From contig MVBO01000021.1 of the NCBI GenBank assembly GCA_002261195.1, forward strand, positions 14,322 through 78,321: a DNA stretch of 64,000 bases. The letters are read 5' to 3'. The translations under genes and the position numbers were made by a program. The first letter of the stretch is position 1. Every line of letters begins with the position of its first letter. The DNA comes from Bifiguratus adelaidae (taxonomy: Eukaryota; Mucoromycota; Endogonomycetes; Endogonales). This document shows positions 1-64,000 of the stretch, piece by piece. A model generated the notes under the pieces. It worked only from the letters and a program-made list of their open reading frames with translations. It was not told the DNA's origin and searched no databases.

Positions 1-703
1 ACCTTGTCGTATGATAAGGACTTGAAGAAATGGCAAGCCTACTTCGTTATGGCCGGTAGGTGTCGGAGGCATCTGGCGCCGTCGTCATCATTGACCGTTC
101 TGTGTGCTTTTCTAGGTACCAATGAAAAGGTGGTCCAGCGCAGCAATGGTCTCAGAACGCTTGCCGGACAAGGCTACGGCAAATTATTCAGGCACCGGTA
201 AGCAACCACAGCACACATACTCTGTTTCTGTGCAGTATGATCTTCAACCCCTTGAATATCTCTCTAGGGAAACCATCTCCACGTCCTTCTTTGGCGCCGC
301 GCTTATCACAGCCTTTCTCATAACAGGTTTACCTCTTTTTGCATTCTGCCTCAAGGTTGGATTCATTCGTAATATCATCGCAAAGTTCCTGCCTCAGCCC
401 GGCAGTGGTCCTTCCAAGGAGGCCGTCAAGAATGGAAGCTTTGAATACACGTTCATCGCCCAAGGGGAAACCGAGCCCTATGAAGATCCCATCAAAGTCA
501 AGGGTATCGTCAAGGGTTTTTCTGATCCATATGGTGAGACATGCCGTATGGTGGCCGAGGCCGCCTTGTGCGCTCTCTATAATGACAAGGAAATCCCTGG
601 CAAAGGAGGCGTCTTGACACCTGCTACCGCGTTTGGTCAACCCTATATTACGCGCCTTCGCGAGGATGGTCGTGGCATGGTCTTTGATGTACAACCTTTA
701 TGA
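1..703 (+). CDS. Saccharopine dehydrogenase-like oxidoreductase (3' part only)
   Basis: This is the C-terminal part of a gene that starts left of the window. Three exons are visible (1-55, 116-197, 268-703). They join in frame across introns 56-115 and 198-267, both GT...AG. The encoded end has a hydrophobic stretch (FFGAALITAFLITGLPLFAF), then a C-terminal block containing 'KGFSDPYGETCRMVAEAAL' and 'GGVLTPATAFGQPYITRL'. That block is typical of the SCCPDH-like family, in which the active-site cleft is closed by a 'GGVxTPA' segment. These proteins have an N-terminal NAD(P)-binding Rossmann fold, which lies outside the window. They sit on lipid droplets or other membranes; their substrate is not settled and they are not the lysine-pathway enzyme. 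The stop is TGA at 701-703. The family call is firm; the substrate is unknown. Confidence 0.8.
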
Positions 704-852
704 TGTTTATTCGCGTAGGCCGCACGGTCTCTCGTCCATGGCTGTTGAATTTTAATCTTACAATGAATGCATGCAAAGAGGTGGAATTCTAGAGTCCTTG
801 TGGGTTGAAAAAAGTAATGGGTAGATACAAAAAGCTGATGATGGTAGGCTTC

Positions 853-1978
853 TCACACCCTAGGGCGTGTGTCTCCATGGATGGGCGCAGCCCCCATGGT
901 TGGACCCACCTTGTCCTTTTGCGCAATGTAACTGTCGGCTGCATTATTGGCCCTGACACTTGCAAAATCGGCATTGTTTTGCGGACTGATACTGAACAAG
1001 GCGGCCTGTCCATCATCCGACAAAATCATGGCCGTGCCATTGTGTCCGACACCAGGTACCACACGACCCTGCTGATTGAAAGGCTGACTGGCGTACAAGT
1101 TTTTGAGATACTTCCAATAATTGATGCCGCGATCCAGATGGGAACTGCCTTGTGCTTCTGTCGCGCATCCATGATCCAAGTCTCGTCCCGCCTGAGCCGT
1201 ATCTATTGCACCCCAGAGATAGACGATATCTCTACCCCCCTAGGTCGTAATGCTGACATTGATGTTTTGGAGAGAACTCTGTGCGTATCGGTTTGCTTTT
1301 TCAACACCGTACTTCCAGTCATTGTAGTCGGCGCAGATCTAGACCGGGTGGTTGGGTTTTGCCCACGGCCGAATAGCGTTGGACTACTTGACCGCCTCCA
1401 GAATGTCCCAATACCACGATATTCTTAAGCGCAGGAAAGATGGCCTTGTCGGCAAAGTGATTGATAATGGCGTCCATGACTTCGTAACTACTGACAGGTG
1501 CCGGTGCAACAGCATCGCCTCCCGCCATCTAGGAATGACCTAAATGCCTCGAGAGTTGTCGTCCCTTGTACCCCTCGAAGATGCACACATATACACACAT
1601 ACCAGCCCAGACAAAGACATTTTCCGGTCGTGTAAATCGCCCTTTGTCTCGTGATGTAAAATAGCGTGGAGCCATGACATACACCTCGTCGGCCGTCACA
1701 ATGCCTTTGCTTGCCGCCTGGGCAATAGCTCCTTGTCCAGCCGCCATGTATTTCCAAGCTGTCTTGGCTTTGCCATGAAGGATCACTAAGGCGCGAGTTA
1801 CCTTGCTCTTATCGATGTTGCTCGTTCCGTAATACAACATGTCGCTGTGACCTTGCGGCGAGGAAATGGGTAACTTGCGAATCTCTGCATTGGGTACGGC
1901 AGGTAATGGCTTATCGCCCAGAGCCAGCGTCACTAGACATATAAAAGAAGTGGCCAGCGGGGCAAGACTTGTTCTCAT
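853..1978 (-). pseudogene. Secreted alpha/beta hydrolase, apparently decaying
   Basis: The start is ATG at 1978, followed by a signal peptide (hydrophobic core LATSFICLVTLAL). The first exon (1978-1595) encodes the front half of an alpha/beta hydrolase: 'ALVILHGKAKTAWKYM' and 'VYVMAPRYF'. An intron, 1594-1529, keeps the frame. The next piece carries the nucleophile elbow GHSGGG. After 'QRYSAVG' the frame is lost: the expected segment of about 30-40 residues before 'CADYNDWKYG' is nearly absent and the frame changes near 1345-1360. Frame 853-1347 then continues the family (RDIVYLWGA, 'LDRGINYWKYL', and the VPGVGHNGT catalytic-His block) but contains TAG at 1339-1341 and at 1240-1242. The missing segment and the in-frame stops suggest a recent pseudogene. 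An unrecognised splice pattern or an assembly error is the alternative. The family resembles fungal secreted hydrolases of unknown substrate. Confidence 0.6.
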
Positions 1979-2818
1979 GGCTTCGGACAACAATGGAACA
2001 ATTCCTGGCCTGCACCCCTTTATGTATGTGCGTCGATCCGCAGACAGACCCCAGTATGTCTCCTGCACCACCTCGTTCATCTTGTTTTTGTCAAGTACAT
2101 CCTCCGTGCGTCGTGCATCCAATCGTGCACATACATTCAGCAACTACTCTATTGTAGATTGAACCGTTCAGCCAATACGCGATCGAGAAAATCTCCGCAG
2201 CTCATTTAGCAATCCCATTGTTCAAAGTGCACATGTGATGAGCGCGTCAATGTGGTATGTGTGCTGGGCCAAAAAGAGAGATGCAATATGCTTAACGTTT
2301 GCAAAAGCTTATCTTTATATTTTTGGGTTACTGTTCATGGCCATTGGCTGCAGGAGGATTTTGTTTGTTACCTAGATTATGCCACAAATAGAGGTGATAA
2401 GGTTCGCTCTGTTCCTTCATGGAGCGAAAGTTGATTGCCAGAGGCGTCACCGTCGTTGAAATTGTGGCGATGACAAGACATCCATTTTGTGTCCAAAGAG
2501 TTGTCTATCCATACAAGAGTCCCCTGCCGACCGATCTCATTTGCTGGGGGTGCATTGCCAGCTTTACCATTTTGTAGGAGGCACCACTGTCTGGGTCATG
2601 AATGAGCGTACAATGGTGCGTGGACACTGGTAGAGACAAATCCTACGATTTTATATAACACCTAGCGATATCCCTTTTGGAAACAGTTGGACCGTGTTAT
2701 CGAGGACTTTGTAATGCAGCGATTGCGTAGTGATCGGCTCAATGCCAAGATCGGAACAAAAGAGACTTGACTGAGGACCTCGTAAGAGATTCAACTAGAC
2801 AAACTGGTCAGTATTGTT
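1979..2818. other. Intergenic, no gene seen
   Basis: These 840 bases lie between the start of the alpha/beta hydrolase and the stop of ELP6. No frame shows a recognisable protein and no tRNA-like fold was noticed. The left part is presumably the hydrolase promoter and the right part the ELP6 3' untranslated region. Confidence 0.5.
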
Positions 2819-3650
2819 TCAGCCAAGTTTTGGACCATGTACCTCTCCGTGAACATCTCTAGAGGTGCCGCTCTCAAGACCGTGCACATCCAAAATCACC
2901 TCGGCACTTGACATGATTGAATTTGCAAACGCATGTTCTGTTTGATCTTCGGATAACACCTGATCGGCATGCGTCAGGGTAATCAAACTTCCACCGTGCT
3001 AAGATAGGCATGTTAATTTCGTCCCTCGATACATGTCTTGTACATACCAGTGCGACGAGGCTCTTGAGTGTCTGTACAAGATCCACCACATCTCGTGCCG
3101 CCGCTCCCGTCCACACAAGCGAGCTCACATCATCTATCACCACCAGCGGCGGCTTTCCGTACGCATCCACTGTTGTCTGAACATGCTGCCTGATCAAATC
3201 AAACAAACCGCGCACCTCCGGTCGATCCTTGTCGACCGCATCGGCATAGGAATAGACAGAATTGGGCGTATTGACGGATCGGATGGATCCATGAGGAAAG
3301 TCTCGAGAATAAGCATCGAGATGCGTCAAGGCATCAATGAATATCAGTTGACCGTTCTGCTTCGCGGTAGCCAAGTTGACTCCCTATACGATGGATACAT
3401 TAGCCCTCTTCGTCAACTTGACGAGCCTGCTACTTGCCAGCTTTCTCCCCACCAACACATAGTGATTCAAGATTTGGCTCACTCCGACCAAGATCACTGG
3501 CCTCGCTGCCTTGAGTTGATTGACAATAAAGTGATGCAACAACCAGCTGCCGTCTGAACGTAGAGTATCACTAATAGCTACATGAGACCCTGCGTAGGGC
3601 AGTGAGCTTTGACCAAAGACCAAGGCAATGTCAAGCGCAGGGTATCCCAT
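2819..3650 (-). CDS. ELP6: Elongator complex subunit Elp6
   Basis: Elp6 is one of the RecA-fold subunits of the Elp456 ring of Elongator, which modifies wobble uridines of cytosolic tRNAs. Exons are 3650-3438, 3383-3048 and 2998-2819, giving about 242 aa, a normal Elp6 length. Recognisable blocks are 'DGSWLLHHFIVNQLKAA' near the N-terminus, 'GRKL' spliced to 'GVNLATAKQNGQLIFID', 'PPLVVIDDVSSLVW' and a C-terminal 'SGTSRDVHGEV'. No Walker A motif is seen, as is usual for this subunit. Intron 1 (3437-3384, 54 nt) has the donor CTG|GCAAGT, so it is a GC-AG intron; only this junction gives the family sequence in frame. Intron 2 (3047-2999) is GT-AG. The start codon lies 60 bases from the ATG of the divergent amidohydrolase gene, so they probably share a promoter. 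Confidence 0.85.
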
Positions 3651-3710
3651 AAGAATAATCGGCCGATGCTTCGGCCTCTGCCCTTATCTTTCACCTTGCT
3701 CACTTAAGCG

Positions 3711-6700
3711 ATGGAGAAGAGCTTTAGGCAAGACGCGCCTCGTTCCTCGTGGCGCAAGGGTGTGAGTATTGCTTTGGCTGGACTGCTGGCAGGTACACTG
3801 TATCTATCGGCCAACTTGCCGACGACAAGGTTGGGTTTTGAAGGACGCGTAGAACCAGCTCGGGTGAGTATATCCTCCGCTTCCTTCCACGAAGGCCTTT
3901 CCAAATGCTCAGCACTGCGCTCTACGGTGGGGACCAGTGCGGTGAGGACGCGCAACCCTCGAGCGGTCAAGGGCACCAAGCCGGTGCTTATCAAGAATGG
4001 GATCCTGTGGACCGATAACCAGTATATCCATGGAAAGACATTGTTGCTCGACGAGGGCATCATCAAGGAGATCGATGCTGCGGTGGAGGTGGACGCATCG
4101 TCGGTAGATGTCATTGATGCCGCTGGCCGCATCGTGACACCGGGGCTGATCGATATGCATTCCCATATGGGTGTAGGAAGTTGGCCTAGTCTGGAGGCCA
4201 CCGAGGATACGAATGAAATGACCGATCCCCTGACGCCTGCTGTTCGTGTTTTGGATGGTTTCAATCCATCCGATCCAGCCATCAAGATCGTGGCCTCTGG
4301 AGGCATTACGACGACGCTTATCCTGCCTGGATCTGGAAACATTATGGGAGGTGAAGCGACGGCTATCAAGCTTCGTCCGATGCCAAACTTATCAGTGGAG
4401 GATATGCAGGTATCTGCGGGTGTAGTTGACGAGGAAAAGAAGTGGAGATACATGAAGATGGCCTGTGGTGAGAATCCTAAGCGGTTCTATGGCGGTCAAG
4501 GCAAGATACCTTCGACGCGTACGTGGTAGAATACTTTTTATTTGGTTGCGCGATACTCATAGAAATCAATCGTAGGTCTTGGAGAGGCCTATCTCTTTCG
4601 ACAACGCATGCAAAAGGCCCGACAGCTTAAGCGCGCTCAGGAAGCCTGGTGCGAACGTGCGCAACAGCTTCAAGGTCGTCATCAACTGATTGCGGAGCCT
4701 TTCCCAGAAGACATTGATCAAGAGTCATTGATTGCTCTACTGCGAGGCGATGTGCTGCTCAACGTTCACTGCTATGAACCCATGGATATCGAAGCCATGG
4801 TTCGACACAGTGTTGAATTCAATTTCACCATCGCTGCTTTCCATCACGCGTTGCAAGCCCACAAGGTGACGGAGATTATCAAGCGAGGAAGGGGTAACAT
4901 TACGGTAGCGACCTTTGCAGGTGGGTACACATCATGGCTCCTGTTGACATGAATTGACCAATTTCGGTATGCTTGTCATTTAGACATGTGGGGTTACAAG
5001 GTGAGAGGCTACATGGACAGAGTGAACATGACAGGTCGACTCACGACCATCTGCAGAAAGAAGCATTTCCCGCCTCGGTCCATGCTCCCAAGATTTTGAC
5101 GGACGCTGGTATTCCGGTAGCTTTCAAGAGTGACCATGCTGTTTTGAATTCGGTATGGAGAGCAACACACGTCTGAGGTTGTGATACTGACCCTTGTGCC
5201 TTACTGTTCGCAAACTGTACACAGCAAGACCTCGTGTATGAGAGTGCAAAAGCATATCATTATGGTCTCAATGAGCATCTCGCCCTAGCTGCCGTTACGT
5301 CTGTCCCGGCGCACGCAATGGGCATTGCTCATCGCGTTGGAAGACTCGCTGTCGGCATGGACGCCGATGTCGTAATTTGGGAACAACATCCGTTGACGCT
5401 TGGTGCTCGACCCACTGAAGTCATCATCGATGGTGTCCCTCAAGACTTTGGTGAGGAAAGGGCATTGACCGAGATGGCGAGCCAAGAAGCGACGGTTATT
5501 GACCGGGCCAGATTGCCTCCGAACAGCAAGCCGTCGATGGAACTCGAAGATCACGGCCACGGATATACTAATTTCCAAGAGGCATGCCTCCAGCCTACCT
5601 CCTCCTTGGTTCTCCGAAACGTGAGCAAGATCTACCTTGACAAGGATGTCGTGTTGGACAGCGAAGAGGAGCAAGTCGTTATTGTGAAGGATGGATGGCT
5701 CGCTTGCGCTGGTAGCGATTGCGGTAAAGACAAGGCTGATTGGCCAAATAATGCTCCCGTATTCAACCTTCAAGGTGGTCACATTCTGCCTGTAAGTGCC
5801 TCGCTGTTCTGATCTGGAGTTTATCGCGCTTACATGGCCCGTGGTATGTAGGGCCTCGTGTCCACTGGTGCACGATTGGGAATGCTCGAAATCGAGTCTG
5901 AAGAGTCTACATTGGACGGCGTGTCCGAATACGACGTCAATGATCCCAACGTTGACAAGAAATTGGCGCGTGCTATTGATGGCGTCAAAATGGGAGGCCT
6001 TCATCTCGAAAAGGCTTACAAGGCTGGTATGTGTGAGATGTTGGCCATTAACGCTTGAATTGGCCTCATACGGATCCTAGGTGTCTTGACCACCATCACC
6101 AACCCCATCAGTTTCGAGTTCTTTACAGGTATCTCTGCGGCCTTCAAGACGGGAGGACAAAACACGGGTGAGTTCACAAGAGATATTATGCCCGAAAACG
6201 AGCTGCTTACACGTTCTAGTCCTCGATGATGACATTGTTATTGCTGATGAAGCCGCACTGCATCTTGTTCTCGGCAACACCGCCGTGAGTAAGTAGCAGA
6301 CACACTGATGTGTAATGGTTGATGAAACAACTTGCCGCTTCCAGAAAAGAACCTGCCCATATCCCGTCAAGTTGCAACCATTCGCAACCTCCTTACCGAT
6401 GGCCTCAAGAGCACCACCACCACTGTCTTCAAGAATGCTGCCGTTGGCAAATTGCCTATCGTTGTATACACGGAGAACAAGGACGAGATTGCTTCAGTTA
6501 TTCAGATACAACGGCATTTGAGACGTCTGGGAGGCAATCCCAAATTCGTCATCATGGGAGGAATCGAGTCTTGGATGGTTGCCGACCATCTCGCCGACGC
6601 TGATATCCCGGTGATTTTGCGTCCGGCACGATGCACGCCTACACACTTCCATGCCCAGCATTGTCTCGTTGGTCCTCCCATCACGCCTCACACCGCCTTG

Positions 6701-7071
6701 GACATTTTGTTGGAGAAGGGAGTGAAAGTTGGTCTGGCTAGCCTGGACGCTGATGACGGTTATGTTCGAAACTTGATTTGGGATGCTGGTATATATTTGC
6801 TGTGGCACCCACTAGGTAATGCAACTGAATGTTCTTTATAGGCTGGAACCTTGCAACCAATCCCAAGCTAACGCAAGTAGACGCCGTGGGTCTTGTGTCT
6901 TGGAATATTGCCGATATGTTCCAATTGAAGAGTGACGTCGGTCGTATCAAGCAAGGCGCGCGTGCCGAATTCGTCGCGTACAATGGCAATCCATTTGAAT
7001 TTGGCACGGAGGTCCAACTTATAGTAGGAGGGGGTAGAAAAGGTGTTGAATGTTTCCCAAAGCAGATTTAG
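3711..7071 (+). CDS. Membrane-anchored amidohydrolase with a duplicated, degenerate C-terminal half
   Basis: Ten exons: 3711-4518, 4576-4920, 4984-5000, 5057-5152, 5225-5791, 5852-6026, 6081-6167, 6220-6288, 6345-6788 and 6842-7071. They give about 945 aa. A single N-terminal hydrophobic segment (VSIALAGLLAGTLYLSANL) suggests a signal anchor. Domain 1 (about residues 90-580) is an imidazolonepropionase-like amidohydrolase: 'GRIVTPGLIDMHSHMGV' supplies the metal-binding HxH, 'HCYEPMD' and 'FHHALQAHK' further ligands, and 'FKSDHAVLNS' the late Asp. Domain 2 starts near 'LVLRNVSKIYLDKDV' and repeats the same layout, but where HxH is expected it reads 'GGHILPGLVSTGARLGML'. The metal site therefore looks lost there. 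Exon 3 has only 17 nt. Large proteins of this type are common in fungi, but their substrate is unknown to me. The frame from 3864 to 3990 is kept without splicing because it matches family members ('NPRAVKGTKPVLIKNG'). Confidence 0.85.
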
Positions 7072-7101
7072 AAAGCTTTGTGATTTACATCCACAATGCG
7101 C

Positions 7102-7705
7102 TTATTTATCATGAAACTTGAGACTGACGCTATTTACACAATGTCTTTCATCCGTGGGCGTTTTGAAACCTTCGCCCTTGAAAACATGTCCCAAGTGTCC
7201 GCCACAATTGGCACAGGTTATCTCTGTGCGAGTCATAAACATGCTACGATCCTCATGTCGATTGACGGCGCCTATATTGGGTATATTAATAAGCGTTCCT
7301 CGGGCTTAATAGGTGCGCTTACCTGGAATGGCATCGAAAAAGGCGGGCCATCCACATCCAGAATCAAACTTGGTATCAGAGACGTAAAGAGGTGCGTTAC
7401 AGGCTGCGCAGTGATAGACACCTGAGACAAAAGCGTTATTTTTGGCCAAGGTATCATATACAGCGCTTACCTTTACCCTTGAACTTTTCGTATTCACCCG
7501 TACCCGGAGGTTCAGTTCCCTTTTGCCTCAACACGCGAAACTGTTCGGGTGAGAGAACAGCACGCCATTCCTCGTCAGTCTTGTTGGCCATGGAAGAGGT
7601 GGAATAAAAAGCAGAAGCGCCAAGTAGGCAAATAGGTGTAGCTGTGTTTGTAATGGAGAGTAGAGGTACAAGAAGTGGTCGACTGTAGCGTGCGAGACGA
7701 AACAT
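7102..7705 (-). CDS. MSRB: Methionine-R-sulfoxide reductase, probably mitochondrial
   Basis: MsrB reduces the R epimer of methionine sulfoxide using thioredoxin. Exons are 7705-7471, 7421-7323 and 7271-7102, giving 167 aa. The zinc site is visible as 'CAAC' (in [12 protein letters not shown]) and 'CANC' (in [15 protein letters not shown]). The signature '[11 protein letters not shown]' is complete. The catalytic residue in 'RHCVNSVS' is Cys, so this is a Cys-type rather than a seleno enzyme. About 35 residues rich in Arg, Ser and Leu without acidic residues ([16 protein letters not shown]) precede the domain, which fits a mitochondrial presequence as in yeast Mxr2. An internal Met (MANKTDEEW) could give a cytosolic form. 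The upstream region is shared with the divergent chitinase gene. Confidence 0.92.
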
Positions 7706-8313
7706 ATATCGCTCAAGTGGACCAATTCCGAGGCAGCAGTGTCATCATGATCACGTGAGCAAGGACAAGTTGATTTCTCGATTTGGGAATCACCGAGAAG
7801 ATTCCAGTTGGTCAATATGGAAGTTGTTCTATGGCAAACCACGCCGTAGCCATAACGGTTACTGCGAATGTCTAGTGAGAGGTTGCAGTCAAAGGAATAA
7901 TATTCCGAAGGTTTGAGCCGGAACGAGCCCATGCTACATCGGTGTATAGATGGAAGTAATCACCATGACAATGATTATCTCGATACTGATTGCCCGAATA
8001 TTACACGGTTGCCTGGTCCTTGGTAGCATGTAGGGCGTGATGTGCTTATGGCACCTCTACATCTTTTCTAGCAGGTCACATGCATACCATCTGCTGTGGA
8101 TATACCAAAGAAGGCCAATCCTTGATGCTTAGATAATGCAAACATCTGGTTGTGTAACGCACTTGAGCTTGTCCGTAGATTATGAAACGTTGAATGCGTG
8201 ACCTGCCCCAATTCATTCGCATCCCGAGACCAGGATATGATTGCTTTGCGTAAGTGACGTACTCTCGCCTATAAATCGCGAGTATCGTCCCAAAGTCAAG
8301 TCTTCATCGCAAC
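7706..8313. promoter_or_regulatory. Divergent promoter region, MsrB / chitinase
   Basis: There are 608 bases between the two divergent start codons. A good TATA box (TATAAAT) lies at 8270-8276, 38 bases before the chitinase ATG, and fits a strongly regulated secreted-enzyme gene. A CACGTG E-box occurs at 7752-7757 (in GATCACGTGAGC), about 50 bases upstream of the MsrB ATG. No coding frame in this stretch was recognisable. Confidence 0.5.
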
Positions 8314-10103
8314 ATGTATCTCCTTGCGTCTCTATTAGCTGCGGCAGGATCCGCTTTAGCATTACCGTTGACCAAGCGTACTTATAGCAACGTATGTAGA
8401 CACGAGGCATTGAGTTTGACTTCCCTCAACAACGTATTGTAGGCCAATTGCAACAATCAAGTCGCCATATATTGGGGCCAGGCAAGAACTACGGAGATTG
8501 CCAACCTTAAACATTGTACTTATGTACGGCTTCCAGGATTCTGCTGCCAACGGAGGTCTTCCCTTGCAGACACGTCTCAGGAACTATTGCGATGGCAACA
8601 TGGATATCGTCAATTTGGCGTTTCTGAGCACATTCCATGATAGCACTGGCTATCCTGTCATCAATTTTGCGAACCAATGCGACCCAACCGTCTCTCCAAA
8701 TAGTGTGTTTCCTGGGACCAATCTGGTGAGTGGTGCTTTCCATAGATGTCAAGCAGAGAGCTGAAATATGTGGCTCTTCAGAATCACTGTCCGGATATTG
8801 GAAGCGACATTACCTATTGCCAAAGTCAAGGCAAGATTGTCCTGCTTTCACTAGGTATGTATTTTCGGGAGATCAGAGCGTTGAGAGTAATGGACTTAAC
8901 GGCCTGTTATTGTAGGTGGCTGGACCAGCAGCACGTCGGCACCGGATGCCAATGCTTTTGCAGATCAACTTTGGAACCTATTCATGGTATGTTGCCTGCT
9001 AACAATCGGTGTTGTTGGTGATATTGAAGTCGACTGTCGTTTAGGAAGGTACTTCGAGCATCCGACCATTCGACAATGCCATCATTGATGGCATTGACTG
9101 GGATATCGAAGCGTCACCCGGTGTGGATATCGTCGCTGTCAGTCAACGTCTTAAATCACATTGGGCTGGATCTTCTCGCAAATACTACATGTCGGCAGCA
9201 CCTTTCTGCAGTGGTCTTAAAACGCAACCTTACAATGCTGCACTCTTGGGTAATGTGTCCATGGACTTTATCTGGCCACAGTTTTACAGCGATTGGTGTT
9301 GTAAGTGTGAACGGTTGAGGCCTGCGGGAATATCTTCTGACGTTGCGCAGCCAACGCGTATTGGCAAAATGCTCCTAGTCCTACTGGATACTATATGAAC
9401 TTCAACGACTGGACCACCTGGGCACAAGGAGGTGGCAACCCCAATCCCAATGTCAAGCTTATGGTCGGTGCTTTGGGTGGTGTGGATGCTGGAAATCCCA
9501 ATGATTTCTTGAGCGAACCCAACTTTGCGGCCGAGATCTCTTCGATGCAAACAAATTATCCCAGCCATTTTGGTGGTGCTATGGTGAGTTTGTGATCGAA
9601 TGTAATATTGTGGACTAAACAGCTGCTAGTTCTGGGACGCCTCTTGGTGTTATGATGCCTCTCCCAACTATGCAGGTAACGCCAAGAGTGCTATGGCCGC
9701 CAAGGCTACCTGCAGCAGTTCCGGAGGAGGCAAAACAACCACCACTACCACCACCACGACATCCTCCAAGTCTACAACTGCCACTTCCTCCACTTCAACC
9801 AATCCTACGACGACGACCACAACTACGAGTACACCACCCACTACTACCACCAGTACGAGTGCGACGCCAACGTCGACTGGTCTTCCGGCCTGTAACTATG
9901 CAAACAATGGCCAATCGATCTGTTCGGCACCCAACTCTTCGGCAGCCTACAATCAATGCGGTATGTATCTGGATCTACATGTCTATATCCTTTACTGATG
10001 TCTGTTTTTAGTAAACGGGAGCTGGTTGACGAGAGCTTGTGGACCGGGCACCGTGTGCTTGCAGACAACGTCTTCAACCATTCAATGTGGCTATGCCAGT
10101 TGA
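8314..10103 (+). CDS. Secreted GH18 class III chitinase with C-terminal chitin-binding domain
   Basis: Nine exons: 8314-8391, 8443-8481, 8537-8725, 8782-8854, 8916-8986, 9045-9300, 9351-9583, 9630-9960 and 10012-10103. They give about 453 aa. The order is a signal peptide (LLASLLAAAGSALALPL), then 'QVAIYWGQ' opening the GH18 barrel. The catalytic motif DGIDWDIE (DxxDxDxE, general acid Glu) falls near 9083-9106, and 'YMSAAPFC' and 'MDFIWPQFY' follow. A linker of almost only Thr and Ser comes next (about 9735-9885), and finally a Cys-rich module 'ACNYANNGQSICSAP...YNQCVNGSWLTRACGPGTVC' resembling CBM19. Intron 2 (8482-8536) starts with GC (CAG|GCAAGA) and joins WGQ to DSAANGG as the family requires. 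The enzyme should hydrolyse chitin in the wall or in food outside the cell. Confidence 0.93.
9730..9885 (+). repeat. Low-complexity Thr/Ser codon tract
   Basis: An ACC/ACT/ACG-rich stretch inside the chitinase encodes a Thr-rich linker, most likely heavily O-mannosylated, between the catalytic and chitin-binding domains. The codons are mixed rather than one repeated triplet. Confidence 0.8.
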
Positions 10104-10294
10104 GATCTAATAGGGTATTGTATACATTATGGATAGGCTGCATCCCCATCCTTTTGATGACAAGAGGTGAAGATGACGAGGAAGCTGGACTCCAGAATAA
10201 ACGCTTATCAAACAATGGTTTCTATTGAACATTGGATGTACATGCCTTTTATCAAATAATTATTCCTGATCTCATGCACAAGACAAACGCGCCG

Positions 10295-11632
10295 CTATTG
10301 ACCTCCATGAAGCGCTCGCGCGGCTAATTGCTTCAAGTTAGTGGGCGTTCCGGGATTGACACAACCATCTTGTGAGGAGCCTTGAGAGCTGAACGCAGCC
10401 ACGTGCGTGGAAGACACCTTGACCGTCAAAGTCTTGTTATGACCGGTCTTGAAGCCGCCATAGGTCGCTGTTAGATTTTCAATATCTTGAAGACCGAGAT
10501 TGATCGACGATTGTAAGCTACTGGAAGTGCTTCGTTGTGGCAAAGCTGCAGCGCAAGTCATCAGGGCCGACGTGCTCTCGATGGCATCGATCGAAGATTC
10601 CAAAATGTCACCTAGATCGGCTACATCATCGTCAAATTCATCAAAAGTAATCGGTAGTTCTTGGCTGCATCTCTCGCTGGGTGTTCCTGGATCATCCTGG
10701 AACGGAGTTCGTACCTCAGGCAATGATATTGTCGCGCCTCTCTGCGGACTAGCTTGTCTGTCGTGTACAACTTCTCCTAACCGAGTTTCTGATTGGGATT
10801 CTTCACCTAGTTGAGAAGTATCCACTTGCTGCTCCAATATATGCGGCTGAGGAGATGGAGATGGTGGTGGCTGAGTGGATTGATAAACTGTAAACTGCTT
10901 CTTTTCCCTTTCCCTTTCCGGCCGGGTCGGAATCTGCTGCTCTGCCTTCGTATTCACGACTGATCGCGGCGCAACAAAGTGTTTACTCGGCGTGACTTGC
11001 CGCGCTGTTTGCAAGCATAAGTTAGCTCTTGTCGGCCTTTCTCGCATTTTTCAGCTCACCTTGTATCCGAGATAGTTTTAAGGAGCCCAAAGGCGACTTC
11101 AAGCTCGGAAAAGTGGTAGGCTGTTGATGGTCGTTTCGGTTCATGTCCATTGCCCGAAGGGGACTGCGGTATTGCGTAGTTACGGCAAATGATGAGGTTC
11201 TTTCGTTTTTGATGCTGGGTGATGCTTGCGTTACATGTGTAGAGAGTTTGATTGTCTCGTGTTGTTTGTTTGCTCGGGTATCTTGTATATTTGTCGTCTC
11301 CACATGCTCGTCGTCACGCTTCCGTTTTAGGAGTGTAGTCGAATCTTCTCCAGAGATCGCGTGAGTAATAATAGTCCTTTCACGCTGTGAAGGAAAGTTC
11401 AGGTTTGTACCTGCACCTGCACCGCACGATACCAAGTGAAACTCACCTGGGAAGCTTTTGCGTCCTTTGCATCGCTCTGTTCTGCAGAATAGATGGGCAC
11501 AATCTCCCGTTTCTCCTGCTGTGCATATTTTTCTTCCAGCGTCGTTAAGCTGCGTAGCAAGTCATCCTGTATCTCTGTTAGACTACCCCACTCGTCGTCC
11601 ACGCAGTCTGTCATGGTTTCAGCGATGGCCAA
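10295..11632 (-). CDS. Hypothetical, largely disordered protein
   Basis: Three exons, 11632-11447, 11384-11060 and 11004-10295, join in frame (introns 11446-11385 and 11059-11005, both GT-AG) and give about 406 aa. I do not recognise the family. The N-terminus has an acidic, possibly helical segment (DEWGSLTEIQDDLLRSLTTLEEKYAQ in outline). The middle is rich in Ser, Thr, Lys, Gln and Pro with a basic patch (LLKRKRDDE), which would suit a nuclear protein. Near the C-terminus an acidic patch (FDEFDDDVADLGDILESS) precedes a short ordered-looking block (INLGLQDIENLTATYGGF, then KTGHNKTLTVKV). Consistent splicing and open frames support a real gene. Function is not assigned. Confidence 0.6.
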
Positions 11633-11696
11633 AGGAAGAGAGACGCGCTGAACCCAAATATAGAAAATAACATAATTAATTAACGCGTTTGAATAT

Positions 11697-13753
11697 TTAC
11701 ACTGTCCAGGGTTTCGCTACATCACATACCGGACCACAACAGCGTCCTGCTCTACAAATACCCGCCATACCGGCAGCTCTCGTCCTCATGTCTAGGCCCG
11801 CATCGTATAACTGCTGTGGCCGCGTGTCTGTGGCATCACCTGTATCCACAAGGCGCATGACATAGCCCATATCCAGCGCGGCCTGGCTGACGACTTTTAG
11901 TATTTCACTGACGTTGGCATGTCTGGGTGCAAGTTGAGTGTAGCAGCCGTAAGCGTCAGATATTTGCTGCATCCTGGCAGGTCTTGCAATGGCAGGTAGT
12001 GCAGCGCGATTTTCGGCAATAATTTGATCAAGTGTTTTTCGAAGCTTTAGCATGTCGATCGCGTTGCTGTAGGCTGCATCATTTCGGTAACTTTGTAAAA
12101 GAGAGGCTTCGAAGCATTTGTCCATCACAGGTTCGGATACGACAGTGCAGTTCGAAGCCGTGCATATGGAATCGTATGTTCGATGTCCTGAAAGTCTTAT
12201 TGGTGTTTGTAAAGCGGATACGGCAGGTTGTGCTTGTTGATTTGAAATGGAGATGAGGGTGGACATTTCGGGAGCGAAAAGAGCTGCTTGAGCGAGGATG
12301 GGAGACTGGGGTGCAATGATGATTTCGCTATGAGCAAAAGCATAAACGGCATCGAGAACACTGAGCAGGGATCCGTCTGGTAGTTCGATTTTCCGGACAT
12401 TGAATCCAGCCTCACGCAATGGACGCTCCAAATCTTTTAGATTCTCTACTCTCGACTCGTAGCTGTAATTGACGATAGTGACGTTAGGCAAAAAGTTGAA
12501 TTCCATCCCAGTCTCCGCTGCCAGTTCTTGCGTTTCCTTTTGCTCCAGGTCAGCGGCGAAGGCCCCTTTGATCTGTTGCTTCAAAGAAGTCACATCGGAT
12601 GCGCTTATCTTTTTTGAACAATAATCATGACCACACCGGTTGCCCAGCCCTACAATGGCACGGGCAAAACACATTGGCACGGTTGATTTTGGCGCCAAAA
12701 TTTGGAAGCGTGTCGTTATGGAATCTTCGTTGAGGACAATTTCTCGGCCATGAGGGAAAATGTAAGACATGTCAACAGCTGGAGCAGGACGGATGTCCTT
12801 TTTGGCGATCGTTGTGATTGGATCCGGACGGAACAACCATGAGTTCGAGGTCGCGCCATATTGCTGCATTATGCTATAAAGTGCACCCAAGAGTCAGTCA
12901 GGACGGCGCGATGCTCGAACCGTTGCATACCTCCAAAGCGGCAGAAGCCCTTCATAGATAGCGTTGGAAGATCGCCATCCTTCGGTGAGATTAGCCCCCT
13001 CTCCTTCATCTAGTCCGTAAATGAAGACGGTGTCGTCGATGTAGCCATAGTGTGTAGTTGGAGGCGCTGAAAAAACCTGCGCGGACCAATAGACATCTCT
13101 TTCCTTGGGTGATGCCATGATATTGACTGTCGGCAATTCTTGATGCGTGCTATTCGACTTTTGAATCAAAAAACCGCCTGGCAGACCGTCAACTCCCGAT
13201 CAAAGAAGTAAAATAGTACCCAAGAGAAACTGAGAAACCTACCTCGATCAACATCCACGCAAAAGTTTCTGTATTCGCATATGCGCGTACGCTCAGCGTC
13301 CAATCCTTCTCCTGTGGACGAACAATTCCAGGATGAAGCTGCTCCTCCTTCCTCATCACGCCACTCTGCCAATGACTTGTATTGAATGCCAGTGACACCT
13401 TGCCAGACGCTATCCACGGCATTCTCCTCGCCATGAAATGAGTAGACGACAAGATAGGCGAAGGATACCGCGACGAACATGGTGAAGCACGATAATATAT
13501 GTCTTCCCTTCACAAAGGCGAAGAGCCGATTGCAGACCAAGCAGAAGGCGTTGTTGGAGAGCGAGTGCGTGCTTCTCTTCCGCCTTCCGGAAGCATATGC
13601 GTGTTCTTGCAATAACCTGTCGCTGTCACAGTCCATCTCATCCAAGGCATGTTCCTCAAAGCTTTCGTGTTCGTCCTCATTTTGAGCGACAGGGGACCAG
13701 TCTGCCTTCACCGTCATATCCAGCGCGTGATAGTGTCTAGTGAAGCAGAGCAA
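11697..13753 (-). CDS. Type II membrane glycosyltransferase, GT61/DUF563-like
   Basis: Exons are 13753-13243, 13177-12931 and 12873-11697, giving about 644 aa. A cytosolic N-terminus of about 90 residues is followed by one hydrophobic segment (ILSCFTMFVAVSFAYLVVYSF), then a lumenal domain starting with N-glycosylation sites (NCSS). In the C-terminal half, 'NVTIVNYSYESRVENLKDLE', 'GFNVRKIELPDGSLLSVLDAV' and 'AHSEIIIAPQSPILAQAALF' follow the DUF563/GT61 layout, in which the last block resembles the usual 'GxHGAGLTN' acceptor region but lacks the canonical His-Gly. Golgi location is inferred from topology. The donor sugar cannot be told. A second Met (MTVKADWSP, 12 codons in) is an alternative start. 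Confidence 0.7.
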
Positions 13754-13866
13754 GTCAACTCTTCAGTCGCTTTCCCCTAGAGTATTGCAATCGGGTCAGC
13801 CCAATTTGGACAAAGTCTGCAGTTGGCTCATATTCACATCTACTCTATACAATGGACATGCTACAA

Positions 13867-16800
13867 TTACTCAAAACTACGAATGGAGGAGGTAGATTGA
13901 CTAGAACGTCTGCTTGCTGAGTAGGCGGAGGGTGCAATGTAAAACTTGCCGAGTAAAAGACGACCTTTTTCTCTGTATTCTTCTTCTTCGCGTTGTGGAT
14001 CAGGATGGCTATTTCTTCTTTCGGATGTTGGGCTATCCGGTTCACTGCCGACCAAAGATACGTCTGGGGTTGCTTTTGGAGACTCCTTTTTGAGCAATCT
14101 ATCCTTATCGTGAGAAATTGGATCCATGTAGCAAGCAATGAAATCTTACCGAGAGAGAAGACCTGATTTACCCTTGGGCTTGTCCTTGTCCTCTGTCGAT
14201 GCTTCGAAAGTTTCATTTTCCATGCTACCGGCCTCATCGGCTTCCTCAAGTAGTTCAAGGGAACGTTTCGTATGTATCTGCTCCTTTGAAACGATACCGA
14301 CATGACCTGGCGAGAGGATGACTGGCGATTCCAAATTCTCTGGTCGATGCTGTCTGCGTTGACGGAACTTTTCCTTGATAAGGGCGCCACTATGCGCTAG
14401 GGCAGCACGGAGAATATCTGCAGTGCTAGTGAGTATCGTATATACTGACATGCTGATACATACCCTTCTTGACCTGGTTGAGAAATTCCAGGTATGTCCA
14501 CGTCTTGTTTCGGTATTCCAAGGTTGGCTGCCTAAACACAAAGTCGTATAAGTCCTCAATATTCTTCTCCTTTGGACCTTGGTAGCTGAGACAATGAGGG
14601 ACACCAGGAATCTTGATATAAATAAAGGTGCGATTTTGCGACGCTCTTGATTTCATCAGTGAAAGCTCATCGGACTTCTCGACTAGGTCGTTTGAATTGC
14701 TTGACAATCGACCAGCAACCTTTTTTCCTGAGCGTTTCTGATCCGTCGAGAATTGGTGCGAGGAGACATTGTCATTGGTCGTTTCACCGGTGGACGCTTG
14801 GCTGCCTCGCAATGGCAACTGAAACGATGAGCTTGACTCTTGACGTATCAACGGATCTACTTTCGATGGCTGGGACTCTGGGGACTTCGCCATACCCAGT
14901 TTGGCTATTTCGAGATGAGCCATATCGAACTGTGACCCATTTGAGTACCGAAGTGACTGGCCTGAATGAATTGTTAAATCAGCAGATGTGCTTTCCAGTG
15001 GCTTGTCGATCGGATCAGCGGCCTTTTGCTGCTTTCTCTTTTCCGGAAAAATGTATGCGATGAGTTGCTTGCCGAAATCGTAGGTCATTTGGAACTTAAG
15101 CGGAAATAGGTTGATCTCCAGATGCTGTACAACGGATATACCGCCTACTGGAGGCAAGTCGTGCAAAAATCCGCGCAACATCTTTTGACGAGAAAAGTTG
15201 ACATGCTTCTTCCCATCCAGGTATGGGGCAATCATCTCCACGAAAACAGGTTTCTCGAGCTTGTTGAGAAGCCTGAACTGGTCTATTTCTAGAGTGCTTT
15301 GCTTCGAATGATCTTCCTTGCTCACCCAACCGAAATGCGCACCGGAGAGAATCCATTCGCAAAGTGGATGCTCTGAATCTTGCATCATGACCCAGATAAA
15401 CTCGTTTGATTGAAAGGTGATTTTCATGTTGGTTTTTGGATCTGAGAGGTTTTCCTTCTTCTGATCCTGTGCCTTTGTGATTGCCTCCATCATAAGGTAC
15501 AATTCCTCCCGTGTTTGAACAAAGCTGCTTTTGATCATCCGGTAGTCGTCAAGCTGTGCTTCATCAAGCGAGCCGACCATTTCGCGGTAATGTACCAAAA
15601 GCTCCTCGAAGAATCTGATCTGATCCTGCAAGTATCCAACCGTCTCTGAACCGTTGGCTAGGTGATCAACGTCAGCCGCTAACAAAATTTCTTGGAGCCG
15701 ATCGAGCCGCTCTTTACGGGCTGGTTCTTTGTAGAGAAGTAAATCGCTAACGACTTCGTAAATGACTGTAAACTGATCCGAGTTTGCATTTAGGAATAAC
15801 GTTGGAAACCTAATGAAAACCGAATTCGATCGCTCCGAGAACGGTACCAGGTTGGTACCGAACCTATTCGGCTTCTTGTTGATGGACTTCAAACGAAGTG
15901 GGTTATAAGCATCGTATTGCGCTGACGCTGAGCTTTTGTTGGCAATGCGCTGGAATTGACTTCCCCCCCCGCCATGTCCACCAAAAGCTCCGGGGGCACC
16001 CACGTGAGCCAATTTTGTGTTCCACCCGCACCATAATGATCATCGAAAAGAATCCTCTCGTTCCGAAAATCAGCCTTGTGCGCAACAAAGAATTGGGTGT
16101 TTTCCATGCTAAAGATTGTCCTCTTCTTCACCAGCTGGTTGTCATAGTCGTCGGCACTGATGGAATCATCCAAGATATCGAATGCTTTAATTTGGACGCC
16201 GTCAGCGGCCATTAAGATGATCGCATCGAGTGCCTTCTCACTCTGCAAAATGATTTGAGGGTTAAGAAGCTGCACAAGATAGTTGCTCTCCATGGTAAAA
16301 CCATCCGGAATACTGTCGTTCTGAGAAGCCGGGTCATTGATAACCATTTGTTCACCATCTTTGTTGCTCTGAGTACCATTCTGACCTTGCTGAGATTCGT
16401 TCTCGGCGATTGTATTGGGGTCGCTCATCAGCTTTTCAATTAACTCCTGAGCCATTCGCTCATCGAAACCTTGATCCGTTTCCGAGGTATTGGGCAGATC
16501 CGAATTAAGAGTACTCCCTCTGGATGCTTTGGCCGTCAAGTCGCGCAGAAATTTGACGGCCCTCATAGAAAGATAGTACGTTTGGGCTCGTTGCTGGACT
16601 TGGAGATCAAGAAAATGATATAGCAAATTGCGGAGGGCGTTGTTCCAAATAATCTTGGGGTTTTGGATAATGTAGCGTTGTTCAAAATGGCCAAAGTAGT
16701 CTTCCCACGATACGCTGAAATCTTTCTCGAAGACTGGAGTTGTCGGTGAAGTAATGGTTGAACGACGGCGGATGGGAGTCCGACCTCCAACCGATTTCAA

Positions 16801-19800
16801 GCATTGCTGTAACAATCCTCTTCTATCAAGCAGATTCGAAAGTTTCTCGATATATGTGTCAGACTAAAAGATACGTCAGCATGCAGCGACCCCGAGTTAT
16901 GTTCGAGATCACCTACTTCTTCCAAAAGCTGCGAATTGTAAGGAGATAATTTGAGCTTGCTTTCAAGGTTGCTCAACGCTTCCTGAATTTCCGTGATCGC
17001 GTCATCGATGGCTTGCGCACGCTGCTTCAGGCATGACATTTGGAAAGCCTTAGGGTCTGCGAGACGTTGTTTAAATTTTCACAAAAACGATTATTTCCTT
17101 CCCTTACCTGGAGATTTCCCCATAATGCAAGGATGAGTTTTGTTCAAGTATGCCCATTTCTCGGCGTTTTGAGGGTCATTCTGCTTGATGTATCCGACAT
17201 GTGGTGTGTACATCAGTGGCAATATCTGCACCTTGGGTCTGAATTCGGGTGGTCTCAGGTCCAGCTCAACGAAGTCATCAAAATCGAGCCATGTTGCTTC
17301 ATTTGCTTCTGAGTTGGATCCGCGACGTATGGCATTTGTCGTACCATCAGTAACATCATCTTCAAAGTCACCGAGAATAGTCCCTTGCCAATCTCTGCCC
17401 GATGAGTAGTAGTTCGCTCTTATAGCCCGCAAGTCGGCATCTGTGACATTTATTTCCGCTTCATGAATCGGCCAGCTTGGTTTCACGCGTTCGCCAAGGT
17501 GGGGAGTGTCAACCGTGCGCCATTCTCTTCGCATGTGAACATCCACTCCGAAGCTATCAGCGCGACCTTTGAGTCCAACGGCATCTCCGCCACCTTCGAC
17601 AACTGCAGATTCCATAGTCTGAAAATCGTCCTCCTTCAGAATGTATGCAAGATTGAGGGGCTGCACATGAATTATAAACTTCATTGTACTGAGCTTTTTG
17701 CCAAACTTTAGATTCGGTCGAGGATCTGCCCGAGGAAACAGATTGCCCGCTCGAATCGGCAGCGACATTTCTCCTCCAAACAGGCGCCAAAGTTGGAGAA
17801 AATGTGAAAGGAATTTCGAGCTCAAGTGCATCGAGTTTTGGAAGGTGAGAGAATTTCGTTCGTTTGGTGTAGCACTGGTGCCCGAGACACCCACGGCGAA
17901 GTGAATGAAATCGGAGCGGAATCCCTCGAAAGCGTCGTTCATTCTGCCGGTCTCAACATATCTTTTTGCCGCGCTTGCTGGTGTCAAGTACTTGATATCG
18001 TAGTGAGGCCGAAACGACTGGGATCTGCATTGGAACCTTCCACCACAAACCTTACATCCACGAAGACAAGTCCTCTCAAAATGTGCACCGATCCCCCACC
18101 GAACAGCACCGTTCAATTTGAGGATCACTTTGTCGTAGATGTCATTGACAAGTCCATATTCCTCCAGCTTTGCTGCCAACTCGTCATCTTGCGGTAAGTC
18201 GTTCGCAATCGGCGACTTGTGAGAGGTAGAGACCGCGTCGTCGCCGATGGTCTCGCTATTCACCGTCCATCCATTTTTCATCGTCTTGTCATCGGATGAC
18301 GCTGTGTAAATCCAATCATCTTTTGAAAGATTGGGCACGCTCAATAGATATGAGGAGCTATAAATTTGTATGAGCTCGCTCTCCACATTTTTGAAGCCAA
18401 CGCGAATGCACGCATCTTTCTTCCAAGTTTTTGTGACGCCAGCGGCTCTGCCTGTGAATGCATATGGATCCCTCGATCCTTTGAGCGAAAAAACAAAATC
18501 ACCGCCGCCGACAAAGTCAATTTGAGTGCGCGAGTGAATCATCAGTCGGATCTTGTCCCAGAAACCAACTTTGGGACTGGGATCAATTGGAGGTCTTGTA
18601 ATCGTGTCGAAAATCTTCGAGACATCCTGTATGGCTGGTTGCACCGAAACAGACCAAGCCAGCCTCGTCGGACGAGGTGTGACAACCTCGATATGGACAA
18701 CAGAGTAGAATTTGGGTGGTGACGGACATCGTGGTATAGTGACCTCGTAATTGAATGCTGCATATGTCGACGCAAAGGCTTTGGAAATAATGACAGTATT
18801 GACATGTCCAATTGCACCTTCGTCTCCAATCTCGTCTCCGAAGCAATAATCGCCTTGCAGTCGCCAACTTTCAACGTTGCCTGCACCCTCATTCTGACAG
18901 GATGGTACGTGAAGCAATGGCAAGGGATAGTCGCGAAGCGTCGCTATCGTTCTGCCGCATCGAATTTCCAGACGTACCGGAATCAATGTGCTAAAGTGGG
19001 TATCCAAGGGTACTCCGTTACCGACATCGTGCATAAATCTACGCGTATTGGCTAGGTCGAAAGTTGGCGGTGAGATGCGAAGGTGCATGCGGTCAAAAGC
19101 CATTCTGAGCAAAGGAGGAGCCGAGGGCCGCGGTTGCACTTCGCCATTAAAGCAAGCATCCTCCAAAAACTCCTTGAAAGATCGCTGCGAATCGCGTTGC
19201 TGGATATGGTCGCCCTGTTTTGCTACGGGAGATGTTGACTGAAAGTACCCGCTATCTAATTGGATTATTCTGATCCAACTTTTAGAGTCATATTCGTCCA
19301 AGCGTTGCTTAGCACTGTGAGCAGACAAACGATGTCGAACTCCAGGTCGCACCTTCTCATCTGCTAAACCGCTTGATGGCAGGATTGGCTCAGAGGCGGC
19401 TGTACACAGGCTGTTGAGCGATGTCACCGAATCAGACCGATGTGCGGGTCCCAAACTAGGCGACGCGGTCATCAATTCGCCCAAGTTATCAGCCCTGGCT
19501 GGATACTCTGCTTGCGCTGCCAATTCTTCAATCTTCTGCTGGTATGCAGCTAACCTGGCCAGGCGCGCCTTCTGTTCTTCCAAACCTAATTTCCAGTTCG
19601 TGCTCAGCTTGCATTCGAATGGATCGTCCTCTATCTCCATCTCCAATCTTGCCAATTGAAAGGCAATGCAAGCGATCTTGACGGGATCGTCTTGGACAAT
19701 TGGTCCATCGATGAGAAATTCTTTTTTTGCAACAATGCGGTTGTGAAGCGACTTGATCGTCTTGAATAAGTTAACACCGTAATCTACAATGTCGGCATAC

Positions 19801-22800
19801 ACATATTTGTACGGTATGCGTAGATGGAATAACGCGGCCGACACCGACAGTTTTGACTCTTGATCAGCGGACGCATGCTCGCTCGTCTCAGTTTTTTGAG
19901 GAGTGTAAACCTTGACCGTGTCGATGCAAACCAGGTCCACCCACGAATCTTTCTGCAATGCTGATACACCTTGCAATCGCAGTTGCTCGAAGCTGATGGG
20001 TCTTTCGATTGCACCGGAATCTGCCTTCAACATCGTGACACTCAACAGCAGCACGAGCCCCCCTGGAATGTTGGCTCGCAACTTGAACGCCGTCAATGAG
20101 AATGAAAGCTGGTGTTTAAATTCCGTTTTTGCATCATTTGTCGCTTGGGTTTGAGGAATCTCTCGCTCTCGACCTTTGGGACTTGATAAGAGATCTGATA
20201 AGGAAGCCAGGGCAATCAATGTGCAATAGTGAAACGGGAGCGTATACACCGTGTAAACGTTACCAACATCAGTCGTTGCCGTGATTTGGTTGCTGGGAGA
20301 AAGGACAGAATTTGTAGAGTCTATTGTACTCGTAATTGTGAGGTCTGATATCGAAACGCAGCCGCACGCCTGACGATGCGCTTCAACAATCTTTCCAGGA
20401 TCGAGGACAATTAAGTGCTTCTTTGCATCCAGCAACAACGGTAGCAGGACAATAGAGCTTGTATTCGTTTTGATGGCGCCGACCTGGTCTGGTTCCGCTA
20501 ACTGAGTCGATTGTGTCGGTACCGATGTTGATTTTTCAGAAGGTATAGAACGTCCAATCCACCGCACCATACTGTTGGGCACACTGAGCTGCAAGCCAGC
20601 CGAAATTGATCCATGTTGCGGAGCACTATTAAGCATACCAGCGGGAGGTTCCGTCGTGTTCTCCTTATCTATGCCAGCAAAGCGAACAATCACATGGCTA
20701 ATGATAAGTTGAGCATCCAATATACCGAGAATGTCTCGAGTAAGGGGGTTAATGTATCGCTTGTCTGATGTTCGTTTCTGTTCACCTTTGCTGCGTGTTT
20801 TGGTCTGCGGCAAGACGGAGGTCCGTAGTAGCTCGATGTCAGCCAATGTAGGCGCACCATCTGATCCAGTGAAATCCACCAGCAGGTCGTCCATGTTGAC
20901 AACCAGTGTGAGCTTGGATGATTGCGAGGAAAGGTAAGTTGTCCAACTGCCAGGATCCAGATATGCAGACTTCTTGAATCGTAATCGATCGAACAGACTA
21001 AGTTTGTTCGTGGTATCACCTGTCTCCTCGGAAGACTTCGCAGAAATACCACAATTCACACGGAATGACCCAAGTTGAAATAGGCTACACTTCTTGGAAT
21101 CCTCCTTGTCGCGTCCCAGAGGGCTTGTGGTGTCTTCTGGCCCTTTCATGGCCAGATTGATGCTTTCCAGCTGGATACTGAAGTCCATGTGGTAAGAGTG
21201 GGCATCGCAAGCTGTCACAAGCTTGCTTGCCTCCGAACTGAGGCTGCCTTGAGTTCCAGAAGGGGTTCCTCTGTTGAAGAATCGCAGTGATGGTTTGAAC
21301 GACCACCTTGATTTCCGTCGGGAAGGTGCGGCATCTGGCATCGTCTTCTGCGCTACTTGCAGAGTTGGAGAAGGAGATTGGTTGTCTGCTTGTACCGGCG
21401 TTTGAGCGACCGAGAGTGGTGGTGATGATGGAGTTGATAGACTTGCTGAAGGTGGCGAATAAGGCCGATGTTCGTCGTTGATGGGATAAGTGAATGGCTC
21501 ACTGGAGGGAGGGGCCGACAACAGCTGCATGTCAATTAGCGAATCAAGATTCGTCGGATTTGGACTATCGATTGGAGTTTGAGGAATTCCCTGGATAGGT
21601 GGAAGAATACTCTCGTTCGTTAATCCAGATATATGCAACCCATCCGCAAGAGACTGTGACCGTATTAGCGAACTAGAAACCATAGGAGGTCTATATCTGC
21701 CGCTAGCATTCAAGACGATGGAGTGTGAGGAAAATACGACAGCATCAAGGTAGGGAAAAGTGGGCTGATTAGGTGGTTGCTGCGGTATATTTTCGGCTTT
21801 GTATCTCGGACCATAATGCAGCACTATAGCGGAATTGCACAAACGCGCTCGAGCTGCAATCCGGGGCAAATTCGACAATGTCTTCGAAACCTTGGATTTG
21901 ACGAAATTCGTTGGATATGTCGAGGAAGTATTGCCGGTCGTTGCACTCTTTGACCGTGATATAGCTTGGAGTTGCGTAATGTATGAGGCGTCGATATTGA
22001 TGTGGGTGGATTTTGTGTCCAAAGAGAACAAGTATAGATTATCGTTTGGATTGTGAATGGAGGGATTGGGAGCCGGTATTGGGGTTTGTATTGTCGGCTG
22101 TGGTTCGAAGCGAGCCATGTCAGGACGCCAAACCTCATTGGAGGGTGACGCTAACTGTGACCATGCAAAGTGGTTTTGACCGTCTGGTGTGGTAGGTCCA
22201 GAGTGGAGTTCTGGATTTCCTTCCCACCTTAGGCTCAGCCGGCGAGGTCGACGAAGTACACCAAGGGATCGTTTCGCAATAGGTTTTGGTCGACGCAAGT
22301 GCTGACAGGATACGGAGAAGCTTGAAATGGAGAACCATGACGATTTCGATGGACAATGTGCCCGGTCGGCGATGGCAGATGTCGGTGTGATGTCAAGAGA
22401 CGCAAGTGACATCTGGGCGCTCCATATCGCATGCATAGCTTCTCTCTTGCTCGATTCAGTCTCGCTGTTGCGATAAATGTCGTCGCCTTCTATGTCATGC
22501 TGATCCCAAGTATTTAATTCCGGTAATGCATCATGAGCAATATCGTAACCGACGTAGATACTGCTCACATTCGCACCATTAACTTTGAGATCATCTTGAT
22601 TGCCAAAAAATGTAGACTTTCCGCGTCGACTGCGTTTCAGAATAGCACGAGCTATCAGTGAGGAGAACTGGAGATGGAAGGCTGGCCAAGGTAAGTGATT
22701 TGCTGATGGAAACTCGGTCTCTCCTGCTTCTTGTCTGCTGGTGGCCTTGTCTAAGCGTTCTTTCACAACATCGTTCATCCCAGAGAAATCGAGGTGAACT

Positions 22801-24446
22801 CTGTGTAAGGAGATGCCAACTGAGTCGATCCATCTCTTGCTGCGTCTTGATGCAATTGCGTGTTTTGCCGCATGGCTGTCGTTGAAGGGATCCGGAATTT
22901 GAGGAATAGACGTGGACGTAGGAGATTGGTCGGCTTGGTGGTTATCCTTGCTGAGCGGTCGTTCGCTTGGTATTGATGGAGATGGAAAGTTGCCTTCGGA
23001 ATGTGATGATTCCTGCTTGCTTTTGCTGGCCTTTTTTATAGGCTCAACTATCCGCATTACAGTGTCGAGATTGGATTTAAATGTGTCGAAGACGGCTTCT
23101 ATGCTGACCCCTTTCAAGGTTGTGCAGGTAGCGCTTAGATGACACAAGACCAGGAACGTGGTTGGATTTGGGAGGTGAAACGGTGATAGAGGTGTAGAGT
23201 GGCTCCTGTTCTTTGGACGTTGTGCATTATCGTCTGTCAATGTCAATTCAACCGGGCCTATCAAGAGACCGACTTCCATCAACTTGTCGCGGAACAGATG
23301 ACGAGTATTCTTCAAAGAGTGTTGTTGATGTGATTCTGTATTTGAGTGCTGATGATATCGTTTGCTTTGGGATTGACGGGCAACGTTTGACCGTGCGTTG
23401 TTCGTCGGAACTCCTGAATGACCATCGGAAACGTCCGTGTCCGTAGTTGCCGCAGTGGGATAGTCAGATTCGCCGCCAGCACCGCTGATATTGAGGGACG
23501 AACGAGGCGACTTGGAAACAGGGAGCTCATGCGTAGCCAATGTGGGCATTGCATTGCCGGTGGAAGTGTTGCTGGCTTTCCCAACCACCCTCGTCCGGAG
23601 TAAATCACTATACAATACCGAACCGATACGGATGCCGCTGAGTGTCAACGTGAAGCCACGCTCGTTGCAAGTTTGATCATGCCCATCTGTAGTACCTGCT
23701 TGTCCAATTTCGACCCTAATCCCAATGATGCGAACGTCAACGTAATTAGCGAGGCCCGATATGAAAAATTGGGCTGGAATGGCGGATATGAGTTTTACAA
23801 TTTGGGTAAAGATGGTCAAGGTGAATTGAACCGGCCATAGCATTATCAATGGGTATGTAATTGCACCAGCGATAGTCGTCATGGGTATTTTAGGTAGTTT
23901 GGCGGTGAGCCGGCGTATTGTCGATGTCCTTGCTCCAGGCTCTTTGTTGGCTTCTTGTTGCCGACTTTTCTTCCGTTTCAGATAAGCCACTATCCATCCT
24001 ATCCGGTCAATATGAATAACAACGTCCTGCACGATGAGCGAGAGCCAAATGTTCTCGACGTTCGGCGGTAAGTGAATTTTGGACCTTTCGGGATCCGAAT
24101 CGGGGTCAGATGGTGAGGCGCGACCGAATACAAGCTGCTTGAGCTGAGCAAAAGAAGGTCGGATGCGAATTCCCACCCGACCGATCCTTATCTGAAAAAG
24201 CCGCCGCTTGCTTCCTTTGAGCCTTGTAGGGACTTTAGTCTGACGTATACCAGTTTGCTCATACTGGTCGTCCATTATTTGCACCCAGTAATTCCATTCA
24301 AAATTGCGAAAGGACCAAGGCGATATCCTCCCCACGCGCATGTGAATCCCACGCACGGCCACGTTGACGAGTAGCCTTAGACCGTACAGGATTGCTACAA
24401 TGGTGACGAATGCCACCAGCAGCGTATATAGGGTATCTGTCGCCAT
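13867..24446 (-). CDS. FMP27: Fmp27/Hobbit bridge-like lipid transfer protein (one probable frameshift)
   Basis: This giant gene has five exons: 24446-17108, 17056-16917, 16863-14464, 14417-14150 and 14098-13867. It encodes about 3,460 aa. The start is the ATG at 24446, which opens the membrane-anchoring N-terminus (LYTLLVAFVTIVAILYGLRL). Family landmarks are the 'GFWDKIRLMIHSRTQIDF' block (Fmp27 GFWDK domain, near 18560), 'GRFQCRSQSFRPHYDIKYL', 'TWVPPELL' of the WPPW domain near 16000 and 'PTLEYRNKTWTYLEFL' near the C-terminus. Such proteins form a long hydrophobic groove that carries lipids between ER and plasma membrane. Within exon 3 the frame changes at a run of eight G (minus strand, 15963-15970): 'VPPELLVDMAGG' is in one frame and 'SQFQRIANKSSASAQYDAYNPLRLKS' in the next. 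One more G would restore continuity. Sequencing or assembly error is most likely, since both sides look conserved. Confidence 0.9.
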
Positions 24447-24856
24447 CTTGTCTTCGTAGGTCAAGCGGTGATAAACTACAAGCACCTCAATGCAACGCGC
24501 TCTGCCTCCATGTCCACTTACCCCACGCGCAAGACAACGGCAACTCACTCTTGGTCAGCCTTTCGACGATGTCCAAATCAAGCAAATGAATTAACGTGCC
24601 TGCTTTTGCCCGCTTGTTCGCTTTGGACTTGCGTGCTGTCTCTTTTGCTCTTGCACTTGCACTTGCACTTCCGGATGAGAGTAGAGTGAGGTGGGCTTGT
24701 GGACCTGGATAGATGTGCATGCTCAACGTCATCAGCACTCTTTGACTCTTAAACGACAGTGGCCTTTATTATCGCTCATGAAAGCACTCCTGCTTCTCGT
24801 CCTGTTTCTCTCGACGGTTCGGATACCTTGCCTTGGGGAGTTGATATAGGTCAAGC
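24447..24856. other. Divergent intergenic region, FMP27 / CCCH-RING gene
   Basis: There are 410 bases between two divergent starts. The only visible structure is a short tandem repeat of TTGCAC units around 24649-24669. No additional gene was recognised. Confidence 0.4.
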
Positions 24857-27430
24857 ATGAACAAAGGCAGAGGAAGGCGGCTTGATGATCCGAAATTAGC
24901 CCAAGCGACGCTCAATACTTCTGGTACTGGAAACTGGAATAGCTATGCAGCAGCGACAGAGGGTCGGGAGGCACGCCACAGGAATATATCCCAGCACTAC
25001 GGTGCTGAAACGCTCGAACAATATCATTCAGACGGCCGTGTACAGGATAGTATATGGCGGGCAAGCGATCGATCCGGTGGTCGAACCAAATCACGGCAGC
25101 TGCCAGGAACCCTTCATAGTCCTCCTGCACAAAACCATCCGACCTCCCCTTCAACACCGACTCGACGTCCACCTTGCAAATACTATGCACTGAACAAGTG
25201 CGCTTTTGGCAATGCTTGTGCCTTTCCGCATGTTCAACCTTCGCTTGAGCCAAATGAGGATGCGAACGGCTCAGGAACGTTGGTCAAGAGCAAATCGGTA
25301 TGTAAACGCATAGTAATAAAGAGAAGGAGGGCTACTTACCTCTCGCGCTTTCCATCTGCATAGATTCGCTGCAAGTTTTACCTTCAAGGCTACTGCTCGC
25401 GCGGCGAGGCTTGCTGGTTTCTGCATGAGCCTGCAAAATCGCAAGTATCTGATTTTGCCAATGGAAGACGTCACAGAGATTACGACCGTGGAACAGATCA
25501 CGCTCCACGGATCAAAAGTCACACTACTGCAGACTCCAGCAAGTCAGATACAGTCAAGGCCTCTGAGCCCTATGACCAATTCTCAGACACAACTGTGCGA
25601 GTGCGTTTGCCCCCAAACTCGAGAACTCGTTCTTCATCCAATATGTCGCGTTCCTCTTCTCTATCACAATCTTCATATTCGCCATCCTCCCAACATCTGC
25701 TACCACACTCAACACATAAAGTCAATTCACAAACCCAGCAACACCTTACACCATCAATACAAACACGCTATCATCGTGCTACAAAAAGTCAAGAGTCCAC
25801 TGAATCGGAGAGACTTTGTACTATTTGTTTTGAAGCGCCTGCGGTATACGGACTGCTGTGTAAGTAGAGTGCTGACAGGCCCTTGTGTGTTGCAATTGCT
25901 CATTCTTTGCGTTTGATTACTCGAACAGTATCTTGCGATCACACATTCTGTATGTCTTGCTTGATACAATGGCGACGAACGTACTCACCGGATGAGCGAT
26001 CGCCCGTATCAGCATTAGCGCACTCTTTGGACAGTATAGATGATCAATGTCCAATGTGTCGATCATCGTCAGAGATCATCGTTCCGTCCAGAACGTTACC
26101 GACTGATTCGAACCAAAAGCATCGAATAATCCAAGATTGGCGACACCATGCAAAACGTATTTGCACACCTGCCGACGTCATCAAAGGCGATTGTTTTCAT
26201 GAACCGCTTTGCTACATATCCTGGGATCCCGGTCAGCGAGGGCAAACTGATTCCAAACCTGTAGAACATCAAGAACACGAAACGAACCACATTGTTTCAC
26301 ATGATAGTCGGGCACAAAATGGCCGCCCGTCGTCACGTATAAGTGCTTGGGAGAACCAAACAGAAGGAAAAGTAACAGCGAATGACAGTATCGCTCTGCA
26401 GACTGGAAACGAGATTGATCTAAACATTGATCACATCGAGCGGGGTGTACATTCTCTGGAGATATCGACCCGAGGTCTTCGGCGTAGTCCATATGCTTCT
26501 CCGATTTCGCCACCGGCCGTACAAAGACCTTCCGAGGGCGGAAATCCACCGGCTGTAGGCTTCGCGGAAGAAAAGCAACCTGTGTCACAACTACATCGCA
26601 CGAGGGCTAACCAAAGCCCACGAAAAGAACATCCTCATGCGAACATATTCAAGGATTCACAACCTGCTGGTTCGGGAGTATTGAGCCACCACCTAGACCC
26701 AAGCGACAATGCGGTGCCATCAACGCAAGCATCGGTCGATCCAGATGATAGGCCTTCAGACTTCATCCCACCGGCTACCATGTCTATGGAAGGCTCCGAA
26801 GATAGTGCGGAAGAGAGACAGAGTCGCTCAAAGTCGCGGTCAACCAACGAGCGTAGATTGTCAAGATCTCTGGTCGGTATCCGGATTCGTCTACCCTCAA
26901 ATTCTTCAAGTGGGGAACACCCACAGGCTCATCATATATCAAAGCACGAAGAGCATGTAGGAAAAAAAGCTTCCTTTCATTCAAACGCTTTTCCAGACGA
27001 TCGGTTACGCTTAGGCCGACCATCTGCGACCAAGGAGATTTGCTCATCGACATCACCATTGGACAGGTATCCAGATAATCCGCCTTTGCCATTTCCCATT
27101 ACACGCACACGTTCCTCATCATTGCCACCACGACCGAGCACGCCTTCGAAACCGCTACGGCTGCTTCCTCGCCAGTCCAGGCACGACCATCGGCATCAAT
27201 GCTCAAATCCATTCTACTACCATGGTATACCCGCCTCTGATCCTGGCATGGAATTGGGTGTAATTGCGCCGTTGGCACTTGATGATAACGACGAAGAAGC
27301 GCTTAATCTACTTCATCAAGAGTGGGAAGAACTCTTGTACGGTAGTCTGGCCGTCGAGAAACGTGGAGAATTCGCGGAGGCGGACATGCCCAGCGACGCA
27401 TTAATATCAGTCAAGCGTGCGTCGGTATAA
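24857..27430 (+). CDS. CCCH zinc finger and RING finger protein (makorin-like E3 candidate)
   Basis: Exons are 24857-25297, 25364-25859 and 25929-27430, giving about 812 aa. Two CCCH fingers come first: 'CKYYALNKCAFGNACAFPH' and, across the first intron, 'CKFYLQGYCSRGEACWFLH'. A Ser-rich spacer follows. A RING finger is interrupted by intron 2: 'CTICFEAPAVYGLL' joins 'LSCDHTFCMSCLIQWRR', and 'CPMC' closes the zinc site. CCCH fingers before a RING is the makorin order, and such proteins are ubiquitin ligases that also bind RNA. The third makorin CCCH finger after the RING is not visible, so the match is partial. The C-terminal 430 residues are disordered, rich in Ser, Pro and Arg, ending in an acidic segment (LDDNDEEALNLLHQEWEELL). 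Substrates are unknown. Confidence 0.8.
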
Positions 27431-27589
27431 TTTTGGTAGATACCTTGTGCGCAAGCAAGCCTTGCGCTATACCCTTGTATAATACAATTACTCTATACCT
27501 GACCAAAATTTGTGGACACCTGGTGGCCTTTTTGCCGCTTACTGATCGTATCATAAGGCGAGAACAGGCAAACAAAAATGAAAGTGAAA

Positions 27590-27671
27590 TGACAACTGTA
27601 GGACTCGAACCTACGCCTCTTTCGAGACCGCAACTTGAGTGCGGCGCCTTAGACCGCTCGGCCAAGTTGCC
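27590..27671 (-). tRNA. tRNA-Leu (anticodon CAA), no intron
   Basis: The 82-nt sequence folds as a class II tRNA. The acceptor stem pairs GGCAACT with AGTTGTC (one G-U pair), the A box is TGGCCGAGCGGTCT, and the anticodon arm is CCGCA-CTCAAGT-TGCGG with anticodon CAA. A long variable arm (TCTCGAAAGAGGC) and B box GTTCGAGTCC follow. The anticodon loop is uninterrupted, so there is no intron, although this isoacceptor carries one in many eukaryotes. A run of five T about 12 bases after the 3' end (27574-27578 on the plus strand as A) can serve as the Pol III terminator. Confidence 0.95.
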
Positions 27672-28490
27672 TTCACGGAAAAATTCGGGGTGTAACTAAA
27701 TATATTCGACTTCTTTCACCTTGCCTGGGAATTCTAGCTTGCTAGAGCATGTGAGCGAATCAAAGTGACCACGTTATTCGAGGTGGTTAAAAAGACCTCT
27801 CCTCCTCCCACTTTCTTCCTTGAGTCGCAGTAAAATTCATACAGCTCTTCAGAAACAGCCTACGTTTGCCTTGTGCCTTATCATTTCACTTGGAACCTTA
27901 TCGACGTGCTGATCGACGAGCATAACGGACATGGTCAGAGGAATCCGTTATACGCGATGGTGATAAGACGATACAGGAGCACCACAGCGGTGTCATAATG
28001 ACTATTATGTGCGGGACTGGTTACCAATGGAGTCTGCATACAGTATTCACATGTGGTAGAGGCATAGCCAGTCATTCAACATAAGGACATCCTTCACATT
28101 GTCACGGATGGCTTTGACGACATTTGCGGTTGTCGCTTCATATCTGGCGTCGACACTGAATCTATCACAGATTAACAGGTTGGCTCGTTAGCTGCTCGCG
28201 ATTTGTGGCAACTTTCGTTGAACGGTGGCTCACGAGCAATACATCGGCGGAATGCTCATCAATCAATTCTTGACGCGACCACAATCTCCCTGAGTTCCTG
28301 GGGATACCGTGCGCCAATTGGGTTATGCCAGAGGTGCCTGCCGGCTCCGCTCTGGTGGGATTGGTGTCCACATAGGAGAAAATCACATTTTGTCTATCCA
28401 GGCCAAATATCGTGAGCGCGTCAGGCAGAAGCGGTCAACGCTTACCGTACGACGAATCGTTTCACGCATTATAGCAGTGCAAAAGGACAA
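27672..28490. other. Gene-poor stretch, no gene recognised
   Basis: Roughly 800 bases follow tRNA-Leu without a recognisable coding frame. Around 28405-28425 a few bases (CCAAATATCGTGAGCG) resemble the start of exon 8 of the ubiquitin protease (CCAAATATGATCGAGCG at about 38070). This may be the left edge of the degenerate copy described next, but the match is too short to be sure. Confidence 0.4.
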
Positions 28491-28499
28491 GGTATTCCT

Positions 28500-28562
28500 C
28501 GATGTGTGTCCACCAAGGTAGGTACGTCATTGTTTTTTCATTGCGCTAAAATATTATAACGA
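28500..28562 (+). pseudogene. Fragment of ubiquitin protease gene (copy A, exon 9/intron 9 junction)
   Basis: The segment GTCCACCAAGGTAGG..CGTC...TCATTG.GCTAA matches the end of exon 9 and the following intron of the intact protease gene at 38559-38605, by eye about three quarters identical over some 42 bases. It includes the splice donor. It is a DNA-level copy with the intron, not a retrocopy. It lies about 360 bases before a second copy of the same junction. Confidence 0.6.
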
Positions 28563-28721
28563 CGTCAACTACGATCCCTATAGTAAACAAGGCGTCACCG
28601 CTGTCAAAGACATAGTAGAAGGTGTAATCGATGTGTGAGAAAAGCCAAGGAGGCAAAAGACGACGTGACTGGTACATATCTTACCCACATAGAAGATATT
28701 ATGCGCAGATCGACAAAGTGA

Positions 28722-29200
28722 TTCACGAGAAACATCGAAGGTAAGAGCCATTACTCCAACCACCGAATTGCATTTTGCTGACGATGGACCAAAATCCACT
28801 CTCAAATGGAGCTGCTCAACAAAAGTGTGCGAGGACATATATGTGAATACCGGTTGCACGCTGTTTCTTCCACCAAGGTAAATCAAATACTTTGGTAGTA
28901 TTGTGTTAACTTGTCACAGGCGGACGTTAAACTCTGGTCATTATTGGACTTATATTTCCGATGCCAAGGATTCCATTTGGTGGAAATATAACCATTATAA
29001 CGTGACACAAGTTGACGGGGCAGAAGTGTTTGCGGATAACAGAGAAAGACACAATGGAGAAGAAGGCGGAGCTAAGCCCCAGTTTTCCCGGTCCTTGTAA
29101 AATCCACAGGAAAGTTCATCTCAAGTGTCTCAGCAGTCTTAAAACCATTGAATTAAAGAAGAAGCAGAGATCTGATTGATACCGTGCACCGGGGAGGGAG
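28722..29200 (+). pseudogene. Degenerate 3' portion of ubiquitin protease gene (copy B)
   Basis: This stretch parallels 38400-38890 of the intact UBP2-like gene in order. GAGAAACATCGAAGGTAAGAG matches the exon 8 end and its donor (one or two differences). CCACCAAGGTA at about 28871 matches the exon 9 donor. The catalytic-His exon follows ('SGHYWTYISDAKDSIWWKYN' against 'YGHYWIYIYDFKDSKWLKYN'), then 'AEVFADN' and GAAGCAGAG.ATCTGATTGATACCGTGC. Frames are broken and stops interrupt the exons, so it cannot make a protease. The intron positions are retained, which shows a segmental duplication followed by decay. No catalytic Cys box copy was seen. Confidence 0.8.
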
Positions 29201-30207
29201 GCTAATGTCTGAAGATGCTTCAAGAGGCACCCGTAAGAATGCAAGTAGCAGATAACCACCTAGAAGGTCGAGCAAATAGGGTTCGCCGAGGAGGAAAATT
29301 TCGTGATCGTCCACAGGTTCGAGACACCCATGTTGTTACCAGCTACTTGTCGCTCTATGGTGTGGCCGTTGCAGCTCTTGGAGACCGAAACGATTACGTT
29401 GTTGGTCGCTCACGTTTGCAGCAACTGTTTCTTCACCAATTGAAATGGCGAAGAGTGTGGCTGCGCTCGGCAACTTCCAGGGCATGATCAATATGTTGGT
29501 GGCTTACTCCTGTCTGGGGGAGCTCGAACTGCCAAAGGAAAGCAACAACACTCAACTTCCCAAGGATTTTCGAAATAGGGAAGCTGCATTGCCAACGACA
29601 GTACCAGCAGATTATTCTCCGACGAAGACATGAGTTTTTCCACAGCGAGAAAGTTGCAAAAGTCGATACGCCCTTTGTTCAATCAACCCCAAGTTTGGCT
29701 CGGATAAACAAGAAGTATCAACGCAGACAGGATCTTCGTTTTTCTTAGCAAAATTTGCACTTTCCTGGCACTCTTCCATATACGCACCTTTTATGTTACC
29801 ATCACTACTTCAAATGTCGAAATGTTGAGATCGAATCTGACATCGGCCCGAAGAAAGAAGGGGTCCGATCCCGTTATGGTTTTTTTTCCATCACGCTAAC
29901 CTGAGCGGAGAAAGGGCCTGTCACAATTGTCGCGCTCGCTGCGCATCCGCATATGCCGCATCGGCTCCAGACACCTCTTATTTCTTACAGAGGTCGATTG
30001 TTGCGAGATATTTGACTTCCGCTGCCTTCGGAGAGCCTAGCCTAGTATGTGGCAAACTTGCACGGAAAGACTGTATTGGAACCACAGATACTCCGTTCTC
30101 TGCTTGACATCGAGTTTAGGTGAAGCAGATACGCAATCAATAAGAGCTTTATGTATGGAATAGGAAGCACTTGTAGTACAGGAAGGATTGATACTCGATA
30201 CAATGGT
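29201..30207. other. Gene-poor stretch after the protease remnant
   Basis: About 1 kb with two short open stretches (29215-29487 and 29445-29633). Their translations match no family I know and show no clear splice partners. They may be further decayed sequence. Nothing else is supported. Confidence 0.35.
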
Positions 30208-30932
30208 CTACTTGAATCCAGTCAAAAAGGATATCAAGAGTACCGCAAAGCCCAGGCCGAGGGAGAACACGCTAAAGACAATGTCTACCCATCTAGAATC
30301 CAAAGCGACGATGAGAGTACCCCACGCAAGTGTCGTCGCCAGAAATCTTTGCATGTCAAAGTCAGACAAAGTCGCAGGATTTGATACACTTACATCCAAG
30401 CCACGATTTCCACGCCGAGGGTGAGACTTTGACTGAAGCTATTGACCACAAGCGCGCAGACTAAAGCCAAGAGATTATCCCGGACAATGGTGTACGCTGC
30501 CGGTAGACGTTGAGCGTACTGGGCGTATCTATACGGAGGGGTCGTGACGGCTTGCGTGCCATCTATCCTCGGGGTTGTGTCATTATTCCAGGAGTCTTCG
30601 ATATCATTGGGAGCCTCGAGGCCTTCTTCCGTAGGAGCATTTGGCTTACCAGTGCCATTAGCATGCACACCTCCCAAGGGCCCGTGACCATCGGCATAAG
30701 GTAGTCGTGGTGCCAAAGACAAGGCAAGTGGTCTGGCAGTAGGCAGTGTTACACATCGTGGATTGAGTGTTGCCACCTACCTCAAGAGGAAGCAAATCAG
30801 CCACAGAACGACGGCAGCAATCCAATAAAGGCGTTGATGGCTGTCCAGCGTTATGCCTGACGCCGTCAGTTGAGTGTCGGTCTGCGGCGAGAGAAAACCG
30901 TTTGGATCTAGCACACTAGCGTTGGTGCTCAT
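30208..30932 (-). CDS. Hypothetical multi-pass membrane protein
   Basis: Exons are 30932-30781, 30732-30394 and 30346-30208, joined by GT-AG introns in consistent phases, giving about 209 aa. Hydrophobic segments: 'LYWIAAVVLWLICFLL' at about residues 35-50, 'NLLALVCALVVNSFSQSL' at about 138-155, and a long double segment 'IFLATTLAWGTLIVAL' and 'VDIVFSVFSLGLGFAVLLISF' at the C-terminus. That makes about four membrane helices. Between helices 1 and 2 is a polar, Asn- and Pro-rich loop. I do not recognise the family and assign no function. Confidence 0.6.
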
Positions 30933-31462
30933 ATCTTCAATCCCGATGCAATGGGGACCATTGCCACATCTTATACTGTGCGCTCTCCAACATCTGAGAC
31001 ATGCATGCAACTTGTCGTCCCTGAGGCCCTCGACCCTTGATCAAAAAGCCATCACCTCCCTATCAACACATTCATGTGTTCAAAAGGGCGTGATGAAAAT
31101 GCTCTCGAGATCTCTTCCCAAAAATCTCAAAGCGCATTTCGTGTAACAACCTCTCTAACGTCAAAACGGTGCTTTTACGCGGAAAGCTCTCCGACAGCCC
31201 GAAGACTTATAAACAAGGAGGTATGACCTCAAGCTCTGCATCGCTTGGTCACAGGTAATTTGTCACGTTTTTTGCAACATTGATTCGTGAATTATCAGGG
31301 ATGATGTTTGTTCATCATTTTGGTGCAATTCATCAATAGGTATGAATAGAAACGTTGTACGGCGGCCGGTCTACCCACATCTGATATGATTATGCAATAG
31401 GATGGCGCACTTGAGTGTTTGTGATCCTCCTGCACATCCTTTTCCTCCATCTCGCATATGTG
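30933..31462. other. Divergent intergenic region
   Basis: There are 530 bases between the divergent membrane-protein gene and the TIS11-like gene. A TATA-like TATAAACAAGG occurs near 31207, about 250 bases before the downstream ATG. No further gene was seen. Confidence 0.4.
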
Positions 31463-32188
31463 ATGTTTGAACAACCAGCGGTAGTCCCACGCAAAAGCAT
31501 CCTTTTCCTTTCATCAGACACCATCGCTTCAGCTTCGGCTCAGCGACACATGCATCTGATGCATGAGCGCATACCATCTCCATTGCCGCACATTCCTGCT
31601 AAGCCGACTCAAAAATATCTGCAACCGTCATTCGCTCGCAGCACAGCGTCATTTGGCGAAGACATCTATCAGGAGACGGACATTGGTAGTCCTTGTCCTT
31701 ATTCGGATGAGGAACTCGCATTTTGGGTTGACAAGTTGACTTCATGTCCCGCGGACGATGAAATTTCATGGTCGCTCCAAACATCAAGACAGGTCCGACC
31801 GGCCCAAATGAAGACTGGCATGGAGCATCCAGCCGAATCGATCACCATCCCTACGTTGCCCACCCGACGCTGGAGTGATCCAATACCAGGACAATCCACA
31901 CGACTTCACAAGCCGGAACTCGTCAAAACCGAGTTATGCCATGCCTTCGAAACAGGCCAACCCTGTCCCTATGGAATCCGATGCTTTTACGCTCATGGCA
32001 AGGACGAGTTGAGACCTATCATCCGATCGCCTCAATACAAAACAAAAATGTGCCGCTCCTTTATTCTATGGGGACATTGTCCATACGGCCACAAGTGCCT
32101 CTTTCGCCATGGTATCAATGATGTTCCAATGCTCGAGCAAAGTTCTCCCACCTCCTCACTCTCCTCGTCTCTCCAATCACTGCCTTGA
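31463..32188 (+). CDS. Tandem CCCH zinc finger mRNA-decay factor (TIS11/Zfs1/Cth type)
   Basis: This is a single exon of 241 codons; the ATG at 31463 is the first methionine. The C-terminal third holds two CCCH fingers with the lead-in and spacing of tristetraprolin-type proteins: 'LVKTELCHAFETGQPCPYG' with CFYAHG, then, about 18 residues later, 'YKTKMCRSFILWGHCPYGHK' with CLFRHG. These tandem fingers bind UAUUUA-type AU-rich elements in mRNA 3' ends and recruit deadenylation. The N-terminal part is low-complexity and poorly conserved. It ends in a Ser-rich tail shortly after finger 2. The gene lacks introns, unlike most neighbours. Target mRNAs cannot be read from the sequence. Confidence 0.88.
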   Translation: MFEQPAVVPRKSILFLSSDTIASASAQRHMHLMHERIPSPLPHIPAKPTQKYLQPSFARSTASFGEDIYQETDIGSPCPYSDEELAFWVDKLTSCPADDEISWSLQTSRQVRPAQMKTGMEHPAESITIPTLPTRRWSDPIPGQSTRLHKPELVKTELCHAFETGQPCPYGIRCFYAHGKDELRPIIRSPQYKTKMCRSFILWGHCPYGHKCLFRHGINDVPMLEQSSPTSSLSSSLQSLP

Positions 32189-32330
32189 AACGCGTATTTT
32201 ACCCTAACCCTATATGTGACAGCAGGGCTCTTTTTGCTGACGACTCGCTCCTCTCCTTTGGCCTGCTTGTCTCACTCCTTCTCTTGCCTCTCTTTTGCGC
32301 TCTTTCTGTACACTTGAGTACCTTGTTGCA

Positions 32331-33744
32331 ATGTACAACCGTATGCAAGGACCTTCTCAAGTTGTGCTTCCGTTTAATTCACTGACTCACTCACCACATC
32401 AACATTTTCATAATCCTGCGCACGAAAGTGGTCTTTGGAATCGACCTGTACTGTCAACACAGCGAATGAAGTCTTTCAGCATACAAACGGGGGACAATAT
32501 GCCCAGAGGTAGGTTTTGAATCCATGATTGCGGGATTAGATTGGGACCCTTGCCTTGTGGCAGGGGACTCGCTATGCTTGTCACGCCAGGTGGCGTCTCA
32601 ATCTGTGAGGGTTGCCTATATCAGCAAATATTCACACCGTCTTGTATTAAAGGTCGGAAGAGAAGGGCCTCTGGTGACTCTGATTCTAGCGATACCCAGA
32701 TGCAAACAGCATCCGCCGCCAAGTCTGATGATATGAATACTGCACATTCACCTTCAAGGCAGTCGTCGGTCAACTCTTTTCATAACTTTGCTAGCTCCAA
32801 CCGCACAAAGCATGAAGGGATGCTAGGAACTGAGGGAGGAGGCGTGAAGAAGATCAGGCGAGATCAAAGCAAGGCTTTCCCGATTTCCAAGCTGTTAGGT
32901 AGGTGCTTCAGTCATGCGTGTGTGCCACAAATTTACAGTGACGTTTATTTTAGCCACCATGGACAAGCAAGAACTCCTTACGTTACTCAACAACCTTATT
33001 GATACCCATCCCGACCTACAAAGCGAAATAGAAGCCAGCATCCCCAGACCCACCTTGCAGAGCGTGACATCGGTCATCGTCGGCTTAGAAAAGAAAATGA
33101 ACGACAGTTTTCCATATTCCAAGTCCGGACCTGGCAAAGACAATTATAGCTTTAATCGAGTGCGGCCGGCGCTGGCAGAGCTTGTGGTAAGTTGCAGAAC
33201 GACCGGGAAATTTGTAGATTGTTTATTCACATAATGCAACTATTAGGAGGCTATCCTATCTTACGCAACGCATTTCACATCATCAGAAGAATTCCCGACG
33301 ACGACATTTTCTTTCTTGCATGTTGCAACTACTGTGGCGCATCGATTGCCCGAGTGGGATACACCATCCAACAATGAGATGAAGCGAGAGCTGTATCAAA
33401 AATTAGCTCACTTTTGGAGGGCAGCTATCCAGGATGCTGCCAGCAAGCTATCGGAAGGCAAGATTTACGGGCAACAAGTTGTCGGAGAATGGGCGAGGAA
33501 GTAAGTGACATCTCTTGTCGGCATATTGCTTGCAGATTCCTAATGCATGGTCTGTAGTCTCGCCCATCATAACAACGAGTCGCAGAATGCTTTCGCCGCG
33601 GCGGTTGAAGAATTTACGAACAGTCTCGGATGGATAATTGGTATATACCCTCCACAAGCTTCGCAAACATTTCCAAAAGGGTTATTTTCATCCAATGACA
33701 GAGACTACGCATCAAGGGGATATTTACGAGTGGAAACGGATTAG
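32331..33744 (+). CDS. STS1: Cut8/Sts1 nuclear proteasome tethering factor
   Basis: Exons are 32331-32508, 32590-32898, 32954-33186, 33247-33500 and 33558-33744, giving about 386 aa. Cut8/Sts1 holds 26S proteasomes at the nuclear envelope. The N-terminal 160 residues are variable and basic (KGRKRRASGDSDSSD; GGGVKKIRRDQSK), like the Lys-rich segment that is ubiquitinated in Cut8. The conserved core begins at 'MDKQELLTLLNNLIDTHPDL', continues with 'IPRPTLQSVTSVI', 'SFPYSKSGPGKDNYSFNRVRP', 'FLHVATTVAHRLPEWDTP' and 'AASKLSEGKIYG', and ends at 'SLGWIIG'. The first intron (32509-32589) is the least certain: the acceptor at 32588-32589 was chosen because it alone keeps the phase. The others are clear GT-AG. 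Confidence 0.88.
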
Positions 33745-33935
33745 ACCAATTCAAATTGTCGGAGCTTTCAGAGTGCATATATCTTTACATTGTAAAAGAA
33801 GCCTTGTTCATTGTAATTCATCAGGACGATATAGCTTTCATATTAGGTTGAAAAGGTGAAACAAAAAAGCAATGTCGCGAGTATGAGAATGTTGAATTTG
33901 CAAGAACCTGCGAGACAAGACCGCGCGATTTGGGG

Positions 33936-34411
33936 TTAGAGAGTGGCCACTTTTGGCTGGTCGATTTGCGTTTGCGGGACGTCGTGGCCTGGTTCCGACC
34001 GCGCCTGGGCATCGTAAGAGCTAGGTTCCTGGACTTGCTGCGTCTCGGTATGCACTGCTGTGTCTTGCTGTGCCCTCTGTCCTTCAGTCGCCTCGGTCGG
34101 CGAAGACTTCTCATGCCGAAATACGTTCTTGACCTTTTGAGCGAGTTCATTGGCTTTGCCTGCGACCCGCTGCTCAAAATCGTCAATCTTCTGGTTCAAC
34201 GCTGCAGCAGCTTGACTTGATTTCTCCTTGACTCTTGACGCCGATGATTTGGATGCCTCGCGGTTTTCCGGTTGACTTTCTTCACTTGGCCGTGCGGTTT
34301 CGGTTTCCGGCACCGTGGCATGCTCCTACAATAGTCTTTAACTTGCCTACCTTTCCCTGAATGTCTACGTGCCTGTTCTGTCGGTGCTTGTCGCACAACG
34401 TGTTCATCCAT
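33936..34411 (-). CDS. Small charged, coiled-coil-like hypothetical protein
   Basis: A likely two-exon gene, 34411-34351 and 34279-33936, giving about 134 aa. The intron 34350-34280 (GTAGGC...GTGAAG) fits the phases, but its donor and acceptor are not strong, so the 5' part is uncertain. The protein is hydrophilic and rich in Glu, Lys, Gln, Ser and Ala. A helical region (AAAALNQKIDDFEQRVAGKA and on through NELAQKVKNVF) resembles LEA-like or hydrophilin stress proteins in composition only. The tail is rich in Gln, Thr and Pro. The gene is convergent with STS1, with 191 bases between the stops. Function is not assigned. Confidence 0.5.
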
Positions 34412-34574
34412 GTTCTGCCCAAAAAGATGACTCCTCGTCCAAGAAAAAGCTTAAAGCGAATGGAACTTTATCCTTCCAGGTCACCTCCATTGCCTGAGAC
34501 TGGACAACCCGCATGATATTGACTACAGTGAGCTAAGTTCACAAAATACATTCGACAAGGAATCGCAAAAATAA

Positions 34575-34647
34575 TGGAGAATCGGGGTATCGATCCCCGT
34601 GCCTCTCGCATGCTAAGCGAGCGCTCTACCACTTGAGCTAATTCCCC
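34575..34647 (-). tRNA. tRNA-Ala (anticodon AGC)
   Basis: A 73-nt cloverleaf. The acceptor 5' strand is GGGGAAT and its 3' partner ATTCTCC. The A box is TAGCTCAAGTGG, the anticodon arm CTCGC-TTAGCAT-GCGAG reads AGC, and the B box is GATCGATACC. Five T immediately after the gene (plus-strand A run 34567-34571) form a terminator. An AACCCTAA motif lies at 34698-34705, 51 bases upstream, at nearly the same distance as in the tRNA-Ala(CGC) gene. Confidence 0.96.
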
Positions 34648-34697
34648 TTTAGTTGAGGTTCTCTCAAGGCAGTAAAATATATCGTTTCATATAATTG

Positions 34698-34705
34698 AAC
34701 CCTAA
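34698..34705 (-). promoter_or_regulatory. AACCCTA (telo-box-like) element upstream of tRNA-Ala(AGC)
   Basis: AACCCTAA on the plus strand, i.e. TTAGGGTT in the direction of the tRNA gene, 51 bases before its 5' end. A related element stands 49 bases before the other tRNA-Ala. A regulatory role is inference from position only. Confidence 0.35.
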
Positions 34706-34896
34706 TCCTGAAAATCATTCTTCGCCGCGAAAACAGTTCATTTTTGCACATATGACTCCCGTAAACGTGGCAAGCAATGGCTAAAATTACCCTTGTTTGG
34801 ACTGGCTTACTTCAGTTCTTCCAACTACCCATGTTATAGAGGAAAGAGTTGTTATACTCAAGATTCACAGAAACGAGCGCGATGCCAATTTTGTCC

Positions 34897-37800
34897 ATGT
34901 CTTTTAGCGATGAAGAGCCAAATAATCTCGGGTACCTGCTTGCATCGTCCCACACTATACTTTGCTTGAGATTTCTTAAGCTTCTACCATTCAATTCTGC
35001 CCCCTAACACGTTTTCCTTAGCGTCCTGCCAGAAGACGTTCTTGGGATTTCCATTTATAGACATAAGCGTCATCGAGCAGGCGCACGACATGTTTGCTCA
35101 GTTACCGCCGACTTACGTACATTCGCCATATACTTCGGGTATACCAAAGTCGGAGAAGCAAGAGAAGGATGTCGGTGAGGTCGTTGCAGGGATAACGCCA
35201 TTCACTACCCCCAAAACGCCAGCTTCTTGGCTGAACTGGCTTGGTATCCAGTGCGTTGGACAGACTCCTCATCAGCACCAGTTTGTCGTTGAGCAAGCTC
35301 CAAAGCAACAAGGCGGGACACCGGGATTGATTGTTCTCGATGCTGATGACAAGGAGAATGCCGCGCCTACTTCAGCGCCTTCAGAGTCTGAGGAACAACG
35401 CGTTACAGTACTATGCAGAGTTTGCCACAGGTGGTGTACAATAACGGCGGATGCAAGTCAAGTCCAACGCTCTTGTACTTTGCCTGACTCTCCAGCACAT
35501 CACTTTCATTCCTCAAAACCTTTCAGCTCACAATTTACCTGTTGTACGTGTCATCTTGTCATCTCTTTCTCGTTTGTTGCTCCTGCAATACCCTTGGTCA
35601 TGCTCAACAACCTCATCTCACATCGACCAGTGCAATCTACCATCGATTTGACGCCAGCCGAAGGTAAGATCCCTAAACCCAGTATATTCTCTACTTTGGA
35701 GACATTACTAAAGTACGTTGACAACGTCGTAAACGGAGAACGAAGGGATATCAAAGTGCAGAGTAGTCACTTTCAGAGGCGGATAGGATGGGACGACTAC
35801 AGGTGAGCACAGTAGCTCTACAGACGTGACTTTTGCACTCAATCGAAATTCTAGCAAAGCTATCTTTAAGCAATGCGGCTTCGTATTAACTGACAATCAC
35901 CTGTCTTCTACCCCATTTACGGAGTCTCATAATGCACTTGAGCGACTAAAGCGCTGCAGAACGGAATTACATATGCATCTCAGCTATGTTCGGCAGAAGC
36001 ACAACATCGAAGGATTTCCTGTTGACCCCGAAGACTTCAACATAGTTTCAGCTACAGACGCACTTAACGAAATCACTGGCAATTTTTACATTCCAAGAGA
36101 TAGTCCCAACATGAATACCAAGGGGCTTCCAGACGCGCCGGCCTATAGCGAGCTCGGGACAGTTCCTGCCCATCAAGATACCATGCACATCTGGGCTTAT
36201 CGGAAGTTGGCGAGCGAGCAACCGCGTAGAAGACCCCAATTGATGGATGCTCTTACCGATCTTGCCAAGAATCGAAGATCCGCTGAACTTGAAACAGAAG
36301 TGGCCATTGAGAGAAGTCAGGGTGTTGTTGGAAAACAAGACATCGTTAAAGCCTACGAATACTTCGATATACCCGTGACAGAAGAGAACGGTGTACTTAA
36401 AACGGCTGGAGGCGGAATGACTGATCAAACCATCATCGGACTTTTCAACTTAAAGGTGAGCGCGCTTTACGTGAACTTCGGATAACTAATCGCATTCCAT
36501 TTATAGTCCAATGACAGTCCCTCCCAACTACAGGAGCACCGAGAACAACTCCTTATCATTGCAAACTCTCGGGAAAGCAAGGTTTTGCATCAGTTCCTCG
36601 AAGATGGAACCATACCTCATGAGTTCGAACCTTCTGGTGACTTGGACGAACACAACGCAACGCAGGCCGCGGTGGCCGGAATGTAAGTACGGACTCTGTT
36701 GGAGCGACCACACGTTGGAAAGTTAAGATTGCTCACCAAATGCTTATCTCCCAGCGGTAATCATTCCTCGACTGTCACGCAGCCAAACATTGATCCTGCG
36801 TGGTCAATGCCTGTAGGTCTTGACAATATCGGCAACACATGTTACCTCAATTCGCTTTTGCAGGTGAGTTTTTACGATCTCTCTGGTAACAGTAACTGAT
36901 TGCTTTATAGTACTATTACACTGTACGGCCGCTGCGCGATTCGGTGCTATCGATTCGAGCTCTTGATGAAAGTCGCCCATCTTCGCCTCTACCAAGGAAG
37001 ATCGGTGGCCGCTCTGTCGAGACAAGTGAGATTATACGCAGCCACAAATGTAAGACGTATGATGTGCACTCGCTTAGAATCGCTGATTGACACGTGGGCA
37101 CCCAGTTGTCCGTCAACTGAAGGTCTTATTCGATGAACTCATGCACAGTGATTACCGATCCGTACGGCCCGAATATGAGCTCGCATATCTCGCCTTGACG
37201 AATTCCACGGACGATGAGCATGCTCAAACAAAGCAGCCAAGTGAAGTAGCTGCCCAATCGACACTTGCTCCTCCTGTACCAGCTCCAGCTCCGGCAGTCG
37301 AAGGTCCGCTGCCCCACGCCATCACAACAATACCCGATAAAATCCAGACGATTGATGAGGACGAGACTGGTCCTTCAACAAGCGAATCAAATACAATGTC
37401 CTCGGATACTCCGGCTCCCGATGTCAAGGAGGTAGATGCACCTATGGAAGCAACAACAGACACCCTAGACGCAGAGTTTCCTCCACCCTATGAGACGGCG
37501 ACCGAAGCACCCGATGAGCGCGTCTTGTTGAGTCCTCCTTCGGCTGGTCCTGCGGTACCGCCAAGGCCTGTTCCCCCAACTCCAACAGATGTCGCCGCCA
37601 AGTCTGTCCCACAAGATCCTTCCAACATGCTCTTTGGGTCACAGCAGGACGTGACAGAGTGTATGGATAGAGTTATGTTCTCATTCGAGGCTACGTTGAG
37701 GCCTTCTCATGACGGAAAGGGAGCAACCGAGGAGATTGATGACTCGAAATCGATGATCCAGAGTTTATTTTACGGCAAAAACCGGCAAATTCTGACATAC

Positions 37801-39016
37801 GAGGACACGGAAACCGGCAAGGTTGTGTCTAACAGTCAAGAAGAAGAGTTTTCTCATCTTATTGTCGATGCAGCGGAGGGAAAGGACCTTTACGATGGAT
37901 TGGACGAATACTTCTATGCGACTGATTTGGGAGAGGATTTCCGAGGTGGAAAGAAAGCAACCCGCGAAGTAGTGGCTGTGGAGTTGCCTCCGATACTGCA
38001 AATCCAAGTACAGGTACGCGAGCCTTCTATGAGCGCAATTGCAGCTTCCTGACAATGTGCAACAGCGCGCCAAATATGATCGAGCGACGCAAAATGTCTA
38101 CAAATCGAATGCATTCCTGAAACTCGAGAAGTCAATATTTCTCGATCGATACCTTGCCTCAAATCATGAGGGATTGGCTGACCGTCGCAAAGAGGTGGAA
38201 GCCATGAAAACGCAGCGAGAAAAGTGCCAAAACATCATTCAGCAATACGTCACCAACAACAATTACCCTATGCCCGTCGCAGACATGTTGGAAGCTGCTA
38301 TCGACATTTTGAGGTTGGACAAGGAAGAAAATGAAGGGGTGAATGAGGAAGATTTTATCATGATAACCAATATCCTACGAAAAGAGAGCGAATGGGTCAA
38401 GAGGAACATCGAAGGTAAGAGAGACTACTTCAAACCCGTCGCTTCTCTTGTGTTGACCATGGATCAGAATCGACTTCACAATTGGAGACGCTGAACAAGA
38501 AAATTCGTGGACAATACGAAGACCTCCGTTCCTGTAAATACAGGTTACAAGCCGTGTTTGTCCACCAAGGTAGGCCCGTCTTTTTGTTGTCATTGTGCTA
38601 ACATGTCTTAGGCCAAGTCAATTACGGGCACTATTGGATCTACATTTACGATTTCAAGGATTCGAAATGGCTCAAATATAATGACTCCAATGTCACGCAT
38701 GTCGAAGAGGCTGAGGTTTTCGCGGATACCACGGGGTCCACGGCGAACCCGTATTTCTTGGTATATGTAAAAGCCACAGGTATGTTCATCCCGTGGGTGT
38801 TCGCAGTCCCAACACATTTGCTTCACAGAAGCAGAGGATCTAATTGACACCGTGCGCCGCGAAAAGCGCGTCAAACCTGAAGAACCCCAAAGACGCGCCT
38901 CGGAGCCTAGGCGAGAAAGGGAAAGAACGTCTTCAACCTCGAGTAAAAAGAGTTTAACTGAGCTCATAGCATCGCCTAAAGCTCTAGACATGTTCCCATA
39001 CACTATGCGCATGTAA
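34897..39016 (+). CDS. UBP2: Ubiquitin carboxyl-terminal hydrolase, Ubp2-like
   Basis: Eleven exons: 34897-34931, 34981-35802, 35855-36455, 36507-36682, 36755-36863, 36911-37049, 37106-38013, 38066-38414, 38468-38569, 38612-38779 and 38829-39016. They give about 1,198 aa. It is a Cys protease that removes ubiquitin; yeast Ubp2 works with Rsp5 and prefers K63 chains. The catalytic Cys box 'GLDNIGNTCYLNSLLQ' lies near 36815, the QQD-box 'FGSQQDVTECMD' near 37630 and the His box 'NYGHYWIYIYD' near 38615. Between Cys box and QQD lies a Pro- and Thr-rich disordered insert. A charged Arg/Glu/Ser tail follows the catalytic domain. The first exon (35 nt) and its intron were chosen because the long second exon has no early ATG in frame; ATG 35090 is the alternative. 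Degenerate copies of its 3' end lie at 28.5-29.2 kb. Confidence 0.9.
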
Positions 39017-39077
39017 AATTGGATATAGGTCATTAATGGGATAACGAAATGTACACTAATAAAACAACGGCGAAACT

Positions 39078-40357
39078 TTATGACGTCTTGAGCTTTTCTT
39101 CAGCCTCTTTGCTTGTTGCTTCCGCCTGCATCTCGACCTTTTGAGCAGTCTCCTTAAGCTTGTCCAATTCCGCAACGTAACGCCTCGAGAATACTTCAAT
39201 GTAATAGCTAGCTCCGTTCCATACGCTCACACCAAAGACACCCCACAAGAAGACGGTATTGAGCCAGAAATACCGGAAATAGAGCGCGCACGGCAGAATA
39301 CTGAGGCACGTATACGCCAGTTGTAGCCCCATAAAGACGTAGAGTTTGTAACGCGGACCAAAGACATTGGCCGCCTTCGCTATCACGGATTTTGAAGCGC
39401 CGGGAGAGTTGAGAAGCCAAGCGTATGACGTGGCGCGGGATCCGGACTCGACTTTTTCACGACGTTGTTTCATGATAAAGACATAGTAAAGGCCTGTGCA
39501 CAACCCATCAGTTTGATGCCTGCACCCACAGGACTATGCTTACCTTGCCAAAAGCAGTAAAAGATGATGGATACCATCATGGTGTATCCAGTCTCAAGTC
39601 GATCCAACCCTTCCAGAGCAGGAAACTGTTCATCACGAGCCACGATAGGAGTCCAAGTCCATCGAATGGTATATAAGACCAAAGGAGGCATGATATGAAT
39701 GAAGACCGACGTCACCTTGTCCAAGGAATGAAACACCAACGAGTTGCGCCAGGTCACGATAGCCCATGTCAAGGGTCCATGTGTCAGACAATAGAGTACA
39801 ATGAAGAGGGTTCTTGACCAAGGCGTAATATAGAGAAAAATGATGGTGAGGAGATTGACGTAATAACACAGGTCAAAAACAAAGTAATGCCATCCTTTGG
39901 ATTTGTAAACGAAAAAGCGGACAATGATAAGGTACGTGGCTTGTAAGGTATAATAGAGAGGAAACCATTCGGGAAAATGCGCGGCGACAAGAGGCGTCAC
40001 ACAGGTATTACCGACACCGGTAAGAAAGGAGATCTTGTCGCGTAGCTGAACCAGTTTGGAGTCCGAGTTGACCTTGTGAGAGAGTTGGGTTATGGCAGCG
40101 TCCAACTGCCTTTGAAGCTTTTGACGCCGTTTTTCAAGGGTTTGTCTTTGTGTTTGCCATGCTTCGGTCGTTTTATGTCTCCACTCGTTGGACTTCGTGA
40201 CCACTTTGGACGGTGTTTGGTGCAGTTGATCGGTGACGGTATCGAGAGAGACAGATAAGGTGTCGATGAGGTCTAATAGGCTGATGCGATTATTCTCATC
40301 CTCTAGCGACTCGTCGAGGTCAGTGTCCTCAATATAGCTATCAAAGAGTGTTGTCAT
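39078..40357 (-). CDS. GPC1: Glycerophosphocholine acyltransferase 1
   Basis: Gpc1 acylates glycerophosphocholine with acyl-CoA to lysophosphatidylcholine, part of phosphatidylcholine remodelling in the ER. Exons are 40357-39544 and 39493-39078, giving about 409 aa. An N-terminal region of about 100 residues with a coiled coil (QTLEKRRQKLQRQLDAAI) precedes the DUF2838 membrane domain. Diagnostic blocks are 'LRDKISFLTGVGN', 'KGWHYFVFDLCYYVN', 'HGPLTWAIVTWRNSLVFHS' and 'DKVTSVFIHIMPPLVLY'. About eight hydrophobic segments are seen. The C-terminus has another helix rich in Glu and Lys. The length and order match the family. The gene is convergent with UBP2, 61 bases between stops. Confidence 0.93.
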
Positions 40358-40645
40358 GGTGGCAAGACCAATGCGTTGTCCTGGGGCAATGGAACAGTGA
40401 GGTGGTCAATTTTCCTAATATGGAAAGGTCGTGTCATGGTGAAGGGCAACCTGGTAAAGAGAACAAGATTGGAGTAAACGTTCGCGTCTATACATTTACA
40501 GATTAAGTGCAAAAGAATGGGAAGCAGGAAAAGTTTTGTCCGATGAGTTGCAACATAGGCAAAATGAGTGCGTGCGGAGAGATTGAGAGCGTGGTCTGAA
40601 GACTTCTTATAACTGCAACAGGCAACCCGTCAACACCCTGCAAGA

Positions 40646-41781
40646 TCACATCGGCACGGTACTTACTATAGAATCCATCTTGGTAAACACGTTCAAGACG
40701 GCGGCAACCACTTCTAGGCTCGTCTCTTTAGATTTCGAATATTCCACCTTAGCTCCAGATCCGGCGAGAGGCCATTGCGAGAAATCGTTGAGCAATTCAT
40801 CTACCTTGGTGTACGCTTTTTCGCGCATCTCATGATTGAGGACAGCTAGGGCGTTTTCCAAAACATTAGCTGCGTAGGAGGCGCAAATCATGCTGATAGT
40901 GCGGAAGTAGAAATTGGGAGTGCTGGATTGGGCGTCAATGTTTGCAGGATTGGTTCGAGAAATGAGGACGGTGCAGACACGTTTGATGATTTCTTCCTTG
41001 ACGGTTGTGTCTGACACGGGATGAGTTGCCATGTCGAATAGCAAAAAGTTGCGCTTTTCCGTGCGAAGAATACCCTTGTCAACGAGACCTTTTGCCAGTC
41101 TTTCTCGTACTTGTTTGAGTTGATAGCCAATCTTCATGACATTCCATGTTTCACCTGAAAAGAATATGTGTCACGCGCTTCTGATCCTCTCTCTGTACCT
41201 ACCGCTCATTAAATCGATCCAACTTGCGACACTCATCTTTTCGCTAGCCTTCATCATTTTGAGAGCCTCATCCAGCAGTACTTCTCCTGTCAACTTTTCA
41301 TTGATGACCTCGATATATCGATCGGCGAGCGCAAACTGACGGCGCTGAGGATCCTTGACCATGGCTATTCGATCTCTGAACGCCAATTCCATTATGATAC
41401 ATCCTCGTAACGTGTAGGAGATGTTGTCGTTCCAAAATGATAAATAGCCCTGGAAAATGAAATGCAGGTAAACAGATGCCCCGATAAGGCTCGGAAGTTT
41501 ATCCGATATACCTGTCTGTCCTTCAAACCCAGCAGCAGCACTTCCTCCATGAGCGTCAATTTAGGCATGTACTTGTACTCGTCATCTTCGAGGTCCTTTG
41601 GATCCACAGCAATCCGGTGTGAATCTCCGTTTCGATCATCGGATCCAAAACTTCCAATAGCTGGCGTGCCTGGTGCAGTTGATGGGGATGTCAAAGCAGA
41701 GTTGGGTGAAGTCGTATAGTCATCGTCTTCGTGGTTTGTAGCGTGCGCTGCACGACGCCGTTGCAGCCCTGACGAAGACAT
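40646..41781 (-). CDS. VPS74: Golgi phosphoprotein 3 homologue
   Basis: Vps74/GOLPH3 binds phosphatidylinositol 4-phosphate on Golgi membranes and sorts glycosyltransferases into COPI vesicles. Exons are 41781-41512, 41449-41203 and 41154-40646, giving about 341 aa. After a disordered, acidic N-terminus of about 70 residues the GPP34 domain starts at 'PKLTLMEEVLLLGLKDRQ', spliced to 'GYLSFWNDNISYTLRGCI'. It continues with 'IDLMSGETWN', 'RERLAKGLVDKGILRTEKRN' and 'TRDMATHP'-like 'LLFDMATHPV', and ends in 'AAVLNVFTKMDSIV'. A short tail (STVPM) precedes the stop. The order is complete. Lumenal glycosyltransferases such as the GT61-like protein at 11.7 kb are typical clients of this family, but no specific link is shown. 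Confidence 0.94.
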
Positions 41782-42604
41782 CTACAAACGTGAACAGTTA
41801 CACGCGCCTATGGGGTGTTGTGGATCGTCCGCAACGTCGTCCACTAGCCAGTAACACTATGTAAGAAGCACGATCAATACAAGTCTGCAAGAGCAGAATT
41901 CACCGTTTCGCTCCCACAATACCAGCAAGGTTGCACCATAATAACCTTCCTTTGCATAAGAGGTGGTACACGGATGACTTGCCATAAATCTCCGTCCACT
42001 CTGATGTCAACCTTGCCCCACCCGCCAGTGACATCTAGGCGACTTACCTTTTGCTGATAAGTGAAGGGCTAGTCCACTCGACAGTGAAGAAACCTTTTGG
42101 CTGGGAGGTTTTGCCAAGCGCCTGTGGATGACGTCACCGAAATAAGTGCCCTATTAAACTGGCGCTTTCTCGCATGGTTTGCTATCTTGCTCTCTCCCTC
42201 TCGCCGTCTGCTACACAGGGCAGTGGATGTAGGGTAAAGAGGTCTATCGACGCTCATGGAGAGACCATGCATCATGCTCAATGGCATGATGAAGGATGAT
42301 TTAGACATGGACTATGGATGTTATAGACTGTATAGAGTGATGGAATTGTGATTTGAACGACACGGCTATACCATTGAGTCTACTGATAAACCCACATGGC
42401 ATACGAGTTATACAAGACGTGTGCCCCCGTCCATGGCCCTTTGTTCTCCTCTCAAGACCATCAATTCCAATGTTGTCCAATCCAAAAGCCCGCTCTCTTC
42501 ACGCGCCAAGTTTAGCGCATACATGGACTTCTCCCTATCCTCTTTTACGAACAGCTAATCTTAACTCTTATCGCTCCTATCCTCGGCCAATCACTGTCTA
42601 TACT
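41782..42604. other. Divergent intergenic region, VPS74 / permease
   Basis: There are 823 bases between two divergent start codons. No coding exon could be recognised. A tRNA-like string near 42350-42380 was examined and rejected. The region must hold both promoters. Confidence 0.4.
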
Positions 42605-44870
42605 ATGGGATGGTTAGACTTGGCCCGATTCACGGGTTATCGCTATGTCCCGGTGGACGGGAACACGGAAGAGATGCCGTCGGTGTCGGTCTGGGGCAGC
42701 TTCAAGCATTCGGTGTTTCGACGCTTGTATGGCGAAAAGAGTCCAGAAGAAGCTGAACTCGTGAGCATACTCGATAAGCGGTTGCTCGGCTTTGCCATGC
42801 TCGGATACTTTTTGAAGGTGCTTGATATGACCAACCTCGGTGAGTGGAGAGCGGTCGGGCTGATAAGGCCGAAGATGGTTTTGGTGTGGCAAGTGTTGAC
42901 GTGCTCATGTGCTATCATTTAGCCAATGCGTATATCAGCGGCATGGAAGAAGGTAACGATTCGTATCAAGCATATGCATAACTGATTGACTGGTCTGCTT
43001 CAGAACTCAATGTCCAAGGGATCGATTACAATTGGATGTATACGTTTTTCTGGATTGGTTACCTCCTGTGAGTGTAGACATGATGAACAGGTGTTGATAC
43101 TTAATAAACGTCATCCTAGGATGCAAGTCCCCTCCAATGCGCTTCTGACGCGCGTTCGACCATCGCTTTACTTGCCGTGTTTGGAATTGTTGTGGTTCAT
43201 CTTGACGTTATCCATGGGTTTTGTGAGATCGGTGCATGCGATTTTTGCGATTCGTTTCCTCTTGGGTTTGGCGGAAGCTGGCTTCTATCCCGGGGTAAGC
43301 GGTACTAAATGTGTATCGGAACGAGAGCTAAGGTATCGTAGATGATTTACTTGATTGGATCATGGTATACCAAAGAGGAATTGGGAAAGAGGTCGTCATT
43401 GTTCATTACGGCTGGATCTTTGGGTGGTTTGATCAGGTAGGGATGATCTTCTGTGCAGATTTTCCGAAGCTCATGTTCATTCAGTGGAGTGATGCAAGCC
43501 GCGCTACTCAAGGGCATGAATGGCGTTTTGGGTTTAAGCAGGTAAGTCCTGACGACTATTGAGCATATCAGTCTCATCATGCTTTGCAACTAGTTGGCGA
43601 TGGCTATTCATCATTGACGCCAGCATCACCTTGTTGCTTTCTACCGTCGGATTTCTCTTGCTCCCAGATTACCCCAACAACACAAAATGGTTGACTCAGG
43701 AGGTAAGGTCCTTTCTGCATTGACCAGCTGGCTTGAATTGCTCACACAACATTCCAGCAACGAGAACTCGCCGTCGCAAGGCTGGCAAAGCAGGGCCGTT
43801 CTTCCACGCGCAAGTCGCTGAACCTTGCAGTTTTCCGCACCATTTTTTCCTCTTGGCAAGTGTATGCATTTGTCGCAGCCTGGATGCTGGGACACGCGGC
43901 CAGTGAGGGACCTCACCAGCTCGGCATTGTCGCCAAAAAGGTTGGCTTTGACGCCGTCACCGCCAACCTGCTTACCTCGGTGCGTATATGGGGTTGGCTC
44001 CATGCACTTGCTCATTTCCTCATTATGTAGCCTCTCACCTTGATAGACATGGTATGCATTATTGGTAATGGATACTTGTCTGACCGATACCAAACCCGAA
44101 AATGGTGCATCGTGATACCGTCGACCATCGGCGTCATCGGGTACACGTTATTGGGGATGTGGGTACAACCTTTTGGTTTTCTGTATTTTGCATTCCTCAT
44201 CACCGTTATTGGCACCAAATGCACAAACTCGGTAGGCGGATGTACGTGCGTGTTGCATTCATGGCTAACGAACAATATCTTTTAGATTGTGATGACGTGG
44301 GTCACTGAAGTGTTGGGTGAGAGTATGGAACATCGTGCCTTGATTGTGGGTATCATGAACACGTGTACCGGGATTCAGCATACGGTGATTCCATTGTTGT
44401 TGTGGCCAGTGACTGGTAAGTGGCAAGCCGTATGATCCATTCCTTGCTCCCTGTTGAACTTTCTGCTACTCTTAGATGCGCCGTACTTCAGTAAGTATGC
44501 CTTCAGGGCGATGTAGCACGACACTTATGCCGCCTCTTTAGCCACAGGCTTTCGATTTTCCGTCCTTCTCTTGATGGGTTTTATAGCTACTGCCTTTCTG
44601 ATTGACGCCTTACACAAACGCGATCTGAGACGAACCACAAAACGCAAATTATCCTTCAATGTGCCTGACGGAGGCGACACGTTCCTGAACGGGCATGCGA
44701 TGGCTATGGAAGCACGGGTAGATGATGCAGGCATGGCGGAGATGCTAGGGCCAGTCGCGCTGGAAGTCAAGAACCATGATGCGGCGGAAGTATACCTCAT
44801 CAATCGGCATTCGCATTCGAGCCAAGACATGCACTACGACATGTCCAAAGGTGACATTGAAAGAAATTAG
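42605..44870 (+). CDS. MFS anion permease, Dal5/allantoate-permease (ACS) family
   Basis: Twelve exons: 42605-42839, 42923-42952, 43004-43067, 43120-43294, 43342-43436, 43485-43541, 43594-43702, 43758-43979, 44031-44231, 44286-44415, 44476-44490 and 44542-44870. They give about 553 aa. A 60-residue cytosolic N-terminus precedes '[30 protein letters not shown]', a typical ACS-family helix 1. '[20 protein letters not shown]' and '[23 protein letters not shown]' follow, and the loop signature '[11 protein letters not shown]' joins the later helices. About twelve membrane segments are expected. The family imports organic anions such as allantoate, nicotinate, pantothenate or peptides; the substrate here cannot be assigned. 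One exon has only 15 nt and another 30 nt. Confidence 0.9.
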
Positions 44871-45060
44871 GCTGCCTTTTCCGCTTGCCATGTTATTGCA
44901 TTTGCATGTAAGACATGCTAAATCCTGATTGCATATATGTATAGTAAGTAGACTTTGCATGTTCTAAACTTGTGTCATAGATGTGACCCTCTATGCCAAC
45001 ATTTTTGTTCAATACGGAGTTGAGCAGATCTGGACAGGCTTACCTGCTGGGATTATTCAG

Positions 45061-46589
45061 TCATTTGGTCGACAGAGCGGCAACACCAGGAAGCTCCTTG
45101 CCTAAAATATATCATGAGTTCGCCGGTCCCCCGTCAACGTTTTGCCTACTCACCTTCCAGAAGCTCCAAAGAGGCACCACCTCCAGTGGAAATATGGCTG
45201 AGCTTATCACCAGCACCCCATTGCAAAGCAGCAGTAGCGGTATCACCACCTCCGACGATGGTCGTGGCACCCTTTTTAGTAGCCTCAATGACGGCATCCA
45301 GCGCTGCGCGAGTTCCCTTGCTGAATTTCTCAAATTCAAAGACACCCGTGGGTCCGTTCCAGAGGATGGTCTTTGATTCAAGAATGGCATCACGGAATAA
45401 CTTGTTGGACTTTGGTCCACAGTCAAGGCCTTGCCAGCCGTCGGGGATACCTTGCTCATCAGTGGCTTCACTAGTCTGTATACAGAAAATGAGCATGGTT
45501 GTGTGGGAAGGAAACACTCGAGTCCGTCAACGATAATACTCACGTTAGCATTGGCATCAAACTTATCGGCAATAATGTAGTCGACAGGGAAGATGAGCTT
45601 GACATTCTTCTGCTTGGCCTTCTCCACAAGTTTGCCAACAATGTCGGCACCGGCCTTATCAAAGAGGGAATCGCCAATGTTGACATTCTCGAGGGTCTTC
45701 TTGAAGGTGAAAGCCATGCCACCACAGATGATCAATGTATTGACCTTGTCAATCATGTTCTCAATGAGCTTGATCTTGTCGGCAACCTTGGCACTATTGT
45801 TGTCAGTCAGTCTCCAAACCTGGTACTGCACAGCCTGACTCACCCGCCGAGAATGGCAAGGAAAGGTCGTTCAGGAGACTCCAACACCTTAGCAAAATAC
45901 TCCAATTCCTTCTTCATCAAAAAGCCCGAGGCACGTTCGGGCAATTTAATGCCGACCATAGAACTGAGTGTTGGGGATGAGTGTGACTGCTCATCAGAAA
46001 ATCCGAAGAACGACCAAATTACCTGTGAGCGCGGTGAGCAGTGCCAAAGGCGTCGTTCACATAGACATCACCGAGCTTGGTGAGGCTCTTGCGGAACTCC
46101 TCGACCTTCTTTGGGTCTGCCTTGATCTTGTTGCCGTCCTTGTCTTTGGAGCTACCCTCTTCTTCAATGTGGAAACGAAGGTTTTCCAAGAGGATGACCT
46201 CACCCTCGGAAGGGTTAGCGCACTTTTGTTCAACCTCAGAGCCCACACAGTCGTTCAAGAAGGTGACAGGCTTGCCGAGGAGCTTTTCAACCTCGGCTGC
46301 GACAGGCTTGAGGCTGTACTTTGGGTTCACTTGACCGTCGGGACGCCCGAGGTGAGACATGAGGACAACTGATTTGGCACCGTGCTCCAAGGCATGTTTC
46401 ACGGTAGGAAGAGCTTGGACGATACGGTTGTTGTTGGTAATAGCACCATCCTTGATGGGCACGTTAAAGTCGACACTGAGTGAAAGTATAAGCACGGGCA
46501 AAACGGCCGACTTGCATCACCTACCGGATAAGCACACGCTTTCCCTTGAGGTCGAGATCTGTAATCGATAGCTTGTTGGAGAGAGACAT
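45061..46589 (-). CDS. PGK1: Phosphoglycerate kinase
   Basis: A glycolytic enzyme that transfers phosphate from 1,3-bisphosphoglycerate to ADP. Exons are 46589-46525, 46475-46023, 45963-45844, 45793-45544, 45475-45154 and 45101-45061. They give 416 aa, exactly the usual eukaryotic length. Start '[20 protein letters not shown]' leads into '[11 protein letters not shown]' with substrate-binding Arg and Asp-Asn. 'SHLGRPDG' supplies further substrate contacts, and '[14 protein letters not shown]', 'AILGGAKVADKI' and the hinge '[14 protein letters not shown]' are all intact. The nucleotide-binding 'GGGDTATA' and the closing '[23 protein letters not shown]' complete the fold. It has five introns, many for a fungal PGK. 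It is expected to be cytosolic and highly expressed. Confidence 0.98.
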
Positions 46590-46704
46590 GATCAAGAACA
46601 AGATAAAAGCAGCTGGGGTGTTGCGCAAGGGTTCTAAAAGATACAAGATGAATGTGACAGCGAAAAAAACAGCTCCAAACGAGTCAGATAATGTAAAAAA
46701 TTAA

Positions 46705-46777
46705 TGGAGAATCCGGGCATCGATCCCGGTGCCTCTCGCATGCGAAGCGAGCGCTCTACCAATTGAGCTAATTCCCC
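46705..46777 (-). tRNA. tRNA-Ala (anticodon CGC)
   Basis: A 73-nt cloverleaf almost identical to the tRNA-Ala(AGC) at 34.6 kb. The acceptor is GGGGAAT/ATTCTCC, the anticodon arm CTCGC-TTCGCAT-GCGAG reads CGC, and the B box is GATCGATGCC. The T arm differs by compensating bases. A run of six T directly after the gene (plus-strand A, 46695-46700) is a Pol III terminator. It lies 115 bases upstream of PGK1 in the same orientation. Confidence 0.96.
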
Positions 46778-46825
46778 ACTGCGACCAAATTTACCTATGT
46801 TGCGTATTATGTTGGCTTTTCACCT

Positions 46826-46833
46826 AACCCTAG
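46826..46833 (-). promoter_or_regulatory. AACCCTA (telo-box-like) element upstream of tRNA-Ala(CGC)
   Basis: AACCCTAG on the plus strand, 49 bases before the 5' end of the tRNA. It mirrors the element 51 bases upstream of the other tRNA-Ala. Function is inferred from position only. Confidence 0.35.
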
Positions 46834-49800
46834 ATTTTCAGCTAGCAGAATTCCGCAGCTCAAACGGCCCACCTAGTCTCTCTCAAAAGCCTTCGGGTAG
46901 GACACACATACCAACGTGATCCCGAAAACCTCATTTCCCTTCTACGCGCTCATGCTGAAAGGTCCTTGCCATATTCTATTGCCGAATGCCACTTCGCATT
47001 GGAGGCCTTCGGCATATTCAACGACCAGTTTAAAACAGGTCGTAGGCTCGCCTCCTCAGTCTGAGCGAGCCACAAGCAGTGCTAGCTCATGCAATGGGGA
47101 CTCATTATAGATAGGTTCGCAAAGGGAGACATTAGAGCCCAGCAGGATGCAGGATTACCGTACGCATATCCATTCTGTTTTGGTGAAAGTCCGCTGCCCG
47201 TCAGCACTCCTCTAGTATGCTGTTGTGAATCACACACAATCTCCCAATATAATCAAATAACTACCAAAAGTAGCTGTGGAAGCGTCAGGTACAGTGACCG
47301 GTACAAGGGCGAAATGGTGGTTTTTGCGAGCCTAGAAGGCGCCTTGGGTAGGATATTGCTGTGCAAGGGTACTGAGGAGTATGATGTAAGGATAACTTTA
47401 TGTTTGCTCTCTGAAGTTAGAGGAATATGTCACTGACGAAGTTACCGCCGGTATGCGATACTATTGGACAGAGAGGGTCATCGCTTCATCTTAACTACCA
47501 TGCTTAACTACATGCCCTGGATACGGCTTCAGACCAGTGATATATGCTAGCTGCCTAACACAGTTGCTTGCCAGAAGCGTGAGCCCATCGAGTAATATTG
47601 TGACGGCCCCGCACGCATCCCGCAATGTGCTTTGATGAGCTTTTTGCGACTCATAAAACTATTGGAACGACCACTCTCAAATGTGGCATGGGCTGATAAA
47701 TAGTTGTACCCCCTGTGTCTTTGTTATACAAGCCGCCGTGATAGATAAAGCCGCTGAGTGGATTCAGTCCAAACCTCTCCGACGAGTACGTCCATAGTTT
47801 CGGGCTAGGCATTATGCTCAGTCTGGGGATCCAAGCTGCGGGAATGGTCACATCTGCGGCACGCAACTTTCAACTCCCTATTGTGGGAAGTTCCCTAAGG
47901 CATGATAGCGCATTTGCCCGTGTGATACTTGATTAAAGAACCTGTGGGCACAATAAGATTTGCCAGATTCAGTCTATCATTGAGGTTGCCTGACTCGATC
48001 CTCTCGGTCAATGTCACCGCGTTGCGCTCCCGTGGTCCCTGATCGGCTTCAGATTCGCAATCAAGTCTTCAAGTTATAAGCTGTCTAACTCTTATTGTCT
48101 TTCTAAAGTCCTCACTAGATATCCTCACGCATGTGTCAGCTCCTTCATCCTCGGAAGTCCGTCTGAATGACTAGTTTGTAGGATCTAACTCGGACATTCA
48201 AGGATCAAGGATTTGATCATGCTTCGCCAAGGACTTCCCGCCACGAGGAGGCAACTACAGCAGTAATTTGAAGTAAGGATGCAAGGCGCTTGGTAGCGAG
48301 CGCTATGTGGGTACCTTCCTTCCTTTTTGCTCAAGTCAAATGTTCTCGAATGACTTCTGTACTAAAGACTACGTTAAAGGGGCTGGGAAGCGAAACATGA
48401 GGGGACAATATCAGGCTTATTGACAGGCTCTGCTTATTTGACCTTTGACAAGCGACATTGAAACCTCACGTGGCATCAGAGGAGGAAAGCTTTTGTGTAA
48501 TTAACGAGAGAGGCTGCAAGAATCCGCGTAAGGAAAGCAAGATACATCGAAAAGCAAACTTATCTTTGCATGAGAATTGAATCCTGAGCTGTTTGTCTTC
48601 AGCATTGCAGGCAAGCGTCGCAAACGAATCTCTCACAGTTAGGATCGCTAGTACCGCTAGTTCCTGGAGAGGTCCATCCGCATCGTACCTTACAAAAAGC
48701 ATCCACCATCCCTTTATATGGCGTCGGTCATTGCGGGAGGCTTTGTTTCCCCTGGCACATACAAGGTACTTGTCAGATCGAACGGGCTTCCACCGCTGGA
48801 GCGAGGATTTGATGGACGCAGTATGAATTGAGTGAACTCTCGCTGACCTTCACATGTCTGTGATTGTGAAGATACGCTTCACAAACCGTCGGATTAGGTC
48901 ATCGACCAAGACCACGGCAGAGAAGCCATATCGGCCGAAGAGAGCTGCTTCACCTGAACTTTCGTCGCGCTTAAAGAGGTCGCCGTTCAGCAGTTTCCGG
49001 ACGCAATCACGTCGAAGCGGCTCAAGAATGACAAAGGAAAGTAGGTGACGACTGTATAGCGGATGCCTGTATAGATACGGACGCCGCTGGACATTTTGCC
49101 CGAACTGAGCGATGTTATGCCTTTCAAGCGACAGCGCGCCGCCTGCATTCTTCCTGCTTGTGTGAAAAAAGAGCCACTTGTGCCAAGTGCGATGTGGATA
49201 CCGCTGGAAAATGGGCTGAAGGAGGATAAGTAATACAAATTGGAACATGCTATTTATTCCACTGCGGGGAGTAGAAGATGTGGCTGCTGCGCATCTGGAC
49301 GCCGTGCTTCTCTATGGCAGGTTGGAGGTTTGCCAATGATTCTGTTGGAGGAGACTACTGGCCTTGTTCACGCAAATATAGGCAACGAAGGTAAAGCGCT
49401 TCAGGTGAACTCTTGTATACGTGATGCCCAGGAGCGTGTCGATACCTATGGCTGGTTTTGCCACATTTTAGTAGAGGCGTCTCAGACCATTTGCCATTTA
49501 TTAGTGGGAATGATTTCAGTGTGGCCTATGTTTTTGGTATGAGTACTTCGACAGAGAAAGCAATTCACGTCACAAATGGTCGACGCTATTACTAACTTGC
49601 GCATAGATGGACTCGAGCCTTCCAAAATCATCCAGAATAGATATCCTCCTCATCAGTTGTCGTGTTCTTAATGCCTGTATGGGTTGGCCTGGTGAAAGCA
49701 GAAAGTAGTGAAGCGTTGCCATAAGAATGCAGAAGATTCAGTCTCTATAAGTCTACACTACCGTAGAGGGCGTCTATAAGAACTCTGATCTACCTTCCAT

Positions 49801-50079
49801 TCGTCTGCATTTTCCTCGAAAGGCCTTTGTTTTCTTAACAAGCCTTGCTTGCTGTACAGGTCTAATAGGCTGCTGATAGAGGGCACAGTTTCATACAACC
49901 CTGGATCTATGCTTTTGGAGTCCACCCGCATGTTCTGCAACCATGTTCGACACCTCCTGCGGAGGCCTTGTTCGCGTCGCCCTCGGCAAGCGAGCGCTCC
50001 TTCAAAATTTCCTTTTTTGGAATGCCAGTCCAACTGACGACCAGGTGAACCATTGGGCGGGAAAAGTGTAAATATCCGT
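46834..50079. other. Gene-poor region, no gene supported
   Basis: About 3.2 kb without a recognisable protein, tRNA or transposon end. Open stretches such as 48850-49248 (minus) and 49758-50114 (minus) give translations with no family resemblance and no convincing splice partners. The region may contain old decayed sequence, a long non-coding transcript or control DNA. I see no inverted terminal repeats or reverse transcriptase motifs. Confidence 0.4.
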
Positions 50080-51585
50080 CTATGTCCTCGTTTTGAAATA
50101 CACAACGTCGCCATCCTGCATGACGTAGTCTCTACCTTGCTGGTGTTGTTTGCCGACTGCCTTCACAGCTGCCGCACCCATTTTTATCACGCTTGGGTAC
50201 TTCATGACTTCCGCCATAATGAAGCCTTTCTCCAGGTCGGTGCTGCGCAAACATTGCTTAATTCCTGGCCTATCATACCCATTCTCCAACTTACTGTATA
50301 ACGCCCGCTGCTTGCGGAGCATGTGTACCGCTCTTCGGAACGATGTTTACCTCAACGTTAATGACACCAGCAAGTCAAGACTTACCCGTATTGTCCATGC
50401 CCTCACTTCTTCAGGTCCGGCCGTAAAGAATCGAATGAGATTCAATGCTCTGTATCCTGCAGAGACAATTTCTGGAATGGCGGAAGATGTGTCGCTTTCG
50501 CCATACATGATCTGAAATGTAAAAGTTGTCACATTAATGAAGTCCCTGCAAAGCATTGATCTTCCGGACATCCTACCTTGGCTTCTAAAGGACCGGAAAA
50601 TGGGATCATGATGCCTTCGGGATAATGTTCGCTTATCCACTTTTTGATGTCAGGTATCCTAACATTGCTACGTCAGCGCTGACGAGTATTTGACATGACT
50701 CACCATTGGTTATTTTTATGCTTGTATTCTTCCTCATTGACGTTGCACAGGTAGACCACCGGTTTGGCCGTAAGCAAATGCCATCGATTGAGAACTTGCG
50801 CCTAGTCAATCGTCAGTAATTGGCAATGGCAAATTGCCAGCCTCTATCTCGCCTCTTCTACGGTCCACAAATGGCTCCTAATGTCTGAGCCTTTGGCCAA
50901 GAAATTCGCAGCCTTTTCCGCTGTCCTCATCGCAGCGATCCCGTCCGCGTCGGCTTTCGACCGTTTCTTGCCACCAGTCAACAATTTTTCCAGAAACGAT
51001 TCATCTTTTAGACGCAGTTCATCGTGTATAATCTCCATGTCTCGGATCGGATCCACCTTGGCTTCTACATGTTCGATATTGTCGTCTTCAAATGCCCGAA
51101 CCAAATGGTATATACCGTCTACCGACTGAACGTTGGATAGAAAGGCATTGCCTAGTCCAGCGCCACTCGCTGCACCTCTAACAAGACCTGCAATGTCAAT
51201 CACCGACAAATAGGCCGGGACAAGAGATTTTGGCCGATACAACTCGGCCAACTTTTCCACGCGTTCGTCGGGCACAATAACACGCGCTTCTGACGGATCT
51301 AACCTTCTGCTCAGCAAAAGTAAGCGTGGATCGGGTCCTACTACGTACCTATCGTACAGAAGGGATAGTTTTCGGCAGGGACATTGTTGTTTGTAAGTGC
51401 ATTAAACAAGGTAGACTTTCTACATTTCTGGTCACTAGAGCAATCCATGGCATCAGCAACACCTACCCAATGTTGGGCATCCCCACGATCCCCACCTTGA
51501 GGTTGTTTGAAGGTCTTCCAAGCACGCCATAAGCAGTTGTGTTTTTGCGCTTTGCTCTAGTGCTAAACGGTCGCACGAAACGCAT
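50080..51585 (-). CDS. YchF/OLA1-type GTPase/ATPase, probably mitochondrial
   Basis: Eight exons: 51585-51467, 51419-51349, 51298-50853, 50801-50704, 50658-50577, 50511-50386, 50332-50295 and 50242-50080. They give about 380 aa. The G1 motif is assembled across intron 1 ('[10 protein letters not shown]' plus 'KSTLFNAL'). 'PFCTID' and '[18 protein letters not shown]' follow, then '[20 protein letters not shown]' (switch II/G3) and the '[10 protein letters not shown]' counterpart of the OLA1 specificity motif. The TGS domain is '[15 protein letters not shown]', '[20 protein letters not shown]' and the end '[13 protein letters not shown]'. An Arg- and Ser-rich leader ([15 protein letters not shown]) suggests import into mitochondria. 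Intron 3 (50852-50802) is GC-AG (GAG|GCGAGA): this junction alone keeps the OLA1 length 'WTVEEAQVLN'. The family binds ATP or GTP and associates with ribosomes. Confidence 0.9.
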
Positions 51586-51614
51586 TATTATCCTTACTTG
51601 CGAGGGCCGGAGCC
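51586..51614. promoter_or_regulatory. 29-bp divergent start region, YchF/OLA1-type gene and SSK1
   Basis: Only 29 bases separate the two divergent ATGs. Both transcripts must start inside this space or inside the other gene's coding region, unless SSK1 uses its internal Met at 51777. Confidence 0.5.
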
Positions 51615-54600
51615 ATGGGAAGTGGCCCTGCACATGCGGTGGGACCTGTGGCAGAGAGCGAACATAAGAGAGCGATACTGCGACACCGGCCATCTCAAGA
51701 GGATATTCACGTTCAAAACTACGGGACCGTCGCGTCTGCTCGTCTGTCGCACTTTCTGCATGAGCAATCCGATGACATGAACGAGGTCAATAACGCCGTG
51801 GAGGAGCCTCTAAAGGCAAGCTATCAAGAGTTGTCGCCTTATCCCTCTGTCAAGCTCTTTCCTCTAAAGCCGCCAACTCCCGAGGAAACGTGCGCAACGG
51901 TCATTCGAGAGTCTCTATGTACGATCTACCTCTTTCTGCTCATTGGCGCCGTTGCGCACATTTTCACGCCCTCGATGGCGGCACTACCACCTCTATTAGA
52001 TGTATCATCCTGGAAAGTGGTGTATGTGGCCTTGGCAGGATACTGGATTCATTCGCTTTCCGTCTGTTTTCATGTACAAGGCGAGCTGCTCGACATGCTC
52101 AACATGGCTCTCGTTGTCGTCACTATGGTGAACATTCTCAAGTTCGGTTTCCAGTTTCTCATCCCTGTCATCATAGACTTCTTTGGTGGACTGTCCGGGA
52201 GGGAAGGTTATAGCCGGGAGCTTACACCTGTCCGGTTGCTTGCACTGTGTCTCCAATCTTCCACGCTTTTTGCATTTCCTTGCCTAGTCCTGCTGCGTCA
52301 GATTTATCTTTCCTATGTTCGTGAGAACGAAATATCGAACAAGGCGCTCGGAGAGGAGCGGAAAAATGTCCAAGAGACGGTTAGTGACGCGATTGACAGC
52401 TTTGCAGATCGGCGTGCACACTTCCTCGATACTATCACCTCAGAAATACAAACGGCCAGCAACACGTCTTTGGCGCTTATTGAACAGCTATCTCCGGCAT
52501 CTCTCCTTGTAAAAGTTCAAGAACATTTGGCAGCCTGCAACATACCGATACCTACCACATCTTTCTCTGCCCTTAACACCTCCATCAAACATACCCGTTA
52601 CATTACTACAATATATCCCATCATTTCCGAGTTGCTTTACGTTCAAGATCTGCCGACATTTGCCGAAGACGGCCAGGAGAACACAAGTGGCGCGCATCAG
52701 GTCATACGATCGACCGTAAGGGAAGAGTTTGACATTGGAGACATGGTGCAAGGCGTAGGGGATCTCATGTCTGGGATTGCTGGCTTACTGGGTGTCGATC
52801 TTATCGTTTTCCACACCGAAAATGCGCTATATCATATGAACGTGATCGCGGACGAAGGCGCCATCCGGCATGCTCTCGTCAGTGTATGTATTCGAATTCC
52901 GCAGTGCGTCCATGACTATACTGAGCCATGTTTTAGCTTCTTCGCAATATCCTTTCCGGCTGTACACCCGGCTCCTGCATAGAGATAGGTCTTACCGTGG
53001 ATCTCGGAGGTGAAAGACCAATCCATGATGGGAAACGGCGTGTCTCAACAGGTCGTGCTCTGATTACGATAAACTTTTTGCATACGGCTCCGAAAGACGC
53101 AAGTGATGAAGGGATGATGATACCCAACGCGAATTTTACCGAGAAACTGCTGGCATTTATCGGCAGCTCCCTTAAAATCGAGGCAGTAGACGATCGGACA
53201 ACCAGCTACACAGTGACACTACATGCAGAGATGGGAAGTGATGCTGAGAAGTCCACGGTACAGACCAGCGGCGGACATCCAGGGCTGCGGAAGCGTCTGT
53301 CTAGTATCAAGTTTTCGGAAGAGCCCACCGTGAACCAATTGGAAGAGTTTGCGGTAACGCTCAAGGGCCTACGAGCGGTTCTGTACGCCTCAGACGACAG
53401 CGGATTCGCGAAGCGGCTGACGCAATATCTCATACATTATGGTCTCGACATCAGTCATCAACCGATTGACACCCAAGCCGCGGGCATATCCTTCAACGAG
53501 CAAGGCCTGCCCCACGATATTACACCTGCCAAGGAGAACGGTAACTTAGATCATCCGGCGGATGATTCTGTCAAGGTTGATGGCTACGCTGTTGCAGCGC
53601 ATCCGCAGACTGAGGTGTCTCGACCTGTTGGTGAACCACCACTCCCTTCAATCATCTTCATTGACGATGACATACCTACCCTCGAAAAGAAACTGACGGA
53701 ATACTCAGAGAAAGCCCCAGTCATATTACATAGGCGCCATCGACGGGAGAAGGCGCAGGGTCAGAATAGCACGTGCGCCATCATTCATTTCACTTCTCTC
53801 AGCAATCTTAAGAAGGTGCAGAGTACCATTCATTGGTTTCTGAGTATTCCGTTCCTGCAAACCTTCCCAGCAATGCAGATTCTAGTCCTTCCCAAACCGG
53901 TGGGTCCACGACGGCTACTGACCGTCATGCGCACAGCTATGCAGAAGTCGGTTATTCAACCAGAGTATTTACCAATTGCCACCAGCCCTTCAAGTCCACT
54001 GCTTAATACGCCTGGACGATCATCGCATACTCCTCCGACAACACCGGGCGGAAGACCTGCCAAGTCAGCCGACGGTGACCACTCTGAGGGCCGCAAACGC
54101 GACAGCATTGGTCATACCTCCTTATACAACTCGACATCTTCCAACACCTATTTTCCAGAAAGTGCAGCTGCTCTTGCGGAAGCTATGCATAACGCTAATA
54201 CGAATGCCAGTGCAAATGCGGTGACCGCTACTGAGCATGTTGCGAATAATGTACAAGGCAGTCCGACCGGTGTACAGACCCCTGAAGGTATATTTTTCGA
54301 TCCCTCTCCAACGCGCTCACAAGCCAATCAGAACACATCACCCAAAGATCGTATCAGCAGACACAATAGCGATGCTCAGCTGAAACGAAGGAGCATGGGC
54401 TCAATGACAGAGTCGCTGGCCGGAATAGGCACTCCTCACGTACCATCTGGTTTGGTTACCGAAAGGGATGTGACTGAATCAGTGGCTCCCCAAACAGAAC
54501 CTACGCATGCTACTGACGACGTGCCAGAGCCGCGCAGACAGGCTTTGAAGGAAGGCACGGCTGATTCGGTAACCTCGGTAGCTTCGCCAGCAAGTGAGGG

Positions 54601-55660
54601 AACCGTCACTCCAACAGCTGCCAATGTTGACGCCCAAGGCAAAGCCGCTCGAGTGAATCCCTCTGACTCCAATGGCATTGCTGCTGACGCAAATAAACAA
54701 GGAAGCACCATTAAGCAAACGTCGGTAGCTGCAGCCAGAAAGAGAGGTGTAAAGAAGTCAAGCGGCACAGGTGCAACATCCGGCGTCGTGAGTCCTCCGA
54801 TCAATGTTCTTATCGTTGAAGGTGTGTAAGCTCTATCTCGACGAATATGTATATCTCATCCTCATCTTGTTAGACAACATTATCAACCAAGCTATTTTGC
54901 GCGAATGGATGAAGAAGAACAACATCAAATGCTCGGTGGCCAGTGATGGGCGACAGGCAGTGGAGAAATGGAAACAAGGCGGCTTCCATCTCGTACTCGT
55001 AAGTAGACGATCTGGAAGCCTATTTGGTCTCACATCTGGTCCCAGATGGATATTCAACTTCCGGTGATGGACGGTATTGCGGCCACCAAGGAAATACGAG
55101 CCCTCGAAAAAGCCCAGAAGATTGGCGTTTTTCCGTCACTTAGTGGCTCCACTCCCTACCACGTACGCAAGGAACGGTCAGCAACAGTTGGCAGTAGTCG
55201 GTCGCCGTCATTCAGAAGAAAGGAGGATTCAGTACCGAACGGCGAGAAAGCTGTCACCCCGCCGACACCTTTCAGGAGTCCAGTGATTATCGTCGCCTTG
55301 ACAGCTTCCTCTTTGGACTCAGATCGTCATGCTGCGTTAGCAGCAGGCTGCAATGACTTCTTGACGAAGCCCGTCAGTCTAACATGGCTCGAGAGAAAGA
55401 TCACCGAATGGGGTTGCATGCAAGCTCTCATTGATTTTGAGGGTTGGAGGAGGTGGAGGAAGAAGAGTGAAAACTCGGAGAAACGCAAGCAGCTCACGGC
55501 AGCTTCCGAGGACAAGCAGGTGACGACACCACCGGGTCTTGTGGCTTCCCCAGTTCCCATGGACACCGTTAAGGAAACTCCTCGAAAGGGCATCTTGTTC
55601 CCTGGGGCTGGATCTCGGCGGCGGGTCCAGTCAGATGCTGTGAAGATGACCTCAGACTAG
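51615..55660 (+). CDS. SSK1: Ssk1/Mcs4-type response regulator with membrane and degenerate histidine-kinase regions
   Basis: Exons are 51615-52883, 52937-54821, 54874-54998 and 55046-55660, giving about 1,297 aa. The C-terminal receiver (about residues 1040-1205) starts 'PPINVLIVEDNIINQAIL'. It has the phospho-acceptor in 'MDIQLPVMDG' and the Lys in 'FLTKPVS', with a Ser-rich insert between as in other Ssk1 proteins. Ssk1 receives phosphate from Ypd1 and, when unphosphorylated, activates the Ssk2/Wis4 MAPKKK of the osmostress pathway. The N-terminus has about four membrane segments (for example 'SLCTIYLFLLIGAVAHIF'). Next comes a helix 'SFADRRAHFLDTITSEIQTA', laid out like a DHp helix but with Ser where the phospho-His of 'SHEIRTP' would be. 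'IADEGAIRHALVSLLRNILS' then resembles an ATPase N-box without its Asn-Ala. A long disordered part links these to the receiver. Confidence 0.87.
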
Positions 55661-55759
55661 TGCAACTTGGAGCAAATGTGTACAGAGCATTCAATGTATA
55701 AATAGGAAGAAAAGATTGTACCTTCAGCAAAATTCATTCACATCGTATGTACACACATT

Positions 55760-58700
55760 CTACGATTTTACAGAGGCAACTGAGATGATTTGATCTGCAT
55801 CTAAATGCCTGGATGCATGGAGCACAAGGCGATCCTTGCCATCAATTCGCCAAACTTTAGCATAGGCGGAAGGCTAGGGTAAAGAACGGAAGTCAGGATC
55901 ACTCGTTGATGTTTGCCAAGTATGACCAACCTGATCTTGCTTTCTACACACTTGGATATATTTTACTTTGCCTCCGCATCGTGACGCATCAATGCAGTGA
56001 TCACCAAAGTAAGCCATATAGCAATTTCTGTTTTTCGCCAAGTACGCTCTTTGTCGGCGCTCGCCCACCAAGCGAGGAACGAGTTCTCCGGTATATTCGC
56101 CCATCATTTCGTCCTTTTCGAAAGATCTTGTTGTATATAGTATGAATTCTGTTGGGCACTTCGTCTCTTGGGAGGAAACGGATTGATTCTCCGCCTCTTC
56201 TGATGCTAAAGCGACTGTCGTGATGGTAAGGCTACCCCGTCGCCTGCGCGATTCGACAGAGTTGTTGGATGGGACTTCTTCTGCCTGCTTCTGCCTGCTG
56301 GTATAGTCAGATGACCGCAACACCAAAGCGTCCTTGCAATCTTGCTTCATTGTCATAAATTTTGTAGCGATGGTTGCTGAGCCAGAGGTGGCTGCGGCTT
56401 GGCCTTGCAGGTCAATGATGCGAGTGACCGATGAATGTGCAGACTGCTTCGTGGGTCGCGTTCTACTGCATATCACTTCTTGAACATCGTTTGGATTTGC
56501 GACACCAGCGCACGCAAACCACGTCCGAGACAATTCTGCGATATCATACAAAATTGAAAATTTTGCGTGAACGTCTTCAGCCGCTTCCATATTCCTCATT
56601 AGATCGAGCAAGGTGCTTTGAGGGGAGAGACCAAGCATACGTGCCCGAGCTAGCGAGAAATTCACCTTGAAAATCCCCGTCATACTCGGCGGTAGGCATG
56701 TGAACGACCGGACTTTCATTTGACGCCCACTGACAAGAACGTTCCATGCATAGTGTTCTGATTCAAACTCCGTGGGACAATCCATGCGAATAACTACGGT
56801 AGGTTGCTCCACTTGATCCGTTTTGCCTTCGAAGCTCACTTTGGCGCATTCCGCGGTGATCCATTGACCTTGCAGGTATCTCATGAACTTGAAGCCCGGT
56901 GGGATGAGAACGAATGGAGGATCAAGCGAACTTGCTCGGACAACATCTGCTTCTCTAAGAAATTTCTCCGTGTCCGCTGTGGCCACTGAGCCGTAACTGC
57001 CAATTGAGAGAATATTGACGCTACCGATGATATAGCGACCTGGAATCTTGATGGGGCTGATTTGCCTGTCAGGGAGAGTCCGGATGACGACTCCATCGAC
57101 GGGTCCAACGAAGCGCGTCACTGCAGACAATGTGCACGATTTGCAAGCGATTCGCCGAGTTGATTGACAGCAGGTCACCGTATCTGGGGCGGCAAAAGCA
57201 CACGCGAGGTGGCATACCAAAGTACCACAATTGCATTTAACGGCGGCGCCAGGCTGTTTGCAAAGATGGCAAATCTGGTTGTAGCTGCTTTGAATGGTGC
57301 GGATAACATCATTTTGGTCCAAGCATGCACTTTCACCGACGTTGCTGAACAGTAGGCATTCACCGTGTGCCCATCGCGTAGGTTGACCATGTGCAAGCGG
57401 CAAAGGCAGCAGGATCCCGAGATGAGCAGTGTTTGAGGGCTCACCATCCGGACAAAGACAGCATTCAATCCCGTACTCCTTCATTCTCCTAAAGACGCTC
57501 TCTTCCATCACATTCCCGAAACAGTACTTGTATTTGCCGATACCTAGCAGAACATCCACGGCGTCGGACTCCAGCTCAGCGTCACTCGTTTGCGGTTTCT
57601 TGTGCAAATCCATATCTTGGCAAGGTGAACTGTCGCCCGATAAAGATCTTGCAACGAAGTATAGCTCGTTCAAAGAATTGTGGCGTTGATGTCCGGTGCC
57701 AATCCATGGTAGAGATTGAGAGTGTCGCTCATCTTCGTCCATGCTCGCCGGTTCGCTCATCATAAAGGTAGGCGGAGAGTCTTGAAACTCTTTGCACATT
57801 GGGCAAAAGTAGGAATCGGCAGCCTCGCCCATTGTCTCATAGTCGGACGGTTGGATAGATTTGTCACAAGCCATGTGTATCCACTTATTGCAACCATCGC
57901 ATCCTATCATGGGTGTTTCGTAATCGTCGTTGCGATAGGTTCGAATGCATATTGGGCAAATATTTCCTTCAGATACCAGTAGCGAGCAATCAGGACATAG
58001 CAAGCAATCGTTTGTCCATCCCTTCTCGGAAGCACTTGGTCGTATCCTCGTATGGCATTCTATGCATTCACGGCAGTCGGTACAGACCCAGGCTTCGCCG
58101 TTGCGTATTTGTTGGCGCTGTTGCTCGTTTTCTATGCATTGAACGTGCGTGCACCTTCTGCAATTTGAGCAATATGTTACTGCAAGCGGCTGTTCCGTCT
58201 TGGGGTGATCGTTCAATCCAACGTGACATGTCGAGCAATCCGTACAATTCCAACATCGCCAATGTGACAGATTTGTTCCTGACGCTTCCAAACATGATAT
58301 GTGTACCCCCGTTGCGCATGTATCGCAGAAGACAAGTCCATTCTCTCTCAAAACTTTCTTGTCGAGCATATCTCCGAAGCAACAGAATCCATTGCAGACG
58401 CCGCATAACAGGACGAATTGGTCGGCAGAATCTACCTGTTTTTGTGTATCTTGCTCGAGTGCCCGCAGAAACACCGGGTACGGTGTATTGAGGCCCTTGT
58501 TCACTCTGTCCACCAACAATTGGACGGAATAAGTCTCCTTATCGACACCACGTCGATATTGTTCAAGCCAGTGTTGATAAAGACTAGCAAGTACCTTGCT
58601 AGGCTGCTTTAAGGAGTCAAACGCCCTCTGAGCACCACGACCACTTCCGCTTTTCCGCCTCTTCCTGGTGTCATTGGAAGCCTGATCTGTGCGTAGCGGT

Positions 58701-60175
58701 TGATCGTGGATCGATTCACCACCAGTCCAGGCATGCCTTGTCGAAAATGTGGCGTCCGACATTAGCTGGTGGTTAATGTTGTGCGACTGTGACCGAGAGT
58801 GATCCTTGGAAGACGGCGGGGAAGGCTCCTGTATTATTGAGCCCACATCCATGGTCTGTATGGTAGTTCGACGCTGCCTTGCGATATTCGCATCGTCGTG
58901 CTGCTGTCCATAGTGAGAAAAGGTATTCGCCCTTTTATGTAAGGGCTCTTGTGACCAAGCATAGGTATACGGCGTCTGATGTAGAAAACCATCCGTTTGC
59001 ATCGGATCAACTGGATCCACACTTGTGCGCCGCCGTCGCTTCTTGACAGGAGGTTCAAGCTTTAAAGGATCTTCATCTTGTGAACTAGTAACGTTCCATT
59101 GTTGTAATTGAGTAAGATCGCCATTGACACGGTGTTTGACAGGTTTACTGGCGCGTTGTCGATTGTCTTCCTGGTATTTTCGCCTCAAAATATCCAACGA
59201 GATTTCTACCATGAAATCCTGTTCCGATGCCGATTGTTTCGAAACTCCGTTCAACGGTTGCGGTTGAATTTTGACTCCGTAATGCCACTCGTCCATTAGC
59301 TGTTGTGCCATAACCATCTTGGCCTGCGACCGTTTGCCCCCACCACTCATCACTTGATCACTCAAGTGCTTCTCCGTCAGAAATTGGACGGATAACCATA
59401 CCTTGACTGCACTCCAGCCGTTGACATTCGCCTTTTGCTGACGTTGGCCATCGCTGCTTGCTTCTCGCATCAATGCAGTGGCCCAAGAACTTGGGGTATC
59501 AAAGGACTGTGCCTTCAGCCGTTCCACGGCGTCTTCGGAGAGATCAGACGAGGATTGCTCATTCCCAGGTGGGAAATAGGGAATAAGCTTGCCGTGATCA
59601 GAAATAACGGCGCGATACGACTTGAATTGTATTTTTGATTGAGTTGGTAATAGTCCCGCTGCTACCAACTGAGAGATTGTGACACGCTGATGAGATGTAG
59701 AAGGAACATTGGACAAATGGACGGAAGTGATAGGCTTGTCCGACGATGCGTTGGTGTCCTGTTGATTTGTGGGCTCGCCCAATTTAAGCGGGTCCGCAAT
59801 ATAACCGTATCCATTCTGCGAGCTCGGGAATATCGGTGGTGTTGGTGGTAAGGTAGGGGCGGTGACAGGTGTATGATGTGATTGTAATGTTGGGGAAGGC
59901 GTCAAAGAGTTCTCGGGAGTGACAACTACCGGACGACCTTGATTTGGATTAGGATACTCTGCGTCCTTTTCCATCGAATAATGCCGAAAGGCAAATTGCG
60001 GCTCAGATCCCTTTTCGTGGTCCTGGCTTGGCTCCACAGCCTTTTTCAGTGCGGGGGGTGCGCCGGAGTGTAACTGATCCGCCGGGTAGCTACGGTGTTG
60101 TTGCAAGTCTTGATTTGAGTTTTGCTCTTCCCTCCATCGACTAGACAAATCGCTCGCTAGACAGAGAATATCCAT
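55760..60175 (-). CDS. Trithorax/MLL-like PHD, FYR and SET protein with atypical SET domain
   Basis: Exons are 60175-55931 and 55873-55760, giving about 1,453 aa; the ATG at 60175 opens 'MDILCLASDLSSRWREE'. A disordered N-terminal half carries a basic patch (PPVKKRRRRTSVDP). A cluster of PHD-type zinc fingers follows (from 'LLCGVCNGFCCFGD', 'FCDTCATGVHISCL' and 'YCSNCRRCTHVQC' to 'GCDGCNKWIHMACD'). Then come an extended PHD ('CCLCPDGE', 'WAHGECLLFS', 'CHLCKQPGAAVKC') and FYRN/FYRC-like segments ('IIGSVNILSIG', 'PPGFKFMRYLQGQ'). The SET domain is at the C-terminus: 'RSFEKDEMMGEYTGELV', 'YMAYFGDHCIDASRCGG'. Without splicing, TAG at 55874-55876 would end the protein. An intron 55930-55874 (CAG|GTTGGT, CCCTAG) restores 'YAKVWRIDGKDRLVLHAS'. 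The NHSCxPN motif and the late catalytic Tyr are not intact, and no post-SET Cys cluster is seen. Methyltransferase activity is doubtful. Confidence 0.8.
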
Positions 60176-61077
60176 AGCGATACAATCGGCACTTAGAACG
60201 CGAATGGTGAGTATGCAGATTGCGACTGGGTGTAACTTGCTACCTACGTAATGCTTATATCCAATGTCCACTAGTATGCATGCTGACAGCCTGTTAAGCG
60301 ACAAGACGTGTTAGTATCCCGCAGCAATGAAGGTTCATGCTTCCACTGCCTCGTGCGCCAGTCAAGCCCACCTTTGCCCTCACATGCCGAGACCGATACA
60401 CTAGGACCATGGGATAACATCGTGCATAGCAGCAGAGTCTGATGCAATCCCTCTATACGTGCATAGGTCGAATGCAACATGCTCATGAACCTATGTAAAT
60501 CATGGTGGCATGCGGCTCAGGACCCGCTTCAACCATCAGAGAGGTCATCCACGCCAACCGGCAGTGAAATACCAGATCAGGATACCTCACACACCGTCCT
60601 CCGATCCATAGAGTAGCACCACACGCCCCCATGACAACCTACCTTGACACTAATCTTTTTGGTGAGCGCAAAAGGCTGGCGACAAACGAGACAACTAATG
60701 GGAGCAAGTCAGTTGTTGCTTGCCATATAGAGGTTCATGACTACCCCAACAGGGAGTGTGAAACGTGTATATGCCTACCTGCTGCTGTTACAAACTTGCC
60801 GACACGTCGAAAAAGCACGAGCAAAAAGTGAGAGAAGCAAGGTTTGCCTTTCATCGTTTTTGACACCTAGCCCTTCGCGGGAGGCCAAGATCACGTGAAC
60901 ATAAATCACGTGATTTATGTTCACGTGATATTAACGTCAGTCCACCCGGAAATCGAGGCCGTGTGGAACGCATTTATTGTCCTTGGGCGCAAGCGCATCC
61001 ACCATTCGGGTCCGGCTGGATGTCCCGGAGGGATGAAAGACTTATATTAGATTGAAAGAATTTTTGCATTCATCTCC
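60176..61077. promoter_or_regulatory. Divergent promoter region, SET gene / MurQ-kinase gene
   Basis: 902 bases with no recognisable gene. The main feature is the 40-bp CACGTG palindrome at 60890-60929. An ORF at 60631-60831 has no family resemblance. A TATA-like TTATATTA lies near 61042, about 35 bases before the fusion gene ATG. Confidence 0.45.
60890..60929. repeat. 40-bp perfect palindrome with three CACGTG E-boxes
   Basis: The 40 bases are identical to their reverse complement, centred on CACGTG at 60907-60912. Flanking CACGTG copies lie at 60892-60897 and 60922-60927, each 15 bases from the centre, all in the context TCACGTGA. The first non-matching pair is outside both ends. It lies 149 bases before the ATG of the MurQ-kinase fusion and about 715 bases before the divergent SET gene. 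CACGTG is the target of bHLH factors such as Cbf1, Pho4 and Ino2/4-type proteins. Three sites at about 1.5 helical turns could bind an array of dimers. It may also extrude as a hairpin. Confidence 0.85.
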
Positions 61078-63243
61078 ATGGATGCCCTGACCGATCCGTC
61101 TATGCTTGCGTCTTTGACGACAGAGCAGCGGAATCCATGGTCGACGCATATTGATACGCTGCCAACCTTGGGGATGCTCGAATTGATCAATGCAGAAGAC
61201 GCTAAAGTAGCCGAGGCGGTGAGAAGAGAGTTGCCGCAGGTAGCGCGCGCTGTGGACGCTATTTCGGAGCGCATGCTTCACCACGGTGGACGACTCATGT
61301 ATATCGGTGCGGGAACGAGTGGTCGATTGGGCATCTTGGATGCATCGGAGTGTCCTCCGACGTACAAGACCACTCCAGATCAAGTGATGGGTTTCATGGC
61401 TGGAGGTGATACTGCTATCCGGAAGGCGGTGGAAGGTGTAGAGGATTCGCTAGAGGCCGGTCGAGCCGATGTCATCTCAAACAATATCACACCTCACGAT
61501 ACCCTGGTCGGTTTGGCAGCTTCCGGAAGAACACCGTATGTGATTGGAGCTATTCGGTATGCCAAGTCGATTGGCGCCTTGACAGTAGGCGTCGCTTGCA
61601 ACAAACAGACACACTTATCCCGCGAGGTCGATATCATGATCGATCCTGTATCAGGTCCCGAGGTGGTGACTGGATCGACGCGGATGAAGGCAGGTACGGC
61701 AACCAAGCTGGTGCTCAATATGCTTAGTACGGGCGCCATGATACGGTACGGCAAGACGTTTGGAAACCTCATGGTAGACTTGCAATGCTCCAATTACAAA
61801 CTTGAACTGCGGGCAGTACGCATTGTACAAATGGCATTGGAGGATGAAATCGTGGTCAAGGAACAGGATGCGGATGGTCGCATACACAAGCGTGTCATGA
61901 CATTGACCAAAGAACGCGCCGAGACATTGTTACTTTCAGAATGCAACGGGGAGGTCAAGACGGCTATCTTAGTGGGCAAGACGGGCATGGATGCAATGAC
62001 CGCTCGACAGTGTCTTTCCGAGGCCAATGGTGTCCTGGCCAAGGCGCTTGATCGATTTCACACTGCCGCAAACGGGCATACCACAGACTCAGAATCAGAA
62101 AACCAACCGCATACCTTCCTCAACGCAGACTCATCATCGAAGCAGGATCAACTCTACCTGTGCATCGATGGTGGAGGCACCAAAACATTTGCCGTCATTG
62201 TTAACGATCTGGGTCAGGAAATTGGTCGAGGTGCCTCAGGGTCGTCGAATTACTCGGTGGTCGGTTTGAAAGCAACGCTAGAAGCCATCCAGACGGCCGT
62301 TGAACACGCCTTGGAAGGCCACCAATCGCAACCTGGTTCACCCGACACTCAAGCGGTTAGCTTTAACGTCCATCATCCCCTCAACGACCAGGAACTAGCT
62401 CAATCACGCCCTCAATTCCCTGCCTTTACCAAAATCTGGGTTGGTCTTGCTGGCTCAGATCGTTCCCTTGATCGATCAGTTCTACTACCGGCCCTATCAA
62501 CCTTCTTCGGACCCGAAACGCCATCACAAAACATTCTCCTCACCAGCGACGCCGATCTGTTGGCCTCTCGCTTCATCACTAGCAAACAAGCTGGCATTGT
62601 TTTGATTGGTGGCACCGGCAGCATCGCGCTCGCTTACGACAGCACCGGGCAGCGCATCCGTCGAGTCGGTGGCTGGGGTTACATTTTGGGCGACGAAGGA
62701 TCAGGCTATGCCCTCGGCCTCGCTGCTTGTCGCCAATTGGCCATGGTCTTGGATGGGCGTAAGCCCCTCAAGAATGGCAAAACACCCATCGTTATGTCAG
62801 ATTTGCCACCCTTCTACCGAGCTATCATGGAAGATCTTGGCTGCGAGAAGCCGGACCATTTCGTGCCATTGATCTATGCACAAGGCCAATCTGATGCTGA
62901 ACGCAAGACCAAACTCGCCAAACTTGCCGAGACCGTCTTAGATGCTGCGGACCGTAACGATGAAGACGCTCAAGCCATCATCCAAGAAGGATCAGTCCAC
63001 CTTGCTGACCTTGTCATTGCTCTCATTCACCAAGAATTCTTATCCACAGACCGATTACCCCTTGTCGTTGCTGGGGGACCCTTGTGCAATCACCTTGCCT
63101 ACCGTCAGATGGTCCTCGATCAAATCCGTTCCCAAATCGGTGATCGCATCTTAGAAGTGGTCGTTGCCGATATCCCTGCGGTCGTTGCTGCCCAAGATTT
63201 GGCTAGCGTTTCCGTCCGTGAACAATACCACATAGACTCATAG
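61078..63243 (+). CDS. Fusion of MurNAc-6-phosphate etherase (MurQ) and BadF/NAGK-type sugar kinase
   Basis: One uninterrupted exon, 721 aa. Residues about 15-335 are MurQ: 'LGMLELINAEDAKVAEAV', the SIS motif 'MYIGAGTSGRLGILDASECPPTY' split around Glu91, and 'KAVEGVEDS' with Glu122. These match the two catalytic Glu of E. coli MurQ (E83 and E114). MurQ cleaves the lactyl ether of N-acetylmuramic acid 6-phosphate to GlcNAc-6-phosphate and D-lactate. After a short linker, residues about 358-715 are a BadF/BadG-type kinase: 'CIDGGGTKTFAVI' (phosphate loop), 'WVGLAGSDRS', 'VLIGGTGSIALAY' and 'GGWGYILGDEGSGYALG'. This family includes GlcNAc kinase and bacterial MurK, which phosphorylates MurNAc and GlcNAc. 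The fusion could do both steps. Animal GKRP is a MurQ relative without etherase activity, so a regulatory role is an alternative. Lack of introns among intron-rich neighbours fits acquisition from bacteria. Confidence 0.93.
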   Translation: MDALTDPSMLASLTTEQRNPWSTHIDTLPTLGMLELINAEDAKVAEAVRRELPQVARAVDAISERMLHHGGRLMYIGAGTSGRLGILDASECPPTYKTTPDQVMGFMAGGDTAIRKAVEGVEDSLEAGRADVISNNITPHDTLVGLAASGRTPYVIGAIRYAKSIGALTVGVACNKQTHLSREVDIMIDPVSGPEVVTGSTRMKAGTATKLVLNMLSTGAMIRYGKTFGNLMVDLQCSNYKLELRAVRIVQMALEDEIVVKEQDADGRIHKRVMTLTKERAETLLLSECNGEVKTAILVGKTGMDAMTARQCLSEANGVLAKALDRFHTAANGHTTDSESENQPHTFLNADSSSKQDQLYLCIDGGGTKTFAVIVNDLGQEIGRGASGSSNYSVVGLKATLEAIQTAVEHALEGHQSQPGSPDTQAVSFNVHHPLNDQELAQSRPQFPAFTKIWVGLAGSDRSLDRSVLLPALSTFFGPETPSQNILLTSDADLLASRFITSKQAGIVLIGGTGSIALAYDSTGQRIRRVGGWGYILGDEGSGYALGLAACRQLAMVLDGRKPLKNGKTPIVMSDLPPFYRAIMEDLGCEKPDHFVPLIYAQGQSDAERKTKLAKLAETVLDAADRNDEDAQAIIQEGSVHLADLVIALIHQEFLSTDRLPLVVAGGPLCNHLAYRQMVLDQIRSQIGDRILEVVVADIPAVVAAQDLASVSVREQYHIDS

Positions 63244-63268
63244 ACCTGTCCAACCTATATATACAACC

Positions 63269-63898
63269 TTATATACATCCCCACAATGCCTCGCCTTCTT
63301 TATACCCATTCATTCTCCAGATGTCCCCATACTGCATCACCAATCCATGTCGGTTCACAGCCAGAGTGTAGTCGACACCACGTTCCAATCCCTCATACCG
63401 GAACACGCTCGTTTCGTAATGGTCACTGGTCGATAGGCGCGTATACCGTTGAGGCGATACCGAACAGGTCATGGTGTCCGTATCCACATACAACATCTGA
63501 AAGTCCTGTGCTTGACCCGTGACCCACGCTGTTCGTCGAATAGGTAGCGTATTGGTCATGGGCGTGGCGCGTATATCCAAGTCGATGACATGACCTTGCG
63601 GTACAGCCACTGGTTGGTCGTTGAGGCTCAGTGTCCACCCGTAGCTGCGTTTGACACCTTCAAGAGTGGTCTTGGTGTCGTGGCGTAGGATGCGGAAGGA
63701 CTGGCAGACCCATGCGTGGTCGAGGGCAATGGTATAGTCCACATAGGACTCCCCATGGTGGTGAGCGTCTAGTGGGGAGGTAGAAGGATGACGCGTAATG
63801 TGAGAGGTGACGGTAATGCCTGTGGAGTCAGGCGTAAGGGACACGGTCTCGTAGGTCGATAACCGCACCGACTTCCATGCCACTTGTATAGGCTCCAT
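63269..63898 (-). CDS. Putative glycolipid-binding family protein (PF06475-like)
   Basis: One exon, 209 aa, from ATG at 63898. The order 'VDYTIALDHAWVCQSFRI', 'GWTLSLNDQPV', 'IDLDIRATPMTNTLPIRR', 'DFQMLYVDTDTMTCSVSPQRYTRL' and 'VNRHGLVMQYGDIWR' follows the bacterial and fungal family annotated as putative glycolipid-binding. The 'T.NTLPIRR' and 'QRYTRL' blocks are its best markers. No signal peptide or membrane segment is seen. The biochemical function is unproven even in the family. The gene is tail to tail with the MurQ-kinase fusion, only 25 bases between stops, and both lack introns. The promoter lies in the last 100 bases of the window. Confidence 0.75.
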   Translation of the reverse strand: MEPIQVAWKSVRLSTYETVSLTPDSTGITVTSHITRHPSTSPLDAHHHGESYVDYTIALDHAWVCQSFRILRHDTKTTLEGVKRSYGWTLSLNDQPVAVPQGHVIDLDIRATPMTNTLPIRRTAWVTGQAQDFQMLYVDTDTMTCSVSPQRYTRLSTSDHYETSVFRYEGLERGVDYTLAVNRHGLVMQYGDIWRMNGYKEGEALWGCI

Positions 63899-64000
63899 GT
63901 GCCTATACGCTCTCCCTAACGTAATGTGCCTTTATTGCTATTAGGATACAACGTGAGGCATGGTATGGTATGCTTTCCGGGCAAGGTTAAAGTCCTCTTC

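Follow-up and report, generated by a model that had tools for sequence, protein, structure and literature searches.

The MurQ etherases of H. influenzae (4lzj) and Y. enterocolitica (4s12) are the closest described counterparts of the N-terminal half of a protein from Bifiguratus adelaidae (Mucoromycotina, Endogonales). The likeness lies in sequence (46-53% identity), predicted fold and both catalytic glutamates; the Bifiguratus protein differs in its attached kinase, its fungal host and an extra hairpin at residues 257-275. Vertebrate GKRP shares the SIS fold with this MurQ part, but matches it far less well and has two SIS domains and no attached kinase, in line with the alignment. According to a title cited in PMC7052976, GKRP is derived from MurQ.

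The C-terminal half has three relatives of known structure. With MurK of C. acetobutylicum (8zo3, named a MurNAc/GlcNAc kinase) it shares the predicted fold, the DGGG[TS]K loop, the GGWG..GDEGSGY motif and the sugar-loop Asp, but that enzyme is only 24% identical, bacterial and stands alone. Human NAGK (2ch5, 2ch6) has the predicted fold, the catalytic Asp and GGWG in common with it, but is 19-20% identical and unfused; the MurNAc moiety of muramyl dipeptide is a further substrate of NAGK according to PMC10465942. The S. tokodaii hexokinase (2e2n and others) is as close as MurK, or slightly closer, by sequence and Foldseek, but is an unfused enzyme of broad glucose type, whose pocket would clash with MurNAc according to the same paper (PMC10465942).

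Proteins that agree with the Bifiguratus one in domain order and in motifs along most of their length (37-46% identity, 54-row alignment) occur in Umbelopsis, Aspergillus and Gemmataceae MAGs; such fungal and Gemmataceae fusions are already in databases under several names, and no functional study of them was found in the literature searched. Among the hits listed from that literature, mostly outside subscription journals, no account of MurNAc use by a fungus, or of this fusion in one, was found. The nearest reports are a murQ gene listed among the chitin-pathway genes of Monascus (PMC9159588), a MurNAc-6-P etherase of free-living protists linked to bacterial-wall digestion (PMC7052976) and inferred MurNAc use in a rumen ciliate (PMC6925433).

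The Bifiguratus gene lies in a window of 64,000 nucleotides, meaning the whole stretch of DNA that was analysed, and is laid out as follows.

61078-63243, plus strand: fusion gene, 721 aa, N-terminal MurQ and C-terminal BadF/MurK-type sugar kinase (ORF, profiles, model)
61099-62061, plus strand: predicted MurQ etherase domain, residues 8-328
61846-61902, plus strand: additional segment of the MurQ part, residues 257-275, which the model folds into a beta hairpin (alignment, model)
62077-62139, plus strand: disordered interdomain linker, residues 334-354 (pLDDT < 50)
62149-63225, plus strand: predicted kinase domain, residues 358-716 (PF01869; hexokinase, MurK and NAGK structures)
60887-60932, no strand: near-perfect palindrome of 46 bp that includes three TCACGTGA octamers, 15 bp apart

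The reading frame is intact from ATG to stop, has no introns and is present in a single copy in the 18.6-Mb assembly (self-match 1599.6 bits, 100%). Its MurQ part scored 366.3 bits against NCBIfam TIGR00274, above the curated equivalog cut-off of 302, and 393 bits against PRK05441 (cut-off 168). The kinase part matched Pfam BcrAD_BadFG over residues 363-690 (97 bits, cut-off 31.5), and a profile search of the genome with PF01869 gave one match, the fusion itself. The AlphaFold model (mean pLDDT 86.4) contained two well-formed domains. At the position of the 257-275 stretch a shorter insert is present in Umbelopsis and Gongronella (18-row alignment). The first-pass annotation had described an intronless MurQ-kinase fusion with two catalytic-Glu positions and an intact phosphate loop, and the ORF, profile scores and alignment all agree with this description. 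The GC content of the gene (0.531; GC3 0.545) tops the range of five other ORFs in the window (0.468-0.519; GC3 0.485-0.542) and is close to it.

The palindrome stands 146 bp 5' of the ATG. Four TCACGTGA octamers occur in the window against 1.39 expected, a count reached by 1 of 100 shuffles, and the palindrome with its octamers is a possible regulatory site. Downstream, an ORF on the minus strand (63269-63898) matches Glycolipid_bind (PF06475, 103 bits) and has no known link to the fusion. At least two neighbouring genes have long open stretches, of 2485 and 1476 aa.

The residues expected to matter for catalysis are encoded at the following positions.

61348-61350, plus strand: Glu91 codon, within DASECPPT; the first of two predicted catalytic Glu, invariant across the 54 rows
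61441-61443, plus strand: Glu122 codon, within EGVED; the second predicted catalytic Glu, likewise invariant across the 54 rows
62167-62184, plus strand: phosphate loop D-G-G-G-T-K, residues 364-369 (alignments)
62548-62550, plus strand: Asp491 codon; this residue, predicted to be the catalytic base, aligns with NAGK D107 and is invariant across the 54 rows
62668-62679, plus strand: G-G-W-G, residues 531-534, at the place of MurK S133-P134-L135 and NAGK G145

Glu91 and Glu122 correspond to what we take to be the catalytic pair of E. coli MurQ. In the kinase half the motifs of the type are all present (D364, G366, D491, G512-T513-G514 and D539), and in the alignment with human NAGK, D491, S490 and G532 fall on D107, T106 and G145, the numbers being counted from the alignment. 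By motif D491 also matches D95 of T. forsythia MurK, the catalytic role of which is given in PMC10465942.

The same paper holds that the fit of MurNAc is decided by two positions of T. forsythia MurK, S133-P134-L135 and T94, and that the lactyl ether is given room at the former and at NAGK G145 (PMC10465942). The Bifiguratus protein has G531-G532-W533 and S490 at these places, with no bulky charged side chain, and its predicted pocket would leave room for the lactyl group. The permissive Ser is not general among fungi: of 20 named fungal rows only 3 have it at the T94 place, against 15 with Asn and one each with Pro and Gly, and Asn is counted as unfavourable for MurNAc in PMC10465942. A non-acidic residue at the place of MurK I69 was not found: the fusion has Asp461, like the S. 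tokodaii hexokinase, where this Asp is said to repel the lactyl group (PMC10465942). As the alignment also places Asp there in C. acetobutylicum MurK and human NAGK, the non-acidic residue is read as a trait of T. forsythia MurK rather than of the family. Overall similarity does not settle the substrate of the kinase, because the hexokinase is level with or ahead of MurK: Foldseek placed MurK (E 1e-15) behind both human NAGK (7e-16) and the S. tokodaii hexokinase (8e-18), and the sequence scores of MurK and the hexokinase to the kinase part were level (66.2 and 66.5 bits). That MurNAc binding cannot be told from sequence is also the position taken in PMC10465942.

Other genes of the pathway were sought exon by exon in the same genome by profile search. 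None of those searched for lies beside the fusion in the 64-kb window; the sole match there to the NagA model (26 bits) is in an amidohydrolase-like ORF near 3711. Elsewhere in the genome the most surprising single item was a NamZ gene that contains introns.

Contig C68 (L123), 2708-4240, minus strand: gene for the exo-beta-N-acetylmuramidase NamZ, five introns (profile search)

Splicing by eye of five GT..AG introns of 52-63 bp gave a 416-aa protein with both NamZ domains (PF07075, 235.9 bits; PF20732, 197.4 bits), a start that is hydrophobic and signal-like by eye, and a solved relative (4k05, 250 bits). The best 120 of its 7416 passing homologues are 52-59% identical to it; the named ones among these 120 are all actinobacterial and none has a fungal name. 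In a tree NamZ formed a long branch without firm placement. The introns, and an adjacent ORF that looks by eye like a eukaryotic kelch/methyltransferase protein, argue against contamination.

On C206 a single ORF of 226 aa, whose N-terminus looks signal-like by eye, encodes a GH25 lysozyme (184 bits), alongside two further partial matches containing stops. NagA gave 14 matches, strongest on C252, C20 and C60, and none reached the cut-off of 225.65 bits (best 137); these are putatively intron-split genes. NagB was found above its cut-off (236.9 bits) on C252, at 363.6 bits and about 1 kb from the NagA match there, and on C79 once neighbouring pieces were joined; C152 and C236 have pieces below it. 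Matches to the hexokinase family occur on seven contigs. Amidase_2 had no match in the B. adelaidae genome, where an intron-split gene could escape the search, and matched in 6 of 14 control genomes. Two matches to the AnmK family (PF03702) were above the Pfam cut-off.

Contig C277, 55285-56205: AnmK-family kinase match (PF03702)
Contig C223, 3889-5024: AnmK-family kinase match (PF03702)

These may be either anhydro-MurNAc kinases or levoglucosan kinases. They were not counted for salvage, because fungal members of PF03702 include enzymes with levoglucosan kinase activity, as PMC9476349 reports, and because their best score against one AnmK model is 216 bits, short of its cut-off of 367, a model that matched in 5 of the 14 control genomes and passed its cut-off in 1.

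The fusion is not unique to Bifiguratus. Similar proteins in other fungi had been suspected at first pass, and fungal counterparts do exist: the best 120 of the 4796 homologues passing the E-value limit (among the 7999 scored, which shared most words with the query) include 28 with fungal names, 4 with bacterial names (Gemmataceae/Gemmatales) and 88 without an organism, though no Bifiguratus protein. Profiles found both domains in 119 of these 120. Among 80 loci listed from prokaryote genomes none was fused; in 13 the kinase ORF adjoins murQ and runs in the same direction, and in two more (L068, L073) it is further off or on the opposite strand. In four bacterial loci (L002, L003, L126, L127) the murQ and kinase frames are in phase with one stop codon between them, an arrangement one step short of fusion. 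In Planctomycetota, the phylum of Botrimarina, 230 of 392 genomes match the fusion at E <= 1e-30; four of the matches listed span both domains, one (L125) as a single ORF and three as adjacent ORFs in the same frame with one or two stop codons between them. Both genes are also paired on plasmid records, e.g. that of Thermomicrobium roseum (murQ and BadF/BadG under one match).

Trees of the two domains were drawn with a midpoint root and with GKRP sequences left out. The careful MurQ tree was built on 78 of 231 rows, and in it the 15 rows taken as fungal form one branch (85/82), which adjoins a group where Chloroflexota, Planctomycetota, Streptomyces and others are mixed. These rows are Bifiguratus, 11 named fungi and three unnamed sequences (P0010, P0059, P0116) taken as fungal from their placement in a 231-row FastTree. 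Bifiguratus groups with Umbelopsis and Gongronella (99/85) in the MurQ tree and shows no particular grouping with them in the reduced kinase tree. In the latter, which kept 45 of 50 rows after removal of five long-branched ones, 14 fungal rows come together at 98/95 and all 15 at 88/69, and closest outside the fungal kinases are two fusions listed without an organism name (P0004, P0072) and L002, where the two genes are adjacent. The first kinase tree had placed a long-branched Lactiplantibacillus row (L003) among the fungi and Furculomyces beside a long-branched clostridial row. The placement of Furculomyces is unstable: it joins the other fungi in both the careful MurQ (85/82) and the reduced kinase (88/69) trees but sat with Clostridia in the 231-row FastTree, so a separate acquisition in this genus is possible. 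Fungi minus Furculomyces as one MurQ clade were not rejected by the AU test (p 0.436).

The two trees thus tell one story with moderate support, which suggests that a linked bacterial unit entered the fungi long ago, apparently by a single transfer of the kinase-etherase; transfers of the fusion between fungi are possible. The bacterial origin proposed in the first-pass annotation therefore stands in so far as both domain trees place the fungi among bacteria with fused or adjacent genes, but the absence of introns, on which that proposal had drawn, is no evidence for it, and a recent transfer inferred from that absence was rejected. First formation of the fusion in a fungus is not favoured, because bacterial fusions exist (Gemmatales-type, L125) and adjacent pairs are common.

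The lack of introns and a largely bacterial family might also point to bacterial contamination or a decaying relic. This was rejected and has a negligible chance of being right: the gene is single-copy and undamaged at the catalytic positions examined, its GC differs little from that of its neighbours, its MurQ part falls with Umbelopsis and Gongronella, and it sits on a 164,086-base contig with an FMP27 gene, residues 1400-2485 of whose ORF are 100% identical to the deposited Bifiguratus adelaidae gene product BZG36_02198. It is also very improbable that the MurQ half is a GKRP-like, sugar-phosphate-sensing regulator that controls the attached or another hexokinase, and not an enzyme. Some fungal relatives are indeed named 'putative glucokinase regulator family protein' in databases and Pfam GKRP_SIS_N matches this half at 60.5 bits, but it has one SIS unit, passes the TIGR00274 cut-off and scores 51-68 bits to GKRP chains against 268-273 to MurQ chains, and the idea was rejected.

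A kinase acting mainly on GlcNAc from chitin and wall turnover, with MurQ as a side activity that removes or recovers the MurNAc-6-phosphate which such a kinase would make from stray MurNAc, is harder to dismiss, yet still unlikely. Trichoderma and Candida use a hexokinase-family GlcNAc kinase, according to PMC4950302, and B. adelaidae has its seven contigs with hexokinase matches, though none of these was linked to GlcNAc. All 20 named fungal rows retain the catalytic positions of MurQ, and NamZ, of a family named for MurNAc release, is present in the same genome. For a protein that joins a conserved MurQ to a MurK-like kinase, in a genome that also has a NamZ gene, MurNAc salvage is the simplest account.

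The best explanation overall, to which we assign a probability of about 0.7, is that the fusion is a two-step enzyme converting MurNAc to GlcNAc-6-phosphate within a salvage route for wall sugars, and that it stems from an old bacterial transfer. The GH25 lysozyme and NamZ, both apparently secreted, would release MurNAc from bacterial walls. In the fusion, which is probably cytosolic, the C-terminal kinase would transfer phosphate from ATP to C6 of MurNAc, and would probably also phosphorylate GlcNAc at C6; the N-terminal MurQ domain would then convert MurNAc-6-phosphate to GlcNAc-6-phosphate and D-lactate, and the NagA-like and NagB enzymes would lead from there to fructose-6-phosphate. We infer both activities and the kinase's choice of substrate from the sequence, and similarly MurNAc uptake, the location and secretion of the enzymes and the use of MurNAc as food. 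The salvage reading is weakest at three points: the true substrate of the kinase, the uptake of MurNAc and the step that takes off the stem peptides. The kinase and etherase, linked in bacteria as fused or adjacent genes, would have reached an early fungus and been inherited within the fungi. There is an even chance that some fungi possess full salvage of peptidoglycan amino sugars, with the walls of bacteria, whether free-living or housed in the hyphae, as a source of carbon and nitrogen and the Bifiguratus NamZ as a second bacterial acquisition; the fusion would then be older in fungi than that NamZ.

What is new here is that enzymes on both sides of the fusion (NamZ, GH25, NagB and NagA-like) are encoded in the same genome. 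A 2026 paper on ants describes murQ transfer as unreported before and potentially unique to Camponotini (PMC13320244), a description that a bacterial-type murQ in fungi does not fit. The fusion looks able to turn bacterial-wall muramic acid into ordinary fungal amino sugar. If the fungal enzyme does consume MurNAc, the 'glucokinase regulator' labels on such fungal genes mislead. In soils MurNAc commonly serves as a marker of bacteria, and fungi would, on the same condition, join the organisms that degrade bacterial wall residues.
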